Assembly: GCA_021790195.1 (NCBI GenBank)
Contig: JAJYIF010000004.1
Span: forward strand, 62,001 to 126,000
DNA from: Nitrospirota bacterium
GTDB taxonomy: Bacteria > Nitrospirota > Thermodesulfovibrionia > Thermodesulfovibrionales > UBA9159
Length of the DNA: 64,000 nt
Reading direction: 5' to 3'
Shown here piece by piece: positions 1-64,000 of this stretch. Below the pieces are notes generated by a model. It was not told where the DNA came from. It was given only the letters and a program-made list of their open reading frames with translations, and ran no database searches. A program made the position numbers and the translations under genes. The first letter of the stretch is position 1; each line of letters starts with the position of its first letter.

Positions 1-2
1 CG

Positions 3-377
3 CCTGCGAAGTACGAGGTCATAAAATCGATGCTTCACGGACATTTTGCCGTAAACTTCTGGGTGTTCGAGGTCCTGATGGGCATGGCGGCGCCGTTTGT
101 TCTTTTTCTCCTGTCGAGATGGAGGAATCTTAATATGATGTTCGTCGCCTCGTCCCTGATGGTCGTCGGCATCTTCTTTATGAGATTCGACCTGGTTATC
201 GCCGGGGAGGCAGTGCCCTCATACTATGAGCTGGGGGTCAAAGAATACAGCCATTTGCTCAGTTATAGCCCGTCCTTCAGCGAGATCATGATCGTGTCGG
301 CTGGAATGGGAATCGTGGCGATGAGCTTCCTCCTGGGCGAGAAAGTTTTCAAAGGTCATAAGACGGAAATTCATTAA
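3..377 (+). CDS. NrfD/PsrC-like membrane subunit, C-terminal part
   Basis: This reading frame is open to the left edge, so only the last ~124 residues are visible. They contain two or three hydrophobic helices and end in a short basic tail. The FW...E...G...P pattern near the beginning matches the last helices of NrfD/PsrC/DsrP-type integral membrane proteins, which exchange electrons with the quinone pool and dock a periplasmic iron-sulfur subunit. The downstream Tat-exported 4x[4Fe-4S] protein supports this, as NrfD and NrfC-type subunits are usually adjacent. The substrate of the complex cannot be told from this fragment. Confidence 0.75.
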   Translation, partial: PAKYEVIKSMLHGHFAVNFWVFEVLMGMAAPFVLFLLSRWRNLNMMFVASSLMVVGIFFMRFDLVIAGEAVPSYYELGVKEYSHLLSYSPSFSEIMIVSAGMGIVAMSFLLGEKVFKGHKTEIH

Positions 378-420
378 GGAACGCTCAGCATACGATATTC
401 ATATAAAAGGAGAAAAAGCG

Positions 421-1176
421 ATGAAGTTCAAGAAAATGGATATTGGAAACCTGAAAGAGGACGGGCGGAAGACGGTTTCCCTTATGGAGCGCCGGGAATT
501 CTTGAAGATAGGCCTTATGATAACAGGGGTCTTTGCCGGAGGAACGGTCCTTTCCCTGGCCTCTAACATGAATAAGGTCTTCGCGTCGAGCGAGGAGTTC
601 AGGAAGAAATACCCGTACAAGCCTCATTACAGCATGGTCATTTTGGAGGGCAGATGCATCGATTGCGAGCGTTGCATGGAAGCCTGCGCGAAGACAAATG
701 ACGTTCCGGACTACGGCTACCGCACCACGATATTGGAGAAAGACGTCCCGGATGCTATAGGGAGAAAAAGGGAATTTATTCCTGTGCTCTGCAACCAGTG
801 CAACAATCCTCCCTGCGTCAGAGCGTGCCCTACAAAGGCAACCTATAAGGACAAGCAGAACGGTATCGTTATGATGCACTACGAGAAATGCATCGGTTGC
901 AAGACATGCGTCCTTGCCTGCCCGTATAATGCGCGTTATTTCAATGAAGAAAAGCACGCAATCGATAAATGCAACTTTTGTTTTGACACGCGTCTCTCGA
1001 AGGGCGAAAAGCTTACGGCGTGCGCCGCTGCGTGTCCCGCAGGCGTGCGCATATTCGGCGACCTCTCCGACAGCGGCAGTGAGGTCTACAACCTGATACA
1101 TCAGCTTGAAAAACCCGTATGGGTAAACCGTCCCGAGGTGGGGGCAAAACCGAACGTATTCTACATGAAGTCATAA
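421..1176 (+). CDS. Tat-exported 4x[4Fe-4S] ferredoxin-like subunit (NrfC/DsrO/HybA type)
   Basis: A 251-residue electron-transfer subunit. Residues 22-28 carry a twin-arginine signal (MERREFLK) before a hydrophobic stretch to about residue 48, so the mature protein is probably periplasmic. Four cysteine groups are visible: C79/82/85/89, C124/127/132/136, C157/160/163/167 and C184/187/201/205, the usual pattern for four [4Fe-4S] clusters. The start has an AAAGGAG ribosome site. It lies 43 bp after the NrfD-like gene and just before a nine-haem cytochrome, so it probably wires the membrane quinone site to that cytochrome. DsrO, NrfC, PsrB, HybA and QrcC are all possible family assignments; sequence alone does not choose. 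Confidence 0.88.
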   Translation: MKFKKMDIGNLKEDGRKTVSLMERREFLKIGLMITGVFAGGTVLSLASNMNKVFASSEEFRKKYPYKPHYSMVILEGRCIDCERCMEACAKTNDVPDYGYRTTILEKDVPDAIGRKREFIPVLCNQCNNPPCVRACPTKATYKDKQNGIVMMHYEKCIGCKTCVLACPYNARYFNEEKHAIDKCNFCFDTRLSKGEKLTACAAACPAGVRIFGDLSDSGSEVYNLIHQLEKPVWVNRPEVGAKPNVFYMKS

Positions 1177-1200
1177 CTCTAAGACTAAGGAAGGATGATT

Positions 1201-2082
1201 ATGAAAAGGCTGATTTTTTTGATCATGCTGGTTGCAGCGGCAGCTGTTCTTTTTGTCCAAAGCGCAAGTATAAACGCTGATGAGGGTGTTTCTCCCGGGG
1301 GAGATATCCTCTATACAAAACCCGTGAAGTCCGTGGTCTTTAGCCATCGCCTTCATGTCGAAGACAAGGGCTTAAGTTGCGATATGTGTCACAGCGGACT
1401 TTTTGATGCATCCGCGTTGAGAGCTCAAGAGAAGGGCGATTTCACAATGGAGTCGCTTTACAAGGGAAAATATTGTGGCGCGTGTCACGACGGCAAAACG
1501 GCCTTTGCGTCGAACACTCAGTGTGCGCGTTGTCACATCGGCGTGAAGGGTTTCAACGCGGCTCAAAAGGGGGGTAACGGGCCGGGCATGGACCTTCAGG
1601 GGCCTAAAGATGCAATTGCGATAGGCGCCGGCGACTCTGCGGTCCGGTTCAGCCATTGGTCTCACACGAAATCAATTAAGTGTGACGGCTGCCATTCGGA
1701 GCTGTTTCCGATGAAAAGGGGGAAAACGACGATTACAATGGGGGCCATTTATCAGGGAAAATTTTGCGGCGCCTGTCACAACGGCAAGAGGGCCTTCCCC
1801 GTCGGTGATTGCGCCAAATGTCACAAGATCATGCCTGCACCGAAGGAAGACCTTGTCTATAAAGTAAAGGATCTGAGCCCGGTAAGATTCAGTCACCAGT
1901 TTCATAGAAATCTTTTCGGGTGCAAAGACTGCCACTCGAAGCCCTTTGCCATGAAGCAGACACCGGGCAGGATGAACATGGACGCAATAAACTCAGGGAA
2001 ATATTGCGGGGCGTGTCACAACGGGAAAAAAGCGTTTTCAGCCGCTGAGTGCACAAAGTGTCATATTGATAGCAAGAGTTAA
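1201..2082 (+). CDS. nonahaem c-type cytochrome, three tandem c7 triheme repeats
   Basis: Secreted cytochrome of about 293 residues. A signal peptide covers the first ~28 residues. Nine CxxCH motifs occur as three groups of three; counting from the alternative upstream ATG at 1195, the first cysteines are at 62/94/110, 163/191/206 and 243/271/287. Each group lies in a ~65-residue repeat that begins FSH-x2-H, contains GK(Y/F)CGACH(N/D)GK and ends in CxxCH, the layout of cytochrome c7 triheme domains. I chose the ATG at 1201 because AAGGAAGG is then correctly spaced; the ATG at 1195 abuts it. It closes the NrfD-FeS operon and is followed by a terminator. Likely role: periplasmic electron carrier or storage between the quinone module and an unknown partner. 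Confidence 0.9.
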   Translation: MKRLIFLIMLVAAAAVLFVQSASINADEGVSPGGDILYTKPVKSVVFSHRLHVEDKGLSCDMCHSGLFDASALRAQEKGDFTMESLYKGKYCGACHDGKTAFASNTQCARCHIGVKGFNAAQKGGNGPGMDLQGPKDAIAIGAGDSAVRFSHWSHTKSIKCDGCHSELFPMKRGKTTITMGAIYQGKFCGACHNGKRAFPVGDCAKCHKIMPAPKEDLVYKVKDLSPVRFSHQFHRNLFGCKDCHSKPFAMKQTPGRMNMDAINSGKYCGACHNGKKAFSAAECTKCHIDSKS

Positions 2083-2096
2083 GAGGCTTCCCGGGA

Positions 2097-2138
2097 AAAG
2101 AAAGGGGAACCGGCATCATTTGCCCGTTCCCCTTTTCT
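2097..2138 (+). terminator. Rho-independent terminator of the NrfD-FeS-cytochrome operon
   Basis: Ten-base-pair stem AAAGGGGAAC / GTTCCCCTTT, extended by a GGC/GCC inner stem around an ATCATTT loop, followed by a T-rich tail. It lies 15 bp after the cytochrome stop codon. Confidence 0.8.
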
Positions 2139-2416
2139 GTTCCCGCAAACTATATAGCCTTGCGTGATGACATGTAACCGTATTTAGGCAAAGATATAAT
2201 GGGACTGATTCTTCCGAACTCAATATAATGAGAGCGCGGAAGAGATCTATATCGGCAGTGAGCAAAAAGAGAAAGAATTCAGCGACTATTCAATCAAGAC
2301 GACCGTCAACCGTCTTTTTTGCAGAGTTTCAAACTTGCTTATCTATATGCTTCGTTATAGTCTAAATAAGGAGGTGAGCTTGGAAAGAGTAGAATGCAAA
2401 AAAGAGGTGAAGAATC
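2139..2416 (+). promoter_or_regulatory. intergenic region with a weak promoter candidate
   Basis: No gene is visible here. The best sigma70-like pair is TTGCTT (2335-2340) and TATAGT (2356-2361) with a short 15-bp spacer. GAGGTG a few bases before the ATG at 2417 is the ribosome site. The rest shows no hairpin or repeat that I can support. Confidence 0.3.
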
Positions 2417-3787
2417 ATGAAAAGCTCGACCTTTTTAGTGGTATTGATGATATTGGCCGGTTTGGTCTTGGTGCCCGCAGTATTATATGCAGAGACTGAC
2501 CAGCAGCAGACGAGCGCGCCTCCCGTATCGCAGCCTTTGGTGCGCGAAGGCACAGTGGCCTTGAAGCTGGCTCTTGCTCTGAACCTTGGCAAGGGAACAA
2601 ATGAGGCCGAAGCGGAAAGTGCACTGAGCGCAGTCGGAATCGCTCCAAAGAACGGGTGGATAGCGGATTATCCTGTGACGCCCGATATAGCGGGAGAACT
2701 TCAGAGCGCGGTGAAAGTGGCTGCGGATTCGAAATACATAAAGATGGGAAAAGATGAGGCGTTGAAGGCCTTTGAGAATGTCATGCTCGCATATGATTTG
2801 CCTGTGAAGCCTTCAGGCAAAGCCGTGGAAGAGGCAAATGCCGGGTCCGGAGCAAGTCCACAGACTTACAACTCTGAGCAACCTTATGGTACCGACGAGT
2901 CTACAATAGTCAACAATTACTATTATGACGAGGGGCCTCCTGTAGTTACCTACTACGCTCCCCCAATCGATTATGCGTATCTCTACACGTGGGTGCCGTA
3001 TCCTTTTTGGTGGTATGATTACTGGTTCCCTGGTTTCTATGTCCTTGGAGATTTTGACATAGATATCGGTCATGGGTATTTTCATCACGACAGAGACTTC
3101 AATCACGATTTCCATCACGATAGGAATTTCGATCATGGTCGGGGAAGAGATCACTTTATCACGAACCATTTCCGCGACCCCAAGACCGGCGCGGTGACAA
3201 GGATCGATCCCGCAACAAGAGCTCACGGCGGGACTTTTCCCGCAAGGGTAAACACTGGCTGGAGCGGCGCTTCAGCACGAAACGGAGCAAGATCGATCTT
3301 CAACCATAGTTTCAATCGTATGAATGTTAATCATGCGGCGTCCGGCTGGAGAGAAAAGGTCGGATCTCCTACCGGTAGCAACTGGAACGTGAACAGAAGT
3401 TCAAACAGAAACTTGAGGAACAGGACACCGGTTTTCCACGGTTCAAACGGAGTCGGCACACATAATACGTTCGGCAATGCAAGACAATATTCGGGAGCCA
3501 GGACCTATGCGCCTTCCGGTGTAAACAGAGTTTATAACACGTATCGCAGCAACACATTCAACGGAGCGGGCGCCACACATGTCTTCCAGCCGAGGACCTT
3601 CGCGCCGAGGACATTTCAGCCCAGGACTTTTGAGCAGAGGACGTTCCAATCAAGGACGTTTCAGCCCCGGACCGGAAGTTCATTCGGCGGCTGGCGAGGA
3701 GGCGCTATAGCACGGTCTTTCGGCGGAGGAGGCGCTCGTTCTTTCGGTGGTTGGCACGGCGGCGGTTCATTCGGCGGAAGGAGATAA
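2417..3787 (+). CDS. secreted His/Tyr/Trp-rich repetitive protein of unknown function
   Basis: 456 residues with a clear signal peptide (about 1-25, ending AVLYAE). Residues ~30-140 look globular and helical. Residues ~165-210 are extremely Tyr/Trp/Pro-rich. About 218-251 is a His/Asp-rich run (HHDRDF, HHDRNF repeats). The last third is Asn/Arg/Gly/Ser-rich, with about five short repeats of the type (P/S)RTFxP at roughly 392-419 and a glycine-rich end. It resembles envelope proteins of low complexity such as those carrying DUF3300, but I do not recognise the family. The His/Asp run could bind metal ions; that is inference. It is transcribed alone, with its own terminator downstream. Confidence 0.75.
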   Translation: MKSSTFLVVLMILAGLVLVPAVLYAETDQQQTSAPPVSQPLVREGTVALKLALALNLGKGTNEAEAESALSAVGIAPKNGWIADYPVTPDIAGELQSAVKVAADSKYIKMGKDEALKAFENVMLAYDLPVKPSGKAVEEANAGSGASPQTYNSEQPYGTDESTIVNNYYYDEGPPVVTYYAPPIDYAYLYTWVPYPFWWYDYWFPGFYVLGDFDIDIGHGYFHHDRDFNHDFHHDRNFDHGRGRDHFITNHFRDPKTGAVTRIDPATRAHGGTFPARVNTGWSGASARNGARSIFNHSFNRMNVNHAASGWREKVGSPTGSNWNVNRSSNRNLRNRTPVFHGSNGVGTHNTFGNARQYSGARTYAPSGVNRVYNTYRSNTFNGAGATHVFQPRTFAPRTFQPRTFEQRTFQSRTFQPRTGSSFGGWRGGAIARSFGGGGARSFGGWHGGGSFGGRR

Positions 3788-3796
3788 GTACAAACT

Positions 3797-3830
3797 AAGG
3801 GAGAGGAAGAGCGCTTCTTCCCCTCCCTTT
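3797..3830 (+). terminator. Rho-independent terminator after the His-rich protein gene
   Basis: Hairpin AAGGGAG / CTCCCTT continued after one mismatch by GGAAGA / TCTTCC around a GCGC-centred loop, followed by TTTC. It starts 9 bp after the stop codon. Confidence 0.7.
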
Positions 3831-3924
3831 CGTGAAAAGCGGTTTTAGATTGTATTGGACATTTTATTCATATGTATTGTTCACGCCCCTTAGTCGCTAT
3901 CCCTGATTTAGAGTATAATTCTAT

Positions 3925-5088
3925 GTGCACTTTCTTTTGTTTTTTTTGCAATGGATTTTCCTTGTCCCGGTTATCGGGGGGTCAGTATTCTCAGTTCTCT
4001 GCGTAGCAGCGTTCTTCCTTTTCAAGGCGCGCTTGTCAGATCCCTCTCGGAAATCTTTCAAGCAGTGGCCGCCTGTTACGGTCCTGAAGCCGGTGTGCGG
4101 GCTTGAAAAGAACCAGAGGGCCAATCTGCGAAGCGCCTGTATGCAGGACTATCCCGACTATCAGGTCTTATTTTCCGCTCAGGACCCAAATGATCCTGTG
4201 ATCCCGCTGCTTGAAGAAATCCGGGAGGAATTCGGGTCCGGGCGGGTCACGATAGTTGTCGAGAGTCTGAATGTCGGGCCTAACGGCAAGATAAACAACC
4301 TCATCGGCGCGTATCCCCATGTGCGGAATGATGTGATTGTGATCAGCGATAGCGATGTATATTTGAGGCCTGATTACTTGAAGACAATCATTGCTCCTCT
4401 GTCTGATCCTGAAGTCGGTTATGTCTGTACTCTTTATAAGACCGTCAGCGCTGACAACTGGTTCGAGAAGATGGAGCTTCTGACTTTTAACGCCGACTTC
4501 ACGCCGAGTTTGGTCTTTGCCCAGGTAACCGGCGCATCGCGGTTTTGTCTTGGCGCATCCCTGGCTTTCAGGCGGTCGTCACTTGAAGAGATTGGGGGAT
4601 TTGAGAGCTTGTCGGACTATTTGGTCGAAGACTATGAGATCGGCCGCCGCATATGGTCGTCGGGTAAGAAACCCGCTCTCGTGCCTTATTTTGTGGAGAT
4701 TACAGTGGACTTCAGCCGCTTTATGCAGTGGTGGAACCATCAGGTTTACTGGGACCAAAATACCAGGGCGGCTCAGCCGGCGGGGTTTTTTGCGAGTGTA
4801 TTGACAAGATCCGTCCCCTTCGCATTTCTATTCGCGCTGTTGCGCCTCTGCGATGTTGTCGGTCTTGAGGTCTTTGTAGTCGCCATTGCCATTCGCATTG
4901 CTGCATCCGGCGCGATCATGTTTTTGGGGATGCGGGATCGTGAGGGTCTGAAAAGCATACCCCTCCTACCTCTGAGAGACATTGCAGCGCTTGTCTCCTG
5001 GTTTCTGTCTTTTACCAAGAGAACCGTTGTATGGCGCGGCGCCGAGTTTATCTTGACAAGAGAAGGACGGCTGATGCCGAAGAAGTGA
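3925..5088 (+). CDS. hpnI: HpnI-like hopanoid glycosyltransferase (GT2/GT21, ceramide glucosyltransferase type)
   Basis: 387 residues: an N-terminal membrane helix (~5-32), a GT-A catalytic domain, and two or three C-terminal hydrophobic segments. Visible catalytic features are DSD at 142-144 (metal-binding DxD), ED at 235-236 and a later QxxxW-like region, in the order known for ceramide glucosyltransferase-like HpnI proteins. HpnI is reported to add N-acetylglucosamine to bacteriohopanetetrol on the way to the cyclitol ether. The nearby hpnJ homologue supports the call. The start is GTG; no Shine-Dalgarno is visible, and a perfect TATAAT lies only 6 bp upstream (3914-3919), so the mRNA may be leaderless. 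No HpnK deacetylase is present in this window. Confidence 0.82.
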   Translation: MHFLLFFLQWIFLVPVIGGSVFSVLCVAAFFLFKARLSDPSRKSFKQWPPVTVLKPVCGLEKNQRANLRSACMQDYPDYQVLFSAQDPNDPVIPLLEEIREEFGSGRVTIVVESLNVGPNGKINNLIGAYPHVRNDVIVISDSDVYLRPDYLKTIIAPLSDPEVGYVCTLYKTVSADNWFEKMELLTFNADFTPSLVFAQVTGASRFCLGASLAFRRSSLEEIGGFESLSDYLVEDYEIGRRIWSSGKKPALVPYFVEITVDFSRFMQWWNHQVYWDQNTRAAQPAGFFASVLTRSVPFAFLFALLRLCDVVGLEVFVVAIAIRIAASGAIMFLGMRDREGLKSIPLLPLRDIAALVSWFLSFTKRTVVWRGAEFILTREGRLMPKK

Positions 5089-5117
5089 TTAGTGACAGTA
5101 CCGACACTGTAAGCCTT

Positions 5118-5190
5118 ACAGTTGCATAAACAATTTTGGCATAGTTGGGCAGGTAGGGCGAAAAAAGCTTTATATGCGACACCTCATATT
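5118..5190 (+). repeat. unknown repeated element, copy 1 (+ orientation)
   Basis: Shares with two other sites (5271-5323 and 42334-42400, both -) the ordered blocks GTTGCA, (C/T/G)GGGCA, then AAAAAA-(G/none)-CTTTAT and TGCGACA. Copies 1 and 3 also share GTTGCATAAACA and CGACACCT. It lies 30 bp after the hpnI stop codon, in the same direction as the gene. No protein is encoded. The 5089-5352 gap otherwise holds only copy 2 and small hairpins. Confidence 0.6.
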
Positions 5191-5270
5191 CGTTAACAGG
5201 AAGATTTGGAGTGTTTATTGGGAACGCACCGGATGTGAAAATCCAGCTTTGATATTCCGACTATGAAATT

Positions 5271-5323
5271 CTGTCGCATTCATAAAGTTTTTTCGGGCGT
5301 CATGCCCAACGGATTGCAACGTC
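5271..5323 (-). repeat. unknown repeated element, copy 2 (- orientation)
   Basis: Inverted relative to copy 1, 80 bp away, and shorter because the TAAACA...TTTT block is absent. Read on the - strand it gives GTTGCA, GTTGGGCATG, CCCGAAAAAACTTTAT and TGCGACAG. It lies downstream of the SMR gene that ends at 5353, again in the same direction as that gene. Confidence 0.6.
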
Positions 5324-5352
5324 AGGGTTAACTGACACCGACACTTACGATG

Positions 5353-5721
5353 TCATTGCAAAGATGTCATGGCAACGCCCATGCAGACGAGCAGTATCCC
5401 CACCCAGCGCTGGAAGCTCACCTTTTCACCAAGGACAAACCTCGCGCCAAACGTGCCGGCGACGTATACCAATGAGGTTGCCGGAAAAACAAAGCTAAGG
5501 TCGGCCCAGGAAAGAACGGCCAGGAAACTGAAAAAATACAGCACAGTAAAGAAAAAGCCGGCCAGGAAATTCTTGTTGCTGACCACTTTTCTCGCATAGA
5601 GGAAAAGCTCTCTCGGCTTTATCGTGGAGACCTCTCCGACCTGCTTCATGCCCTTTGTAAGAAGCACGTCGTGGGCGGAGTCCGCCAAAACTATAATGGC
5701 AATGACTATCGCGGTTTTCAT
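5353..5721 (-). CDS. SMR/EamA-like small membrane transporter, subunit 2
   Basis: 122 residues forming four predicted membrane helices, the size and layout of small multidrug resistance (SMR), EmrE or ArnE/ArnF-type proteins. Residues LTKGM near 21-25 and GEKVSFQRWVGILLV near the C-terminus match the half-EamA pattern. Its start overlaps the stop of the upstream related gene by four bases (ATGA), so the two are probably made together and may form a heterodimer, as paired SMR proteins and ArnE/ArnF do. Because it is the last gene of an operon with hpnJ and a sugar epimerase, a role in moving a lipid-linked sugar or hopanoid across the inner membrane is more likely than drug export; that is inference. 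Confidence 0.75.
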   Translation of the reverse strand: MKTAIVIAIIVLADSAHDVLLTKGMKQVGEVSTIKPRELFLYARKVVSNKNFLAGFFFTVLYFFSFLAVLSWADLSFVFPATSLVYVAGTFGARFVLGEKVSFQRWVGILLVCMGVAMTSLQ

Positions 5722-6179
5722 CTTTCAGGGACAGTCTCCACCCGTTGGTCCTGGCAGGGTGGGAGTGCCTTCTTCCTTTCAGATCGCAAGACAAGTATGA
5801 CCCCCGCAGCAATGAGAAATGTTCCTGTCCAGCGCACCGTCGAAACAGACTCCCCCAGGAAATAATCGGCGAAGGCCACGTTTACGAAAACCTCCGCTGA
5901 TATTACCGGCAGCACGAGACTGAGGTCGGTCCAGGAAAGAGCGGTTGCGAACAAGATATAGAAGGCTATTGACAGGGCGACTCCAATCCAGATCATGGGG
6001 TTCCCCGCTGCCTGAAGCGGGATCGCAGTCAGATCAAGGGCTCCCGCATGTTCGAGGGAGGCGACATATTTCATCCCCTTGCTCAGGAACACATTTCCGG
6101 CAGCCTGCGCCAGCACTGCAAGGGCCAGCACGGCGTAGGTCTTCATCCTGCGCGACCTGGGCTCAGACTGATTCGTCAT
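5718..6179 (-). CDS. SMR/EamA-like small membrane transporter, subunit 1
   Basis: 153 residues: a short polar N-terminus, four hydrophobic helices and a charged C-terminal tail of about 25 residues. The segments LSKGMKY and WTDLSLVLPV match the equivalent positions of the next gene, so the two are diverged paralogues. A second possible start (ATG at 6146, MKTYAV) would remove 11 polar residues; neither has a strong ribosome site. It lies 15 bp after hpnJ. The pairing of two unequal SMR subunits resembles flippase pairs acting on undecaprenyl-phosphate sugars. Confidence 0.75.
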   Translation of the reverse strand: MTNQSEPRSRRMKTYAVLALAVLAQAAGNVFLSKGMKYVASLEHAGALDLTAIPLQAAGNPMIWIGVALSIAFYILFATALSWTDLSLVLPVISAEVFVNVAFADYFLGESVSTVRWTGTFLIAAGVILVLRSERKKALPPCQDQRVETVPER

Positions 6180-6194
6180 CGTAAGTCTTGGGAA

Positions 6195-7658
6195 TTATCC
6201 TGCGGATTGATCGGTCAGAAATCTCTTTCTCTTTGAGCGGAGCTGAAAGAATTCCCTAGCTTCTTTATACAATCTCTTCCGGTCCCGAGCATCGAAGAGG
6301 GCCCGGCGGACTATTCTGAATACAATCCTCGGCCTGAAATAGTAACGGGCGTAAAAGTTTTCGACTGCCTCGACTATCTCCTGTCTCGTAAGGCCGGGAT
6401 ACTGTATGTTCGGCAGCTGGTGTCCAAGCTCGTCCGTCATCTCCGCTGTGGTGAGATAATGGTGCTTTTCCAGGTAATCGTAAAACTCGGTCCCCGGATA
6501 TGGATGTGATATGGACACCTGGATTGTCTCGGGATCGAGCTGCATAGCGAAACGCATTGTTCTTTCGATGCTTTCGCGGGTCTCGCCCGGATGCCCGATC
6601 TGAAAATCTCCGTGGACAGTAAGACCAAGACGTTTGCAATTCTTCATGAAAGCGAGGGCCTGCTCGACCGTCGCGCCTTTCTTGATGTTCTTCAGGACGG
6701 TCGGATCGCCCGACTCAAAGCCGACTATCAGGAGCCTGCAGCCCGCTTCTCTCATCGCCTTAAGTGTCTCATAATCCGCGGTGACTCTTGAGTTGCAGGA
6801 CCATGTGAATTTCAGAGGTTTCAGCTTCCCGCAGATTTCGAGGACCCTCGACTTTTGCCAGGTGAACGTATCGTCGTCAAAAAAGATCTCTCTTGCCTCG
6901 GGAAACAGCTCAAGCGCCTTTCTGACTTCAGCGACGGCGTTGTCGCTGCTGCGTGTCCTCCACTGGTGCCCGCTCATGGTCTGCGGCCACAAACAAAAAG
7001 TGCATTGGGCCGGACAGCCCCTCGAAGTATAAAAAGAGACGTAAGGGTGATGGAGATAGGGTATGTTGTAACGCGTGATATCCAGGTCCCGCTTATAAAT
7101 ATCCACCGCAAACGGAAGGGCGTCGAGATCCAGAAGCGCGGGGCGGTCGGGATTGTGTACGATACCTCCATCTTTTCTGAAGCTGATCCCTGCAATTTCC
7201 TCCATATTCCTGCCCTGCGCAAATTCCGTTACCGAATAGTCGAATTCCTTTCTCGCAACGAAGTCGATGGCCTCAGACGCCTTCAGGCTCTGTTCCGGAC
7301 GTATCGTGACGTGAGGACCGACAAAGGCGATCTTTATGTCCGGTTTCGCAGCCTTCATCATTCCGGCGAGACGGATATCGCTCCTGAACCCCGGCGTACT
7401 GGTGAAGATAACCACGAAATCATATTCCTTTGAGATCGCCACTGTGTCTTCCGGGCTTACGCCGTGAGAAGGTGCATCGAGAAGACGGCTTTCAGCTATC
7501 ATGCCTGCAGGGTAGGCCAGCCAGACAGGATACCAGAAAGAGGTTATTTCACGCGTCGCCTGGTAACGTGAACTTGCGCCTCCATCGAAGTTCTCGAAAG
7601 AAGGAGGATTAAGGAGCAGGGTCTTCATTCCGGATATCTTCTTGACCGGGCAGCTCAT
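6195..7658 (-). CDS. hpnJ: HpnJ-like B12-binding radical SAM enzyme of hopanoid biosynthesis
   Basis: 487 residues. The N-terminus (MKTLLLNPPSFENFDGGA, SRYQATREI) and SFWYP segment are characteristic of HpnJ. Residues ~30-150 form a cobalamin-binding-like domain and C215-x3-C219-x2-C222 is the radical SAM [4Fe-4S] site. HpnJ is linked genetically to formation of the bacteriohopanetetrol cyclitol ether, probably by ring contraction of a hopanoid-bound sugar. I placed the start at the ATG that overlaps the epimerase stop codon (ATGA) and has GGGAG upstream; an internal ATG at 7628 also fits the usual N-terminus. It acts with HpnI (encoded nearby on the opposite strand); the usual HpnK partner is not in this window. 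Confidence 0.88.
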   Translation of the reverse strand: MSCPVKKISGMKTLLLNPPSFENFDGGASSRYQATREITSFWYPVWLAYPAGMIAESRLLDAPSHGVSPEDTVAISKEYDFVVIFTSTPGFRSDIRLAGMMKAAKPDIKIAFVGPHVTIRPEQSLKASEAIDFVARKEFDYSVTEFAQGRNMEEIAGISFRKDGGIVHNPDRPALLDLDALPFAVDIYKRDLDITRYNIPYLHHPYVSFYTSRGCPAQCTFCLWPQTMSGHQWRTRSSDNAVAEVRKALELFPEAREIFFDDDTFTWQKSRVLEICGKLKPLKFTWSCNSRVTADYETLKAMREAGCRLLIVGFESGDPTVLKNIKKGATVEQALAFMKNCKRLGLTVHGDFQIGHPGETRESIERTMRFAMQLDPETIQVSISHPYPGTEFYDYLEKHHYLTTAEMTDELGHQLPNIQYPGLTRQEIVEAVENFYARYYFRPRIVFRIVRRALFDARDRKRLYKEAREFFQLRSKRKRFLTDQSAG

Positions 7659-8605
7659 TTTCCACTCCCCACAAAAAACGAAGCGTACCATTCAGCAGTC
7701 TTTTCAAGACCCCGGTGCATGTCCCACTCAGGCCTGAATGACAGATATTTGTTTGCCTTGCTCACGTCCGCGTAATCATAACGGATATCTCCGGGCTGGG
7801 GAGGGCCGAAAACAGGGGGGATTTTCCTGCTCAGAATTCCCTGAAGAAAAGCACATAGCTGGTTTACAGTGGTTTGCAGGCCGGTGCCGATATTCATGAC
7901 ACCGCCTGAAATACCGACGGCGTTACATGCGGCGATGGTGGCGCGGGCGCAGTCCTTTACATATAAGAAATCCCTCGACTGTTCTCCGTCTCCGTAGATT
8001 GTCGGGGCTGTGCCGGAGACCAACGCGGAAACGAATTTAGGAATGACGCCGGCATATTGCGAGGCCGCATCCTGGCGCGGTCCGTATACATTGAAGTACC
8101 TGAGCGACGCTGTTTCGAGACCATAAAGAGACGAGAAGAGGCCGCAATAATGCTCGCCCGCCATCTTGCTGGCCGCATAAGGGGAAGATACGGGCGATAC
8201 CTTTTCTTCAGACCTCGGAAGCACGGGGCTGTCTCCATAAACGGCGGAAGAAGAAGCATACACGAACCTCTTCACCTTTGCGTCCCTCGCAGCGACAAGG
8301 GTGTTCAGTATGCCCGTCACATTGATCTCGTGCGTCTCCAGCGGCTGTTCGACTGAGCGCGGGACCTCGTGGAGGGCAGCCAGGTGAATGGCATATTTCA
8401 CATTCTTCATCGCCTGCCGGCACGAGTCAGGATCTCTTACATCTCCTTCAACTATTTCTAAGGAGTCCGCGAACTGAGAAAGGTTTTCCTTTTTCCCTGT
8501 AGAAAAGTTGTCGAGGATACGCACCTTCTCTCCCTTTTCGATGAGAGATTCGATGATATGCGATCCTATAAAGCCTGCTCCGCCGGTTACTAGATATAGC
8601 GACAT
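7655..8605 (-). CDS. NAD-dependent nucleotide-sugar epimerase/dehydratase (GalE/WbpP-like SDR)
   Basis: 316 residues, extended short-chain dehydrogenase fold. The NAD-binding TGGAGFIG is at 7-14, the active-site serine region SSSAVYG at 118-124, and Y143-x3-K147 is the catalytic pair. The overall pattern fits UDP-glucose/UDP-N-acetylglucosamine 4-epimerases of the WbpP/Gne kind. AAAGGAAAAG precedes the ATG. It heads the operon with hpnJ and two SMR genes and could supply the sugar for the hopanoid head group. The HpnA family (hopanoid-associated sugar epimerase) is an alternative name, not certain from sequence. Confidence 0.85.
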   Translation of the reverse strand: MSLYLVTGGAGFIGSHIIESLIEKGEKVRILDNFSTGKKENLSQFADSLEIVEGDVRDPDSCRQAMKNVKYAIHLAALHEVPRSVEQPLETHEINVTGILNTLVAARDAKVKRFVYASSSAVYGDSPVLPRSEEKVSPVSSPYAASKMAGEHYCGLFSSLYGLETASLRYFNVYGPRQDAASQYAGVIPKFVSALVSGTAPTIYGDGEQSRDFLYVKDCARATIAACNAVGISGGVMNIGTGLQTTVNQLCAFLQGILSRKIPPVFGPPQPGDIRYDYADVSKANKYLSFRPEWDMHRGLEKTAEWYASFFVGSGK

Positions 8606-8635
8606 TCTTTTCCTTTCGTGAAAGACGTATCTTTA

Positions 8636-8664
8636 ATGGTAACTTCTCGTTTCGAGTTTGTCAA
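8636..8664 (-). promoter_or_regulatory. sigma70-like promoter of the epimerase-hpnJ-SMR operon
   Basis: On the - strand TTGACA (8664-8659) is followed after exactly 17 bp by TACCAT (8641-8636). The spacer holds a perfect palindrome, CTCGAAACGAG (8646-8656), which is where a repressor could sit. The start codon follows 30 bp downstream. Confidence 0.6.
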
Positions 8665-8756
8665 TTTTGAAAGTCAGGTATTCTAACTTTTTTCGACAGT
8701 TTTTGTCGGTGTCCCTTATAGTGCCTCTGCGCGCACGAATTCCGCTTCGGTGAAAA

Positions 8757-9248
8757 TCACTTTTTTGCGTGCCTGCGGGCTTGCCTTGATTGGAACAAGA
8801 CGTAAGCGAGATATGCCGCTACGCCTAAGTTTACGAGAAGGACGGTAATCTTGGGCCATGTCACACCGCGCGCCACTTCAAACAGCTCAATGGGAATATA
8901 CATTGCGCTGGTAAGAAAACCAAACCATTCGGCCCATTGGCGTTCTGTCCACAGGCCGTATGCCTCCGCGAAACGTATTACCGAGTAAAACAGCGCTGAA
9001 AAGGCTATTGCCCAAAGGCGCATATCGGTCATCTTATCGGCCGCATCGATAAAAATCCGTGGATAGTGGCTGGCAGGATTAAGATGGAAGTGGCGGACAA
9101 GCTGCTCGGCTGCGGAGTGAAGGTCCTTATGTACCAGTGCCAGCAAGCCGAAACCCGCAAGCAGAACAAGAGCGCCCTTCGCAGCCTCAAAAAGCGCAAC
9201 GACGCAAAGCCCCTTTCTTGAGTGAACCTTTTTTCTGGATTTGGCCAT
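8757..9248 (-). CDS. DUF2127 family membrane protein
   Basis: 163 residues with about four membrane helices. The basic N-terminus followed by FEAAKGALVLLAGFG, and the segment AYGLWTERQWAEWFG, are typical of the DUF2127 family, whose function is unknown. It is a single gene, divergent from nothing obvious: the M23-like gene upstream on the same strand ends 12 bp before this start, so the two may be cotranscribed. Confidence 0.85.
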   Translation of the reverse strand: MAKSRKKVHSRKGLCVVALFEAAKGALVLLAGFGLLALVHKDLHSAAEQLVRHFHLNPASHYPRIFIDAADKMTDMRLWAIAFSALFYSVIRFAEAYGLWTERQWAEWFGFLTSAMYIPIELFEVARGVTWPKITVLLVNLGVAAYLAYVLFQSRQARRHAKK

Positions 9249-9260
9249 AATGCTATGATA

Positions 9261-9806
9261 CTAAATAATATCCAGAGGGTCGAAGAAGCGCACGGCTTTA
9301 TCTTCCTCGAGGATTTTCCAGTCCAGGATTCCTGGGGACATGTCCCCTGGAACCATTGCTACGGAAATGTGGAGATGACATGGCGCCTTTCCGGTCGAAG
9401 ACCCGGCAAGGGCCGCGATTTCGGTCCCAGCCCTGAATGTCTCGCCGATTCGAACATGCTGCGCTTGCACCACATGGCCGTAGATTGTAAATAGTACGGA
9501 ATCCCCGTCATAAATCTCGTGGGCCGCAAACACAGAATATCCGATAAAATCCCTGATCACGCCGACAATCCTGCCGTCGAAAATGATTGGAATCTTTGTG
9601 CCCTCCTCAAGCGTTCGCAACGTCCCGTCAGCCGCTTTATAGGACCGCAAATCCAGCCCGTTATGCCGCCGGCCGCGAGCTTTCTTGTCTCCCCACCATT
9701 TTGTTTCGGACGAGAACAACATGCCGGGCTCGAATATCCATCTATTAAACTTTAGGGCATTCAGCCTGATCAGATGTTCCGTGAAGCGACTTTGGTTAAG
9801 ATGCAC
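9261..9806 (-). CDS. M23 (LytM)-like metallopeptidase domain protein
   Basis: 181 residues. The zinc-site elements of the M23 fold appear in order: RHNGLD (HxxxD-type), YGHV with a following G-E-x-F-x-A-G-T-E-I turn, and HLHIS. Active M23 enzymes cut peptidoglycan cross-bridges. No signal peptide is visible, which is unusual for a cell-wall enzyme; either the true start is elsewhere, or the protein uses the fold for another purpose. The start is GTG with GGAG about 10 bases upstream. It is followed closely by the DUF2127 gene. Confidence 0.7.
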   Translation of the reverse strand: MHLNQSRFTEHLIRLNALKFNRWIFEPGMLFSSETKWWGDKKARGRRHNGLDLRSYKAADGTLRTLEEGTKIPIIFDGRIVGVIRDFIGYSVFAAHEIYDGDSVLFTIYGHVVQAQHVRIGETFRAGTEIAALAGSSTGKAPCHLHISVAMVPGDMSPGILDWKILEEDKAVRFFDPLDII

Positions 9807-9932
9807 GTTGAAATTACTCCGTTTCTATTCCGAAGCGAGATACCTTCCATAAAATGATAAGTTCATTATATCAACTTTTGCCCCATATCTTTCAGGGAGA
9901 AGGGAGGCGTAGGACTCGCATAGTTTATGGTA

Positions 9933-9962
9933 TTGAATCGAGTCAACGGATACTCCTATAAT
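9933..9962 (+). promoter_or_regulatory. sigma70-like promoter of the two-CW gene
   Basis: TTGAAT (9933-9938) and a perfect TATAAT (9957-9962) are separated by 18 bp. The ATG at 9986 follows 23 bp later. Confidence 0.65.
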
Positions 9963-9985
9963 AAAACTATGGCTGGGATGTGTTT

Positions 9986-10291
9986 ATGAAGAAGAACTGC
10001 TGGGAAGTCAAGGGTTGCGGAAGGGAGCAGGGAGGCAAGAACGAAAAGACACTCGGACTCTGCCCCGCGGCCACGGATGAAAGGCTTCACGGTGTTCACG
10101 GGGGGACCAATGCGGGAAGGGCCTGCTGGGTAGTGGCCGGGACATTTTGCGGTGGAGAAGTGCAGGGCACCTTTGCTCAGAAATTACGGGACTGTACCCT
10201 GTGTGATTTTTTTGATCTGGTAAGGAAGGAAGAAGGCAAGAATTACGAAATATCTCTGGTCTTGCTTAAGAAGCTGAAGACGATCAAATAA
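9986..10291 (+). CDS. two-CW domain small cysteine-rich protein
   Basis: About 101 residues. Near the N-terminus KKNCWEVKGCGRE and mid-protein RACWVVAGTFC form two Cys-Trp motifs; LCPA and CTLCDFF supply further cysteines. This is the arrangement of the two-CW domain proteins, common next to sensors in Nitrospirota and Deltaproteobacteria, where the cysteines are thought to bind metal or a haem or FeS centre; the function is not established. I prefer the ATG at 9986 over the GTG at 9980 because of ribosome-site spacing. Confidence 0.75.
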   Translation: MKKNCWEVKGCGREQGGKNEKTLGLCPAATDERLHGVHGGTNAGRACWVVAGTFCGGEVQGTFAQKLRDCTLCDFFDLVRKEEGKNYEISLVLLKKLKTIK

Positions 10292-10366
10292 GCCCGTTCA
10301 GATTTTCTCACCCTTTCCCTCGCGGGCAAGAGCCTTTCCTTTAATGAAAAGAATATATTATCATAG

Positions 10367-10395
10367 TTGACACCGACGCGGCGCGCCATTATCAT
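10367..10395 (+). promoter_or_regulatory. sigma70-like promoter of the DegT-epimerase operon
   Basis: Consensus TTGACA (10367-10372), 17-bp spacer, TATCAT (10390-10395). The -10 lies inside ATTATCATGGTAAT, a near-palindrome that recurs at the Rieske-nuo promoter (15317-15332). Confidence 0.7.
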
Positions 10396-10504
10396 GGTAA
10401 TGTTGCGCCGAACATCGGTGGGGTTCTTCATTCATTTGCTCAGGCTGTTCAACGGGTTTTGCAAAGAAGATTGACTATCGACCAAGGAAACGGAGGAAGT
10501 GCGA

Positions 10505-11638
10505 ATGACCGTACAGGCTCAGGGATATAAAATACCGGCAGCGAAGATCCAGTTTCTGCCGGAGGACCGGCAGTGGATAGCTGAGCGCATCCAGGAAGCG
10601 CTGGGAACCGGACAGCTTACGCTCGGGAAATACGGCGCCGAGTTCGAGAAGGGCTTCGCCCAATTTTGCGGATGCAAGCATGCCGTTGCAGTCAACAGCG
10701 GCACGAGCGCCCTGGAGATCATTCTTCGGGCACTCGGAATAGAGGGCAAGGATGTCCTGGTCCCTACGAATACCTTTTTTGCCACGGCAGCGGCTGTAGT
10801 CCATGCGGGCGGAAATCCCATCCTTGTGGAGATGGACCCGGAATCTTTCGGTATCAGACCGGAGGATGTGGAAGGCAAGATCACTGCGAAGACAGCCGGC
10901 GTTATAGTCGTCCACATAGGCGGAATAGTTTCGCGGCGGATCAAGGAACTGCAGGAGCTCTGCAGGAAGAAGGGCATCTGGCTGGTTGAGGATGCGGCCC
11001 ATGCTCACGGGTCTTCGTATCAGGGCGTGAAGGCGGGAGCTTTTGGAATGGCCGGGTCTTTCAGCTTCTATCCCACGAAGGTCATGACTTCTGCGGAGGG
11101 AGGCATGATCGTGACGAACGACGACCGGATCGCTGAGGAGGCACGGATCTATCGCGACCAGGGCAAGGCGAGTTTCACGCAGAACGCCCATGTCCGCATG
11201 GGCTACAACTGGCGCATGTCCGAGCCCCATGCGATCATAGGCCTTAAACATCTCGAACGCCTGCCGTCCATGATCTCCGACCGTCAGAAGATAGCGGGCA
11301 TATATGATCAGGGAGTCGCGGAATTTCGAAATCTGTTTGCGCTGAAAGTGCCCGAAGGCGGGGTATGCAATTATTACAAGTACATCGCTGTTCTTAAAGA
11401 TAAGAGAGACAGGAAGGCCCTCAAGACCTTACTGCGCGAGAAGTACGGGGTCTCGCTTTCGGGCGAGGTCTACGAGGAGCCGCTTCACAAGCAGCCGGTT
11501 TTCTCACAATATGTCTCCGGCCCTCTTTCGGTCTCGGAAGACCTTTGCGCCCGTCATATCTGCCTTCCGGTTTTTTCTGGGATGAAGGAAGACGAGGGCA
11601 GGTGGGTTATAAGCGCTTTGAAAGAAGTTGTAGGATAA
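10505..11638 (+). CDS. DegT/DnrJ/EryC1/StrS family PLP-dependent sugar aminotransferase
   Basis: 377 residues. Fold-type I aminotransferase features: SGTSAL at 65-70 (phosphate binding), D163 in EDAAHAHG, and the PLP lysine K192 in FYPTKVMTSAEGG. Family members transfer an amino group, usually from glutamate, to a keto-sugar bound to a nucleotide, giving amino sugars for surface glycans or antibiotics. GGAGG lies 8 bases before the ATG; a GTG at 10499 is less well spaced. It forms a two-gene operon with the epimerase 30 bp downstream, so both probably act on one nucleotide sugar. The exact sugar is not readable. Confidence 0.87.
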   Translation: MTVQAQGYKIPAAKIQFLPEDRQWIAERIQEALGTGQLTLGKYGAEFEKGFAQFCGCKHAVAVNSGTSALEIILRALGIEGKDVLVPTNTFFATAAAVVHAGGNPILVEMDPESFGIRPEDVEGKITAKTAGVIVVHIGGIVSRRIKELQELCRKKGIWLVEDAAHAHGSSYQGVKAGAFGMAGSFSFYPTKVMTSAEGGMIVTNDDRIAEEARIYRDQGKASFTQNAHVRMGYNWRMSEPHAIIGLKHLERLPSMISDRQKIAGIYDQGVAEFRNLFALKVPEGGVCNYYKYIAVLKDKRDRKALKTLLREKYGVSLSGEVYEEPLHKQPVFSQYVSGPLSVSEDLCARHICLPVFSGMKEDEGRWVISALKEVVG

Positions 11639-11667
11639 AGTTCTTTATATACAAAGGAGATTTCATA

Positions 11668-12585
11668 ATGGCAAAAGTAGTCGTAACAGGGGGAAGCGGA
11701 TTTATAGGGTCGCATGTCGTCGATGCCCTTGCAGATGCCGGGCATCAGGTGACCGTAATCGACCACAGGGTCCGTCCCCATCGCAGTGATGTCGGTTTCG
11801 AAGACGTGGACCTTATGGACATGTCGTCTGTCCTGGCTGCCACGAGGGGAGCGGAGCATGTCTTCCATCTCGCGGCGGTGTCGAATGTAAATTATGCGCA
11901 CAAGTATCCGGTGTATACCACCGCCCTTAATGTCCTCGGGACCACTCATGTGCTGGAAGCGGCCAGGGTGAACGGCAGCAAGCGCGTCTATCTCGCCTCT
12001 ACTGTCTGGGTCTATAACGGGACACCCAATGACGGGCCTCTTGATGAGGCAGTCCCCTTCTATCTCAATGGGGCCGGCCACATCTATACTTCCTCTAAGA
12101 TGGCGTGCGAGATGATCTGCCACAATTATCACCAGCTTTATAACGTGCCTTTTACTGTTTTGCGTCTCGGCATTCCCTATGGGCCCCGTATGCGTGAAGA
12201 ACTGCTTATCCCGATCTTCGTCAAGAAGGCGTTGAGCGGTCAGCCACTCACAGTGGCGGGAAAGGGGAGTCAGTACCGTAATTTCATCTACGTCCGGGAC
12301 CTTGCGGAAGCTCACGTGCTAGCGATGAAGGATCAGGCGGAGAACCAGACTTACAACCTCGAAGGCCCTCAGAAAGTGACGGTGCTCCAGGTCGCCGAGG
12401 GCATACGCTCCGCTATCGGCGAACATGTAAAGATTGAATTTGTTCCGGAGCGTCCCGGGGACTTCGGGGGCAAAGAGGTGTCTGCGGAGAAGGCATGGAA
12501 GGACCTGGGCTGGAAGCCAAAGGTGAATTTTGATGAGGGACTCAGGACAACTGTTGACTGGTTCCGTCAGAAATGGGGTAAGTGA
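11668..12585 (+). CDS. NAD-dependent sugar epimerase/dehydratase (extended SDR)
   Basis: 305 residues. TGGSGFIG at 7-14 binds NAD; STVWVYN at 111-117 and Y140-x3-K144 are the catalytic parts. The C-terminal part has the RNFIYVRDLAEAH substrate-binding pattern of UDP-sugar epimerases. AAAGGAG is ideally spaced before the ATG. It follows the DegT aminotransferase in one operon, suggesting a pathway to an amino sugar. It is distinct from the epimerase at 7655. Confidence 0.85.
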   Translation: MAKVVVTGGSGFIGSHVVDALADAGHQVTVIDHRVRPHRSDVGFEDVDLMDMSSVLAATRGAEHVFHLAAVSNVNYAHKYPVYTTALNVLGTTHVLEAARVNGSKRVYLASTVWVYNGTPNDGPLDEAVPFYLNGAGHIYTSSKMACEMICHNYHQLYNVPFTVLRLGIPYGPRMREELLIPIFVKKALSGQPLTVAGKGSQYRNFIYVRDLAEAHVLAMKDQAENQTYNLEGPQKVTVLQVAEGIRSAIGEHVKIEFVPERPGDFGGKEVSAEKAWKDLGWKPKVNFDEGLRTTVDWFRQKWGK

Positions 12586-12625
12586 AGGGCCTTTCTGCGA
12601 GTCGATAGAGTCCCGAGATTGATGT

Positions 12626-12774
12626 ATTAACAGTCTCAAAATAATATTTACAGACTTTTGGCTTTCGTCCGTCATGCCCGAGGTCCTTAGTCGAGCATCC
12701 ATGCTTCTCAACCTGGATTCCCGCCTTCGCGGGAATGACGACTATGAAGTACAGACTATTATGAGACAGTTAAT
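12626..12774. repeat. 149-bp nested inverted repeat, MITE/REP-like
   Basis: Outer arms: ATTAACAGTCTCA near 12626-12655 and, inverted, ATGAGACAGTTAAT near 12749-12774. Inner arms: CGTCAT (12670) and ATGACG (to 12740). Core: ATTCCCGC-CTTC-GCGGGAAT hairpin (12717-12736). There is no coding potential. This is the main content of the 12586-12980 gap; the rest (to 12980) is AT-rich, with a weak ribosome site before the TTG start at 12981. Confidence 0.7.
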
Positions 12775-12980
12775 AATCTTATGGACAGGGATGGTCCAAA
12801 ACTTTCTTGCAATCGATTGATTATTCTTTTATCAAGTGTAATAAGGGTTTTGTCAGAAGCTTTCTGAAATGAGTATCATCTTGCTTATTAAGGGTTAATA
12901 TTATGGTATCGATGCAGAAAGTTCTGCCCCACACCCGTCCATTTCCAGGAACAACGCAAGGTGATCATTAAAAGGTAAAG

Positions 12981-13715
12981 TTGAAATTAGCGATATTTTC
13001 AGCTTTTCCTCAGGAATTAAAGTGCTCTCTCCAAAATCTCGGAGCAAAGAAGGTTTCCGGGCGGCAGCCATTTCTTCTCTTCTCAGCTTGTTATCATTCA
13101 TGCGAGATCCTGTTGATACAAACAGGCATCGGGCTGAAAAATGCGGAAGCTGCCCTGAAATATATCTTTGAAGAGCACAGGCCGGATTCTATTTTGTCCA
13201 TAGGATTCGGAGGGGCACTATATAGTGGCGCTGAAATAGGGGATCTTGTATGGGCCTCCAAGGTCTTTTTGGTTAACAACGGCATAGCCGAAACCATTGA
13301 GCTCCCGGAAAGCGGAAAGACGGCAAGCAGGATGTCAGGCAGAATCAAGATACGAGAGGGAACCATCCTGACTCTCGTCAGGCGAATGAAGAAATCAGGG
13401 ATCGGAAATGAGATGTGCAAGGGACTTCCCTTCCCCGTGTGCGACATGGAAACATTTGCGGTCGCGAAAGGAGCTGTTGAGAGAGGGCTGTCTTTCCTGG
13501 CTGTCCGGTCCATAACCGACCGGGCTGAGGAGGAGATTCCTCATGAGCTGTTCGAGGTGGTTGATGAGACGGGGACCTATCGCCTCTCTCGTGCGCTATC
13601 GGTTCTTCTTCGAAAGCCTTATCTCATAACCCAGAGCATGAAGCTCGGCATGAGGTCAAAGACTGCCGCCGGAAGACTCTGGCTGTCGGTCAAGTCCTTT
13701 ATCGAGACGCTCTGA
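12981..13715 (+). CDS. nucleoside phosphorylase-like protein, HpnG candidate
   Basis: 244 residues of the PNP/UDP-phosphorylase/MTAN superfamily. SIGFGGAL (73-80) followed by GDLVWASKVFLV is the phosphate/ribose region; D155-M-E157 is the sugar-binding DME motif, and D180 in RSITD is the base-binding acid. HpnG belongs to this family and removes adenine from adenosylhopane. HpnI and HpnJ homologues within 10 kb make HpnG a sensible guess, but a 5'-methylthioadenosine/SAH-type nucleosidase or other phosphorylase is not excluded. The start is TTG with AAAAGG upstream. It is transcribed alone. Confidence 0.65.
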   Translation: MKLAIFSAFPQELKCSLQNLGAKKVSGRQPFLLFSACYHSCEILLIQTGIGLKNAEAALKYIFEEHRPDSILSIGFGGALYSGAEIGDLVWASKVFLVNNGIAETIELPESGKTASRMSGRIKIREGTILTLVRRMKKSGIGNEMCKGLPFPVCDMETFAVAKGAVERGLSFLAVRSITDRAEEEIPHELFEVVDETGTYRLSRALSVLLRKPYLITQSMKLGMRSKTAAGRLWLSVKSFIETL

Positions 13716-13759
13716 TGACCGCCCTGTGCGACGCGAATGCGCCAGATGTATAATGAAAT

Positions 13760-13966
13760 ATGAAGACCGGCAACCTTGATAAGCGCTTTTCAGAGGCAAG
13801 CGGAAAACTCCACATCCCGTGCCCTCATAAGGAAATCACCGGAATCAAGATTCATGTGGTGATAAAGGAAGGGTATTGCTACCGCTCCGAGCAGTGCATG
13901 GTCATTAAGTGTAAATTCAACCGCCTGCAATCCGATATAGACTACGTTCTGTCCCTGACGTGGTAG
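13760..13966 (+). CDS. small cysteine-containing hypothetical protein
   Basis: 68 residues with five cysteines or histidines clustered as CPH (21-23) and C-x6-C-x5-C (40-52), which could bind a metal ion. I do not recognise the family. No strong ribosome site precedes the ATG. It lies 44 bp after the phosphorylase gene in the same direction and may be cotranscribed. Confidence 0.4.
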   Translation: MKTGNLDKRFSEASGKLHIPCPHKEITGIKIHVVIKEGYCYRSEQCMVIKCKFNRLQSDIDYVLSLTW

Positions 13967-14035
13967 AAGCGAGGGGCAGAGGGAAGGTTCCTTTCAAACA
14001 AAAGCATCCTTGAGCAGCTTGCTCTGTCTTAATCG

Positions 14036-15172
14036 CTACTTTCCCGTCAGGATCAGGTCCCGTCTCTTCGCAATTTCCTCAAGAAGTGAGAAGAACGAAT
14101 CAGAGAATGCCTTGACGCCTTCTTTTTCGAGCTGGTCGGTCACCGCTGTTATGTCTATGCCGAGCGACCCCAGTTTCCTGAACACCTCCTCGGCCCCGCG
14201 GAGATCATCCTCAATTGTGACCTTGACTTTCCCGTGGTCGGAGAATGCATTCAGTGTCGCTTCCGGCATAGTGTTGACCGTATCCGGGCCGATCAGCTCA
14301 TCGACGTATTTCACGTCGCTGTATTTCGGGTTCTTGGTCCCTGTACTGCCCCACAGGAGCCTCTGCTCATTTGCGCCCTTTTCCTTTAGGGCTTTGAAAC
14401 GCTGACCGGCGAATATTTCCTTATATCTTTTATATGCCAGTCTTGCATTGGCAACCGCCGCCTTGCCGATGAGGGCGTTGATCGTCTTCTTCTCGTCATC
14501 GGATGCCGATTCCAGACGCTTCTCAAGAAGCTTGTCAACAAGGGTATCCACTCTGCTTACAAAGAAGCTTGCCACAGAGGTAATCCCGTCAATCTTACCG
14601 CCGCTCTTGAGGCGGCGATCGAGTCCTTTGATATACGAGTCTGCGACTTCCGCAGCGCGCTCAATCGAAAAAAGGAGAGTGACGTTCACATTGACGCCCT
14701 CGGAGGTGAGCTGCTCAATGGCAGGGAGGCCCTGCTTTGTGGCCGGCACTTTGACAAGGATATTCTTTCTATTGATGGTTGTAAAAAGACGTCTCGCCTC
14801 CTTTATGGTCGCCTCAGTGTCGAATGCAAGGTCAGGAGAGACCTCTATGCTCACGAATCCGCTGACGCAGCTTGTCTTTTCGTGTGAGGCCAAGAGTATG
14901 TCCGCCGCGCCCGAAACGTCCTCTATGGCAAGCCCGAGGAAAAGCTCCTTCGGGTCCCTGATCCCCTTCTTGAGCATGGCCTTAAGAGATTCATCGTAAG
15001 CAGTGCTCCCCGAGATCGCCTTCTGAAAAATGGTAGGATTGGAAGTTATGCCGGTCACGCCTTCCACCACCATTTGCCTGAGTCTGCCGGTAGTAATAAG
15101 GTCCCTATAGAGATTGTCGAGCCAGACGCACTGTCCGAGGCTCTGAAGTTCCACTAACGGATTTTCATTCAT
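14036..15172 (-). CDS. tal: transaldolase
   Basis: 378 residues, an (alpha/beta)8 barrel of the longer TalB-like/bacterial type. The Schiff-base lysine is K141 in ILVKVPAT. GVTGITSNPTIFQKAI (38-53) is the signature at the start of the barrel, and LLWGSTGTKNP is the phosphate-binding region. It moves a dihydroxyacetone unit between sugar phosphates in the non-oxidative pentose phosphate pathway, in the cytoplasm. A perfect AAGGAGG precedes the ATG. It is convergent with the small gene at 13760 and transcribed alone. Confidence 0.95.
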   Translation of the reverse strand: MNENPLVELQSLGQCVWLDNLYRDLITTGRLRQMVVEGVTGITSNPTIFQKAISGSTAYDESLKAMLKKGIRDPKELFLGLAIEDVSGAADILLASHEKTSCVSGFVSIEVSPDLAFDTEATIKEARRLFTTINRKNILVKVPATKQGLPAIEQLTSEGVNVNVTLLFSIERAAEVADSYIKGLDRRLKSGGKIDGITSVASFFVSRVDTLVDKLLEKRLESASDDEKKTINALIGKAAVANARLAYKRYKEIFAGQRFKALKEKGANEQRLLWGSTGTKNPKYSDVKYVDELIGPDTVNTMPEATLNAFSDHGKVKVTIEDDLRGAEEVFRKLGSLGIDITAVTDQLEKEGVKAFSDSFFSLLEEIAKRRDLILTGK

Positions 15173-15304
15173 GTAATCCTTCCTCCTTGAATAGGTTGTA
15201 TCTAAATTAAATACTGTCTTAGAGAGAAACGGAAGTGTCCTTTAGAGTACCAGATTCCGGAGAAGAAGTTAAGGCCCTTCTGACTTTATTGAGTCATAAT
15301 TTTC

Positions 15305-15332
15305 TTGACTCCGCGCAATATCATGGTAATAT
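15305..15332 (+). promoter_or_regulatory. promoter of the Rieske-cytochrome bc-nuo operon
   Basis: TTGACT (15305-15310) and TAATAT (15327-15332), 16-bp spacer. The region contains AATATCATGGTAATATT (15317-15333), almost the same motif as at the promoter at 10367. The first start codon is 93 bp downstream. Confidence 0.6.
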
Positions 15333-15424
15333 TTTTAGGAAGTGAGCAAGAACCGGATTATCTGTTGCCGGGGCAATTATTCGGTAATGACTCGCGCAGA
15401 TAGAGGGCGGTAAGGAGGAATTTC

Positions 15425-15982
15425 ATGAGCGATCCAGTGCCGACAGATCGGCCGGGGAAAGAAACCGGACAGTATGAAGAAACTGATTCCGTTACGAGGA
15501 GGAAGTTCTTCAAGGTCGTCATCGGGGCGGCAGCCTTTCTGAACGGTCTTATCCTGGGGATACCCTTTCTCAGGGCGCTCATAAATCAGTCGCCGTTAAA
15601 GAAACTTTCCTATGTGGAGGTGGGCGATATCGGGTCTCTGCCGGCGGAGCAGCCGACGGACATGAATTTTCCGCTGCGCTCCAGCGATGCCTACCTCCAC
15701 GAAGAAGTCATACATTCCGTGTGGGTTGTCAAGCATTCGCCGACCGAGGCGACCGTTTTTTCTCCTATCTGCACCCACCTCGGATGCCATTATAAGTGGA
15801 ACCCGGAGGACGGACGTTTCGAATGTCCCTGCCACGGCAGCGTTTTTACCATTAGCGGAAAGGTCATCGGCGGTCCGGCGCCGCGTCCCCTCGATACCCT
15901 TCCATACAAGATAGAGAACGGAAAGCTTTTTGTCGAGTGGGAGCGGTTCAAGGTAGGAATATCTGAAAAGGTGCGTGCATAG
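15425..15982 (+). CDS. Rieske [2Fe-2S] protein of a cytochrome bc complex
   Basis: 185 residues. RRKFF at 25-29 and a following hydrophobic segment (32-52) form the Tat-dependent uncleaved membrane anchor. C116-T-H118-L-G-C121 and C134-P-C136-H137-G-S bind the [2Fe-2S] cluster on the periplasmic side. AAGGAGG precedes the ATG. Eight bases separate it from the cytochrome b gene, so the two subunits of the quinol-oxidising complex are made together. It is the first gene of the bc-nuo block. Confidence 0.95.
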   Translation: MSDPVPTDRPGKETGQYEETDSVTRRKFFKVVIGAAAFLNGLILGIPFLRALINQSPLKKLSYVEVGDIGSLPAEQPTDMNFPLRSSDAYLHEEVIHSVWVVKHSPTEATVFSPICTHLGCHYKWNPEDGRFECPCHGSVFTISGKVIGGPAPRPLDTLPYKIENGKLFVEWERFKVGISEKVRA

Positions 15983-15990
15983 GAGGCCTT

Positions 15991-18000
15991 ATGCGGGGAT
16001 TATTGAAGTGGTTCACAGACAGATGGCCCGTTTACCCGCTCAGGGACCTTCTCCTCAAGGAAGAGATCCCCGGCGGGGCGAGCTTCGCATACACAATAGG
16101 CAGCTCCGTGCTGATGATATTTACCCTCCAGATTGTTACGGGTATCTTCCAGCTCTTTTACTACGTTCCCACCGTGGACCATGCATACAACAGTGTGAGC
16201 TACCTGAGGACGGAAGTGCCCTTCGGATGGCTGATTCACAATATGCACTACTGGGGGGCGCAGGCCATGGTCTTTCTGGTAGTGCTGCACGTGATGCGCG
16301 TATATGTCTGGGGCGCTTACAAGAAGACACCCCTCACATGGTTTATCGGCATCGCATTGATCCTGATCACGATGGCAATGAGCTTAACCGGCGCGCCTCT
16401 CATATGGGATCAAACAGGTTATTGGGCGGGCGAGGTCAGCAGCAGCGTTGCCGGAGAGGTGCCTGTGGTCGGAGGGATCCAGAAGATCATCCTCCTCGGA
16501 GGCGAAACCATGGGGCAGATGGCCCTTTCCCGTTTCTTCGCCTTCCACATATGGGTCCTTGCGCCGCTCCTGGCGCTCCTCATCGGAGCGCATATGGCCG
16601 CCTTCAGGACTTCGGGGGTCGGCGGTCCATGGGCGGAGGACAAGAGAAGACATACCGGTCCCTTCTGGCCCGACCAGGCCTTTAAAGATGTGCTCATCGG
16701 CTCGGCTGTGTTCTTCTGCATGATCACGCTTTCTGTCTTCTTTCCGGTTGCCTTTAGCGGCTCTGCCGATACTCTGAACACTTCCTATATCCCTAAGCCC
16801 GAATGGAACTTCCTGTTCTTGTATCAGGGCCTCAAATACTTTAAGGGCCCGTTGGAGCCGATCGGCGCGGCAGCGATCCCAACTGTCTTTATCATCCTTC
16901 TTCTCGCTGTCCCTATAATCGACAGATACCCTGAGAGGAACCCCTTGAGGCGGCCCGTTGCCATGGCGTGCTTGGTTCTGTACATGGGTGTCCTGGCAGT
17001 ACTGACCATCATCGGCTATCTGAGCCCGGGCCTTGCCCAGATGCCGGCGGCGGCCCCGGGACCTTCCGTGCGGTCTTCTTCTCAGACAAGGGAGGGAACG
17101 GTCAAGGCCGGGAGTCAGACGCAGTTGTCTCCCGGAGCGAAAGAAGGAGAAGAACTTTTCCGGTCTCAGGGATGCATAGGCTGCCACAAGGTCAGAGGCC
17201 GCGGAGGTTCGGCGGGCCCCGAGCTTTCGGGGGACACACTGAAGGACAAGAGCAGGCAGTGGCTCATCGACCAGATCATGAACCCTGCGTCTCATTTCCC
17301 TAAGACTATCATGCCTCCTTTCAAGGGCTTAAGCAACGAACAGTTGAACGACCTGGTCTCCTTTCTTACGGGCCTTACACAGGGCTCACCTGCGGCCGTC
17401 ACTCCTCAGCACGATGTACAGAAGGGGGCACAAGGCACAGGAAATACATCAGGCAGCGCCGGGAAGAAAGGGCTGCGGGATGCGCCTTCAGGCGTCGAAG
17501 GCCCGCCTTCTGAAGAAAAGGCCCCCGAAAAGACAACCGGCAAGGCCGCATTTATCATAGGCAGCGCTGAAAACGGCGCGAACTTATTTAAGGATGAGTG
17601 CGTCTCCTGCCACGGGCCTGAAGGGAAAGGCGGCGTGCCGAATCCCGGATCGGATGACGGGACCGTCCCACCCCTTAACCCGATAGACCGGAAGTTATAC
17701 GACAAGGACCCCAAAGTCTTTGTCGCGAATATAGACAGGATTATCCAGCACGGGTCTGTGCCGGAGGGGCCTCACCCGGTCCTGCACATGCCTGACTGGG
17801 GTGATTCCAGGTCCCTCACACAGCAGAAGATCGCAAACCTCGAGGCATACATTCTGAAGCTGAACGGCGTTGACCGCGCTCAACTGGTGCATCCCGGAAT
17901 GGAGCCCAGGAGCTTCTATCTCCTTGTAGTGATCGTGTACGCCCTTGTGATGCTTCTGCTCGCGGGACTCTGGAGCAAGAGATCGAAGCAGACCGGATAG
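15991..18000 (+). CDS. cytochrome b fused to two c-type cytochrome domains
   Basis: 669 residues carrying the whole cytochrome part of a bc complex. Residues 1-215 are the b6-type four-helix core with haem b ligands H86/H100 and H186/H201; the second pair is 14 residues apart, as in cytochrome b6. Residues ~225-345 are subunit IV-like with a PEWN motif at 270-273 in place of the usual PEWY Qo motif. No cysteine occupies the haem ci position of b6f. Two c-type domains follow with CIGCH at 395 and CVSCH at 537, joined by Gly/Ser/Pro-rich linkers, and a last membrane helix lies at ~640-660. It replaces cytochrome c1 by fusion. It ends directly against the nuoA start codon. Confidence 0.93.
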   Translation: MRGLLKWFTDRWPVYPLRDLLLKEEIPGGASFAYTIGSSVLMIFTLQIVTGIFQLFYYVPTVDHAYNSVSYLRTEVPFGWLIHNMHYWGAQAMVFLVVLHVMRVYVWGAYKKTPLTWFIGIALILITMAMSLTGAPLIWDQTGYWAGEVSSSVAGEVPVVGGIQKIILLGGETMGQMALSRFFAFHIWVLAPLLALLIGAHMAAFRTSGVGGPWAEDKRRHTGPFWPDQAFKDVLIGSAVFFCMITLSVFFPVAFSGSADTLNTSYIPKPEWNFLFLYQGLKYFKGPLEPIGAAAIPTVFIILLLAVPIIDRYPERNPLRRPVAMACLVLYMGVLAVLTIIGYLSPGLAQMPAAAPGPSVRSSSQTREGTVKAGSQTQLSPGAKEGEELFRSQGCIGCHKVRGRGGSAGPELSGDTLKDKSRQWLIDQIMNPASHFPKTIMPPFKGLSNEQLNDLVSFLTGLTQGSPAAVTPQHDVQKGAQGTGNTSGSAGKKGLRDAPSGVEGPPSEEKAPEKTTGKAAFIIGSAENGANLFKDECVSCHGPEGKGGVPNPGSDDGTVPPLNPIDRKLYDKDPKVFVANIDRIIQHGSVPEGPHPVLHMPDWGDSRSLTQQKIANLEAYILKLNGVDRAQLVHPGMEPRSFYLLVVIVYALVMLLLAGLWSKRSKQTG

Positions 18001-18408
18001 ATGGAGACCTCTCAGACATTGACACTTTGGCCTCTGGCAGTTTACGTCGCAGCCGCTGTCGTAGTTGTAACCTTGATGATAGCGCTGTCCTATGTCCTCG
18101 GCCAGCGGCACATGGGGCAGGCGACCGCCGAGCCGTATGAGTCCGGTGTAGCGGCAACCGGCACCGCCCACGTCCGCTTTGACGTCAAGTTCTATCTGAT
18201 CGCGATGTTCTTTGTCATTTTCGATCTGGAGTCGGTTTTTATATTCGCGTGGGCGGTCGCTCTCAGAGAATCTGGCTGGGCAGGGTATATAGAGATACTT
18301 GTCTTCATAGGTGTCCTCGTAGCAGCGCTCGTATACCTGTGGCGGATGGGAGCTTTGGAATGGGGCCCAAAGAGAAGAATAAAGAGGAGTGACGGAGTGT
18401 CGGAGTAA
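18001..18408 (+). CDS. nuoA: NADH-quinone oxidoreductase subunit A
   Basis: 135 residues, three membrane helices, with the conserved loop EPYESG and [18 protein letters not shown] between helices 1 and 2. NuoA is a membrane-arm subunit near the quinone site of complex I. The start codon follows the stop of the cytochrome b gene with no gap. The last eight residues are encoded by the GGAGTGAC-type repeat that continues into the nuoB leader. Confidence 0.95.
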
Positions 18409-18415
18409 CGGAAAG
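18386..18415 (+). repeat. 8-bp tandem repeat at the nuoA/nuoB junction
   Basis: Units GGAGTGAC, GGAGTGTC, GGAGTAAC and a partial GGAAAG, each starting exactly 8 bp after the last. The unit begins with a Shine-Dalgarno-like GGAG, and the block ends right at the nuoB ATG. Confidence 0.65.
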
Positions 18416-19006
18416 ATGGACGAATCTATCGAGAAAGCCGTAAGCCGCAGCGTGCTTCTGGCGCAGGCGCAGGACCTTGTTTCCTGGGGGCGGAAGAACT
18501 CTATATGGCCTTTCACTTTCGGTCTTTCGTGCTGTTTTGTCGAGATGGCGACGAGCGTAACGAGCAAATACGACATTGCCCGCTTTGGCTCCGAGGTGCT
18601 CCGTGGCACACCGCGCGAGGCGGACCTGATGGTGGTTGCCGGCACGGTCTTTATAAAGATGGCCCCGGTGATAAAGAGGCTGTACGATCAGATGATGGAG
18701 CCCCGGTGGGTGATCTCTATGGGTTCATGCGCGAATTCGGGCGGCATGTACGACATATACAGCGTAGTTCAGGGGGTCGACAAGTTTCTCCCGGTCGACG
18801 TTTACGTCCCGGGATGCCCTCCGCGACCGGACGCCTTTATGGAAGGGCTTCTTCTTCTGCGTGAGGCGATCGGGAAAGAGAAGCGTCCTCTGAGCTGGAT
18901 AATAGGCCCCCAGGGCGTGGTGAAGCCCGGCATGCCCTCTATGCGGGATATCAAAAGAGATGCGAGACAGAAGACGGACGTGCTTCGCTCTCCCGACGAG
19001 GTTTGA
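18416..19006 (+). CDS. nuoB: NADH-quinone oxidoreductase subunit B
   Basis: 196 residues. The N2 [4Fe-4S] cluster ligands are C39, C40, C105 and C134 ([17 protein letters not shown]). NuoB passes electrons to quinone at the junction of the two arms of complex I. I chose the ATG at 18416 preceded by GGAAAG; a GTG at 18389 would overlap nuoA and add nine residues not typical of the family. Confidence 0.96.
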
Positions 19007-19015
19007 CTCTCTTGA

Positions 19016-20761
19016 ATGGAAGATAGCCTGAACATAACAGAAGAGCTCTCCGCAAGGTTCGGGCAGGAGATCATACGTCAGGAGACCCGCGACGGGATTC
19101 CCACCTTATGGACTTCTCCCGATCGGATTTGCGAGGTCCTCTCATACCTGAAGACAGGGGCCGTGAGGCCTTTCAAGATGCTTTACGACCTTACCGCCAT
19201 TGACGAGCGTGTGCGCTCCAACAGGCAGGGACAGCCCGATTCGGATTTTACAGTCGTGTATCATCTTCTTTCCTACGATCGAAACGAGGACGTTAGGATA
19301 AAGGTGCCCCTCAAGGGGGATTTTCCCTCGATACCGAGCGCCACGAGGGTCTGGCCCTCGGCGAACTGGTATGAGCGCGAAGTCTGGGACATGTTCGGCA
19401 TAAACTTCAGCGGCCATCCCCATTTGAGGCGCATCCTGATGCCTCCCACATGGGAAGGCCACCCGCTCCGCAAGGAGCACCCGGCGCGCGCGACCGAGAT
19501 TGGCCCTTATCAGCTGCCCGACCAGAAAGAAGAGAAAGAGCAGGAGGCCCTCCAATTCCGGCCGGAAGAGTGGGGTATGAGGAAAAGCCGTGAGGACACC
19601 GATTTCCTGTTTCTCAATCTCGGACCTCAGCATCCGGGAACACACGGTCTGCTGCGCGTGATACTCGAACTGGACGGCGAAGAGATAGTGGATGCGGTCA
19701 TCGACATCGGCTATCACCATCGCGCCGCTGAAAAGATGGGCGAGCGTCAGTCATGGCACACCTTTATCCCATATACGGACAGGATCGATTATCTCAGCGG
19801 CGTGATGAACAACCTCGCCTATGTCCTCGCGGTCGAGAAACTCGCGGGCATAGAAGTCCCGGACCGGGCGAAAGTTGTCAGAGTGATGATGGCTGAATTC
19901 TTCAGGATAGAGAGCCACCTCGTGTGGTACGGCACCTTTGCGCAGGATCTGGGCGCGCTCTCGCCTGTCTTCTTCACCTTCAACGACAGGGAGAGGATTT
20001 TTCTGATTGTCGAGGCCATATGCGGCGGGAGGATGCACCCGTCGTGGTTCCGCATCGGCGGCGTTGCCCAGGACCTTCCCTCGGGATGGGACGGCATGGT
20101 GCGCGACTTCTTGAAATACATGCCGCCCAGGCTGAAAGAATACGACAAGATGGTCATGCGGAACCGCATCTTCAAGGCCAGGACAAAAGGCGTCGGCGGA
20201 TACTCGGCAGAGGAGGCGATGGAATGGGGGGTCACGGGCCCCGGTCTCCGCGCATGCGGGTTCGAGTGGGATTTCCGCAAGAAGCGGCCGTATTCCGGAT
20301 ATGAAAGATTCGAGTTCGATATCCCGACGGCAGGGAACGGGGACTGTTACGACAGGGCGGCCGTGCGAATAGAGGAGATGCGTCAGAGCCTGAGGATCAT
20401 CGAGCAGTGCCTCGGGAATATGCCGCCCGGGCCGTACAAGTCGGACAATCATCTCGCAACTCCGCCTCTCAAGGAAAGGACGATGCATGACATCGAGACC
20501 CTCATCACCCATTTCCTGAATGTGAGCTGGGGGCCGGTTATCCCGGCCGGTGAGGCCTTTTTCGGGATAGAGGCGACAAAGGGAAACAACGGATATTATC
20601 TGATAAGCGACGGAAATACCATCCCTTACCGGGTCCGCATCCGCACGCCCTCCTTTGCGCACATGCAGATGGTCCCTCTAATCAGCAGGGGTTTTATGGT
20701 GCCGGATCTGATGGCGATCCTCGGGAGTCTCGATTTTGTTTTGGCGGATGTGGACAGGTGA
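19016..20761 (+). CDS. nuoCD: fused NADH-quinone oxidoreductase subunits C and D
   Basis: 581 residues. Residues ~1-160 are NuoC (30-kDa subunit; [11 protein letters not shown] near 118-128), then a short charged linker, and ~195-581 is NuoD (49-kDa subunit; [10 protein letters not shown] at about 202-211). The C/D fusion is also known from gammaproteobacteria and others. It forms the quinone chamber with NuoB. No clear ribosome site precedes the ATG, so translation probably depends on the nuoB ribosome, 9 bp away. Confidence 0.96.
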
Positions 20762-20765
20762 AAGC

Positions 20766-20820
20766 AAGGTCAAAGGTCAAGAGTGAAAGGTCAAGAAGTA
20801 AAAGAACAGGAAGGCCAAAG
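20766..20820 (+). repeat. AAGGTCAA-type short repeats between nuoCD and nuoE
   Basis: AAGGTCAA occurs at 20766, 20773 and 20787, with degenerate AAGGCCAA following at 20811. It fills most of the 86-bp gap before nuoE and codes for nothing. Confidence 0.55.
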
Positions 20821-20847
20821 GCTAAAAACTAAGATCGGGAGAGTTTA

Positions 20848-21312
20848 ATGCTGACTGAAGAAGAGAAGAAGGAAGTCGAAGAGGAACTTCGCAAGAATGA
20901 GCGGAAGAAGGCCGCCGCTGTCGAAGCATTGAAGGTTGTCCAGAGGCATAGGGGCTGGGTATCGCAGGATGACATCGATGAACTTTCTGAAGCCCTCGAT
21001 ATGACGCCTGACGAGCTTGACGCCGTGGCGACATTCTACAGCCTGATCTTCAGAAAACCTGTAGGAAGGCACGTGATACTCATTTGCGATTCTGTCAGCT
21101 GCTGGATCATGGAATATGAAAGGATGCTCCAACATTTAACGTCACGCCTCGGCATCAGGCCCGGAGAAACGACGTCCGACGGCAGGTTCACACTTCTTCC
21201 CGTGGCGTGTCTCGGGGCGTGTGATCGCGCACCCGCGATGATGGTGGGTGAAACGCTTTATACGGACCTGGCTCCCGAGAAGATCGACGAAATTCTCGAT
21301 AAGTACAAGTAG
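20848..21312 (+). CDS. nuoE: NADH-quinone oxidoreductase subunit E
   Basis: 154 residues, thioredoxin-like [2Fe-2S] subunit (24-kDa). Ligands C80-x4-C85 and C121-x3-C125 are intact. An N-terminal highly charged helix (1-25) precedes the helical bundle. With NuoF it forms the NADH-oxidising tip. Confidence 0.95.
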   Translation: MLTEEEKKEVEEELRKNERKKAAAVEALKVVQRHRGWVSQDDIDELSEALDMTPDELDAVATFYSLIFRKPVGRHVILICDSVSCWIMEYERMLQHLTSRLGIRPGETTSDGRFTLLPVACLGACDRAPAMMVGETLYTDLAPEKIDEILDKYK

Positions 21313-21343
21313 TGCTAAAGATTAGATAAAAAAAGGGAAACAT

Positions 21344-21418
21344 GAAACCACAGAGACACAGAGACACTGAGAGAGAAAAGAAGATATTTACCGCCAATCA
21401 GTGCTCTGTGGTTGATTC
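21344..21418. repeat. inverted repeat with ACAGAGACAC units between nuoE and nuoF
   Basis: Left arm 21344-21371 (GAAACCACAGAGACAC then ACAGAGACACTGAG) and right arm 21399-21418 (GTGCTCTGTGGTT), inverted to the left. The left arm is also a 9-bp tandem repeat of ACAGAGAC type. It makes up the 124-bp gap before nuoF. Confidence 0.6.
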
Positions 21419-21436
21419 GGGAAAGGACGATCTCCT

Positions 21437-22720
21437 ATGGATAAACCTCTGACTGGAGCCATGAGATCGGACGGACAGGCGTTGAGTCTGAAGGAATATG
21501 AAGACGCCGGCGGATATTCGGCGTTGCGAAAGGCCTTAAAAGGCATGACGCCCCACGAGGTCTTGGAAGAAGTGAAGAAGTCCAACCTGCGCGGGCGGGG
21601 AGGCGCGGGATTTCCGACCGGACTCAAGTGGAGTTTTATGCCTATGGGGGCCGACGTCGCGCGTCCGAAATACCTGGTATGCAACGCGGACGAGATGGAG
21701 CCCGGGACCTTTAAGGACCGTCTGCTCCTCGAAGGCAATCCGCACCTTCTGCTTGAAGGCATGGTCCTGAGCGGCTTTGCACTTGATGCGGACATTGCCT
21801 ATATCTTCCTGAGGTGGGAATACAGGGTCGCCGCAGAGCGTCTTGAAAGGGCAATTGAGGAAGCTTATCAAAGTAATTATCTCGGCAAGAATATCCTGGG
21901 GTCAGGTTACAGTCTGGACATGCGTCTGCATGTCAGCGCAGGACGTTATATCTGCGGAGAGGAGACGGCGCTCCTCAATGCCCTGGAGGGCAAGCGCGCC
22001 GTTCCGCGTTCGAAGCCTCCACACCCTCAGGTGAGCGGGCTCTGGGGCAAGCCCACTGTCGTGAACAATGCCGAGACATATTGCAATGTGCCCCACATTA
22101 TCGGAAACGGCGCAGACTGGTACAAGGGGCTCAGCAGGACCGACGAAGGAGGGACCAAGCTATACGGCGTAAGCGGAAGGGTGAAGAGGCCCGGAGCATG
22201 GGAACTGCCCATGGGCACGACCATGAGAGAGCTTCTTGAGGAGCATGGCGGGGGGATGCGTGACGGCTACAAATTCAGGGGCGCGCTGCCGGGAGGCGCC
22301 TCCACGGATTTTATATTGGAAGAGCACCTCGATGTCAGGATGGATTTTGAATCGATGCAGAAGACCGGAAGCAGAATGGGGACCGGCACGATGATAGTGC
22401 TTGATGACAAGACCTGCCCCGTGGGCATGGTGCTCAACCTCCAGACCTTCTTCGCCCGGGAGTCCTGCGGCTGGTGTACTCCCTGCCGTGAGGGCCTCCC
22501 CTGGATTGTCAAAATGCTCGATGCTATCGAAAGGGGCGAGGGGGGGATGGAGGACCTCGAGATACTTCAGCAGCAGACGAGGCTGCTCGGTCCGGGAAAT
22601 ACCTTCTGCGCCCTTGCGCCGGGGGCGATGGAGCCGCTTCAAAGCGCCCTGAAGTATTTTAAGGCGGATTTTGAGAAGCATATAAGAGAAAGAAGGTGTC
22701 CTTACAAGGGCGGCGTATGA
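21437..22720 (+). CDS. nuoF: NADH-quinone oxidoreductase subunit F (NADH and FMN binding)
   Basis: 427 residues, 51-kDa subunit. SNLRGRGGAGFPTGLKW (49-65) is the FMN/NADH glycine-rich motif; EEHGGG and GALPGG follow. The N3 [4Fe-4S] ligands are C344-x2-C347-x2-C350 and C391. It accepts hydride from NADH in the cytoplasm. Confidence 0.96.
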   Translation: MDKPLTGAMRSDGQALSLKEYEDAGGYSALRKALKGMTPHEVLEEVKKSNLRGRGGAGFPTGLKWSFMPMGADVARPKYLVCNADEMEPGTFKDRLLLEGNPHLLLEGMVLSGFALDADIAYIFLRWEYRVAAERLERAIEEAYQSNYLGKNILGSGYSLDMRLHVSAGRYICGEETALLNALEGKRAVPRSKPPHPQVSGLWGKPTVVNNAETYCNVPHIIGNGADWYKGLSRTDEGGTKLYGVSGRVKRPGAWELPMGTTMRELLEEHGGGMRDGYKFRGALPGGASTDFILEEHLDVRMDFESMQKTGSRMGTGTMIVLDDKTCPVGMVLNLQTFFARESCGWCTPCREGLPWIVKMLDAIERGEGGMEDLEILQQQTRLLGPGNTFCALAPGAMEPLQSALKYFKADFEKHIRERRCPYKGGV

Positions 22721-22779
22721 ACTTGAACCTTCTGAAGGGAATGTCTCATTTTATTGGAATGATGTTAAAGGAAGATTAG

Positions 22780-25482
22780 ATGCCGACGATTTATATAGAC
22801 AACAAGCCATACGAAGTGAAGGACGGGCAGAACCTGCTCCACGCGTGTCTGTCTCTCGGATTCGACATACCTTACTTCTGCTGGCATCCCGCGATGAACT
22901 CCGTCGGGGCCTGTCGCCAGTGTGCGGTGAAACAGTTCCGTGACGAAAAGGACACAAAGGGCAAGATCGTTATGTCTTGCATGACGCCGGCCGCGGACGG
23001 AACGCGTATCTCCATAGACGACCCTGAGGTCAAAGAGTTCAGGGCGTGCGTCATCGAATGGCTGATGTTGAATCACCCCCACGACTGTCCCGTATGCGAC
23101 GAGGGAGGCGAATGCCATCTGCAGGACATGACCGTCATGACCGGACACGATTATCGCAGAACGCGGTTCAGGAAGCGTACGCACAGGAACCAGGACCTGG
23201 GCCCTTTTGTGAACCACGAGATGAACCGCTGCATACAATGCTACCGCTGCGTGCGTTTTTATCGCGACCATGCCGGTGGACGGGATTTCGATGTCTTCGC
23301 CTCGCATCACCATGTGTATTTCGGAAGACAGAAAGACGGGACCCTCGAAAACGAGTTCAGCGGAAACCTTGTCGAGATATGTCCCACGGGAGTATTTACG
23401 GATAAGAGCCTTAAGAGGCATTACACGCGCAAGTGGGACCTCCAGACAGCGCCCTCAGTTTGCATGCACTGCGGATTGGGCTGCAACACGATACCGGGAG
23501 AACGATACGGAACCCTGAGGAGGATACTGAACCGGTTTAACGGAGAGGTGAACGGCTACTTTCTCTGCGACAGGGGAAGATACGGCTATGAATTCGTCAA
23601 CAGCTCCCGAAGGACCCGGCAGCCTTTTATCAGAAACAAAGAGAGCGGCAAGCTCGTTCCCGCATCACGTGAGGAGTCACTGGAATATCTTTCCAGTGTC
23701 CTCTACTTCGGGGCCAAGGTCATCGGCATAGGCTCTCCGAGGGCCTCGATAGAGGCCAACTTCGCCCTGAGGACGCTCGTCGGTCCCGAGAGGTTCTTTT
23801 CATTCGGCGAGAGGAACCTTAAAATGATTTCGTCCATAATCGATGCTCTGAAGAATGGCCCGGCGCGTTCACCTTCGCTCAGGGAAATAGCGGACTCCGA
23901 CGCTGTATTTGTCCTTGGCGAAGACGTGACAAACACTGCGCCTCTCCTTGCCCTGGCCCTCAGACAGTCTGTGAGGCAGAGGCCGATGGAGAGGGTGGAG
24001 AAGTTCGGCATCCCGCTCTGGAACGATTCCGCAGTGCGCGAGGGCATCCAGGATGAGAAAGGACCTTTATTCATAGCAGGGACGCACGCCACAAAACTGG
24101 ATGAGCTGGCGACGGAGACATATCACGGTGCGCCGGATGATCTTGCGCGTCTCGGCTTTGCGGTCGCGCATGAGTTAGACCCGGAGGCTCCCGCTGTCAC
24201 AAATCCCGGTGAAGACGTGTCGTCGCTGGCACGGAGGATTGCTAATGCCCTAAGGAACTCAAGACGTCCGGTTGTCATTTCCGGGATGAGCAGCGGCAGC
24301 GAGGAGTTGGTACATGCCGCCGCCAATGCCGCATGGGCGCTTTGCCGGACCGGCAAAGACGCGGGACTCTGTTTTATTCAAAATGAGTGCAATGCTCTTG
24401 GCCTGGGCCTGATGGGCGGAAGGAGCTTAGACGAGGCATTCAGTCTGATGGAAAAGGGAGAAACGGACACCGCAATTGTCCTCGAAAATGATCTGTATGG
24501 GAACAGTGAGTCTTTTTTGGTTGATAAGTTTCTTGATAAATGCAGGCATGTTATTGTCATCGACCATCTCCCCAGCAAGACAACCGAGAAGGCCGGGCTG
24601 ATACTGCCGGCCTGTACTTTTGCCGAGTCGAACGGTGTCTTTGTGAACAACGAGGGCAGGGCGCAGCGTTTCTTCAGGGTCTTTGTCCCTTCCGATGAGA
24701 TACAGGACAGTTGGCGATGGCTCGGAGATGCCATGAAGGTCTCGCGGCACCCTGTTTCGTGGGAGACTGACGACGATATTATCGCATCCGTGTCCCGTGA
24801 GGTTCCTATCCTGAACCTTAAGGATGTTTCTCCGCCTGCGGCTTTCCGGGTGGCCGGGCAGAAGATACCGAGACAGCCTCATCGCTATAGCGGACGCACT
24901 GCTATGCACGCGGATATCAGCGTCCACGAGCCAAAACCCCCCGAGGACCCCGACTCCGCGCTTTCATTTTCTATGGAAGGATACGAGGGGATGCCGCCTT
25001 CGCCCTTGCTGACCCGGTTCTGGAGTCCGGGCTGGAACTCGGTCCAGTCGGTCAATAAGTTTCAGAGCGAGGTCGGAGGTCCGCTGCGCGGAGGTGACCC
25101 GGGGAAGAGATTGATAGAGCCTGCCAAGGGCGGCGCTGTCTCCTACTTTCAGGGGGTCCCTGCCTCTTTCGAGCCGGGGAGCGAAAGATTATTTATCGTG
25201 CCGCTTTATCATATCTTCGGCTCTGATGAATTGAGCCTCCTTTCTCCGGGGATTGCGGAAAGGACGCCTGCGCCTTACATTGCGCTGAGCAGGAAAGATG
25301 CGGACAGTCTCGGAATTGCGGGAGAAAGCGGCGCGGAGGTAGCGGCCTCCGGTCAATCATGCAGGCTCCCGGTCAAAGTAGATGATTCATTGCCCCACGG
25401 CGTGGTCGGACTCTTTGCGGGCTCGTCGCCCCTGCGGGGAATCGCCCTTCCTTTATGGGGCCGGGTCAGGAAGACAGAATGA
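22780..25482 (+). CDS. nuoG: NADH-quinone oxidoreductase subunit G
   Basis: 900 residues, the longest subunit. The N-terminal ferredoxin domain has C34/45/48/67 for a [2Fe-2S] cluster. H99/C103/C106/C112 ([14 protein letters not shown]) bind N5, and the next CxxCxxC block supplies N4. C228-x2-C231-x3-C235-x27-C263 is the off-pathway N7 cluster motif, present in only some bacteria. The rest is molybdopterin oxidoreductase-like without a cofactor role. Its stop overlaps the nuoH ATG. Confidence 0.95.
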
Positions 25483-26438
25483 CGAACGAAACGGTCTGGA
25501 AACTTATAACGGTCTTCGCCATACTCTTTGTCACGCTCAATGTGGCGGCATTTCTCATATGGCTGGAGCGCAGGCTCCTTGCCTTGTGGCAGGACCGCTA
25601 CGGACCTAATCGCGTCGGCCCTTTCGGCCTGCTTCAGGTCGTTGCCGATATGGTCAAGGTGTTTACCAAGGAGGACTGGATACCGCCTTTTGCCGATAAG
25701 CCCGTGTTTGTCATTGCGCCGGCAATCATTATGCTGACGATAATCACGGCCTTCGCGGTGATACCATTTTCGCCCGGTATCGAGGTGGTGAACCTGAATG
25801 TCGGCCTGCTCTTTTTCCTGGCCATGTCTTCTCTCGGCGTCTATAGCGTGGCCTTTGCCGGATGGTCGTCCGCGAGCAAGTATTCGCTTCTGGGCGGTCT
25901 TCGCGCCGCCGCGCAGATGCTGAGCTACGAGGTGTTCATGGGGCTCTCACTCACGGGGGTGGTCATGCTTGCGGGATCGTTCAATCTCGAGGACATTGTG
26001 AACGCGCAGAAGGGCATGTGGTTCTTTGTCCCGCAGTTTGTAGGTTTTGTGGTCTTCTTTATAGCCGGGATAGCCGAGACGCACCGTCTGCCTTTCGATC
26101 TCCCCGAGGCGGAGAGCGAGCTTGTGGCGGGCTTTCATTCTGAATACTCGGGAATGAAATTCGGCATGTTCTTTGTGGGAGAGTATTTAGGCATTACGCT
26201 TATTTCGGCGCTGATCGTGACCCTATTTTTCGGCGGCTGGATGGGCCCGGTCCTTCCGCCGATTGTCTGGTTCACCATAAAGACCTTCTTCTTTATCTGT
26301 GTCTTTATTCTCTTGAGGGCCTCGCTTCCGAGGCCGAGATACGACCAGCTCATGTCCTACGGCTGGAAGGTGATGCTGCCCCTGTCCCTGTTGAATCTCC
26401 TGGTGACTGGAGGGATTTTGCTTGCAACGGGGAAATAA
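25479..26438 (+). CDS. nuoH: NADH-quinone oxidoreductase subunit H
   Basis: 319 residues, about eight membrane helices; the quinone-entry subunit. Conserved [20 protein letters not shown] near residue 24-43 and the acidic loop [21 protein letters not shown]-like region ([16 protein letters not shown]) are intact. The ATG overlaps the nuoG stop by ATGA. A 219-bp repeat-bearing gap separates it from nuoI. Confidence 0.96.
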
Positions 26439-26447
26439 TACGATAAT

Positions 26448-26635
26448 TCTCTCGCAAAGTCGCAAAGTGCGCAAAGAAAGGATGAAAATGATAGAAGTCT
26501 CACACGGAGATCACGGAGAGGAATCTCATGCAGACAAACCCCCTGTTTCTCTTCTTCGCGTCTTTGTGGTTTCATACGCGAAAATACATAGTTGTGTTTT
26601 TCCTTTGCGTGCTTTGAGGCTTTGCGCGAGTGAGA
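26448..26635. repeat. MITE-like element with GCAAAG-repeat arms between nuoH and nuoI
   Basis: Left arm 26448-26482: CGCAAAG units about every 9-10 bp ending AAAGGA. Right arm 26601-26635 is its inverted, imperfect copy (CTTTGCG units). Between them lie CACGGAG-type (26502-26520) and CGCGTCTTTGTGG-type sequences. No gene is visible in the 219-bp gap; the nuoI ribosome site (TTGGAG) lies beyond the right arm. Confidence 0.65.
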
Positions 26636-26657
26636 TCTCCTTTCTTTTGGAGACTTC

Positions 26658-27173
26658 ATGTTTAGTCTGATCAGGACGATGTGGACAATTCTCTTGCATA
26701 TGTTCCGCAAGAGGGAGACTGTCCTCTACCCGGAAGAGAAGCCTTATATCCCGCCGAGATGGAGGGGAAGGATCATCCTTTCGAGGGACCCTGACGGAGA
26801 GGAGAGGTGCGTAGCGTGTTATCTCTGCGCTGTGGCCTGCCCTGTGGACTGTATCTCCCTGCAGGCGGCCGAGGACGGCCACGGGCGGAGATATCCGGAG
26901 TTCTTCCGCATAAATTTTTCACGCTGCATCTTTTGCGGGTTCTGTGAAGAGGCGTGTCCGACCTATGCCATTCAGCTTACGAATGACTTCGAGATGGGCG
27001 AGTATGTCCGGCAGAACCTGGTATATGAAAAAGAGGACCTGCTGATAAGCGGACCGGGCAAACATCCGGAGTATAATTTCTACCGTATGGCCGGACTGTC
27101 TATAAAGGGCAAGGACAAGGGCGAAGCTGTCAATGAGGAACAGCCTGTGGATGTTAGGGACTTGATGCCGTGA
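26658..27173 (+). CDS. nuoI: NADH-quinone oxidoreductase subunit I
   Basis: 171 residues, the two-[4Fe-4S] (N6a/N6b) ferredoxin subunit. C51-x2-C54-x2-C57-x3-C61 and C90-x2-C93-x2-C96-x3-C100 are complete; the second motif starts about 40 residues after the first, as usual. A hydrophobic N-terminal helix packs against the membrane arm. Confidence 0.95.
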
Positions 27174-27191
27174 AGAAAAAAGAAAAGGGAA

Positions 27192-27220
27192 AGCGTATAG
27201 CGAACAGCGTGTAGCGCATA
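27192..27220 (+). repeat. AGCG-unit short repeats between nuoI and nuoJ
   Basis: AGCGTATAGCGAACAGCG then TGTAGCGCATA: an AGCG unit recurring every 7-8 bp in the 58-bp gap. GGGAG follows as the nuoJ ribosome site. Confidence 0.5.
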
Positions 27221-27231
27221 CGGGAGAAAAG

Positions 27232-27741
27232 ATGAACATTACATTTTATTTAACAGCAGTTGTCGCCGTTATCTCCACCTTTATGGTTATTACGCGGCGT
27301 AACGCCGTCCATGCGCTCCTGTATCTCGTCGTCTCCCTCCTTTCGGTGGCCCTGATTTTCCTTATACTCGGCGCGCCTTTTATTGCCGCGCTGGAGGTGA
27401 TAATTTATGCGGGCGCCATCATGGTGCTCTTTGTGTTCGTGATAATGATGCTGAACCTCGGGCCCCAGTCTGTCGCGCAGGAAGGGCAGCTGCTTAGTCC
27501 CGGAATCTGGGTCGGTCCGGTTATTCTCACTGCGCTCCTCTCCGGAGAGTTGCTCTATGTTCTCCTGCGGACACCGGGCAGGGTCTTTAATATAACAACC
27601 GTCTCGCCGAAACTGGTCGGCATGGCCCTGATGGGACCGTATGTGCTCGGCGTGGAGCTCGCCTCGATGCTCCTCCTTGCCGGACTGGTGGGCGCTTATC
27701 ATCTCGGACGAAAAGACAGATCCGATGGAGGGGCGTCATGA
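27232..27741 (+). CDS. nuoJ: NADH-quinone oxidoreductase subunit J
   Basis: 169 residues, five membrane helices. The conserved helix 3 [25 protein letters not shown], with its pi-bulge tyrosine, is intact. GGGAG precedes the ATG. Overlaps nuoK by ATGA. Confidence 0.95.
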
Positions 27742-28049
27742 TGCCGCAGGCGCTGCTGGAGCATGGGTTCCTTCTCGCGGGAGCGCTCTTTGCGCTTGGA
27801 CTGATAGGAGTCATGGTAAGGCGTAATATCCTTTTCATACTCCTTTCGATAGAGATAATGCTCAATGCATCCGGGCTGGCATTTGTGGCGGCCGGCGCCC
27901 GATGGGGGCAGCCCGACGGACAGGTCATGTTCATCTTTATTCTTGCAATGGCGGCTGCTGAGGTTTCCGTGGGGCTAGCCCTCGTTATCAGACTCTACCA
28001 CGTCTTTAAGTCGCTCGACGCCGACTGTGCGAGCAGGATGAAAGGCTGA
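27738..28049 (+). CDS. nuoK: NADH-quinone oxidoreductase subunit K
   Basis: 103 residues, three membrane helices, MrpC-like. The glutamate in helix 2 ([10 protein letters not shown]) and in helix 3 ([12 protein letters not shown]) needed for proton relay are both present. Overlaps nuoJ by 4 bp and is followed by nuoL after one base. Confidence 0.95.
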
Positions 28050-28050
28050 T

Positions 28051-29943
28051 ATGCCCGAACTTCTCTGGCTTATACCTGCCTTGCCGCTTCTGGGATTCAT
28101 TGTCCTGGTCGCGGCAGGGTCTAGGCTTTCAAGAAGGACGGTTGCGATCGTAGGCACAGGCTCCGTGGGCATTGCGGCGGCGCTTTCAATATTTCTGGGA
28201 ACAGGTTTTCTCGCTTATCCGCCTCTTTCACACCACTACTCACAGACCCTCTGGACGTGGATCGATCTCGGAGATTTCAGGCCTTCCATTTCCTTTTACC
28301 TCGACCCGCTCTCCCTGGTCATGGTGTTTGTCGTCACGGTCGTAGGTTTTCTCATCCATCTCTATTCGACTGAATTCATGTCGGAAGAGGAGGGCTACAG
28401 CCGGTTCTTTGCTTACATGAATCTCTTCGTGGGCTCGATGCTCATTCTCGTTCTTGCCGACAATCTCCTCTTGTTGTATCTCGGCTGGGAGGGGGTGGGG
28501 CTCTGCAGTTATCTCCTCATCGGCTTCTGGTACAAGGACACTGCAAACGGTAAGGCGGCAATGAAGGCCTTCATTGTGACACGCATCGGCGATACCGCTA
28601 TGGCGGTCGGGCTCTTTCTTATCTTTGTGAATCTCAGGACATTGAATATACAGGAAGTCATGCAGAAGGCGCTGCAGAGCTGGCCTGAAAGTTCGGCTCT
28701 GGCTGTCGCTGCTGCCGCCCTTCTTTTGGGGGGCGCTCTTGGAAAGTCCGCCCAGCTTCCGCTGCAGACCTGGCTGCCCGACGCCATGGCCGGGCCCACT
28801 CCCGTGAGCGCGCTGATCCACGCGGCCACGATGGTGACGGCGGGGGTGTATCTGATCGCTAGGACAAACGTGCTCTTTACGCTTGCGCCCGTTGTCCAGG
28901 AGGCCGTGGCGATCATTGGCGCCCTGACCCTGCTTCTTGCGGGATTCAGTGCGCTGACCCAGCACGATATCAAGAGAGTTCTTGCATACTCGACCATCAG
29001 CCAGATAGGATACATGTTCCTCGCCCTCGGAGTGGGGGCGTGGTCTGCGGCAATCTTCCATTTTATGACACACGCCTTTTTTAAGGCCCTTCTGTTTCTC
29101 GGCGCCGGGTCTGTCATCCTTGCGCTTGAGGACGAACATAATATGTTCAAGATGGGAGGACTCCGGACGGAGCTCCCTGTGACATTCAGGACATTTCTAA
29201 TAGGCGCCGCCTCTCTTTCCGCCCTGCCGCTCGTGACCGCGGGGTTTTACAGCAAGGACCTGATTATCTGGTCTTCCTGGTCTTCGGATAAGGGAGGCCC
29301 CCTCCTTTGGGCAGCGGGTTTTGCGGGGGCGCTGCTCACTTCCCTTTATACATTCCGGATGGTGTTTCTCACCTTTTTCGGCGAGAAAAAGGGAGTGGTG
29401 AACAAGAGACCGGGAATACGGATGAAGATACCGCTCGTCATACTTGCGGCGCTTTCCATTGTCGGCGGCTTTGTAGAATTGCCCCGCACCCTCGGTAATT
29501 TCCCGGCGTTTTCCGGCTTTCTGAATACAGTATTGCCGCCTGTAGAAACGGCTCACGGGGACCTGTCGCTGGAGGCAATAATGCAGATCGGCGCTTCGCT
29601 GCTTTCAATCCTTGGGATCTATGCCGCTTATATTCTGTTTCTCAAGAGACGCCGATATACCGAGGAACTGGGCATTGTCCCCATATCGCAGGCAATTCAC
29701 CGTTTCTGGTTTTCGGGATGGGGGTTCGATTGGTTATATGACAGGCTTTTCGTAAGACCTTTCTTCTGGGCGGCCCGCATCAACAGGGACGATTTTATCG
29801 ACCTGATATACGCGGGTGTCGCCTGGTATAACAGGTTCCTTCACAGGGCCTTGAGTCTTACACAGTCCGGCAGGATCAGATGGTATGCAGCGGGGATCAC
29901 CCTTGGAGCGATAATAACGATCGGGATTGCGGTGATTCTATGA
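28051..29943 (+). CDS. nuoL: NADH-quinone oxidoreductase subunit L
   Basis: 630 residues, antiporter-like distal membrane subunit. Conserved pump residues lie in [14 protein letters not shown] and [30 protein letters not shown], and in [14 protein letters not shown]. A long C-terminal region carries the lateral amphipathic helix. Its stop overlaps the nuoM ATG. Confidence 0.96.
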   Translation: [630 protein letters not shown]

Positions 29944-31481
29944 TTCTGATCTTGCTCATACTCATACCTTTTGCCGGCGGACTGCTTTCATGGCTTTTGA
30001 GCCGCTGGAGCGACAAATGGCCCAGATGGCTTTCCCTTGTCGCCGTCGGGCTCGATCTGGCGCTCGCGTTTTCTCTCTGGATCGGTCATCGGAGCAGTCT
30101 CTATTTCATTGGAAAAGAGACATGGATTGCCGAAGTGAAGATTAAATGGATACCCGGACTCGGCATAGGTTTTCATCTCGCCATGGATGGTCTCAGTCTC
30201 CTCATGGTGATGCTTACCGCCTTCCTCGGCATCATGTCGGTTGCGGCCTCATGGACGGAGATAAGGGAGAGGGTGGGCTTTTTCCACTTCAATCTCATGT
30301 GGAGCCTTGCCGGGATCGTCGGCGTTTTCCTGTCCCTCGATCTCTTCCTCTTTTATTTCTTCTGGGAGCTGATGCTCGTCCCGATGTATTTTCTCATAGC
30401 GCTCTGGGGACACGAGAGACGAATCTATGCCGCCGTGAAGTTCTTCATATTTACCCAGCTGAGCGGCTTGCTCATGTTGGCCTCAATCCTCGGTCTGTAT
30501 TTCGCCCACGGTCAATCCACCGGGACATTCACGTTCGACTACGAGCAGCTTTTGGGGACAACCATGAGTTCAACAAAGGCGTTGTTCCTCATGCTCGGCT
30601 TCGTTATCGCCTTTCTCGTGAAGCTCCCCGCGGTGCCTTTTCACACCTGGCTGCCTGATGCCCATACGGAAGCGCCGACTGCCGGAAGCGTTATCCTTGC
30701 GGGACTGCTTCTTAAGACGGGTGCGTACGGCTTGCTCCGTTTTGCGGTACCGCTTTTCCCGGGGACCGCGTCCGATTTCAGCAATATCGCGATGGTCCTG
30801 GGCGTGGCAGGCATCCTCTACGGCGCAATGCTCGCCTTTGCGCAGAGAGATTTCAAACGCCTTGTGGCATATACGAGCGTGAGCCACATGGGCTTTGTGC
30901 TTCTCGGGATTTTTGCCGGGAACGCCCTGGCTCTTCAGGGGGCGGTAATACAGATTATCTGTCACGGCGTCAGCACGGGGGCCTTGTTTATTATCGTTGG
31001 AGCGCTGCAGGAGCGGATACATAGCCGCGACCTTGAAAAGATGGGCGGCCTGTGGACAGTCGCCCCGAGAATAGGAGGAGCGGGGCTCTTCTTTGCGCTT
31101 GCGTCTCTCGGCCTGCCGGGGCTGGGCAATTTTGTCGGAGAATTTCTGGTGCTGGCAGGGGCATACGCAGTGAATCCGGGTCTGACAGTCGTTGCTACGG
31201 TGGGCCTCGTGGCGGCAACCCTCTACTCTTTGTGGATGGTGCAGGGGGCTTTCTTCGGTCCCAGGAAGGAAGGACCTAAGGTCCCCGATTTCGGAGCGCG
31301 TGAGATGTCGGTTGTGCTGCTGATGATGGCGGTGATAGTCTGGATAGGTATCTATCCAAGACCCATCATAAAGGCCGCAACGAGGACGGTGAACACATTG
31401 AGGCAGACGGTCGGCCCCGTTCAGTCGAACAAGAAGGCCACGCAGCCTTCATCCCCCGGCGGGAACTATGATCCTCAGTGA
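29940..31481 (+). CDS. nuoM: NADH-quinone oxidoreductase subunit M
   Basis: 513 residues, about fourteen helices, antiporter-like. The pump motifs FYFFWELMLVPMYF and KLPAVPFHTWLPDAHTEAPT are intact. The ATG overlaps the nuoL stop (ATGA), and its end overlaps nuoN by 14 bp. Confidence 0.96.
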   Translation: MILILLILIPFAGGLLSWLLSRWSDKWPRWLSLVAVGLDLALAFSLWIGHRSSLYFIGKETWIAEVKIKWIPGLGIGFHLAMDGLSLLMVMLTAFLGIMSVAASWTEIRERVGFFHFNLMWSLAGIVGVFLSLDLFLFYFFWELMLVPMYFLIALWGHERRIYAAVKFFIFTQLSGLLMLASILGLYFAHGQSTGTFTFDYEQLLGTTMSSTKALFLMLGFVIAFLVKLPAVPFHTWLPDAHTEAPTAGSVILAGLLLKTGAYGLLRFAVPLFPGTASDFSNIAMVLGVAGILYGAMLAFAQRDFKRLVAYTSVSHMGFVLLGIFAGNALALQGAVIQIICHGVSTGALFIIVGALQERIHSRDLEKMGGLWTVAPRIGGAGLFFALASLGLPGLGNFVGEFLVLAGAYAVNPGLTVVATVGLVAATLYSLWMVQGAFFGPRKEGPKVPDFGAREMSVVLLMMAVIVWIGIYPRPIIKAATRTVNTLRQTVGPVQSNKKATQPSSPGGNYDPQ

Positions 31482-32898
31482 CCTTGCCCCCTTGATGCCC
31501 TTTATCATCATCGCCGCCTCGCCGGTGATCATTATGCTCGCCCTGTCATTTTGCAGGAGCTGCGTGCTCGCATATGTGTTGACCCTCTGCGGGATCGTCG
31601 CGTCGCTGATCTCGCTTTTCGTAATTTCGCCTCTTGTCCCACGGCGGATCACGCCTATTCTTCTTGTTGACGGGTATGCCCTCTGCTTCCTTGGTTTGAT
31701 CCTTGCGGCGAGCTTTGTGACGGCGGTCTTGTCTTATGACTATTTCAAAGACCGCAAAGGAAATCCGGAAGAATACTATATTCTTCTGCTCCTTGCGGTC
31801 CTGGGCTCGTCCGTTCTCGTGGCCTCGAGCCATTTCGCTTCCTTCTTCCTCGGACTTGAGGTCCTTAGTGTGTCGCTGTATGCCCTTATCGGGTACACGA
31901 GGAACGAGCTTAGCATCGAAGCCGGGGTAAAGTACCTCGTCCTGGCCGCAACTTCGGCGGCCTTTCTGCTCTTCGGGATCGCTCTGCTTTACGGCGAAGC
32001 GGGGACGATGGATTTCTCTCTTCTGGGTCCGAGGCTACTCTCCGGCAGCGTGAACAGTTTTGTGGTTGTGACCGGTCTCGCAATGGTGGTTGTCGGAATA
32101 GGATTCAAGCTTGCAGTCGCCCCCTTCCATATGTGGACCGCCGACGTATACGAGGGTGCGCCTGCGCCTGTGACGGCCTTTGTGGCTACTGTGTCGAAGG
32201 GCGCCATGTTTGCTCTGCTCCTCCGGTATTCTGTAAAGGTTGAAATGCACGCGCAAAGTTCGTTGTTCGCCGCCTTTGCGGTCATCGCGATCCTTTCAAT
32301 GTTCACTGGAAATCTCCTTGCGCTCCTTCAGGACAATGTTAAGCGCATTCTCGCGTATTCTTCTATCGCCCATCTCGGCTATCTGCTCGTGGCCTTTCTT
32401 TCGAGCGGCCCGATGAGGGTTACGGCTGTGACCTTCTATCTCGTCGCCTACTTTATCACTACGCTCGGCGCGTTTGGAGTGGTCACCGTTCTTTCTGGCA
32501 AGGAAAGGGATGCGGACGCCATGGATGACTATCGCGGCCTTGCGAAACACAGGCCGTGGCTTGCGGGAATTTTCTCTGCAATGCTCTTTTCATTGGCGGG
32601 CATCCCCCTCACTGCGGGGTTCATCGGAAAGTTCTATATTATAGCGGCGGGCATCGGCTCTGCCTTGTGGCTGCTTGTGATAACGCTCGTGATCAATAGC
32701 GCCATCGGCCTGTTCTATTATCTGAGGATCATCGTGGCGATGTACTCCTGTACGGCCGGGGAAGCCGAGGCCTTGCCTTCTCTTTCATTGAGGGGCGGTC
32801 TGATGCTCGCGTTTCTGACGGTCCTGCTGATATGGCTCGGAATATATCCCGGACCTCTTCTTCAAACTATCAGCTTCATGACAGGCGGGTCTCTTTAA
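31468..32898 (+). CDS. nuoN: NADH-quinone oxidoreductase subunit N
   Basis: 476 residues, antiporter-like subunit closing the operon. FLGLEVLSVSLYALIGY and FKLAVAPFHMWTADVYEGAP carry the conserved glutamate and lysine. It converges with the histidine kinase gene 41 bp away. I see no hairpin terminator in the gap. Confidence 0.96.
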   Translation: MILSDLAPLMPFIIIAASPVIIMLALSFCRSCVLAYVLTLCGIVASLISLFVISPLVPRRITPILLVDGYALCFLGLILAASFVTAVLSYDYFKDRKGNPEEYYILLLLAVLGSSVLVASSHFASFFLGLEVLSVSLYALIGYTRNELSIEAGVKYLVLAATSAAFLLFGIALLYGEAGTMDFSLLGPRLLSGSVNSFVVVTGLAMVVVGIGFKLAVAPFHMWTADVYEGAPAPVTAFVATVSKGAMFALLLRYSVKVEMHAQSSLFAAFAVIAILSMFTGNLLALLQDNVKRILAYSSIAHLGYLLVAFLSSGPMRVTAVTFYLVAYFITTLGAFGVVTVLSGKERDADAMDDYRGLAKHRPWLAGIFSAMLFSLAGIPLTAGFIGKFYIIAAGIGSALWLLVITLVINSAIGLFYYLRIIVAMYSCTAGEAEALPSLSLRGGLMLAFLTVLLIWLGIYPGPLLQTISFMTGGSL

Positions 32899-32939
32899 TC
32901 CATCGGGGGCTTAACAGAATATTGAAAAGTGGCGGGATT

Positions 32940-34928
32940 CTACTGCTTGGCGCCGGCGAGCAATTCATGGAGCTTGGAGCTTAGAGACTGCAGGTTATAT
33001 GGCTTCGCCATGGTCCCCTTGAATCCATATTCGCTATAATTTGCCATGATCGGGTCGTCCGAATAGCCGCTCGACACGATCGCCCTGATCTCGGGGTCGA
33101 CAGCAATCATTCCTTTGATCGCCTCCCCTCCTCCCATGCCGCCCCTTACGGTCAAATCCAGTATAACGGCGTCAAAAGGCCTGCCAGACCTGAGGGCATT
33201 AGTATACTTGCAGATCGCCTCTTCCCCTTTTTCGGCAAATTCGACCTCGTATCCGAGGTTCTCAAGCATCCTTCCTGTCACTACCCTTACGAGCTCCTCG
33301 TCGTCCATTACCAGTATCCTCCCTTTGCCGGCAAAGAGGACTTTCTTGTTATTATCCTTCGGCTCGGGAGGCTTCTTCGATGCAGGAAGGTATATGCAGA
33401 ACTTGCTTCCTACGCCTATCTGGGATTTGACGTCTATTATCCCATTGTGTCTTTTGATTATCGAATACGAAGTTGCAAGGCCGAGGCCTTTACCTTTTTC
33501 CTTTGTCGTGAAGTACGGATCGAAGATCCTGGAAAGATGCTGTTCGGGGATTCCCGATCCGGTGTCCTCTATCGCTATCACGACGTATCTTCCGGGATTG
33601 AGAGAAAGGCCGCTCTTTTCATCCACCACGAGATTATTGACGTTTATGTCTACGGTCCCGCCGCCCTGCATAGCGTCGCTTGCATTGAGGACGATATTGT
33701 TAATCGCCTGGCCGAGCTGCACTTCGTCCGCCTCGACAGGCCATAGATTGGAGTCCATCGAAAACTTGTAGCTCACATTCGAGCCGCTCAACGCAAATCT
33801 GACTGCGCTCTGGATGACGGAAGGCAGAGAGACGGTCCTCCTGGCCGGCTCGCCGCCCTTCGAGAAGGTAAGGAGCTGCTGCGTGAGCTTCTTGGAGAGT
33901 TCGAGCGACTTTTCAGCTGCTTCGATCAGCTGATAAAGCTTGCCGTCCTTTTCGGAGAGAGTCTTTGCAAGGGACATGTTCCCGAAGACGCCCTGCAGAA
34001 GGTTGTTGAAATCGTGGGCAATGCCCCCGGCCAAAAGCCCGATGGCTTCCAGCTTCTGCGCGCGGAGAACGCGCTCCTCGAGCAGGTGTTTTTCGGTTAT
34101 GTTACGTATTATCTCTATGGAGGAGGTGGTGTTGCCCGAGGCGTCTCTCAGGGGATACGATTTTGTTTCGACATAGACGGCGTTGCCCGCCTTGTCCTGG
34201 TGCCTGTGGACGGAAACAGCGGGCTCGTCTTTTTCCAGGGACCGACGAACAGCGCAATCCTGCCCCGCTTCGTGGCACGGCCGCTCTCCCCGGTGAGAGA
34301 CTTCGTAGCAGTGCCTTCCTATAATATCTTGAAGGTCCATATGCACTTGCCGGCAATAGGCGTTGTTTACAGAAATGATCCTGTAATCCCTGTCAACTAC
34401 GATAAAGCCTTCGTCTACGGTATCGAGGATGCTCTTGACGAATTCGCGGCTGGCCCGCAGGTCTTCTTCGGTATTCTTGAGTCCGGTGATGTCCCTGCTG
34501 ATGGCTAATATTCCGGCGACATTGCCAAGGGCGTCAAAAACGGGGACTTTGACGGTATCGAGATAAATTTTTTCGCCGTCCCCCCTGGTATAGAGCTCTT
34601 CAAAGCGAAGGGTCCTGCGGTTTTCGGTCACCTCGCGGTCGCTCTTCACGCATGTTTCGAGCAGGTCCGGAGGCAGGAGGTCGTCAGCGGTCTTTCCGAT
34701 GATTTCTCCCGTGCCCAATCCTGTGAAGTCTTCCATGGCCTTGTTGACAAATATGTGCCGGCCCCCGGCGTCCTTGAAATACACAAGGTCCGGGATCGCA
34801 GATATCAAGGTGTGTAATCTCGAAGCCAGTTCTCTGATGGCATCTATTTCGGCGAGGCTGTCAGAAGCCATCAGACTCTCTTCCGGAAGAAGCCCGGCTC
34901 TGCGTCTGTCGTCCGACGAAACGTCCAC
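32940..34928 (-). CDS. PAS-PAS hybrid histidine kinase with C-terminal receiver
   Basis: 662 residues. Two PAS domains (~35-155 and ~160-285), HisKA phosphoacceptor H305 in GGIAHDFNNLL, the ATPase N/G boxes (NNIVLNASDAM, EDTGSGIP, FDPYFTTKEKGKGLGLA), then a receiver domain near 530-655 with phospho-acceptor D591. No membrane segment is visible, so it is probably cytoplasmic; residues 207-236 (CYE..HRGERPCHEAGQDC) carry four cysteines inside the second PAS, which could be a redox or metal site. GTG start with GGGGGA; an ATG at 34871 is possible. Divergent from nuoN; the response regulator just upstream is a likely partner. Confidence 0.9.
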   Translation of the reverse strand: MDVSSDDRRRAGLLPEESLMASDSLAEIDAIRELASRLHTLISAIPDLVYFKDAGGRHIFVNKAMEDFTGLGTGEIIGKTADDLLPPDLLETCVKSDREVTENRRTLRFEELYTRGDGEKIYLDTVKVPVFDALGNVAGILAISRDITGLKNTEEDLRASREFVKSILDTVDEGFIVVDRDYRIISVNNAYCRQVHMDLQDIIGRHCYEVSHRGERPCHEAGQDCAVRRSLEKDEPAVSVHRHQDKAGNAVYVETKSYPLRDASGNTTSSIEIIRNITEKHLLEERVLRAQKLEAIGLLAGGIAHDFNNLLQGVFGNMSLAKTLSEKDGKLYQLIEAAEKSLELSKKLTQQLLTFSKGGEPARRTVSLPSVIQSAVRFALSGSNVSYKFSMDSNLWPVEADEVQLGQAINNIVLNASDAMQGGGTVDINVNNLVVDEKSGLSLNPGRYVVIAIEDTGSGIPEQHLSRIFDPYFTTKEKGKGLGLATSYSIIKRHNGIIDVKSQIGVGSKFCIYLPASKKPPEPKDNNKKVLFAGKGRILVMDDEELVRVVTGRMLENLGYEVEFAEKGEEAICKYTNALRSGRPFDAVILDLTVRGGMGGGEAIKGMIAVDPEIRAIVSSGYSDDPIMANYSEYGFKGTMAKPYNLQSLSSKLHELLAGAKQ

Positions 34929-34961
34929 GGAATTCCCCCTCTGCAGCGAACTATTGTTACT

Positions 34962-35156
34962 TTAAGAGCGGGAAACAGCTCTCATGCAGTCCTTGCGCCA
35001 CAGGCAGTTCACCTGATCGCATTCATGGCCGCCGATGGCATAACAGTCTGCATTTCCCTCGGCCCTCTGGATGGCCCTGATGAGGTCCGCCTTATCCACT
35101 TTTGCCAAGCGGATGTTCATCTTTTCGGCAATTTGCCTTATTTCTTTCATTTGCAT
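34962..35156 (-). CDS. small SAP/Rho-N-like protein with C-terminal cysteines
   Basis: 64 residues. The segment KMNIRLAKVDKADLIRAIQRAEGN resembles a SAP or Rho N-terminal helix-extended-loop-helix, usually nucleic-acid binding. The C-terminal part CDQVNCLWRKDC has three cysteines plus one upstream (C38), a possible metal site. Similar small proteins are common beside two-component genes in Nitrospirota and Geobacter relatives. It overlaps the response regulator by 10 bp, implying translational coupling. Confidence 0.65.
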   Translation of the reverse strand: MQMKEIRQIAEKMNIRLAKVDKADLIRAIQRAEGNADCYAIGGHECDQVNCLWRKDCMRAVSRS

Positions 35157-35518
35157 ATGGCCTGGTCCCCGGCAGTCATCATTTTTTTTATGGTCTCCTT
35201 AAGCTCCGAGAGGTCCGAAGATTTTACAATATAAGCGTCTGCGCACCAGACGGCGAAATCGTCCCTGTAGTCGTAAGCCGTAAGCATTATGATCGGAAGG
35301 TCCGATCTGTAATCCTTCATCCGTCTAAGCAGTTCTATGCCCTCGTCTCTGCGGGACATCCATATATCCAGGGTAACGAGGTCAGGGTTTTCCTCCAGGA
35401 GCAGCTTCATTCCCTGCTCGCCCGTGCTTGCGGTGACTACCTGATAGCCCTCTTCGCGGAGCTCTTCGCTATAGAGCCTGCATTTGTCCTCTTCGTCGTC
35501 AATTATGAGTATCTTCAT
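35147..35518 (-). CDS. single-domain response regulator receiver
   Basis: 123 residues. The phosphorylation site set D7/D8, D51 (TLDIWM), T80 and K99 is complete. No output domain is present, so it acts through protein interaction, as CheY or Spo0F do. Together with the SAP-like small gene and the hybrid kinase it makes a small signalling cluster on the - strand. Confidence 0.88.
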   Translation of the reverse strand: MKILIIDDEEDKCRLYSEELREEGYQVVTASTGEQGMKLLLEENPDLVTLDIWMSRRDEGIELLRRMKDYRSDLPIIMLTAYDYRDDFAVWCADAYIVKSSDLSELKETIKKMMTAGDQAICK

Positions 35519-35699
35519 TGATCAGGGCCTCTTGCCCGGCGCGCTGCCTTCCAAAAAGCCACACTCCTCAGTTTTCTACCTTCAGTTTACTATTAACCGG
35601 CGAAATGTCAATGCAGAAGCCCCTCCGGATTGACTAAGGCGCATTTCGGGTGTAAAAGGGAAGCAAGGAGGCCGTGCACGCCGCGCAGAATGTCTGACT

Positions 35700-35855
35700 T
35701 TAGGCGGTTTTACTGGGTCTTGGGAACCATGACGGGCCAAGTAAAGAAAAGGGCCGCCTGAAGAAATCTTCGAACCGTCTCTCCATATCCTCAAACGGAG
35801 AAAGGGGTCTGGCAGGCTCGATCTTAGCTAATTCCTTAGATTTTTCCTTTGCCAT
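35700..35855 (-). pseudogene. Hsp20-type small heat-shock protein, N-terminal fragment
   Basis: 51 residues starting MAKEKSKELAKIEPARPLSP, then a stop codon after FPRPSKTA. The N-terminus with SPFEDMERRFEDFFRRPFSL matches the start of bacterial Hsp20 proteins, which continue with an alpha-crystallin domain of about 90 residues. That domain is absent here in all frames to 35520. AAGGTG precedes the ATG, so the start seems real and the gene is truncated. Confidence 0.7.
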
Positions 35856-35973
35856 AACGCACCTTCGAGCTTGAAGTATATCGTTCTTCTGATTCTTCAT
35901 CTTACCTAGAAATCCCGGAAAGAATCGACATTCTGACTGACTTGTAGTAACCTTGAATAAGGAGGTCACGGAA

Positions 35974-36183
35974 ATGGAGCAAACGCATAAACACAAGCAT
36001 GAATATGAGACCATTTATCATCCCAGTCCCGCATCGAAGGCAAGGGCGATGGGAATCGAGGCCGCGGAGATCAGGAGATGCAGGACGTGCCGGCAGGAAA
36101 TGACTTTTGTGTTTGTAGGGAACGAATGGTTTCCGTTGTTCGAGGATCAGTCCTTTGAAGAGCAGGGCGTGCTTCTGGCTTAG
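35974..36183 (+). CDS. small hypothetical protein with CxxC
   Basis: 69 residues. His/Lys-rich start (EQTHKHKHEYET), then CRTC and an aromatic C-terminal part. GGAGGTC is well placed before the ATG. The CRTC and the N-terminal histidines could bind a metal. I do not recognise the family. Confidence 0.55.
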   Translation: MEQTHKHKHEYETIYHPSPASKARAMGIEAAEIRRCRTCRQEMTFVFVGNEWFPLFEDQSFEEQGVLLA

Positions 36184-36202
36184 CCGCGTAAGGGCCCGAA
36201 TC

Positions 36203-36577
36203 CTATTTGCACAAATATTGGTAAATTACGTCATTAGACAAGATATGCCCTTCTCTCTCGGTAGAGTCGGTCTCTTGTCTGCCGTCCGTGAAGTGTCCTT
36301 CGCTTCTGAGTATTCTGCACTTCCTCTCTCGGCAGTGATATTCATTGTGTACCACTAGCTCTTTGATAAACCCGGAGTCGAAACTTCGCGGCCTGGAATA
36401 GACATATTTGATCCTCGCCCTGACGACATCATCGGAAATGTGCTCTATGCTCTCCTGGTCCACTGAAATATCGACATTCTCCAATCGATTTCCTGTTATT
36501 GATTTCCAGTCAGCGCCTTCTGCGGTCGCCGGGATGAGAAACAAACCGAGAGCAAATGACAGGAAGGCTCTATTCAT
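36203..36577 (-). CDS. secreted protein resembling surface-adhesin protein E
   Basis: 124 residues, signal peptide about 1-20 (ends ATAEGA). The rest has the W..I....(V/I).V(D) pattern, D...I, and paired cysteines (EYHCRERKCRILR) seen in surface-adhesin protein E (Adhesin_E)-like families. It may be periplasmic or surface-exposed. Not in an operon with its neighbours. Confidence 0.5.
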   Translation of the reverse strand: MNRAFLSFALGLFLIPATAEGADWKSITGNRLENVDISVDQESIEHISDDVVRARIKYVYSRPRSFDSGFIKELVVHNEYHCRERKCRILRSEGHFTDGRQETDSTEREGHILSNDVIYQYLCK

Positions 36578-36757
36578 CTTTTTCGCCTTGGCCGACCCAT
36601 ATATAGAAGATTATACATTTTCCTCAACGACTTGGCAGGTCTATATGATGCAGAATCGTGAAATGCGCTGATGGTCCCGCGCCTTCCGGGCCGATGATTT
36701 TTTTAGGATCATAGAAAAGTTCCGGGAATAGAAATAGAATGGGTGAAAGGAGGATTT

Positions 36758-37294
36758 GTGAAAGAGTGGAATATACTGGCGACCGCTCAAAAGGGACAGG
36801 AACGATACGCGCTGCGGCTCTTGAAGAACCACGGAGAGTTCGGACGTTCCGGCTACAGGGACGTTGTTCTCGGCTGCGTTGACGATGTGGAGGCTTTTCT
36901 GAAGAAGCTTGAGGATATCCGGGCCGAGACGCCGCAGAAGCTAAGGTCTCTCGGTCAGATAGTGCCCCTGGAAAGGAACTTTCAGTTCGAGGTAGCCGAT
37001 TTCATGGAGAGGGCGAAAGAGGCGATATCCCCCTATATAGACCGGTTGGAGAACACCAGATTCTTCGTGCGGGTCGTCAGGAGAGGACACAAGGGCGAGA
37101 TATCAGGCATGGAGACCGAAAAGGAGCTCGACGGGTTCATCCTCGGAGCTCTTGAGGAGAAAGGAAAGCAGGCCAAGGTCGACATCGTAGGTTTTGAGAA
37201 GATGATTATCATCGAGACCGTCGAAAACAGGGCAGGAGTCGGACTTGTCACCAGGGCAATGAAGGAGAAATACCCACTCATTAAGGTGAAATAG
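36758..37294 (+). CDS. THUMP domain protein
   Basis: 178 residues. The C-terminal half (F-F-V-R-V-V-R-R-G-H-K-G near 100, then VGFEKMIIIETVENRAGVGLVTR) is the THUMP fold, an RNA-binding module found in tRNA-modifying enzymes. There is no attached methyltransferase, thiouridylase or deaminase domain, as in the archaeal/eukaryal TAN1 adaptor family. AAAGGAGG precedes the GTG at 36758; an earlier in-frame GTG at 36743 overlaps that site. Function in tRNA acetylation or adaptor role is inference. Confidence 0.75.
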   Translation: MKEWNILATAQKGQERYALRLLKNHGEFGRSGYRDVVLGCVDDVEAFLKKLEDIRAETPQKLRSLGQIVPLERNFQFEVADFMERAKEAISPYIDRLENTRFFVRVVRRGHKGEISGMETEKELDGFILGALEEKGKQAKVDIVGFEKMIIIETVENRAGVGLVTRAMKEKYPLIKVK

Positions 37295-37340
37295 CCGGAT
37301 GGTCGATCGACGCAGTCGTAAGAGATCTCTTTAAGCGCTC

Positions 37341-37940
37341 TCAACGCTTATTCAGAATTATTCCCTTTTGGGTCAGATACGAAAAAATCCTGTCTACCGA
37401 CTCATTGACCGGAAAGCTGTCTGTTTGGAGAAGGAGCTCCGGTTTCGCAGGTTCTTCATACGGGGCCGATATCCCCGTGAAATCCGGGATCTCGCCGTTC
37501 CGCGCCCTCTTGTAGAGGCCTTTCGGGTCTCTTGCCTCGCAGACAGTCAGGTCGCACTTGAGATAGACCTCTATGAATTCTTCTTTGTGGAAGAGGTTTC
37601 TGATCGCAGCTCTGTCGGAAGCGTAAGGAGAAATGAATGCCGCTATGGTGAGTATCCCGGCATCTACGAGAAGCCGGGCCATCTCCCCGACCCTCCGCAT
37701 GTTCTCTTTCCTGTCTTTTTCAGAAAAACCGAGGTCTTTGTTAAGGCCGTGTCTGACATTATCGCCGTCCAGGATGAAGGTGTTGATGTGATACTCGAAC
37801 AACCTGCGCTCCAGCTCGACTGCAATAGTCGACTTTCCCGAAGCTGAAAGCCCTGTAATCCAGATAAGGGCAGACCTGTGGCTGTTCTTAAGCCACCGGT
37901 CCCGCTTACTGACCTTTGCGTGATGCCAAATAACGTTCAT
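37341..37940 (-). CDS. cysC: adenylylsulfate (APS) kinase
   Basis: 199 residues. P-loop GLSASGKST at 30-38, the DGDN(V)R switch at about 58-63 (LDGDNVRHGLNKDLGFS) and DPKGLYKRARNG complete the APS kinase set. It phosphorylates adenylyl sulfate to PAPS in sulfate assimilation or sulfation. No CysN/D or reductase gene is next to it. It is transcribed opposite to the THUMP gene. Confidence 0.93.
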   Translation of the reverse strand: MNVIWHHAKVSKRDRWLKNSHRSALIWITGLSASGKSTIAVELERRLFEYHINTFILDGDNVRHGLNKDLGFSEKDRKENMRRVGEMARLLVDAGILTIAAFISPYASDRAAIRNLFHKEEFIEVYLKCDLTVCEARDPKGLYKRARNGEIPDFTGISAPYEEPAKPELLLQTDSFPVNESVDRIFSYLTQKGIILNKR

Positions 37941-38138
37941 AAAAGTAAGTGCGATATGATCATAGTATTTAGAATTTCCGATATATTTTCAAGATGGACA
38001 TGTCTAAGGATGATCATAGAGGAGGATTATGCCGCTCCAGGGAGGAAAAGCTATCTCTGCTTGGAACAATAAAGCGTGATCTTTCGGAAAGGACACCAAA
38101 CCGTGCGTCAAATCAGGTACAGATATGTCACTGCTGAT

Positions 38139-38167
38139 TTGACAACATCAATTCTAATAGGTTATCT
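38139..38167 (+). promoter_or_regulatory. promoter of the initiator tRNA gene
   Basis: TTGACA (38139-38144), 17-bp spacer, TTATCT (38162-38167). The tRNA starts 9-10 bp downstream, consistent with a short leader. Confidence 0.7.
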
Positions 38168-38176
38168 TATAAAAAT

Positions 38177-38253
<77 letters not shown>

Positions 38254-38261
38254 AAAAGGAG

Positions 38262-38290
38262 AAGGGTTTGCAGAGATGCAGACCCTTTTT
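38262..38290 (+). terminator. Rho-independent terminator after the initiator tRNA
   Basis: Stem AAGGGT-T-TGCA / TGCA-G-ACCCTT with GAGA tetraloop and a T run, 8 bp after the CCA end. Confidence 0.8.
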
Positions 38291-38387
38291 GCTTCATGAC
38301 TGCATCGGCGCGGATACAGTTGTTTCTTATCTCCTTTTCTTAGGAAGTGCAAGAAACGTGAAAGTGTTGAGCTCTTCTCTGACAAGC

Positions 38388-39710
38388 ATGAAGAAGTTCG
38401 AGAAAGTCATTGTATCGGTCCTCTTATTTTTCTTGCTCCCTGCTTCGATGTCCTCCTCTGCCGATGTCAGGGAATTCGCTCTCGACAACGGGCTCAAGGT
38501 CCTGATCAGCGAAGACCACAAAGTCCCGCTCGCGATATTCCAGGTTTGGTACAGGGTCGGATCGAGGTACGAGGTTCCCGGAAAGACCGGTTTGAGCCAC
38601 TTCCTTGAGCACATGATGTTCAAGGGCACGACCAATTACAGCTCCAAGGAGTTTTCAAGGATCATTCAACGCAACGGCGGCATAGATAATGCGTTTACCA
38701 CGAAAGATTACACTGCATATTTTGAGGAGATGGCATCGGACAGGATCGGCATACCTGTAGAGCTCGAATCCGACCGCATGACAAGCCTGATTATAGACCC
38801 GAAGGAAACTGCATCAGAGCGTAGCGTGGTCATGGAAGAACGCAGGATGCGGTATGAGGATGACCCGCAGAATTCCTTGTTTGAGAAGACTCTGGCGACT
38901 GCGCTCATGACCCATCCGTACCGAAGGCCTGTCATAGGATGGATGTCCGACATATCACTGCTTCAGAGAGAAGACCTTTACCGGCATTACAGAGAATACT
39001 ATTCCCCGGATAACGCGTTTATCGTGGTTGTAGGAGATGTAAATTCCGATGAGATATTGAAGAAGATAAGGGTCGCCTTCGGTAACAAGAAAGGGGCTGA
39101 TGTCGGCAAAGTCACTGCGACCCGGGAGCCGGATCAAAAGGGTGAAAAGCGAATTTATCTGAGGAAAGAAGCCGAGATGCCGTACATCTTAATCGGGTAT
39201 CACGTTCCGAGTTTCCCCGACAAAGACAGTTTTGCGCTCGATGTCCTGAGTTCAATCCTTTCGGACGGCAAGAGTTCAAGACTCTACCGGTCACTTGTCT
39301 ACGAAGGGAAGATCGCCATTAACGCAGGCTCTGAATATGACGGTATGCATATAGATCCCTTCCTCTTTTTTCTCTTTGGAACTCCGGCACGGGGAAGGAC
39401 CGTGGCGGAACTCGAAAAGAGGCTCTATGACGAGGTCGACTCCTTGAAGGCAGCCCCCCCGTCTGAAAGAGAGGTCCAGAAGGCAAAGAACCAGATCGAG
39501 GCTTCGTTCATCTTCGGCCAGGACTCTCTGTACATGCAGGCGATGAAGATAGGCATGTTCGAGATACTCGGTGACTGGAGGCTCAAGGATAGTTATCTTG
39601 AAGGGATAAGGAAGGTGACTCCCGAAGATGTGCGGTGCGCGGCAAAGAAGTATCTTACCGAGGACAACCGAACGGTAGGCATATTAGTCCCTGTAAAAGG
39701 TGAGAAATAA
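38388..39710 (+). CDS. M16 family zinc peptidase, catalytic subunit
   Basis: About 440 residues, secreted (signal peptide ~1-25, PASMSSSAD). The inverted zinc motif is intact: H71-F-L-E74-H75, with the distal glutamate in SERSVVMEERR near 150. The C-terminal domain of M16 proteins follows. The natural start is uncertain; MKKFEK at 38388 gives a good signal peptide but a poor ribosome site, and a GTG at 38358 is possible. Followed after 3 bp by a second M16 gene lacking the motif, so the two form a heterodimer like processing peptidase alpha/beta. Confidence 0.9.
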   Translation: MKKFEKVIVSVLLFFLLPASMSSSADVREFALDNGLKVLISEDHKVPLAIFQVWYRVGSRYEVPGKTGLSHFLEHMMFKGTTNYSSKEFSRIIQRNGGIDNAFTTKDYTAYFEEMASDRIGIPVELESDRMTSLIIDPKETASERSVVMEERRMRYEDDPQNSLFEKTLATALMTHPYRRPVIGWMSDISLLQREDLYRHYREYYSPDNAFIVVVGDVNSDEILKKIRVAFGNKKGADVGKVTATREPDQKGEKRIYLRKEAEMPYILIGYHVPSFPDKDSFALDVLSSILSDGKSSRLYRSLVYEGKIAINAGSEYDGMHIDPFLFFLFGTPARGRTVAELEKRLYDEVDSLKAAPPSEREVQKAKNQIEASFIFGQDSLYMQAMKIGMFEILGDWRLKDSYLEGIRKVTPEDVRCAAKKYLTEDNRTVGILVPVKGEK

Positions 39711-39713
39711 GAC

Positions 39714-41132
39714 GTGAAAAGTGAAAACATACAAGCGGAATCTCAAGGCATGAGACGTCGCAGAGCCGGCTTTTATCGTTGCAACCCGGATCGGACGGGA
39801 ATTGCGGTTTTGGTCTCTCTGTTCTTAGTATCACTTTTCACTTTCTACTTTTCGCTGTTTACTGACGTTTACGCGCTGGATATCAAAAGGACGGTCCTTC
39901 CGAGCGGACTGACCGTTCTGCATGTGGAGAGGCACAATCTGCCTATTGTGACGATGACGCTTCTCGTAAAAGCGAGCCCGCTCGATGAAGCTCCGGAGCA
40001 GGCCGGATTGGCAAACCTTACGGCGCAGCTTCTTACAGAGGGTACAGCAAAGCGCAAGTCCTCCGAGATAAGCGAGGATCTCGACTTTGTGGGTGCGTCG
40101 CTCAGAGCGTCTGTGGAAGAGGACTATACGACCGTGTCCCTTTCGGTGCTGAAGAAGGACGTCGAAAAGGGCTTCGAGATCTTCTCTGACGTCGTCCTTA
40201 ATCCTTCATTCTCCGACTCTGAGATCAAAAGGGCAAAGGAACTCATTAAGGGATCCCTTCTTCAGAGCGAGGAAGAGCCGACTTTTCTTGCCTCCAGGGC
40301 CTTCAAAAAGGCGGTGTATAGCGATCTTCCTTACGGACGGCTTGTAACGGGGGGCCTTGACACAATCGATGGCATCCGGAGAGAAGACATAGTGAGATTT
40401 CATTCCCTTTACTATAGACCCAATAATTCGTTTCTTTCCGTTGTCGGAGATATAACCGAAGAGGAATTGCGTTCTATCCTCGGAAGGTTTCTATCGGCGT
40501 GGAAGTCTTCGGCGGTGCCGGGAAGAGCCCTTGTCAAAAGTCCTTTGAAGGAAAGGAAGACAGTTCTTATCGGGCGGGACCTTACACAGGCGAGTATCCT
40601 TGTCGGTCACGAGGGTGTAAGCAGGGGGAATCCTGACTACTATGCGGTGTCTGTCATGAACTACATACTCGGGGGCGGCGGATTTTCATCAAGGCTGATG
40701 CAGAAGGTGAGGGTGGAGAGGGGCCTTGTTTACGACATCCATAGTTTCTTTGCCCCATTTAAAGAGGGCGGTTTGTTCGAGGTAGGCGCCCAGACAAAGA
40801 ACGAATCCGCCGGTGCGGTCATAAGGTTAATCAATGAGCAGATAGAAAGGATGCGGGACGAGAGGGTTTCGGACGAGGAACTGAATGACGCAAAGTCGTA
40901 CCTGACAGGGAGCTTTCCGAGAAGACTCGACACCAACAGAAAGATCGCTGATTTCCTGGCGGCCGCAGAGTTTTACGGGCTCGGCGTGGACTATATGGAA
41001 AGATATCCCGGATATATTAATTCTGTGACAAAAGACGATGTCTCGATGGCGGCAAGAAAATACCTGGAACCAGGCAAGCTCACAACCGTTGTGGTCGGAA
41101 AACAATCGGAGTTGTCCCTAGAAAGTGAGTGA
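39714..41132 (+). CDS. M16 family peptidase-like protein, non-catalytic subunit
   Basis: 472 residues. The place of the HxxEH motif reads AGLANLTAQLL, so it cannot bind zinc; the C-terminal half (GGGGFSSRLMQKVRVERGLVYD) is well kept, as in alpha-type partners. The N-terminus is odd: a GTG start, a basic polar stretch, then LFLVSLFTFYFSLF, encoded by DNA made of CACTTTTC-type repeats (39831-39863). An ATG at 39750 is an alternative start. It follows the catalytic M16 gene by 3 bp and is translated with it. Confidence 0.88.
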   Translation: MKSENIQAESQGMRRRRAGFYRCNPDRTGIAVLVSLFLVSLFTFYFSLFTDVYALDIKRTVLPSGLTVLHVERHNLPIVTMTLLVKASPLDEAPEQAGLANLTAQLLTEGTAKRKSSEISEDLDFVGASLRASVEEDYTTVSLSVLKKDVEKGFEIFSDVVLNPSFSDSEIKRAKELIKGSLLQSEEEPTFLASRAFKKAVYSDLPYGRLVTGGLDTIDGIRREDIVRFHSLYYRPNNSFLSVVGDITEEELRSILGRFLSAWKSSAVPGRALVKSPLKERKTVLIGRDLTQASILVGHEGVSRGNPDYYAVSVMNYILGGGGFSSRLMQKVRVERGLVYDIHSFFAPFKEGGLFEVGAQTKNESAGAVIRLINEQIERMRDERVSDEELNDAKSYLTGSFPRRLDTNRKIADFLAAAEFYGLGVDYMERYPGYINSVTKDDVSMAARKYLEPGKLTTVVVGKQSELSLESE

Positions 41133-41425
41133 ATCCGAGAGACCGATTACGGAATCCGCTGGGTGCTGCATCTCGCAGGCAAGAAAGATGAAGTGATGAT
41201 GGTAAATGAGATCTCACGGGAGAATAATATACCAGAGAGCTTTCTCGCGAAGATACTTCAAGAGGCATCTTCATAAAAGGCGGGGACGTCGCTGAAAAGG
41301 CGAACAGAATAACGGATGTATTTTTCGACAAGACAGGCACGATAACTCTCGGAAGACCTGTCCTCAAAGAGACCATAGTCCCTGACCACTCCTGTGACAG
41401 GGACTACATTTTTTTAGCTCGTCAT
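41133..41425 (+). pseudogene. decayed Rrf2 regulator joined to a P-type ATPase fragment
   Basis: Immediately after the M16 stop codon, frame 3 reads RETDYGIRWVLHLAG and NEISRENNIPESFLAKILQ, residues ~3-42 of an Rrf2 regulator (helix-turn-helix part), then stops. Shifted by one frame from 41258, SRGIFIKGGDVAE and VFFDKTGTITLGRPVL follow: the region around the phosphorylated aspartate of a heavy-metal (CopA/ZntA-like) P-type ATPase, with DKTGT at 41327-41341. No start, no rest of either gene. The junction is a deletion scar. Beyond it (41425-41460) lies a CTCTGTGTCTCC repeat fragment; the remainder to 41539 is empty. Confidence 0.8.
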
Positions 41426-41539
41426 TCCTCTGTGTCTCCGTGCCCTGTGTTTACTAAAATAGTCTTTATTACCGTCGAGGGTGGAAAATTTCGGCAGGTC
41501 AGTGTAAAATTATCCGGATAGTCTGTTGATTATCTTTGA

Positions 41540-41612
41540 GGGCGGTTAGCTCAGCTGGGAGAGCACCACGTTCGCAACGTGGGGGTCGAGGGTTCGAATC
41601 CCTTACCGTCCA
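41540..41612 (+). tRNA. tRNA-Ala (anticodon CGC)
   Basis: Complete cloverleaf; anticodon CGC in CACGTTCGCAACGTG, and the G3-U70 wobble pair that marks alanine tRNAs. CCA is not encoded; a T run follows directly. Confidence 0.92.
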
Positions 41613-41649
41613 TTTTTTCCCTTTATTCCAGGAGCGCGAAGATAAACAG

Positions 41650-42192
41650 ATGGCGTCTGTACGGTCCCTGAGTGTGACGAAGCGGCTTTTTGTCATTGTA
41701 TGCAGTTCAGTCTTTTCCTTTGTATGCCTGCAAGGCCCTTCGGCCTATTCCGGCCAGGATATGAAAATGAACGGCGGGCAGCCCGGCGCCGCTGTGGAGA
41801 AGAAGGCTGGAGATTTGTCCGCGCAGGGCAAAAAGGATGCAGACAAGGCGTCCTCAGGGAAGGGAGAACAGGAGGCAGCAGGACCCTGCGAGGTGGTAAG
41901 CTTCGATGCCTACGAGGAAAGCCAGGCGGTCCTTACGCCGTCCGGGGAGTATACCGTGACTGCGAGAAGAGAGTGCGCGAACGTGACAGTTCGTAATATC
42001 AGCGGCTCGGCCAGGAGCGTCGGGGATTTCTCTTTTACCGCGGTCTTGGGAGACGGCAAGGCTGCCGACGGCAGGTTCGACTCCGCAAAAAAGGACTCGG
42101 GGAAAAGTATTTTCCCCGGCGATACGTACAGCGGCATCACGTGCTTTGAAGGCGGTTCTCCTATCGTCATCCTGAACTGCGCCGTAGAATGA
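41650..42192 (+). CDS. secreted hypothetical protein
   Basis: 180 residues, signal peptide ~1-35 (cleavage near GPSAYSG). Residues 35-78 are Lys/Gly/Ala-rich and low-complexity. The C-terminal part (TPSGEYTVTARRECANVTVRN, GDTYSGITCFEG) has three cysteines and beta-rich character. The family is not recognised. The 217-bp gap after it holds the third copy of the repeated element. Confidence 0.6.
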   Translation: MASVRSLSVTKRLFVIVCSSVFSFVCLQGPSAYSGQDMKMNGGQPGAAVEKKAGDLSAQGKKDADKASSGKGEQEAAGPCEVVSFDAYEESQAVLTPSGEYTVTARRECANVTVRNISGSARSVGDFSFTAVLGDGKAADGRFDSAKKDSGKSIFPGDTYSGITCFEGGSPIVILNCAVE

Positions 42193-42333
42193 ACCCTTAC
42201 GCTGCATTCCGTTGGGACATGAAGTCCAAAAGAACCTTTATGAGGACGACATGATTCATATCGTCAAGATGATAGCAGGAGTTCACATTTAGCGTAGTCC
42301 TGAAAAGTAACTGCAAGTTATTCCGTCATCGAT

Positions 42334-42400
42334 ATCAAGGTGTCGTAGATAAAGTTTTTTTGGTCTCCATGCCCGATTGTGATGATGTTTATGCAACTTA
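42334..42400 (-). repeat. unknown repeated element, copy 3 (- orientation)
   Basis: On the - strand GTTGCATAAACA, CGGGCATG, AAAAAAACTTTAT and ACGACACCT match copies 1 and 2 at 5.15 and 5.3 kb in order and spacing. It lies just downstream of the polysaccharide gene that ends at 42410 and in the same direction. Confidence 0.6.
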
Positions 42401-42409
42401 GGGTGAAGA

Positions 42410-44368
42410 CTAATCGCCGCCGTCATAATGCTTCACATATTTTCTGAGGAGGTTTTTTATCTTTTCCTCCCCGGAAAGCCTGCCGGTCCTCAGGTGTGTC
42501 TCGAATTCCAGGAGCATGGTCTCTATTTCTGCAGCTGAGTATTTCTCGGTCTCCTTCCCTATAAACACCTTGTCGTGCTTTGTGGCGACGGTCCCTTCCT
42601 CGGCGGTGAGTATCTCTTCGAACAACTTTTCGCCCGGTCTGACCCCGACGAACTCTATATCGATGTCCCTGTAAGGTTCCAGACCGTGAAGTCTTATCAG
42701 GTCTTCAGCCATGCTCAATATCTTTATCGGTTCGCCCATATCGAGGATAAGCACCTCCGCTCCTTTTCCGATGACCGACGCCTGAAGCACCAAGGAGACG
42801 GCCTCGGGTATCGTCATGAAATACCTCACCATGTCCTTGTGAGTTACCGTGAGCGGCCCCCCGGCCTTCAACTGTTTCAGGAAAAGCGGCAGGACGCTTC
42901 CCCTGCTGCCGAGGACATTGCCGAACCTTACCGAAATAAACTCCGTGGAATTGATCGTATTGAGGGCGCAGCAGATATTCTCGGCAATCCTCTTTGTAGC
43001 TCCCATGACGCTTGTCGGCCTCACTGCCTTGTCGGTCGAGATCATGATGAACTTTTTGGCGTGGTGTTCCGCCGCCGCCTTTGCCACCGTATATGTCCCG
43101 AAGATGTTGACCTTGACCGCCTCCTTGGGGTTCGATTCCATCATCGGGACGTGCTTGTATGCCGCGCTGTGAAATACAATGTCCGGAGAAAAACCTGCGA
43201 AGACCTCGTCCACCCTGTCCTTGTCCCTTATGTCGCCGGCAAGGAAGAATAACTTGCCCTTCAAATAAGGGAAGGCCCTGTTCAATCTGAGCTCCATATT
43301 GTGCAGCCATGTTTCGTCGTTGTCAAACAGAATGACCTTATCGGGAGAGAACCCGCAAGCCTGCTTTGTTATCTCGCTCCCGATAGACCCTCCCGCGCCA
43401 GTGATGAGGACGCAGTTGCCCGAGATAAGTCCATCTATCTCTCCGTGGTCGATCTCGACGGATTGTCTCCCTATCAGGTCCTCCACTCTTATATCTTCAA
43501 GGCTCTTCAGATTGATATGCGGCTGCTGGAAGTCATAGATGTGCGGTATGATCTTCACCGACCTGATATGAGACTCCCTTGCGGTGTTGTATATATTCCT
43601 GAGCACCTTGTAATTCAGGGAAGGTATGGCGATTATGACTGCCTCAACCCTGTACTTCAAGATAACGGTCCTTAATTGGCCGCACGGACCGAATACCTTA
43701 AGTCCGTGGATATAGCTCCCGTGTTTATTATTGTCGTCGTCAAGGAAGCCGATGGGATAGAATTCCGAGAAATTCTTTTTTGCCATGTCCCTGACGATCA
43801 TCTCCCCGGTGTGTCCCGACCCTACGATAACCGTCCTCTTACCGTGTTTCCGCAATGCCCGCTCGCGGAAGACCTCCAGGAAGAGCCTCTTGGATATCCT
43901 CAGTCCCGAAAGCAAAGTAAGAGAGACAATGGCGTCGATTAGAAAGATGCTCCTCGGGAAGCCGGGAATATAAAAGGACAAGAAAAGCCTCAGCCGGTCG
44001 TGCAGCGGTATGAGTACCACGGCCATGAGGATGGATTCCGCCACGATCAGGGCGGTAACAATGTTCCACAAATCGTTCAGACCCACGTACCTCCAGGTGA
44101 TTTTATAGAGCCTGAACAATATGAACACAGTCAGCTTCACCGCAATAAAGAGGACTACGACATTCACGAACATCTGCCGGAATTCGTGCGTTACGGCAAA
44201 ATCGAAGCGGAGGAGAAATGCGAGGTAAAGGGAAAGGGCGGTCATGACGATATCACCGAGCAGGAAGAACATAAAGCGTTTGAAGTAAGTGGGATAGACC
44301 AGTCTGGAGAACAAGTCGCGAAGGGCCGATCCGAGCCCGCTGCCAGTTCTGCCCTGTGCAGTCCTCAC
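42410..44368 (-). CDS. membrane-bound NDP-sugar dehydratase/epimerase (CapD/FlaA1-like)
   Basis: 652 residues: four N-terminal membrane helices (~18-130), a CoA-binding-like Rossmann domain and a C-terminal SDR domain with VLITGAGGSIGSE near 323-335 and SAAYKHVPMME. Proteins of this build make UDP-4-keto-6-deoxy-GlcNAc or related precursors (WbpM/PglF/CapD). The GTG start overlaps the stop of the sugar transferase (GTGA). Last gene of the polysaccharide cluster; supplies the first sugar. Confidence 0.9.
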   Translation of the reverse strand: MRTAQGRTGSGLGSALRDLFSRLVYPTYFKRFMFFLLGDIVMTALSLYLAFLLRFDFAVTHEFRQMFVNVVVLFIAVKLTVFILFRLYKITWRYVGLNDLWNIVTALIVAESILMAVVLIPLHDRLRLFLSFYIPGFPRSIFLIDAIVSLTLLSGLRISKRLFLEVFRERALRKHGKRTVIVGSGHTGEMIVRDMAKKNFSEFYPIGFLDDDNNKHGSYIHGLKVFGPCGQLRTVILKYRVEAVIIAIPSLNYKVLRNIYNTARESHIRSVKIIPHIYDFQQPHINLKSLEDIRVEDLIGRQSVEIDHGEIDGLISGNCVLITGAGGSIGSEITKQACGFSPDKVILFDNDETWLHNMELRLNRAFPYLKGKLFFLAGDIRDKDRVDEVFAGFSPDIVFHSAAYKHVPMMESNPKEAVKVNIFGTYTVAKAAAEHHAKKFIMISTDKAVRPTSVMGATKRIAENICCALNTINSTEFISVRFGNVLGSRGSVLPLFLKQLKAGGPLTVTHKDMVRYFMTIPEAVSLVLQASVIGKGAEVLILDMGEPIKILSMAEDLIRLHGLEPYRDIDIEFVGVRPGEKLFEEILTAEEGTVATKHDKVFIGKETEKYSAAEIETMLLEFETHLRTGRLSGEEKIKNLLRKYVKHYDGGD

Positions 44369-44961
44369 CTTTTGCGCCTTCCCAGTACGGCAAAGAGAGT
44401 TAAGAATATCAGTTTCAGGTCAGTGAGGAGGCCCTTTTCTCTCAGGTATTTCTTGTATAATTCTATTTTTTGCGGCAGCACCTCTCTGACATACCCTTCT
44501 TCCGAGTCCCTGTACTTTCTCAATACACTCTCTTCGTCCCTGAATTGGATCGCAGCATAATCGGTTATACCGGGCCTGATTCTAAGTATAGCACCATACT
44601 CGTCGCTGAACATCTCGACATATTTCGGCGCCTCTGGTCTGGGTCCGACAAGACTCATATCGCCTTTTAGCACGTTCCAGAGCTGGGGAAGCTCGTCTAT
44701 CTTTGTCATCCGCAGGAAGCGACCGGCGGAGGTGATCCTGGGGTCGCCTGCGACAGTGAGGGGAAGTCCCTCACGGCCCCGGCTTACCATTGTCCTGAAT
44801 TTGCACAGGTCAAAAGGCCTGAAGTCTCTACCAATCCTGCGGTGCTTAAAGAAAACCGGACCTTTGCTGTCGAGCTTTATCAAGAGAGCAGAGAAGGCAA
44901 AGAGGGGAAGACAGAGGAGCAGTCCGAGGGATGAAAGAACTATGTCCATAAGACGTTTCAC
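44365..44961 (-). CDS. undecaprenyl-phosphate sugar-1-phosphate transferase (PglC/WcaJ-like, monotopic)
   Basis: 198 residues: one N-terminal hydrophobic re-entrant helix (MKRLMDIVLSSLGLLLCLPL), then the catalytic core with HRRIGR, FDLCKFRTM, DELPQLWNVLKGDMSLVGPRPE. The DE pair and PRP motif are intact. It links the first sugar phosphate to the lipid carrier and so starts polysaccharide or glycan assembly. It overlaps the dehydratase gene. Confidence 0.92.
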   Translation of the reverse strand: MKRLMDIVLSSLGLLLCLPLFAFSALLIKLDSKGPVFFKHRRIGRDFRPFDLCKFRTMVSRGREGLPLTVAGDPRITSAGRFLRMTKIDELPQLWNVLKGDMSLVGPRPEAPKYVEMFSDEYGAILRIRPGITDYAAIQFRDEESVLRKYRDSEEGYVREVLPQKIELYKKYLREKGLLTDLKLIFLTLFAVLGRRKR

Positions 44962-44974
44962 GGTCTCCGCAGTC

Positions 44975-46012
44975 TTATCTTGTCAAAGAAACGGCCCCGG
45001 TTTTTCGCGCCCGGTTCTTTTTTAGTACGGCAAAGTCCCACAAACCTCTCAAATACCCAAGACCGTAGCCGAAATGAAGCGCAGAAAAGACGACGGGCAG
45101 AAACGGCATGTACCTTAGCCCTTTTCTACGGGAGATCAGGATCGAAAAGGTCAGGTTGGCTGCCGAATACAGCAGTAGAAACAAGACGAAGAGGGGGCGG
45201 ACCTGCTTCAGGAACAGAGCGGCCGGGAAAAGGATCATCAGAGCGGAGACGAAAAAGGGAGGAATCAGCTGTCTCCATGTCAGCACCGCTCCGAGTTTTT
45301 TAAGAACGAGAGGTTTGAAATAGCCGTACTGCCAGAACATCCTCCAGAGCTTGCCGAGAGTATCCCGCGCGTAATAGTAAGAGACGATATCTGGCGCGAG
45401 CAGGATCTTGCCCCCGTTTCTTATCAGTCTGAGATTGAATTCATCGTCCTGGTTCCGTGCCAGGTCTTCGTCAAAGAAGCCTATCCTTTCGAAGACCTCT
45501 TTCCTGTAGCAGCCAAAGGGCACGGTATCAACCAACCGCGGCTCTTTGGCGCCGATCCTGAAATACGAATTGCCGACACCGAACGGATGGGAGAGCGCCA
45601 GCGCAGCAGCCCCTGCAAAGTTTGTTTTTGCCCCGGGCAGCGTGACGCATATCCCCCCCACATTGTCAACCTTCCACCGCGCCGAATAGTCGACACATTT
45701 AGAAATGTAATCTTTTTCATAAACGGCGTGGGCATCCATCCTCATTATCAGTTCGCCGCCGGCCTTTCGGACCCCTATGTTCAGGGCTGCCGGCGCGGTC
45801 TTCAGGGGGTTGTCGAGAAGCGTAATGAACTTATGTTGTCCCGCATACTTGTCAATGATATCCCTTGTGCCGTCCGCGCTCATCCCGTCGACAATAAACA
45901 CCTCTATACTTGTCTTGGGATAATCATTGGTGATAATGGAATCAAGGCATTTTGCAATAGTCCTTTCTTCATTGCGACACGGAACTATTATCGAGACGAT
46001 CGGCAAGTTCAT
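44975..46012 (-). CDS. GT2 family glycosyltransferase (ExoA-like)
   Basis: 345 residues. GT-A domain with SIIVPCRNEERTIAKCLDSI at the start and MRMDAHA (DxH/DxD position) and DDEFNLRL in the middle; three hydrophobic helices near the C-terminus. ExoA of succinoglycan synthesis has this layout. Two bp separate it from the GT4 gene upstream. Confidence 0.88.
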   Translation of the reverse strand: MNLPIVSIIVPCRNEERTIAKCLDSIITNDYPKTSIEVFIVDGMSADGTRDIIDKYAGQHKFITLLDNPLKTAPAALNIGVRKAGGELIMRMDAHAVYEKDYISKCVDYSARWKVDNVGGICVTLPGAKTNFAGAAALALSHPFGVGNSYFRIGAKEPRLVDTVPFGCYRKEVFERIGFFDEDLARNQDDEFNLRLIRNGGKILLAPDIVSYYYARDTLGKLWRMFWQYGYFKPLVLKKLGAVLTWRQLIPPFFVSALMILFPAALFLKQVRPLFVLFLLLYSAANLTFSILISRRKGLRYMPFLPVVFSALHFGYGLGYLRGLWDFAVLKKNRARKTGAVSLTR

Positions 46013-46013
46013 G

Positions 46014-47198
46014 TTAGCGGACTACCTCATCATAAAGCCGCTCGAATTGATGGACAAACTTTTCAACTGTAAAACATTCTTCCACTCTCTTGCGGGCGGC
46101 TGATGAAATCCTTTCTCGCAACTGACGGTCTTTCAGAAGTGCGATCATCCTGTCTGCAAATTCATCAGTCCGACTGGGGTCAACCAAGAAGCCATTTTTG
46201 CCGTTTTCCACAATCTCTGGTGCACCGCCTAGTTTTGTCGCGACCACCGGCTTTCCCGAGGCCATGTAATCAAAAAGAACAAGAGGGCAAGGGTCCGGCA
46301 GAACGGAAGATAGCACGCACAAGTCCATGGCCGCGATCAGTTCAGAAACATCCGTGCGAAAGCCTGTAAAAATCACCTTCGAAGAAAGGCCCATTTCTTC
46401 AGTAATGCGGCATAGTTCAGCCTTGTATTCGGTGCTGCCGAATGTCGTGTCGCCTACAATAAGAAACCTTGTTTCGGGAATCTGCTCCGAGACGATTGCC
46501 GCAGCTCTCAGAAACTCTCTCTGGCCCTTCCACGGGGTCAATCTCCCAACGATACCTACAACGGACCCGCAATCTGAGATCCCTAACTCTTTTCGCACTG
46601 CCGAACCATCGGTCTCCGGAGAAAAACTCTTGCAGTCAGTCCCGTTGTAGATGACACAAACTCTGGAGGCACTTTTCCCGTAGAACATAGTCCCGACGGT
46701 CCTGGAAACGACCGCAATTCTCTGAGGAAGAATTCCGCCAAGAAATACCATAGTCTTGCATATACTGCCGAGTGCCATCCTCGGATCTATGATGTCCTGC
46801 ATATGCCAGATAGAGGGAACTCCGGCGAGCTTGGCCGCAAAGGCACCGTAGACGTGGGCGACCATCGAATTTGTGTGCACAATATCAACTCTTTCCCTCC
46901 TCAGGAAGGTCCTTATCTTCAGGACACCGGAGACAGAGATAACGATATCATATAGAACTGCAAGCGGATTGAATATCTTCTTTCCAAAAATATAAGTGCT
47001 AGTGGACATCAATTTTGCCCGGGAGATGACATGAAACTCCACTTTTAGCTCTTTTAGACGTTCTGTCAGCGGCCCTTCATAGGGCACAATGACAACCGCG
47101 CGAAATCGCTCCCTGTTCATGAGCCGGAAGAGGTAAAGCAGGTTCACTTCGGCCCCGCCTATGCCCGCGTCCTGCTCGATAAAGGCGATCTTTATCAC
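46014..47198 (-). CDS. GT4 family glycosyltransferase
   Basis: 394 residues, GT-B fold. GIGGAEVNLLYLFRLM near residue 12 is the acceptor-side glycine-rich loop; VGRLTPWKGQREFLRA and the LPDPCPLVLFDYMASGKPVV (E-x7-E region, with D in place of the second acid) form the donor domain. Donor and acceptor cannot be read. Confidence 0.87.
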   Translation of the reverse strand: MIKIAFIEQDAGIGGAEVNLLYLFRLMNRERFRAVVIVPYEGPLTERLKELKVEFHVISRAKLMSTSTYIFGKKIFNPLAVLYDIVISVSGVLKIRTFLRRERVDIVHTNSMVAHVYGAFAAKLAGVPSIWHMQDIIDPRMALGSICKTMVFLGGILPQRIAVVSRTVGTMFYGKSASRVCVIYNGTDCKSFSPETDGSAVRKELGISDCGSVVGIVGRLTPWKGQREFLRAAAIVSEQIPETRFLIVGDTTFGSTEYKAELCRITEEMGLSSKVIFTGFRTDVSELIAAMDLCVLSSVLPDPCPLVLFDYMASGKPVVATKLGGAPEIVENGKNGFLVDPSRTDEFADRMIALLKDRQLRERISSAARKRVEECFTVEKFVHQFERLYDEVVR

Positions 47199-47204
47199 GC
47201 GTTA

Positions 47205-48110
47205 TTAAACGCCCGGCTTCGCATTCTTCCAGGCAAAGATCATTGAGCTTTCCGTAATCTCTTCAGCCGACTGAATGATTCTCTCCTTATATAGACTGTC
47301 GGAGCGCAATCTTAGGAGTTTCATTTGAAATCCGTTTTTCCGAAAAAGTTCGAAAAGGTCTTTCACTGTATGACCAAAAGAACAAAGACTTCCAATGCCT
47401 TTATGCAAGTGAATCTCGCAGTAGACCTTAAGATTATCCTTCTGCAAGAGTCTTTTCATTCCCGATAAAACTAAAAACTCGGCCCCTTCTACGTCGATTT
47501 TGACGACATCGGGGTCAAGACCGTTCCGTTTTGTGAAAGCGTCCAGAGTGGACATTTCAACACGCGCCTTCCCAAAGGAGGAACAGGAGTCGCCGACCTT
47601 CAGAGAATTCAACGCGCTTCCTCTCAGGTAATATTCAGCCATGCCGTTGCGATGACCTATCGCCAGTTGGTGAGGAACTATATTGGCGATATTGTTCAGC
47701 CTTACGGTCTTTTTTAAACGATTAAGGTTATCTCCGTCCATTTCAATCGCATGAACGACGCCGCCGCATTTCTCGGTTAGCTTGGCCCAGAGGACGCTGT
47801 AGAAACCCAGATTAGCACCCACATCCACAAGACACCTGCAATTTCTTACTGAATCGATCATGTGCAAAGTAACTTCTTTCTCGTGCAGCTCTCCGAACCA
47901 GTATTTATCATTAAAGATGCGCTTTGATACCTCGTCTTTTGTCCAAAACTTCACTTTTAGATCGCCAATATGTAGTTTCTTACTGTTCCCATATCTCATA
48001 AAGAGAAACAGACGTTGCGCCAAACGATACATATAACGTACACCCGTCAAGACGAAAAGGCGGTGAACCCAGGGTATTCTAAGCCATTTGTCAGTAATGA
48101 GTCCGTTCAT
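47205..48110 (-). CDS. FkbM family methyltransferase
   Basis: 301 residues. SAM site VDVGANLGFYSVLWAK and the KIDVEGAEFLVLSGM motif define the FkbM family, which adds methyl groups to sugar hydroxyls. It overlaps the GT9 gene upstream by 20 bp, so is translated with it. Confidence 0.85.
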   Translation of the reverse strand: MNGLITDKWLRIPWVHRLFVLTGVRYMYRLAQRLFLFMRYGNSKKLHIGDLKVKFWTKDEVSKRIFNDKYWFGELHEKEVTLHMIDSVRNCRCLVDVGANLGFYSVLWAKLTEKCGGVVHAIEMDGDNLNRLKKTVRLNNIANIVPHQLAIGHRNGMAEYYLRGSALNSLKVGDSCSSFGKARVEMSTLDAFTKRNGLDPDVVKIDVEGAEFLVLSGMKRLLQKDNLKVYCEIHLHKGIGSLCSFGHTVKDLFELFRKNGFQMKLLRLRSDSLYKERIIQSAEEITESSMIFAWKNAKPGV

Positions 48111-49146
48111 CTTCGTCTCTGTAAATGTGATTCACTAATAACTCCTTTGCGGTGTTCCAGACACTGTCGACAGATATGCTTTTCATGCAGAGCATAGAAT
48201 CACAGATGGCGTCATAGCAAGGCTTGCAGGCCATCGGAGACGAGTCCACGATACGGGCTTTGCCACGGCGATAAGGTCCTGTTCTCACTGCATCCCCCGA
48301 GCCGAATATCCCCACTACCGGCACATCGAGAGCATTGGCCAAATGCATGGTACCGCTGTCGTTCGCAATGACGAGCCTCGCGGCCTTGATAAGCCTGCAC
48401 AAACCATGCAGATCTGTTCTTCCAATCAGGTTTTGGGCCCTCAGAGGGAATCCCTCATCTTTGCCCGGGAAGACATCTCTCTCGGATTTGTCTCCCACAA
48501 AAACTGTATCAAGTCCTGAGACAGTCAGCCGGTGAGAGAGCTCAATAAAGTTCTCAGCAGGCCATCGTCTGAATTTCTTTGTCCCTCCCGGACTCAGGAC
48601 AGCATAAGGTATGTGAGCAATCTTTCCCGTTTCGGCCAAATTGGGGACCGCAAAGGGCAGGCAGAAATCGGTTTCCGCTACGGACACGCAAAGACCTTTT
48701 TTGGCTACAGACATCATTCTTTCAACTTCGTGAAGATCGGCGTTCTCCGGCACAGCCAGATTTACAAAATCACTTCCAAAACAATTCTTCCTGCCTATCG
48801 ATTTCCCGGCATTTATGATCTTGACAAGAAGACCGAGCCTCCGACAACTTTCTTTGTTCAGTATCGGTTGAAACAAGTACAGCTCGTCATATCTTCTGAG
48901 ACGCAGTTCGGCCAGTCTGGCCAGTACCTTGAAAGAGTTCGCAATGTTTTTCGGAGAAGAGGGGAAAGGTATCAATCGGGAAAGCCCCTTATTACTCGCA
49001 AACACTTGCATGGGGCCTGGTCTTCCCAGGAAATCTATTGTTGCGTCCTGATTATCTCTGCGGAGGGCATTCACAGAGGGCTGCGACATCAGCATGTCGC
49101 CTAGTCCGCCAGTGTGCACGATCAGTATCTTATTCGTCTTTTTCAA
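48091..49146 (-). CDS. GT9 family heptosyltransferase-like protein
   Basis: 351 residues. HTGGLGDMLMSQPSVNALRR at the start, SPGGTKKFRRWP and NDSGTMHLANALDVPVVGIFG in the C-terminal half are GT9 signatures. GT9 enzymes add heptose or similar ADP-sugars to lipopolysaccharide core. Overlaps the next - strand gene by 17 bp. Confidence 0.9.
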   Translation of the reverse strand: MKKTNKILIVHTGGLGDMLMSQPSVNALRRDNQDATIDFLGRPGPMQVFASNKGLSRLIPFPSSPKNIANSFKVLARLAELRLRRYDELYLFQPILNKESCRRLGLLVKIINAGKSIGRKNCFGSDFVNLAVPENADLHEVERMMSVAKKGLCVSVAETDFCLPFAVPNLAETGKIAHIPYAVLSPGGTKKFRRWPAENFIELSHRLTVSGLDTVFVGDKSERDVFPGKDEGFPLRAQNLIGRTDLHGLCRLIKAARLVIANDSGTMHLANALDVPVVGIFGSGDAVRTGPYRRGKARIVDSSPMACKPCYDAICDSMLCMKSISVDSVWNTAKELLVNHIYRDEDERTHY

Positions 49147-49933
49147 AACCCTGGGTTCTTCTCCACGTCTCCAAATCCGCCTTTGCCCGCTGTCTCTCCC
49201 ATAGCTGCATATACATGGTGAAGTTGTAATACGCCTTCTGGACTGCTATCATAAAGCCTCTTAAGCCGGACTTATACCCCTTCTTATAAAAGTACGACCA
49301 GCAAAACATAGCGAGCGGGCGTAGAGTGACTTCGAAAAGACGGAATCTTCTTCCGAGTTTTACCAGTTCGTCTGTTTCATATCGCATGTACCTGGGAAAC
49401 TTCCTCAGGTAGCTCTGCATGTCATTGAAATCGTCGTGAATCTGATGGCCCTTCAAGGTGCCTAAGCGTTCTTCAGGGACGTCTATGTCCGCATGCACCT
49501 CACGCGTAACGTAGCGACAAGACCTCCTGAAAAGGCGGATATTATAGTCCGGATAAAAATTGGCGTGCCTGATCCATACGCCGTAAACATAATTCTTCCT
49601 GGGTATCCTATACGCATCTATCCCAGGATCGGGCGCCTCCAATACCTTCCGTATCTCATCACGCAATGCTGGCCCAACCACTTCGTCCGAATCCGTCAGA
49701 AGTACCCATTCATGGGCCGCTTGAGGTATCGCCCAATTTTTTTGAAGTGCTGAATTGATATATTCATGCTGGATGATTCTTGCGCCGTATTCGCGGCATA
49801 TGTCCAGTGTCCCGTCAGAGCTATAGGAATCCACAATAAGTATTTCGTCCGCCCACTTGATACTCTCAAGGCAGCGGCGAATAATCTTTTCATTATTGAA
49901 AACCGGGATTATTGCAGTTATCTTTTCAGTCAT
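49130..49933 (-). CDS. GT2 family glycosyltransferase (WaaE-like)
   Basis: 267 residues. TAIIPVFNNEKIIRRCLESI, LLTDSDE (DxD) and the RRSCRYVTREVHAD segment fit the WaaE/KdtX group of lipopolysaccharide core glucosyltransferases. I placed the start at ATG 49933, which overlaps the stop of the short ORF at 49930 (ATGA); a TTG 12 bases earlier is possible. Confidence 0.88.
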   Translation of the reverse strand: MTEKITAIIPVFNNEKIIRRCLESIKWADEILIVDSYSSDGTLDICREYGARIIQHEYINSALQKNWAIPQAAHEWVLLTDSDEVVGPALRDEIRKVLEAPDPGIDAYRIPRKNYVYGVWIRHANFYPDYNIRLFRRSCRYVTREVHADIDVPEERLGTLKGHQIHDDFNDMQSYLRKFPRYMRYETDELVKLGRRFRLFEVTLRPLAMFCWSYFYKKGYKSGLRGFMIAVQKAYYNFTMYMQLWERQRAKADLETWRRTQGFEKDE

Positions 49934-50052
49934 TTCGCAAACCAAGAAGGGTCTTGCACTTGTACATTATGTTTTAGGATATGCATAAGGGCTACGGCGG
50001 CAGCCGACTTTGGATGCCCCATGTCATATTCACAATCAGCGCATGAGTCCAT
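49930..50052 (-). CDS. possible 40-residue protein coupled to the GT2 gene
   Basis: Starts MDSCADCEYDMGHPKSAAAV and ends QDPSWFAK. An AGGATGAT site precedes the ATG, and its TGA overlaps the GT2 ATG by 4 bp, the pattern of translational coupling. CxxC and a histidine are the only recognisable features. The family is unknown, and it could be the decayed end of a longer gene, since the frame stays open nine codons upstream. Confidence 0.4.
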   Translation of the reverse strand: MDSCADCEYDMGHPKSAAAVALMHILKHNVQVQDPSWFAK

Positions 50053-50147
50053 ATCATCCTGAATCCAGTAGACGTCCTTCTATCTAATTATGCTCAATTT
50101 CGACGTTATGCATTTACAAGCTCTCGGCCAAAAAATGATGATCTGAA

Positions 50148-51245
50148 TTATGCTGCTTCGGAAATCATGGCTCTTATGCGCTCGATAACGACATGCGCCT
50201 GTATGTCATCTATACATTTTAGTCTTTCGGCATTGCTGCAATTGATGCTGCCCATTTCGGGCGCCCAGCACGGGCAGCAATCGAGATGCAGGGACTGAAT
50301 GAGTTCAGACTTGGTCCCGAGAGGTCTGGCGGTATCCTGGTCGGACGGCCCGAATATCGCTATCACCGGTGCCTGAACAGCCGCCGCCATGTGCATGCCT
50401 CCGTTATCGTTACATACCAGTATCCTGCACTTCTTCATTAACGCGGCGGCAACGCCCAAGGACAAGCCTCCTGCCCGGACAAAACCCCTTCTCGACAATT
50501 CCGCCATTTCCTGAAGACTTCGGCTTTCGGTGGCGTCAGTCCCGCTCTCAAAGACAAGCACCTCGGCATTATAATTCTCCTTGATCCAATCGGAGACCTC
50601 GGCGTATCTCTCGATAGGCCATCTCTTCTCCAACTGTCCGCCGCTTGAACCGGGCGCCATGCCTACAACAAAGCTGAAGTTCTCAAGGTTGCGACTGACG
50701 AAAAAGCCCTCAGCTTCGCTATAGTCTTTCTCGCTTAGATATAAGATCATGCGTTTATCAGAATCCGTGTAGCTGTAACCAAGGGGCTTCAGCAATTCAA
50801 GATTTCTGACCAACTCGTGTTTTTCACCAGTGATGGCGGGAATATCGGTAAGGAGCAGCGGCTTGAAGTATTTGCTCAGTCTATCACGAACGAATCCGAT
50901 CCTCCTCTGAGCTCCGGAAAGCAGGGCCACGAGATTGCTCAGGAGCCCTGAGGGGAAACACACGATGGCCAGGTTGTATTTCGTCATCAGGAGCTCAAAT
51001 AGGATCTTGGCTCTTTCTGACGGCCTCGCATACGTGTCATAAATCAAAATTCGGTCTATGTTCGGATCATTCCTAAGTATCTCTGCGCTGACAGGCGTTC
51101 TTACAAAGGCGTCAATTAGGGAGTCCTTGCGCATCGATTTGAGAATCTTCGAAAGCATGGACGCCCGGAGGACATCTCCGATGCCCCTGCGATACACTAT
51201 CAATGTTCTGCTTGTTCGCATCCTTCTCGGGAACTTCAGGCTCAA
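50148..51245 (-). CDS. GT9 family heptosyltransferase-like protein
   Basis: 365 residues. YRRGIGDVLRASMLSKIL, GSSGGQLEKRWP and CNDNGGMHMAAAVQAPVIAIFG are GT9 motifs. A cysteine-rich stretch near the end (DCCPCWAPEMGSINCSNAERLKC) is common in GT9 proteins of this type and may bind a metal. Second GT9 in the cluster, diverged from the first. Confidence 0.88.
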   Translation of the reverse strand: MSLKFPRRMRTSRTLIVYRRGIGDVLRASMLSKILKSMRKDSLIDAFVRTPVSAEILRNDPNIDRILIYDTYARPSERAKILFELLMTKYNLAIVCFPSGLLSNLVALLSGAQRRIGFVRDRLSKYFKPLLLTDIPAITGEKHELVRNLELLKPLGYSYTDSDKRMILYLSEKDYSEAEGFFVSRNLENFSFVVGMAPGSSGGQLEKRWPIERYAEVSDWIKENYNAEVLVFESGTDATESRSLQEMAELSRRGFVRAGGLSLGVAAALMKKCRILVCNDNGGMHMAAAVQAPVIAIFGPSDQDTARPLGTKSELIQSLHLDCCPCWAPEMGSINCSNAERLKCIDDIQAHVVIERIRAMISEAA

Positions 51246-51255
51246 AGAAAGATAA

Positions 51256-52068
51256 TTACCGATTATTCGGATATCCCACGGTAAGGGGGTGCTCCTTAAA
51301 GACAGTTTTCACTTCATAGTCCCTTTTCAGGAGAAATTCTTCGACCCTCTTGGTGGTCGGTTCGCCATCCACAATGTGATAGCTTGCCACAATGAACTGC
51401 GGTTTCCATCTTGCGATTATTTCCTCACAACCGTGCAGCGCTTGAATTTCGGCGCCCTCGATATCCATTTTTATCAAACTCACGGGGCCGTCAAGATTCG
51501 TTTCCTTCAGAATGTCGTCCAGCTTCTTGCCCACAACCTCAATCCTCCTGTCGCCAGATGAACTTGCGAGAGCCGCTGCATGTGGGTTGGAAACATCGAG
51601 TATCAATCTCTCTTCCCTGTGCCAGACTGCGTATCCAAAAACCTTTACGTTATGCAGTTTGTTTAAAGCTATATTTTCTTCAATCTTAATCGAGGATTCA
51701 GGGAACGGCTCCAACACAAGAACCTTCCCGGCGCTTCCTGTCAGGATGCCTGCGCAAACTGAGAATATGCCCTCGAACCCTCCAGCATCTATCACTAAGC
51801 CGCTTTTGCCTCTTTCCCAGTATTCCAGATAACCAACAAGACTTGTCAGGTCTGAAAAAGGGTTGGTGCAGTATTTCGCCTTAATTCCGCAAATGTCAAG
51901 AATATATGCTTTGTCTTTATAGGAAAGACGCCATTTACCTCTCGAAAAAGCATGGTTGTAATAGAAACACTTTGCCTTGTTTCTTAAAGAGGACTCCGGC
52001 ATCTTGCTTTGAATTATCGAAATGGGACGATAATATTTCCCCATTGTCTTCTTTATAGCATTTGTCAT
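51256..52068 (-). CDS. FkbM family methyltransferase
   Basis: 270 residues. VIDAGGFEGIFSV and KMDIEGAEIQALHG are the FkbM motifs. The N-terminal ~70 residues are basic and helical. It follows the TIM-barrel gene by 15 bp and precedes the GT9 gene by 10 bp, within the polysaccharide operon. Confidence 0.83.
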   Translation of the reverse strand: MTNAIKKTMGKYYRPISIIQSKMPESSLRNKAKCFYYNHAFSRGKWRLSYKDKAYILDICGIKAKYCTNPFSDLTSLVGYLEYWERGKSGLVIDAGGFEGIFSVCAGILTGSAGKVLVLEPFPESSIKIEENIALNKLHNVKVFGYAVWHREERLILDVSNPHAAALASSSGDRRIEVVGKKLDDILKETNLDGPVSLIKMDIEGAEIQALHGCEEIIARWKPQFIVASYHIVDGEPTTKRVEEFLLKRDYEVKTVFKEHPLTVGYPNNR

Positions 52069-52083
52069 GTTGCTTCTTTTGTC

Positions 52084-53247
52084 TTATTGCGATGTCGGCT
52101 GAGCGACCATTTCATAAATATGGACCGCATATGGTTTGAATGTATCCACGAAAGAACCTTTTTCGAGTTTAAGACTGCGCTCCTCTTCTAGGACCTGCAT
52201 CACTGGCGGTCTCCCGGTTGATAGCCCTTTTACGGCGAAGCGCGCCTTGACCTGATCTCCGGACGCATTGGCGGCTATGAAGTATTCCCCCGCCTTAAAT
52301 TTAGCAGTATTCTTCACGAGCTGCTTTTCAGAGATATGCACCGGGAGAAGACCGCGCTCGTCTCTTGGCGATCCCTCAATGATCTCGACGTTGACTTTGT
52401 CGTAAGCGCAGGGTGTCAACAGGAGGGGGTATATGAAGTTCAGTTCCCTGACGATCTTTTTGAGATCGTTCCAATGCCCGGGGGATTGCATGATTCTATA
52501 CTGGCTGCCGGTAAAAGTAAAATAGAAGATCCCCCTGGCTCCGTAGATGATCGACAAGAAAGTCATTGCATGCATTTCTTCATATGTGGGTTCGCGAAGG
52601 CCCCACCCTTTCATCTGGGGACTCTGATGCCCGAAGGCCTGAATGACCGCCCACACCGGACCGGTGCGATCTTTCTGGGTTACGGCCCATCTGGCAGCCT
52701 CTGCAACATGGTTCAACGGCGTCTTAGGTACAGGATAGCGGTCTATCATAAGTATGTTGCTGGCATCCCGGTATTCACCATAGCGGTCGGATCTGTGAAT
52801 GACAATTGCTGTTGGACGTCCCGGGTCTATCTTTCTCACAAAGGAGTGCAGGGCACGCATCTGCGCGGGCGACCCTCCGTTGAGTTCCGGCTCGTCGGCG
52901 ATGAACCAGGCCAGGATATTCTTATGCCCCTTATTGCGCCTTATAAAAGCACCGATCTTATCGTAGTCGACCACACCATTTTCTCCCCTGTCGCCAGGGT
53001 ATACCAATGTCTTGAGTCCGAGTCTCTCCGCTTCTTTCAGGAACTCCTGGAGCTGAACCGGATCTGAATAGTATGTATGAGCAGTATTAAAGCCGGCCTC
53101 CTTCACAGTCCGGAGTCCGTCAATTCCAACAGAAAACATGCCGATAGGGAAGAATGAATCCGACAGGCAGGGTCGAGGAGAAGAAAGCATGGCGACTAAT
53201 ACTGTCTGCAACATAAATAAGAAAAAGTAATGGTTCTTTACAGACAT
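52084..53247 (-). CDS. secreted TIM-barrel glycoside hydrolase-like protein
   Basis: 387 residues with a signal peptide (~1-30, ends PCLSD). The order of strands and the AWFIADEPELNGG motif (acid at E119 in GDEPE-type position), MIDRYPVP, and YFTFTG point to a (beta/alpha)8 hydrolase fold of the GH-A type. Members in polysaccharide clusters may trim or release polymer; that is inference. Family number is not assignable by eye. Confidence 0.7.
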   Translation of the reverse strand: MSVKNHYFFLFMLQTVLVAMLSSPRPCLSDSFFPIGMFSVGIDGLRTVKEAGFNTAHTYYSDPVQLQEFLKEAERLGLKTLVYPGDRGENGVVDYDKIGAFIRRNKGHKNILAWFIADEPELNGGSPAQMRALHSFVRKIDPGRPTAIVIHRSDRYGEYRDASNILMIDRYPVPKTPLNHVAEAARWAVTQKDRTGPVWAVIQAFGHQSPQMKGWGLREPTYEEMHAMTFLSIIYGARGIFYFTFTGSQYRIMQSPGHWNDLKKIVRELNFIYPLLLTPCAYDKVNVEIIEGSPRDERGLLPVHISEKQLVKNTAKFKAGEYFIAANASGDQVKARFAVKGLSTGRPPVMQVLEEERSLKLEKGSFVDTFKPYAVHIYEMVAQPTSQ

Positions 53248-53257
53248 GATTAAGAAA

Positions 53258-54058
53258 TTATTTTGTCGCCATGATCACAATATTTCTACAAAACTTTTTT
53301 CTGAAAGGAACAAGGTACTGTAATACGTAATAATCCAGGGAACAGATGAGGCGTCTCATAAAGAAGTTCCTGGTAAGCCTATCCAGTCTGTTAAAAATGC
53401 CCATCTCCTTAACCTTTACGTCGTATCCTGATTGCCTGAAGACCTCGATAAAGTGTCGGGACGTCAAAGGTCGGTCTGGGTGATGATGTTCCAAGAGATA
53501 TTTTTCATACTCCGGTGATAATCTGGAAGGCCGTGGGTTATATTTGTCTCTTACAGGAACATATTGAATAAGTTCCTTGAACCAGACAGCATTCTGCAAA
53601 GGCTCTATAAAAATAGCTCTACCCCCCTTTTTCAGCAAGCGAAATGCTTCTTGACATGCCTTTCTTTCTTCATCAAGATCCAGGTGATGAAGGATAGCAC
53701 TCCCAAAAATTATGTCAAATGATTCATCACTGAAGGGACAATTATCTACTGAGGCCACCTGGGCAAGGATGTCGACCTGTCTGTTTTTGGCTAATTTCTT
53801 TAAATCCTCGATGTTTTTTTCCGATAGGTCAATCGCAGTGACATCAGCACCCATAGAGCTTAAAAGGTAGGAAAACTGGCCGCAGCCGCAGCCAAAATCC
53901 AATATCTTCTTTCCACGAATATCCTTAAGCAATTTGCGGAATACATAGAGATTCGGATAAAAATGGGGCATTGGTATGCCCTCGACCCAGTAACTTTCCT
54001 CCCTGGGTTTATTATCATAACGATCCTTCTGTTTACTTTTGTTTGTCGACATTTTCAA
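53258..54058 (-). CDS. class I SAM-dependent methyltransferase
   Basis: 266 residues. DFGCGCGQFSYLLSSMG is the SAM-binding loop, AIDLS and FGSAILHHL further motifs. It resembles UbiE-type small-molecule methyltransferases. Overlaps the end of the GT4 gene upstream by 26 bp (or 20 if the ATG at 54052 is used). Confidence 0.83.
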   Translation of the reverse strand: MKMSTNKSKQKDRYDNKPREESYWVEGIPMPHFYPNLYVFRKLLKDIRGKKILDFGCGCGQFSYLLSSMGADVTAIDLSEKNIEDLKKLAKNRQVDILAQVASVDNCPFSDESFDIIFGSAILHHLDLDEERKACQEAFRLLKKGGRAIFIEPLQNAVWFKELIQYVPVRDKYNPRPSRLSPEYEKYLLEHHHPDRPLTSRHFIEVFRQSGYDVKVKEMGIFNRLDRLTRNFFMRRLICSLDYYVLQYLVPFRKKFCRNIVIMATK

Positions 54059-55223
54059 AAAGTCGGAGGTATCTTATGGAGACTTCACTCCAAGACTTTC
54101 CTCTAAGGTCATGCGCAAGAGTACCTGTTATATTTTGAAGAGCCAGCCGCATTCCTTCTGCCAGTTCCTCCACGTTTTCAGGCTTCACAAGCCGATTGCC
54201 TGGTTCATCGTTAAGAATCTCCGGGAGACCCCCTGTCTTGTATGCGACAACTCTTTTTCCGGCAGCCAGCGCCTCAAGCGCCACCATACCGAAGGATTCA
54301 TTGCGTGACGGCACAACAACCAGTTCACAACCTTTTAAAAGGCCGATCATATCAGCCCTCTGCGCCCTTCCCCAAAAAAAGATCCTGTTTGCTTTGCCTT
54401 GTTGAAGGTCGGAAGGCTCCGATGTCAATTTCTTGGAGACTACGTGCAGATTTATATCCCTCGCCAGTGAAAGAAGGTCTTCCCTCTCCGGCCCGTCCCC
54501 CGCAAGGATCAGATCGGCTTCTAACCCCATATCAAGTGCCCTTCGATAAGCCAGCAGAAGCAAGTCGAACCCCTTTGTATGCACAAGTCTTCCGGCTGCG
54601 AAAATGTATGGCCGGGAGTGCTTATAAGGTGGAAACCTCTGAAACTCTTCCGGTCTTATGCCGTTATGTATAACGGTCGATTTTGTTTCGATCTCCGGCA
54701 CAAGTCTTCTTGCCTCGTTTAAGAGATATCCGGAACAGGCTGTTACATAATCGGAAGCCGTCAATACTCTTCTGAAGAGCCACCGGTCGATTCTTGACCT
54801 ATGAGGCAATCCCTCGACATCATCACCATGGAGCGAAACGACGCATTTTATGCCGAGCATCTTTGACGCAAATATTGCAAACGGAGCCTGACTGCCGAGA
54901 AAATGAATGTTGACTATAGACGGTTTTTCTTTTCTTAAGAAAAACATCAGTCTGAAAAGATTTGCAAATCCGATCACCAGTCCTGCAACAAACTTGATAA
55001 GCCTGGACAGGCCGAACGATGCGAGATAGAATCCCGGGAAAAGCATCCTTCCGACCGGTATACCGTCAACGATTTCGTGTCTTTTCAGAATTCGGGGATG
55101 CCTATTGGTCACAACAGCGACATCATGCTTTTGTGATTTGAATTCACAAGCAAGCTGCGAAATCGCCTCCTGCAAGCCGCCGAGAACAGGAAGATATGAG
55201 GACGGTATTAAAGTGACCCTCAA
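54033..55223 (-). CDS. GT4 family glycosyltransferase
   Basis: 396 residues, GT-B. The first ~20 residues (IPSSYLPVLGGLQEAISQLA) and FAAGRLVHTKGFDLLLLAYR, plus NESFGMVALEALAAGKRVVAYK with the E-x7-E pair, are clear. Its start is 16 bp after the stop of the zinc-ribbon methyltransferase. Confidence 0.88.
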   Translation of the reverse strand: MRVTLIPSSYLPVLGGLQEAISQLACEFKSQKHDVAVVTNRHPRILKRHEIVDGIPVGRMLFPGFYLASFGLSRLIKFVAGLVIGFANLFRLMFFLRKEKPSIVNIHFLGSQAPFAIFASKMLGIKCVVSLHGDDVEGLPHRSRIDRWLFRRVLTASDYVTACSGYLLNEARRLVPEIETKSTVIHNGIRPEEFQRFPPYKHSRPYIFAAGRLVHTKGFDLLLLAYRRALDMGLEADLILAGDGPEREDLLSLARDINLHVVSKKLTSEPSDLQQGKANRIFFWGRAQRADMIGLLKGCELVVVPSRNESFGMVALEALAAGKRVVAYKTGGLPEILNDEPGNRLVKPENVEELAEGMRLALQNITGTLAHDLRGKSWSEVSIRYLRLFENVDKQK

Positions 55224-55239
55224 CGGATAACCCGGAGAC

Positions 55240-56199
55240 TTAGTCTTTTGTCACCCTGAAATAGAAGGGCATGCCTAAAGTAATGCTCAACAATATATAG
55301 AGGGAATACAAGCAACTCTTCGGAGCGTATCGCACTGGGCCGATTCTGTCCAAATAACGCTGAGGCATTTCAATGTGTAAGGAAAGATCGGCTTTGGCAA
55401 TCGCCCGCTTATATTCGCGGAGAGAATATACATGATCATTGTGCTGATTCTCCCGTCTTGAGCGTTCAGCAGCCTGTTGTTTCTTCTTTCTCCTTAGAAA
55501 GCCGACCGTATCATCCAATATATATGCGCAGCATCCAGGCTTCAGAATCCGCTGAAGTTCAAAAAAGACCTTGCCCAGATCATTGCTGTGATGGAGGGAA
55601 TTTATCGAAAAGACACAATCTATTGAATTGTTTCTTAGCGGTATATTCTCCATTGGGGCCAGAATGCATTCATAATATGTGTTGTCATGTTCAAAAAAGA
55701 CCTTGCTACTTAACAAGCCGCGATATTTGCCTTTCACAATGTCCAGCGCGATGCAGTCATACCCCTTTCTTGCGAGAAACCTTGTCGACCATGTTGTGCT
55801 TGCACCGATGTCCAACAAAGTCTTTCCTCCGCCGGGCTGGCAATCTCTTAGTACCTGATCAAAGGTTGATATTTTTCGTTTCCATCCCTCTATATTATCG
55901 GCCTTTTCATTTGCAACACGGGGCAGGCTGAGAAGCCAGGAGTCATTATACGTGTCCGGGTCCCTGGGATAACAGTAGGTCGCAACTCCCTCGCTTGACT
56001 TTATTTCGCTTAGATTGTCTTCCGGCAGATCATGCAAGAATTCTGGAATACCGTCTCTGACATTGATTGTCCTCCCGCAACCGGCGCAACGAAGCTCCCC
56101 TTGCAATATATTCCCATCAGAGACCATGTCCTGTATGATTTCAAGACCTTGGCGATGACACAGATTGCATTGGAGCAAATCCACAAAGTGCAGCTTCAC
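55240..56199 (-). CDS. methyltransferase with N-terminal zinc ribbon
   Basis: 319 residues. The first ~55 residues hold C11-x2-C14 and C38-x2-C41, a Trm112-like zinc ribbon; then DIGASTTWSTRFLARKGYDCIALD and DCVFSINSLHHSNDLGKVF form a class I methyltransferase. The GTG at 56199 puts the zinc ribbon close to the N-terminus; a TTG at 56283 would overlap the MBOAT gene. A C-terminal hydrophobic end (LYSLYILLSITLGMPFYF) may anchor it to the membrane. Confidence 0.78.
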   Translation of the reverse strand: MKLHFVDLLQCNLCHRQGLEIIQDMVSDGNILQGELRCAGCGRTINVRDGIPEFLHDLPEDNLSEIKSSEGVATYCYPRDPDTYNDSWLLSLPRVANEKADNIEGWKRKISTFDQVLRDCQPGGGKTLLDIGASTTWSTRFLARKGYDCIALDIVKGKYRGLLSSKVFFEHDNTYYECILAPMENIPLRNNSIDCVFSINSLHHSNDLGKVFFELQRILKPGCCAYILDDTVGFLRRKKKQQAAERSRRENQHNDHVYSLREYKRAIAKADLSLHIEMPQRYLDRIGPVRYAPKSCLYSLYILLSITLGMPFYFRVTKD

Positions 56200-56224
56200 G
56201 TCATTACCTATTATGCGACCGTCA

Positions 56225-57646
56225 TTAAAACTGAAAATAGATGAAATTACCGGTAGCCGCGGCGCCAAAGATGAAGACGCCAAAAAGCATATACATGTAA
56301 CTCATTGCCTGAAGGCCGCAGTTAGATTCGAGCAGGATCTCAAGGTTGTTCTTCTTATACTGAATCAATTGCATCAGCATCAGGAACCATGTAAAGAAAG
56401 CTATGATCAAAGTATTCTGGAAGACCGAATAAGTCAGGGAAAAACCCAGCGCAAGGCTTCTTGTCATGGCAAAGATCTGATTGAGCGAATCCGCGCGGAA
56501 CAGGAGCCAGCCAAGGCATGTTACGTGGAAAAATACAATTACTTTGAGAATGTTGAGAGCTGCGCCGAAAGCGCGGGGCAGCTTAAATTGGGGATGGCGG
56601 ACATTCAGATCGATAAAGCGATGAATTGAAAGAATAACTCCCTGGTAGACGCCCCACAGTACAAAATGCCAGGCCGCGCCGTGCCATAATCCGCAAAGTG
56701 CCATAGTAATCAAGAGGTTCAGGTAGGTTCTGAATCGTCCCCTTCTGTTTCCTCCCAGGGGTATGTATACATAATCCTTCAGCCAAGTGGAAAGGGTGAT
56801 ATGCCACCTCTGCCAGAATTCCCTCGGGTTTCTGGCAAAGTATGGAAGGTTGAAATTCATTGAGAGCTCGAATCCCATAAGTCGCGCCAAGCCTCTTGCG
56901 ATATCAGTATATCCTGAGAAATCCGCATAGATTTGAAAGGCAAATGCATATAGGCCGAAAAGCACTTGCAGGCCTGGTTCGTTCTTTCCGGCAAAGACGG
57001 CATCGGCGTATCTCATCATGTTGTCGGCTATGAAAACTTTCTTGAAGAGGCCCCAGAGGACAAGATAGCCGCCTGAAAGGAGCCTGTCGGCGCGGACGAT
57101 CCGTTTCTCCTCAATCTGGGGGAGAAAAGTCCTCGCCCTTTCTATCGGTCCGGCTACGAGCTTCGGGAAGAAAGCGACAAAGAGGGCATAATTGAGGATA
57201 TTTCTTGTCGGCTGAAGTTTATTGCGGTAGATGTCGATAGTGTAACTCATCGTCTGAAACGTGTAAAACGAGATCCCTACCGGCAGAACGATATTCAGAT
57301 GCATAAGGGAAGGGTCATATCCGGATGCCCTTATCAGCTTCTCGATTCCGTCCACAAAAAAGCTGTAATATTTGAAGAAGCCAAGAATGGCAAGATTGCT
57401 GCAGACGCTTATCGCCAGAAAGACCTTGCGCTTCTTCAGGTCCGCTGCTTCATTGATTCTTATTCCGCAATAATAATCAATTATCGTTGAGGCGAGGATC
57501 AAACCGAGGAATTTGTAGTTCCAGCTTCCGTAAAAAAAGTAGCTGGCGATCAGAAGAAGGATGTTCTGTCCGCGTCTGTCCAAAAGGAGGTAGAGTCCGT
57601 AGACAGCCGCAAAGAAAATCCAGAACTCCCAGGAATTGAAAAGCAT
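56225..57646 (-). CDS. MBOAT family O-acyltransferase (AlgI/DltB-like)
   Basis: 473 residues, ten or more membrane helices. The RWHITLSTWLKDYVYIPLGGNRRG motif and the catalytic histidine in GLWHGAAWHFVLWG are both intact. AlgI-like proteins carry acyl (usually acetyl) groups through the inner membrane for modification of extracellular polysaccharide. The SGNH gene just upstream is the usual partner. Ends 10 bp before the next gene's end. Confidence 0.92.
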   Translation of the reverse strand: MLFNSWEFWIFFAAVYGLYLLLDRRGQNILLLIASYFFYGSWNYKFLGLILASTIIDYYCGIRINEAADLKKRKVFLAISVCSNLAILGFFKYYSFFVDGIEKLIRASGYDPSLMHLNIVLPVGISFYTFQTMSYTIDIYRNKLQPTRNILNYALFVAFFPKLVAGPIERARTFLPQIEEKRIVRADRLLSGGYLVLWGLFKKVFIADNMMRYADAVFAGKNEPGLQVLFGLYAFAFQIYADFSGYTDIARGLARLMGFELSMNFNLPYFARNPREFWQRWHITLSTWLKDYVYIPLGGNRRGRFRTYLNLLITMALCGLWHGAAWHFVLWGVYQGVILSIHRFIDLNVRHPQFKLPRAFGAALNILKVIVFFHVTCLGWLLFRADSLNQIFAMTRSLALGFSLTYSVFQNTLIIAFFTWFLMLMQLIQYKKNNLEILLESNCGLQAMSYMYMLFGVFIFGAAATGNFIYFQF

Positions 57647-57655
57647 CCCGTGTCT

Positions 57656-58747
57656 CTAAGATTTCCCGGCGTTAATCAGCAGCCCTGAACCGATCAGGTA
57701 GTCATGAAGCTTCCGAGCAATCTCGCTGGAGCCTTTCGGAGTGGCATGGACATGGTCGGAAAGAACAGTGAGGTCGGGAGTGATCAGGGCGTTAAGATCG
57801 ACAAAGGGCACATCCTCTTCTTCCGATATCCGCTCCAGGGACACTCTTACCTGTCTGACAGCTTTGACAAGCTTGTCTTCCTTCATAATGAAATATATCC
57901 TGGATTTCTCCTGGTCCTGCAGCGGGCGGCTCAGAAGGTTCAACTGGTTTATTAAACAGACCCTGATATGGTTCGCTTTCGCTATAGCCACAATACTCCG
58001 TATGTTCCTCTCGAAGACGCGCCTGCCGTATTCCAAATCACTATCCGTGTCTGGCGGCTGGGACGCCGGCGCGGGGGGAGAGATCCCGACAAACTCCCGG
58101 GGTATCTTGTTCCTCAAGGCTCTGCCGAGAATATACAAATAACTGTAATGGAGCCACCGGTCAATGTTAGACGGGGAATCCTTCCGTTCGGCAAGGCCGG
58201 TGTCGGCGAACCCTCTGGAGGGCGATATAAGGGGCCAGTATTTGATATCATTCCATCCGAGGTAACATAATACAAGGTCCGGGTCAAAATCGAGAAGACG
58301 GGTCGCAAAACTTGTCAGGGCCTGGAAAGAAGAAAAACCGTCTACAGAAGTATTCAGCACCTCGACCTTGTTTGACTTGTCTGCATCAAACAAGATCTGA
58401 AGCCTGTCCGGCCACGTCTCTCCGTCATTAAGTCCATGCCCGTATGACTCTGACCCTCCGAGGATGATGATTCTGTAAGTCCCGTCAGGCTTTTTTGCCG
58501 TGAACTCCCTGCCGCGATAGCCGAGGGAGTTGATCTTTGTTTTTAAAGTAATGTGATTAATTTTGGAATTGGGAGCGAGAGAGTATCCCGTGAAAATATC
58601 CGGCCTATAAAGAAAATATCCGGGGTCGAAGGCGCCTATATCACGGTTGGTCAGAAAGAAAAAGATACGCAGTCCCGCTTCTGCCATGAGCAGAATGAGG
58701 AGACACGAGACTACTATTCTTGCGACTTCTTTCCTGTAATCTTTCAC
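57656..58747 (-). CDS. SGNH/GDSL-like acyl hydrolase or acyltransferase (AlgJ/AlgX-type partner)
   Basis: 363 residues: an N-terminal membrane anchor (~10-30) and a periplasmic SGNH domain. Block I is GGSESYGHG, block III LGWNDIKYW, block V DHVHATPKG, giving the Ser-Gly-Asn-His set. It overlaps the GT4 gene upstream by 4 bp (ATGA) and precedes the MBOAT gene, so the two likely O-acylate the polysaccharide. Confidence 0.85.
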   Translation of the reverse strand: MKDYRKEVARIVVSCLLILLMAEAGLRIFFFLTNRDIGAFDPGYFLYRPDIFTGYSLAPNSKINHITLKTKINSLGYRGREFTAKKPDGTYRIIILGGSESYGHGLNDGETWPDRLQILFDADKSNKVEVLNTSVDGFSSFQALTSFATRLLDFDPDLVLCYLGWNDIKYWPLISPSRGFADTGLAERKDSPSNIDRWLHYSYLYILGRALRNKIPREFVGISPPAPASQPPDTDSDLEYGRRVFERNIRSIVAIAKANHIRVCLINQLNLLSRPLQDQEKSRIYFIMKEDKLVKAVRQVRVSLERISEEEDVPFVDLNALITPDLTVLSDHVHATPKGSSEIARKLHDYLIGSGLLINAGKS

Positions 58748-59955
58748 GAAGCGATAATATGTTTGTTGAGCGGTTCGCCGATCAGCCTGCGATAAAAAGC
58801 CAGGGTTCTGAGGGCAACAACGTCAGGACCAAACCTTGAAAGGGCCTCTTCTTTGCCTGCTTTACCCATACGGGACGACAATTGTTCATCGCGTAGTAGC
58901 CTCGTAATGGCAGTTGCCAGGGCCACGTCGTCTCCGGGCGGAACAAGAAAGCCGGTCTCATGATCACGAACTATTTCTTCAGTAGCAGTCCCTGAAGACG
59001 CAACGACCGGTTTTTCGAAGAGCATGGCTTCAACCGCGGATATGCAGAAGGTCTCGTAGTATGAAGGCGCGGCATACACAGCACATGCTTTGTAGTATTC
59101 GCCTATTCTGTCTCTTTCTATGTAACCGGTTAGTGTGACCTTGTCGGCAATGCGGTTATCTTTAAGAAAGCGCTGTAATACGCTTTCAGGCACGGAGATA
59201 TGCGAGGACCCCGCCATGACAAGTCGTGCTTCTGGAATAATTGCCACGATATGCATGAATGCCTTCAGGAGTGTCCATATACCCTTAACGTCTGCAATGC
59301 GTCCGGCATAAAAAATCATTTTGGAGGCCTGGAGTCGGGAGGTCCGGATCTCATCTGCATTAAAGGCGCGTACAGGATTAGGTATGACCTCCAGAAGATT
59401 TTTTCTGTGTGCTTTTCTATCAACCATGTCTTTTTGAAAATTGCTCGGCGCCGAAATCCCCCGTGCTTTACAAAGACAGAACCTTTGGAGGACCCTGTCC
59501 AGTTTCGCTCCTATCGAAGCCCTTCCCATGGTCGATTTTTCAAAGGAATATGTGCTTCCGTGAAGCCGTATCACCAAAGGGATTTTTCTTACGCATAGCG
59601 CAACAAGAAGATTCCCCGTCTCCGAGCCCTCGATAATATCCGGACGGTGTTCTCTTCCCAGCGCTCTGAGCTTGCGGTAAAAGCCCAATGACCATTCTAT
59701 CTCACGCACGGGCAGGGCGACCATTTGTCCGATTAACGGCAGCCTGGACAGATACCAGTGAATGTTGCCCCCTCTGAATTCATGGAGATAAGCCCCATCT
59801 TCTAATTTCGTCGTCCTTGATGTTTTGCTTTTAACGATGATGTGGATTTCGTGGCCTAATCCGGCAAGTCCGGGGACCAAGGCATCCAGATAAGATGCAA
59901 TCCCGCCGCCTTGGCCGAGAGAATGATGTTCGAGCGATAGAAAACAGATATTCAA
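58744..59955 (-). CDS. GT4 family glycosyltransferase (paralogue of the GT4-PIG-L N-terminus)
   Basis: 403 residues. ICFLSLEHHSLGQGGGIASY at the start, FYAGRIADVKGIWTLLKAF and YYETFCISAVEAMLFEKPVVAS with the E-x7-E pair. It closely matches the first 380 residues of the gene at 60653 (shared HW-x2-SR-x-PL, SLPVREIE, IRLHG), so the two are tandem duplicates; this one lacks the deacetylase domain. Confidence 0.88.
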   Translation of the reverse strand: MNICFLSLEHHSLGQGGGIASYLDALVPGLAGLGHEIHIIVKSKTSRTTKLEDGAYLHEFRGGNIHWYLSRLPLIGQMVALPVREIEWSLGFYRKLRALGREHRPDIIEGSETGNLLVALCVRKIPLVIRLHGSTYSFEKSTMGRASIGAKLDRVLQRFCLCKARGISAPSNFQKDMVDRKAHRKNLLEVIPNPVRAFNADEIRTSRLQASKMIFYAGRIADVKGIWTLLKAFMHIVAIIPEARLVMAGSSHISVPESVLQRFLKDNRIADKVTLTGYIERDRIGEYYKACAVYAAPSYYETFCISAVEAMLFEKPVVASSGTATEEIVRDHETGFLVPPGDDVALATAITRLLRDEQLSSRMGKAGKEEALSRFGPDVVALRTLAFYRRLIGEPLNKHIIAS

Positions 59956-60656
59956 GAAAGGTCCCGTTTAATCGCTCGAAATGTTAGCTGCCCGGCGAAA
60001 CGATATGGCATGACTTCCCGGAGCCACTTCCTTCTGAAATTGTGACCGATACCGAGGGAATGTTTAAGTGCGGACAAGACATCGAAGACCGAACTTAACC
60101 CCCAGACAGTTATTCTCGCCGACCAGAGCGCCCCCTTCGTCAGCCACTTATTGCCAATGAACTGATGGGCCCACGTCCAGACGATCAACGGGAAACAGCT
60201 TATGCCGGGAGAGATTACGATATCGCCGAACCCGCTGCGGCGAAAGATTTCGAGTAGGCCGTTCTTACTGAAGTAGAAATAGGTCTCGCCCTGCATCGGT
60301 TCGAGATAAGAGACACTACCGATAATAACGCCGTTTGGCTTGAGGACTCTTCTGATCTCGCTCAGGACAAGATAAGGATCGTGAAAGTATTCCATCACCT
60401 GCCAGATGTTGACGAGGTCAAAGGTCCGGTCTGGAAAGGGCAGATTATGTGCGTCGACCTGCAGGTCTACAGCGGCATTATCATGATAATCGCAGCATAC
60501 ACAACAATATCCCGCCTGTTCGATGGGCGATCTATGTCTGCCCGTTCCCGCTCCCAAATCGAGGGCAAGCCCGTTTCCTTTAGGCAGGACGGATTCAATT
60601 GAGGACCAATCCGGTTGCAGGGTCTCCCAGAGGCTCTGATTCGTTCTTCTCTTCAA
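59952..60656 (-). CDS. class I SAM-dependent methyltransferase
   Basis: 234 residues. LDLGAGTGRHRSPIEQAG is the SAM loop; AHNLPFPDRTFDLVNIWQVMEYFHD follows in UbiE-like style. It overlaps both neighbouring genes by 4 bp, so is part of a coupled set with the two GT4 genes. Confidence 0.83.
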   Translation of the reverse strand: MKRRTNQSLWETLQPDWSSIESVLPKGNGLALDLGAGTGRHRSPIEQAGYCCVCCDYHDNAAVDLQVDAHNLPFPDRTFDLVNIWQVMEYFHDPYLVLSEIRRVLKPNGVIIGSVSYLEPMQGETYFYFSKNGLLEIFRRSGFGDIVISPGISCFPLIVWTWAHQFIGNKWLTKGALWSARITVWGLSSVFDVLSALKHSLGIGHNFRRKWLREVMPYRFAGQLTFRAIKRDLS

Positions 60657-62635
60657 CTGGACCTAATGCTGCCAGGTTCTTTGCTGGGCGGGGAAAGCCA
60701 GATGCGCTCTGCATGAGTATCGCGTCCCACAGTGAGTGCATACTTCCTGAAATTATTGCTTGCCTTTTTATAGTTGCCGCCTATTCCGTACAACTGGGTA
60801 TTGTAATTCTTGATCATTTTCAGTTTGAAGTCCATTTCTATAGAAATGACTGACGGTGATAACGGGGTTTCGTGTCTTTCTACGATTGTACGGATCTCTT
60901 CAGGATACCACATGCAATAAGGAAAATCTTCGAAAAAAGATACCTTAAATCCCTCAGCAGAAAGACTCAAGCCCACCTTGTAAGCTATCTGATGGTCCAC
61001 GTGGTTGCCGATACCCAATGGTACAAGTATATGCGTTTTTGCGGGATCATGACTTTGCACTGTCTCTTTCACTTTCTCATAGATATCACCGCACAATATC
61101 AGGTCTTCTGGATGAAGAACACCCCTTATCTCTTCGTAATTATTATAAAGAGAGACGCCGTTCTTAGTCTTCCGGTAGATGCAATCCAGGAAATCGAGAT
61201 GTATCTCGCGGGCTCCTATCATTTCTAGAGCAGTTCTATCTTCCTTCATTCTCAGGCTGACGGGGTCTTCTACCTTCCACTTATTGTGGATTTCACGAGC
61301 AAAAGGGCTGAGCCCGGAACTCTCCGGGAGCCCTCCAAACAGCGTGATGACCAGATTCTTCTTGCCTCGCTTTCTGTATTTGTGCATGATGCCTCCGCAG
61401 GAAAAGACGGCGTCATCGAAATGGGGAGAAAGGAAGATGTTACATATCGGGTCTGCGCTGATATTCGAGACTGACAGGCTATTGTAGATGCCCAGGAGTT
61501 TCTCCGTTACAACGGTAACACTGAATTCAGTGAAGTCGTCTGCGCTTGCCGGCCGACCTTCGCGCCGTATGATGCGCACGCACGCGTCGGCAAGGGCCTC
61601 GACGTCTCCCGGCTCCACAAGAAGAGCGCTGTGGTGCCCTTTCAGAAGCTCCCTGACGGCGGCAATATCCGAGGCCACGACGGGTGCGCCATGCATTAGG
61701 GCTTCCAGCAAAACATATCCAAAGGTCTCATAAAAGGAGGGCAGGACGACCGCTGCCGCACACTCATAAAGCGCCAACAGTTTGGAATATTCCACATGCC
61801 CCAAGAAGATCACTGAGTCTTCTATACCGAGCCTGCTGAGCATCTTTCCGATCTCATTCCACGGAAGCGAGGGGTGTCTGCTGCCTGCAAAGACAAAACG
61901 GGCATTCGGTATCTGTCTTAACACTATCGGTATCGCCTTCAGGAGCGGGATTACCCCTTTCACATTCTGAAGGCGACCCACATATAGAAAGAGCGGGTGA
62001 TCCTTGTCACAGACGCCTGCCCGCATAGCAAGTATCTCCTGCGGAACGGGATTTGGAACGACGCTCGGAGATATCTCCCTTCTCTTCAGGTCAGCGACTA
62101 TTTCTGATGCATGGGCATGACTCGGTGAAGTCAGAAGGTCGCAGCGGCGAAGGGCCCTGCGTTGCAGATATCTGCTGAAGCGTACGCCGACAGGGATATG
62201 GCCCGGAGGGGAATATTTTTTGAAGGTGAACATTTCACCGTGGAGGCGTATCACGCTCTTTATGCCGGGTCTCAGCTTCGAGAAATAGTACGATCCGGTT
62301 TCCGTGCCTTCCACGATATCAACCGGCTCGATGGCGTCGATTTCCCTCACTGCGCGAAGCACGGTCATCGAGTACTCGATTTCCCGAACAGGCAGCGACA
62401 GCGCTCTTCCCAACAGGGGGACTCTCGATACATGCCAGTGCAGATTGCCTGGTAGCTTCCAAAGTATTCTGACACCCTCATCGAAAGTGATGCGCTCCTC
62501 TTCCCTGCCCAGGGCTATTACCGATACTCGATGACCTCGCCGAACCAATTCCCGGCCCACCGCCCTAACATAAGTTCCCACCCCGCCGCCTCCCTCGGCA
62601 CTCGGATAATCTAGAGATGCAAAACAGATATGCAC
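60653..62635 (-). CDS. bifunctional GT4 glycosyltransferase and PIG-L type deacetylase
   Basis: 660 residues. Residues 1-385 are a GT4 enzyme (GGGGVGTYVRAV near 15-26, GRLQNVKGVIPLLKAI, E303-x7-E311). Residues ~398-650 are a PIG-L/LmbE zinc deacetylase: S403-P-H405-F-D407-D408 and H545-V-D-H548 supply the metal site. LmbE-type domains remove N-acetyl groups from GlcNAc derivatives (as in MshB, PIG-L, BshB). One protein could thus add a GlcNAc and de-N-acetylate it; this is inference from the fusion. Tandem partner of the GT4 at 58744. Confidence 0.88.
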   Translation of the reverse strand: MHICFASLDYPSAEGGGGVGTYVRAVGRELVRRGHRVSVIALGREEERITFDEGVRILWKLPGNLHWHVSRVPLLGRALSLPVREIEYSMTVLRAVREIDAIEPVDIVEGTETGSYYFSKLRPGIKSVIRLHGEMFTFKKYSPPGHIPVGVRFSRYLQRRALRRCDLLTSPSHAHASEIVADLKRREISPSVVPNPVPQEILAMRAGVCDKDHPLFLYVGRLQNVKGVIPLLKAIPIVLRQIPNARFVFAGSRHPSLPWNEIGKMLSRLGIEDSVIFLGHVEYSKLLALYECAAAVVLPSFYETFGYVLLEALMHGAPVVASDIAAVRELLKGHHSALLVEPGDVEALADACVRIIRREGRPASADDFTEFSVTVVTEKLLGIYNSLSVSNISADPICNIFLSPHFDDAVFSCGGIMHKYRKRGKKNLVITLFGGLPESSGLSPFAREIHNKWKVEDPVSLRMKEDRTALEMIGAREIHLDFLDCIYRKTKNGVSLYNNYEEIRGVLHPEDLILCGDIYEKVKETVQSHDPAKTHILVPLGIGNHVDHQIAYKVGLSLSAEGFKVSFFEDFPYCMWYPEEIRTIVERHETPLSPSVISIEMDFKLKMIKNYNTQLYGIGGNYKKASNNFRKYALTVGRDTHAERIWLSPPSKEPGSIRSS

Positions 62636-62638
62636 GTG

Positions 62639-63802
62639 CTAAGGACGTCTTCTCTTATCGATATATCGAGTAAAATAATATTTATCGAGGAAACGATAAA
62701 CAGCTGACCCTCTTAGGTTCTTCGGCTCAGCGCAGGAACGGACACAGGCCTCGCAGAAAGAGCTGTCGTCGAGATCGGCCAGCATGTGTCGCCTGAGCGC
62801 ATCATATTTCTCAGAATACCATATATCATGTAATGAGGCTTTCTTTACGTTCCCCATATTGAATCCGCAGTGGCAGCACGGCGTTACATTGCCATCGACT
62901 GCAATTCTGCAAAGGTTCCACCCGACCATGCAACGCCTCTTATACGGAAGGTCCGAAAGATTCCCGTTGGTTTTTTCTTCGTCATCCTTACTCTCGGCGC
63001 CAGGACGGAATGACCGAAGGAAGGCCTCCAGATTATTGACGATGCCGGCTCGCTCCATGATCGCTTCAGCTTTCCCGGCGCACTCGCGAATGATTCTTTT
63101 GTCGTTATCTTCGAGAGAGAGTTGCTTGGTTTCCGTGAATACGGACACTTCTCGGAAGATGACCTTGTCAACGTTCAATACCGTAGCCAATTCAGCCATA
63201 TTCACAATATCATCAGCATTGAGTTTCATCATGATATTAACCAGATTGATCTTAAGCTTGGTTCTTCCATGCCGCTTCTCAATGCGCACTTCATGCAGCG
63301 CCTCCACGATCCTCGCAAAATTCTCTAAAGAGCGGCCATCCGGGGAAGGGTGGGTTTTCACATAAGCACCTTCGCTGCCAGCCCATAAGCTGACCTGCAG
63401 TTCATTCAACCCCGAGGCGCACAACCTTTGAACGTCGGAACCTGTTCTTATGCGGGTTCCGTTAGTTACTACGGTGGAATAAAGTGCGGAACGCCCAATG
63501 CATTCCAGGATTTCATAAATATCCGGATGAAGAAAAGGTTCGCCCAACCCGGCCAGCTCTACACGTGTGACACCCATCTTCCCCATATCTCTCGAAAGGG
63601 ACTGAAATGTGCCCAAATCCATGCTCAATGAATCGTGCCTGCGCTTCTCTTTAAGTAGCGGGCTGTTAGACCAACAGGCGATGCAACTCAGATTACACAT
63701 ATTCTCAACGTCGATTTGCACAAGGAAGGGCGCAGAGAAAGCCCGTGAGCCACTCATGGCGCCTGCGTAGCTCAACGCACGTTGAAATCTCGTTTTTTGC
63801 AT
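62639..63802 (-). CDS. radical SAM/SPASM domain protein
   Basis: 387 residues. C36-x3-C40-x2-C43 is the radical SAM cluster site (MCNLSCIACWSN); the C-terminal SPASM-like region has CMVGWNLCRIAVDGNVTPCCHCGFN and CEACVRSC, for auxiliary FeS clusters. Such proteins occur in surface-glycan clusters, where the substrate is unknown; elsewhere they modify peptides. AAAGGCGG precedes the ATG. First intact gene of the polysaccharide operon in this window. Confidence 0.85.
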   Translation of the reverse strand: MQKTRFQRALSYAGAMSGSRAFSAPFLVQIDVENMCNLSCIACWSNSPLLKEKRRHDSLSMDLGTFQSLSRDMGKMGVTRVELAGLGEPFLHPDIYEILECIGRSALYSTVVTNGTRIRTGSDVQRLCASGLNELQVSLWAGSEGAYVKTHPSPDGRSLENFARIVEALHEVRIEKRHGRTKLKINLVNIMMKLNADDIVNMAELATVLNVDKVIFREVSVFTETKQLSLEDNDKRIIRECAGKAEAIMERAGIVNNLEAFLRSFRPGAESKDDEEKTNGNLSDLPYKRRCMVGWNLCRIAVDGNVTPCCHCGFNMGNVKKASLHDIWYSEKYDALRRHMLADLDDSSFCEACVRSCAEPKNLRGSAVYRFLDKYYFTRYIDKRRRP

Positions 63803-63832
63803 GGCCGCCTTTACCTTCTCACCACAGACAAT

Positions 63833-63879
63833 CGGATAACAACATTATCTGCTGTTCTTATCGGATAATGTACGGATAA
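63833..63879. promoter_or_regulatory. three CGGATAA repeats upstream of the radical SAM gene
   Basis: CGGATAA at 63833-63839, 63862-63868 and 63873-63879; the middle copy lies in TTATCGGATAA, almost a palindrome. They occupy the 98-bp gap between the radical SAM gene and the next - strand gene and could be operator sites. No convincing -35/-10 pair is visible. Confidence 0.4.
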
Positions 63880-63900
63880 ATGCGAGAGGACGCTCCGACG

Positions 63901-64000
63901 CTAACCGCTGAATCGTTGATGTCTTTGTCGCCAAAGCGGAGAGAATTCCTTATCATAGAGAAACTTTATCTCCATTTCAGTACGGCCCCATTTTTGTACC
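63901..64000 (-). CDS. partial gene entering from the right edge, C-terminal tail
   Basis: On the - strand an open frame ends with a TAG at 63901-63903 after 32 residues, closing EFSPLWRQRHQRFSG. It is too short to assign to a family. It lies in the same direction as the polysaccharide cluster, 98 bp upstream of the radical SAM gene. Confidence 0.4.
   Translation of the reverse strand, partial: VQKWGRTEMEIKFLYDKEFSPLWRQRHQRFSG

Follow-up and report, generated by a model that had tools for sequence, protein, structure and literature searches.

In the mycothiol, bacillithiol and GPI pathways, a GT4 glycosyltransferase is paired with a PIG-L deacetylase that takes the product of the former as its substrate (MshA–MshB, BshA–BshB and PIG-A–PIG-L, respectively); MshA and BshA use UDP-GlcNAc, and their products are deacetylated by PIG-L enzymes. 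In the case of MshA and MshB, the two steps belong to two proteins. Other PIG-L enzymes, such as Dbv21 and teicoplanin Orf2, are stand-alone proteins that act on glycopeptide antibiotics. In the lipopolysaccharide core clusters of Pseudomonas a PIG-L gene adjoins a glycosyltransferase gene (PMC8005017), and it was speculated that the GT4 enzyme WaaG adds GalNAc, which is then deacetylated by the PIG-L enzyme DnpA (PMC10579960). The transferase that supplies the substrate of a bacterial PIG-L enzyme is usually guessed, and the WaaG–DnpA link is itself an open proposal (PMC10579960). A literature search, with thin coverage of subscription literature, returned no description of a glycosyltransferase fused to a PIG-L domain.

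In the window (the whole stretch of 64,000 nucleotides analysed here) both enzyme types are encoded by one gene. Positions 60653–62635 of the minus strand form a single uninterrupted frame of 660 codons with a GTG start codon, and its product is a genuine GT4–PIG-L fusion in one polypeptide, with the following parts:

60653..62635, minus strand: fusion gene, GT4 glycosyltransferase plus PIG-L deacetylase, 660 aa (single open frame, Pfam, AlphaFold2)
61466..62635, minus strand: GT4 domain with a C-terminal helix, residues 1–390, confident core 1–358 (PF13439, PF13692 and PF00534; Foldseek matches to MshA, 3c48/3c4q, and BshA)
61703..61729, minus strand: GT4 E-x7-E motif, E303 to E311 (alignment with the stand-alone paralogue)
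61457..61561, minus strand: weakly modelled linker, residues 359–393 (pLDDT below 50; no in-frame ATG, GTG or TTG)
60656..61465, minus strand: PIG-L (CE14-type) deacetylase domain, residues 391–660, about 395–655 (PF02585, match to Dbv21, pLDDT, Foldseek)
61412..61429, minus strand: SPHFDD, residues 403–408 (the H and both D invariant in relatives)
60992..61003, minus strand: HVDH, residues 545–548 (H545, D547 and H548 invariant)

The first-pass annotation had placed both active sites in one polypeptide at these coordinates, and both statements hold. The GTG start is credible, because the N-terminus of the fusion, MHICFASLDYPSAEGGGG, aligns with the start of its stand-alone paralogue, MNICFLSLEHHSLGQGGG. 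The Pfam domains Glyco_transf_4 (residues 17–198), Glyco_trans_1_4 (214–357) and PIG-L (401–556) all score above their curated cut-offs: the GT4 part, of the GT-B type, reaches 114.7 bits with PF13692, 108.7 with PF00534 and 59 with PF13439, and the C-terminal domain reaches 48.5 bits with PF02585 against a cut-off of 28.2. The latter also matches the solved deacetylase Dbv21 (3dfi) over residues 398–631 (E 7e-20), which speaks against a chance frame. In the alignment of this domain with 17–18 relatives S403, P404, H405, D407, D408, H545, D547 and H548 are invariant, and the fusion thus carries the zinc-site pattern H-x-D-D ... H-x-D-H of PIG-L/LmbE deacetylases; by comparison with MshB, zinc is predicted to be bound by H405, D408 and H548, with D407 acting as the general base. 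As for the GT4 domain, E303 and E311, whose role in the fusion we presume to be the one established for this family, are kept in the stand-alone paralogue as well, together with the phosphate-binding R221 and K226. The G+C content is 0.551 for the GT4 part and 0.456 for the deacetylase part, a drop that would fit two domains of separate origin.

Structure prediction, suggested by the first-pass annotation as a check of domain packing, recovered both folds and left the packing unfixed. The AlphaFold2 model of the full-length protein, built from a 27-row alignment, has a mean pLDDT of 82.5 and a pTM of 0.55; the GT4 part is moderately good, the deacetylase reaches about 95 over residues 401–650, and residues 359–393 stay below 50. 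The best Foldseek matches of the N-terminal domain in the PDB are MshA (3c48/3c4q), at the top, and BshA; those of the C-terminal domain are the teicoplanin/A40926 deacetylases 2x9l/3dff/3dfi (Orf2/Dbv21), with TMt of 0.81–0.84. Orf2 and Dbv21 are therefore the closest solved relatives of this domain in both sequence and fold and share with it the SPHxDDA and HxDH motifs, the difference being that here the domain is attached to a GT4. The likeness to the beginning of mycothiol or GPI synthesis, noted earlier, thus extends from the enzyme pairing to the fold of the N-terminal domain, although here a GT4 and a PIG-L domain stand in one chain and in a polysaccharide locus. No signal peptide precedes the first GT4 strand, which would fit a cytoplasmic location.

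The order GT4-then-PIG-L in a single chain appears to be rare, both parts being known enzyme types. In a GTDB-wide scan, whose pattern covered relatives with SPHLDD, none of the best 80 deacetylase-relative loci retained contained a GT4 fusion; neither did 17 plasmid records with close relatives contain a second fusion of this order. No other relative of the deacetylase was found in 396 genomes of the same phylum at 1e-8. Relatives are present in 80 of 201 Chloroflexota genomes and in 2 of 199, 6 of 299 and 5 of 141 genomes of three further phyla, none of them fused to a GT4. When all PIG-L domains were searched for in 178 genomes of the same phylum, 51 had such a domain and none had a second GT4-then-PIG-L order. 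Among viral contigs the fusion protein was unmatched, ten contigs carrying stand-alone deacetylase relatives only, and phage records gave no match. Six apparent long-frame PIG-L matches in other phyla (G537, G1078, G1144, G440, G467 and G591) were rejected as GT4 fusions, being long high-GC open stretches or neighbouring genes. Within these samples, the proposed survey of fusions found the same architecture in one genome only, and reverse-order fusions in two genomes of the same phylum. What is new would be an architecture for a known two-step logic.

In the reverse-order fusions (L194:1124–3247 in genome G105, 707 aa; L195:2894–4870 in genome G190, 658 aa) the PIG-L domain comes first and a Glycos_transf_1-type domain last, and the gene directly follows wzm/wzt. 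They resemble the fusion studied here in having a deacetylase and a glycosyltransferase in one chain near wzm/wzt, and differ from it in the domain order. Their scores lie close to the cut-offs: in G105 the PIG-L domain passes (29.8) and the glycosyltransferase is slightly under, whereas in G190 the PIG-L domain falls below (27.2 vs 28.2) and the glycosyltransferase passes (27.2 vs 26.4). Pairwise BLASTP of the G190 protein against the fusion at 60653–62635 gave no significant similarity, and the reverse fusions thus apparently arose independently. Unfused adjacent GT4 and PIG-L genes recur in several phyla; in Methylobacterium, Roseomonas, Hymenobacter, Geodermatophilus and Arthrobacter they follow the same order, GT4 and then a PIG-L with SPHxDD, but their GT4s lie on other branches of the tree. 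Pairs of this kind lying in the same frame one stop codon apart were considered as readthrough candidates and dropped, their excess being probably a selection effect, since the loci seem to be ranked by joined same-frame matches.

The fusion gene lies in a tightly packed operon, each gene's stop codon overlapping or almost touching the start codon of the next. The order on the minus strand is radical SAM/SPASM protein, fusion, methyltransferase, stand-alone GT4, SGNH esterase and MBOAT; these neighbours and one further gene of the locus are:

62639..63802, minus strand: radical SAM/SPASM protein, 3 bases upstream of the fusion (Pfam Radical_SAM and SPASM)
59952..60656, minus strand: SAM methyltransferase between the two GT4 genes, with a 4-base overlap on each side (Pfam Methyltransf_11)
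58744..59955, minus strand: stand-alone GT4 paralogue, 403 aa (34% identity over 397 aa; sister in the tree)
57656..58747, minus strand: SGNH/GDSL esterase-like protein (Pfam Lipase_GDSL_2)
56225..57646, minus strand: MBOAT O-acyltransferase (Pfam MBOAT; 171 bits with the DltB model, below its cut-off)
42410..44368, minus strand: WbpM/PglF/CapD-like nucleotide-sugar 4,6-dehydratase (PF02719, E 1e-112; 196 bits with the PseB model, below its cut-off)

The locus, on the minus strand, was followed past the edge of the window for context. Its exporter is a Wzm/Wzt-type ABC transporter (ABC2_membrane; ABC_tran with a C-terminal extension), and it further contains a Wzy_C-type protein, glycosyltransferases of the GT2, GT9 and GT4 families, FkbM and other methyltransferases, a hexapeptide acyltransferase and an asparagine-synthase-like amidotransferase. 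Wzm, Wzt and glycosyltransferases are thus gathered in one cluster, as in Wzm/Wzt O-antigen-type loci. The locus could make amino sugars, the 4,6-dehydratase being a possible source of N-acetylamino-sugar donors. Three radical SAM proteins occur in or beside it (62639–63802; L043:727–2232 and 3540–4763), two of them with SPASM and one with a B12-binding domain.

The stand-alone GT4 had been described as a closely similar twin of the fusion, lying two genes away, and the pair had suggested a duplication followed by gain or loss of the deacetylase. It is indeed there, separated from the fusion by one gene, the methyltransferase; "closely similar", at 34% identity, is an overstatement. A third GT4, more distantly related (29%), is found immediately upstream of the window. 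A tree was built from 51 GT4 sequences of the source genome, its own phylum and other groups, with limited sampling beyond the phylum; in it the fusion and the stand-alone GT4 group as sisters (ultrafast bootstrap 100, SH-aLRT 96). Both belong to a wider clade (100/96) together with the third local GT4, a protein of the same class and another from an Acidobacteria bin. The duplication is thereby supported, but the path between the sisters amounts to 2.9 changes per site, and therefore it is either old or older than the arrival of the genes in the source genome, the pair having in the latter case arrived together. Among the members of this clade the deacetylase is present in the fusion only; its gain is thus more parsimonious than its loss.

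Based on these data we predict, with a probability of about 0.6, that the fusion is bifunctional, first attaching an N-acetylhexosamine to a lipid-linked glycan and then N-deacetylating the attached sugar; we infer here the N-acetylhexosamine donor, the lipid-linked acceptor, the order of the steps and the activity of both domains. The protein would act in the cytoplasm as part of O-antigen-type surface-polysaccharide synthesis: its GT4 domain would use a nucleotide sugar to transfer an N-acetylated amino sugar to the lipid-linked glycan, and the attached PIG-L domain would strip off the acetyl group by zinc-dependent hydrolysis, whereupon the freed amine could provide an extra positive charge or be re-acylated by another enzyme. 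This prediction is supported by the presence of both domains above Pfam cut-offs in a single frame, by the invariant zinc motif and the kinship with Dbv21, a lipoglycopeptide N-deacetylase, and by the fold of the N-terminal domain, shared with users of UDP-GlcNAc. It draws further on the content of the locus (Wzm/Wzt, Wzy_C, glycosyltransferases, methyltransferases, MBOAT with SGNH, and the 4,6-dehydratase), on the reverse fusions beside wzm/wzt and the recurrence of unfused GT4/PIG-L neighbours, and on the Pseudomonas LPS core clusters, with their adjacent PIG-L and glycosyltransferase genes (PMC8005017) and the speculated WaaG–DnpA route (PMC10579960).

The fusion might be an artefact of sequencing or assembly that merged two separate genes, and indeed the architecture is seen in one copy in a single genome, while separate GT4 and PIG-L neighbours, often one stop codon apart, occur elsewhere. 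However, the frame is continuous across the junction, and no ATG, GTG or TTG occurs in frame between codons 353 and 417, a span that begins within the GT4 domain and ends past SPHFDD. Stand-alone relatives of the deacetylase start just a few residues ahead of SPH. Had a stop codon been lost at the junction, or an indel arisen there, the gene downstream would thus have had no start codon, which makes a joining error, one of the two pitfalls named at the outset, very improbable. The other named pitfall, loss of the metal ligands of the deacetylase, was looked for, and all the ligands proved to be kept. This bears on another alternative, a non-catalytic passenger domain, e.g., a decayed or purely regulatory deacetylase: the long branch of the C-terminal domain (1.35) and its lower G+C content would agree with it, but with every invariant motif residue present and the domain modelled at about pLDDT 95 we regard it as improbable, if somewhat less so than a joining error.

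The main rival to the bifunctional enzyme is that both domains are active on different substrates and were fused for the sake of co-expression or co-localisation at the membrane. The relatives of the C-terminal domain are mostly stand-alone and occur in varied, unrelated contexts (sugar-transport operons in rhizobia, Streptomyces and other loci), so that the substrate of the PIG-L domain need not be the product of the GT4; besides, the linker is flexible, the orientation of the domains is poorly fixed in the model, and several other glycosyltransferase genes of the locus could supply the substrate. Against this stand the recurrent product–substrate pairing of such enzymes in the three pathways named at the beginning, as well as the gene neighbours and the independent fusion, which favour coupled steps, and we would give this rival something like one chance in five. 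A small GlcN metabolite as the product, i.e., a mycothiol- or bacillithiol-like thiol or a pseudodisaccharide instead of a polysaccharide, is suggested by the best folds of the N-terminal domain, MshA and BshA, and by the same pairing of enzymes. Yet the fusion scores just 76.1 of the 462.5 bits required by the NCBIfam model of MshA (TIGR03449) and 67.3 of the 273.7 bits required by that of BshA (TIGR03999), and BshC (PF10079) had no match in the source genome, which is 96% complete, while control genomes were positive. On these tests, and given the O-antigen-type context, membership in the mycothiol or bacillithiol pathway was rejected; since, in addition, a further GT4/PIG-L neighbour pair lies on a different contig of the source genome, a small product in general seems quite unlikely.

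Returning to the bifunctional enzyme, we would suggest, tentatively and with more doubt than belief, that transfer is followed by unmasking within the same protein: the GT4 product would be passed directly to the fused PIG-L domain, fixing which one residue of the glycan is deacetylated, and the paralogue would make the acetylated counterpart. If so, then, taking the reverse fusions into account, a glycosyltransferase and a PIG-L domain would have been fused on two or more occasions within the O-antigen loci of a single phylum. In a natural fusion a given transferase is tied to a given deacetylase, and their link can be tested directly with a single protein; two unrelated fusions of opposite order near genes of glycan export or assembly strengthen the case for amino-sugar editing by PIG-L enzymes in O-antigen-type synthesis.

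Several other PIG-L arrangements were observed in passing. The pair on another contig of the source genome (L197:3457–6483; G000:C21, about 118456–121482) consists of a GT4 (427 aa) and, 22 bases further, a PIG-L protein (231 aa); it is preceded by a 342-aa protein, and two genomes of the same family encode related GT4s. In two other genomes of the phylum, proteins of about 600 aa (L190:1003–2799 in G108 and L193:2032–3876 in G071) combine TPR repeats, apparent membrane segments and a C-terminal PIG-L domain. In a protein of 671 aa (L191:1907–3922, G008) the PIG-L domain is again C-terminal, and about 440 N-terminal residues have no Pfam match. In G1144 (L187:2–2331) a GT2-like gene of the cellulose-synthase type runs straight into a stand-alone SPHxDD PIG-L gene. 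One more conserved pair, found in Methylobacterium, Roseomonas, Hymenobacter and Geodermatophilus (L045, L046, L058, L059, L062, L082 and L109, around 5400–7700), joins a GT4 with the tail CRFRxEPHLL to a PIG-L gene and seems to represent a two-step amino-sugar pathway as yet undescribed; the Hymenobacter pair of L047 adjoins genes of inositol-3-phosphate synthase, YcaO, an isomerase and an oxidoreductase.
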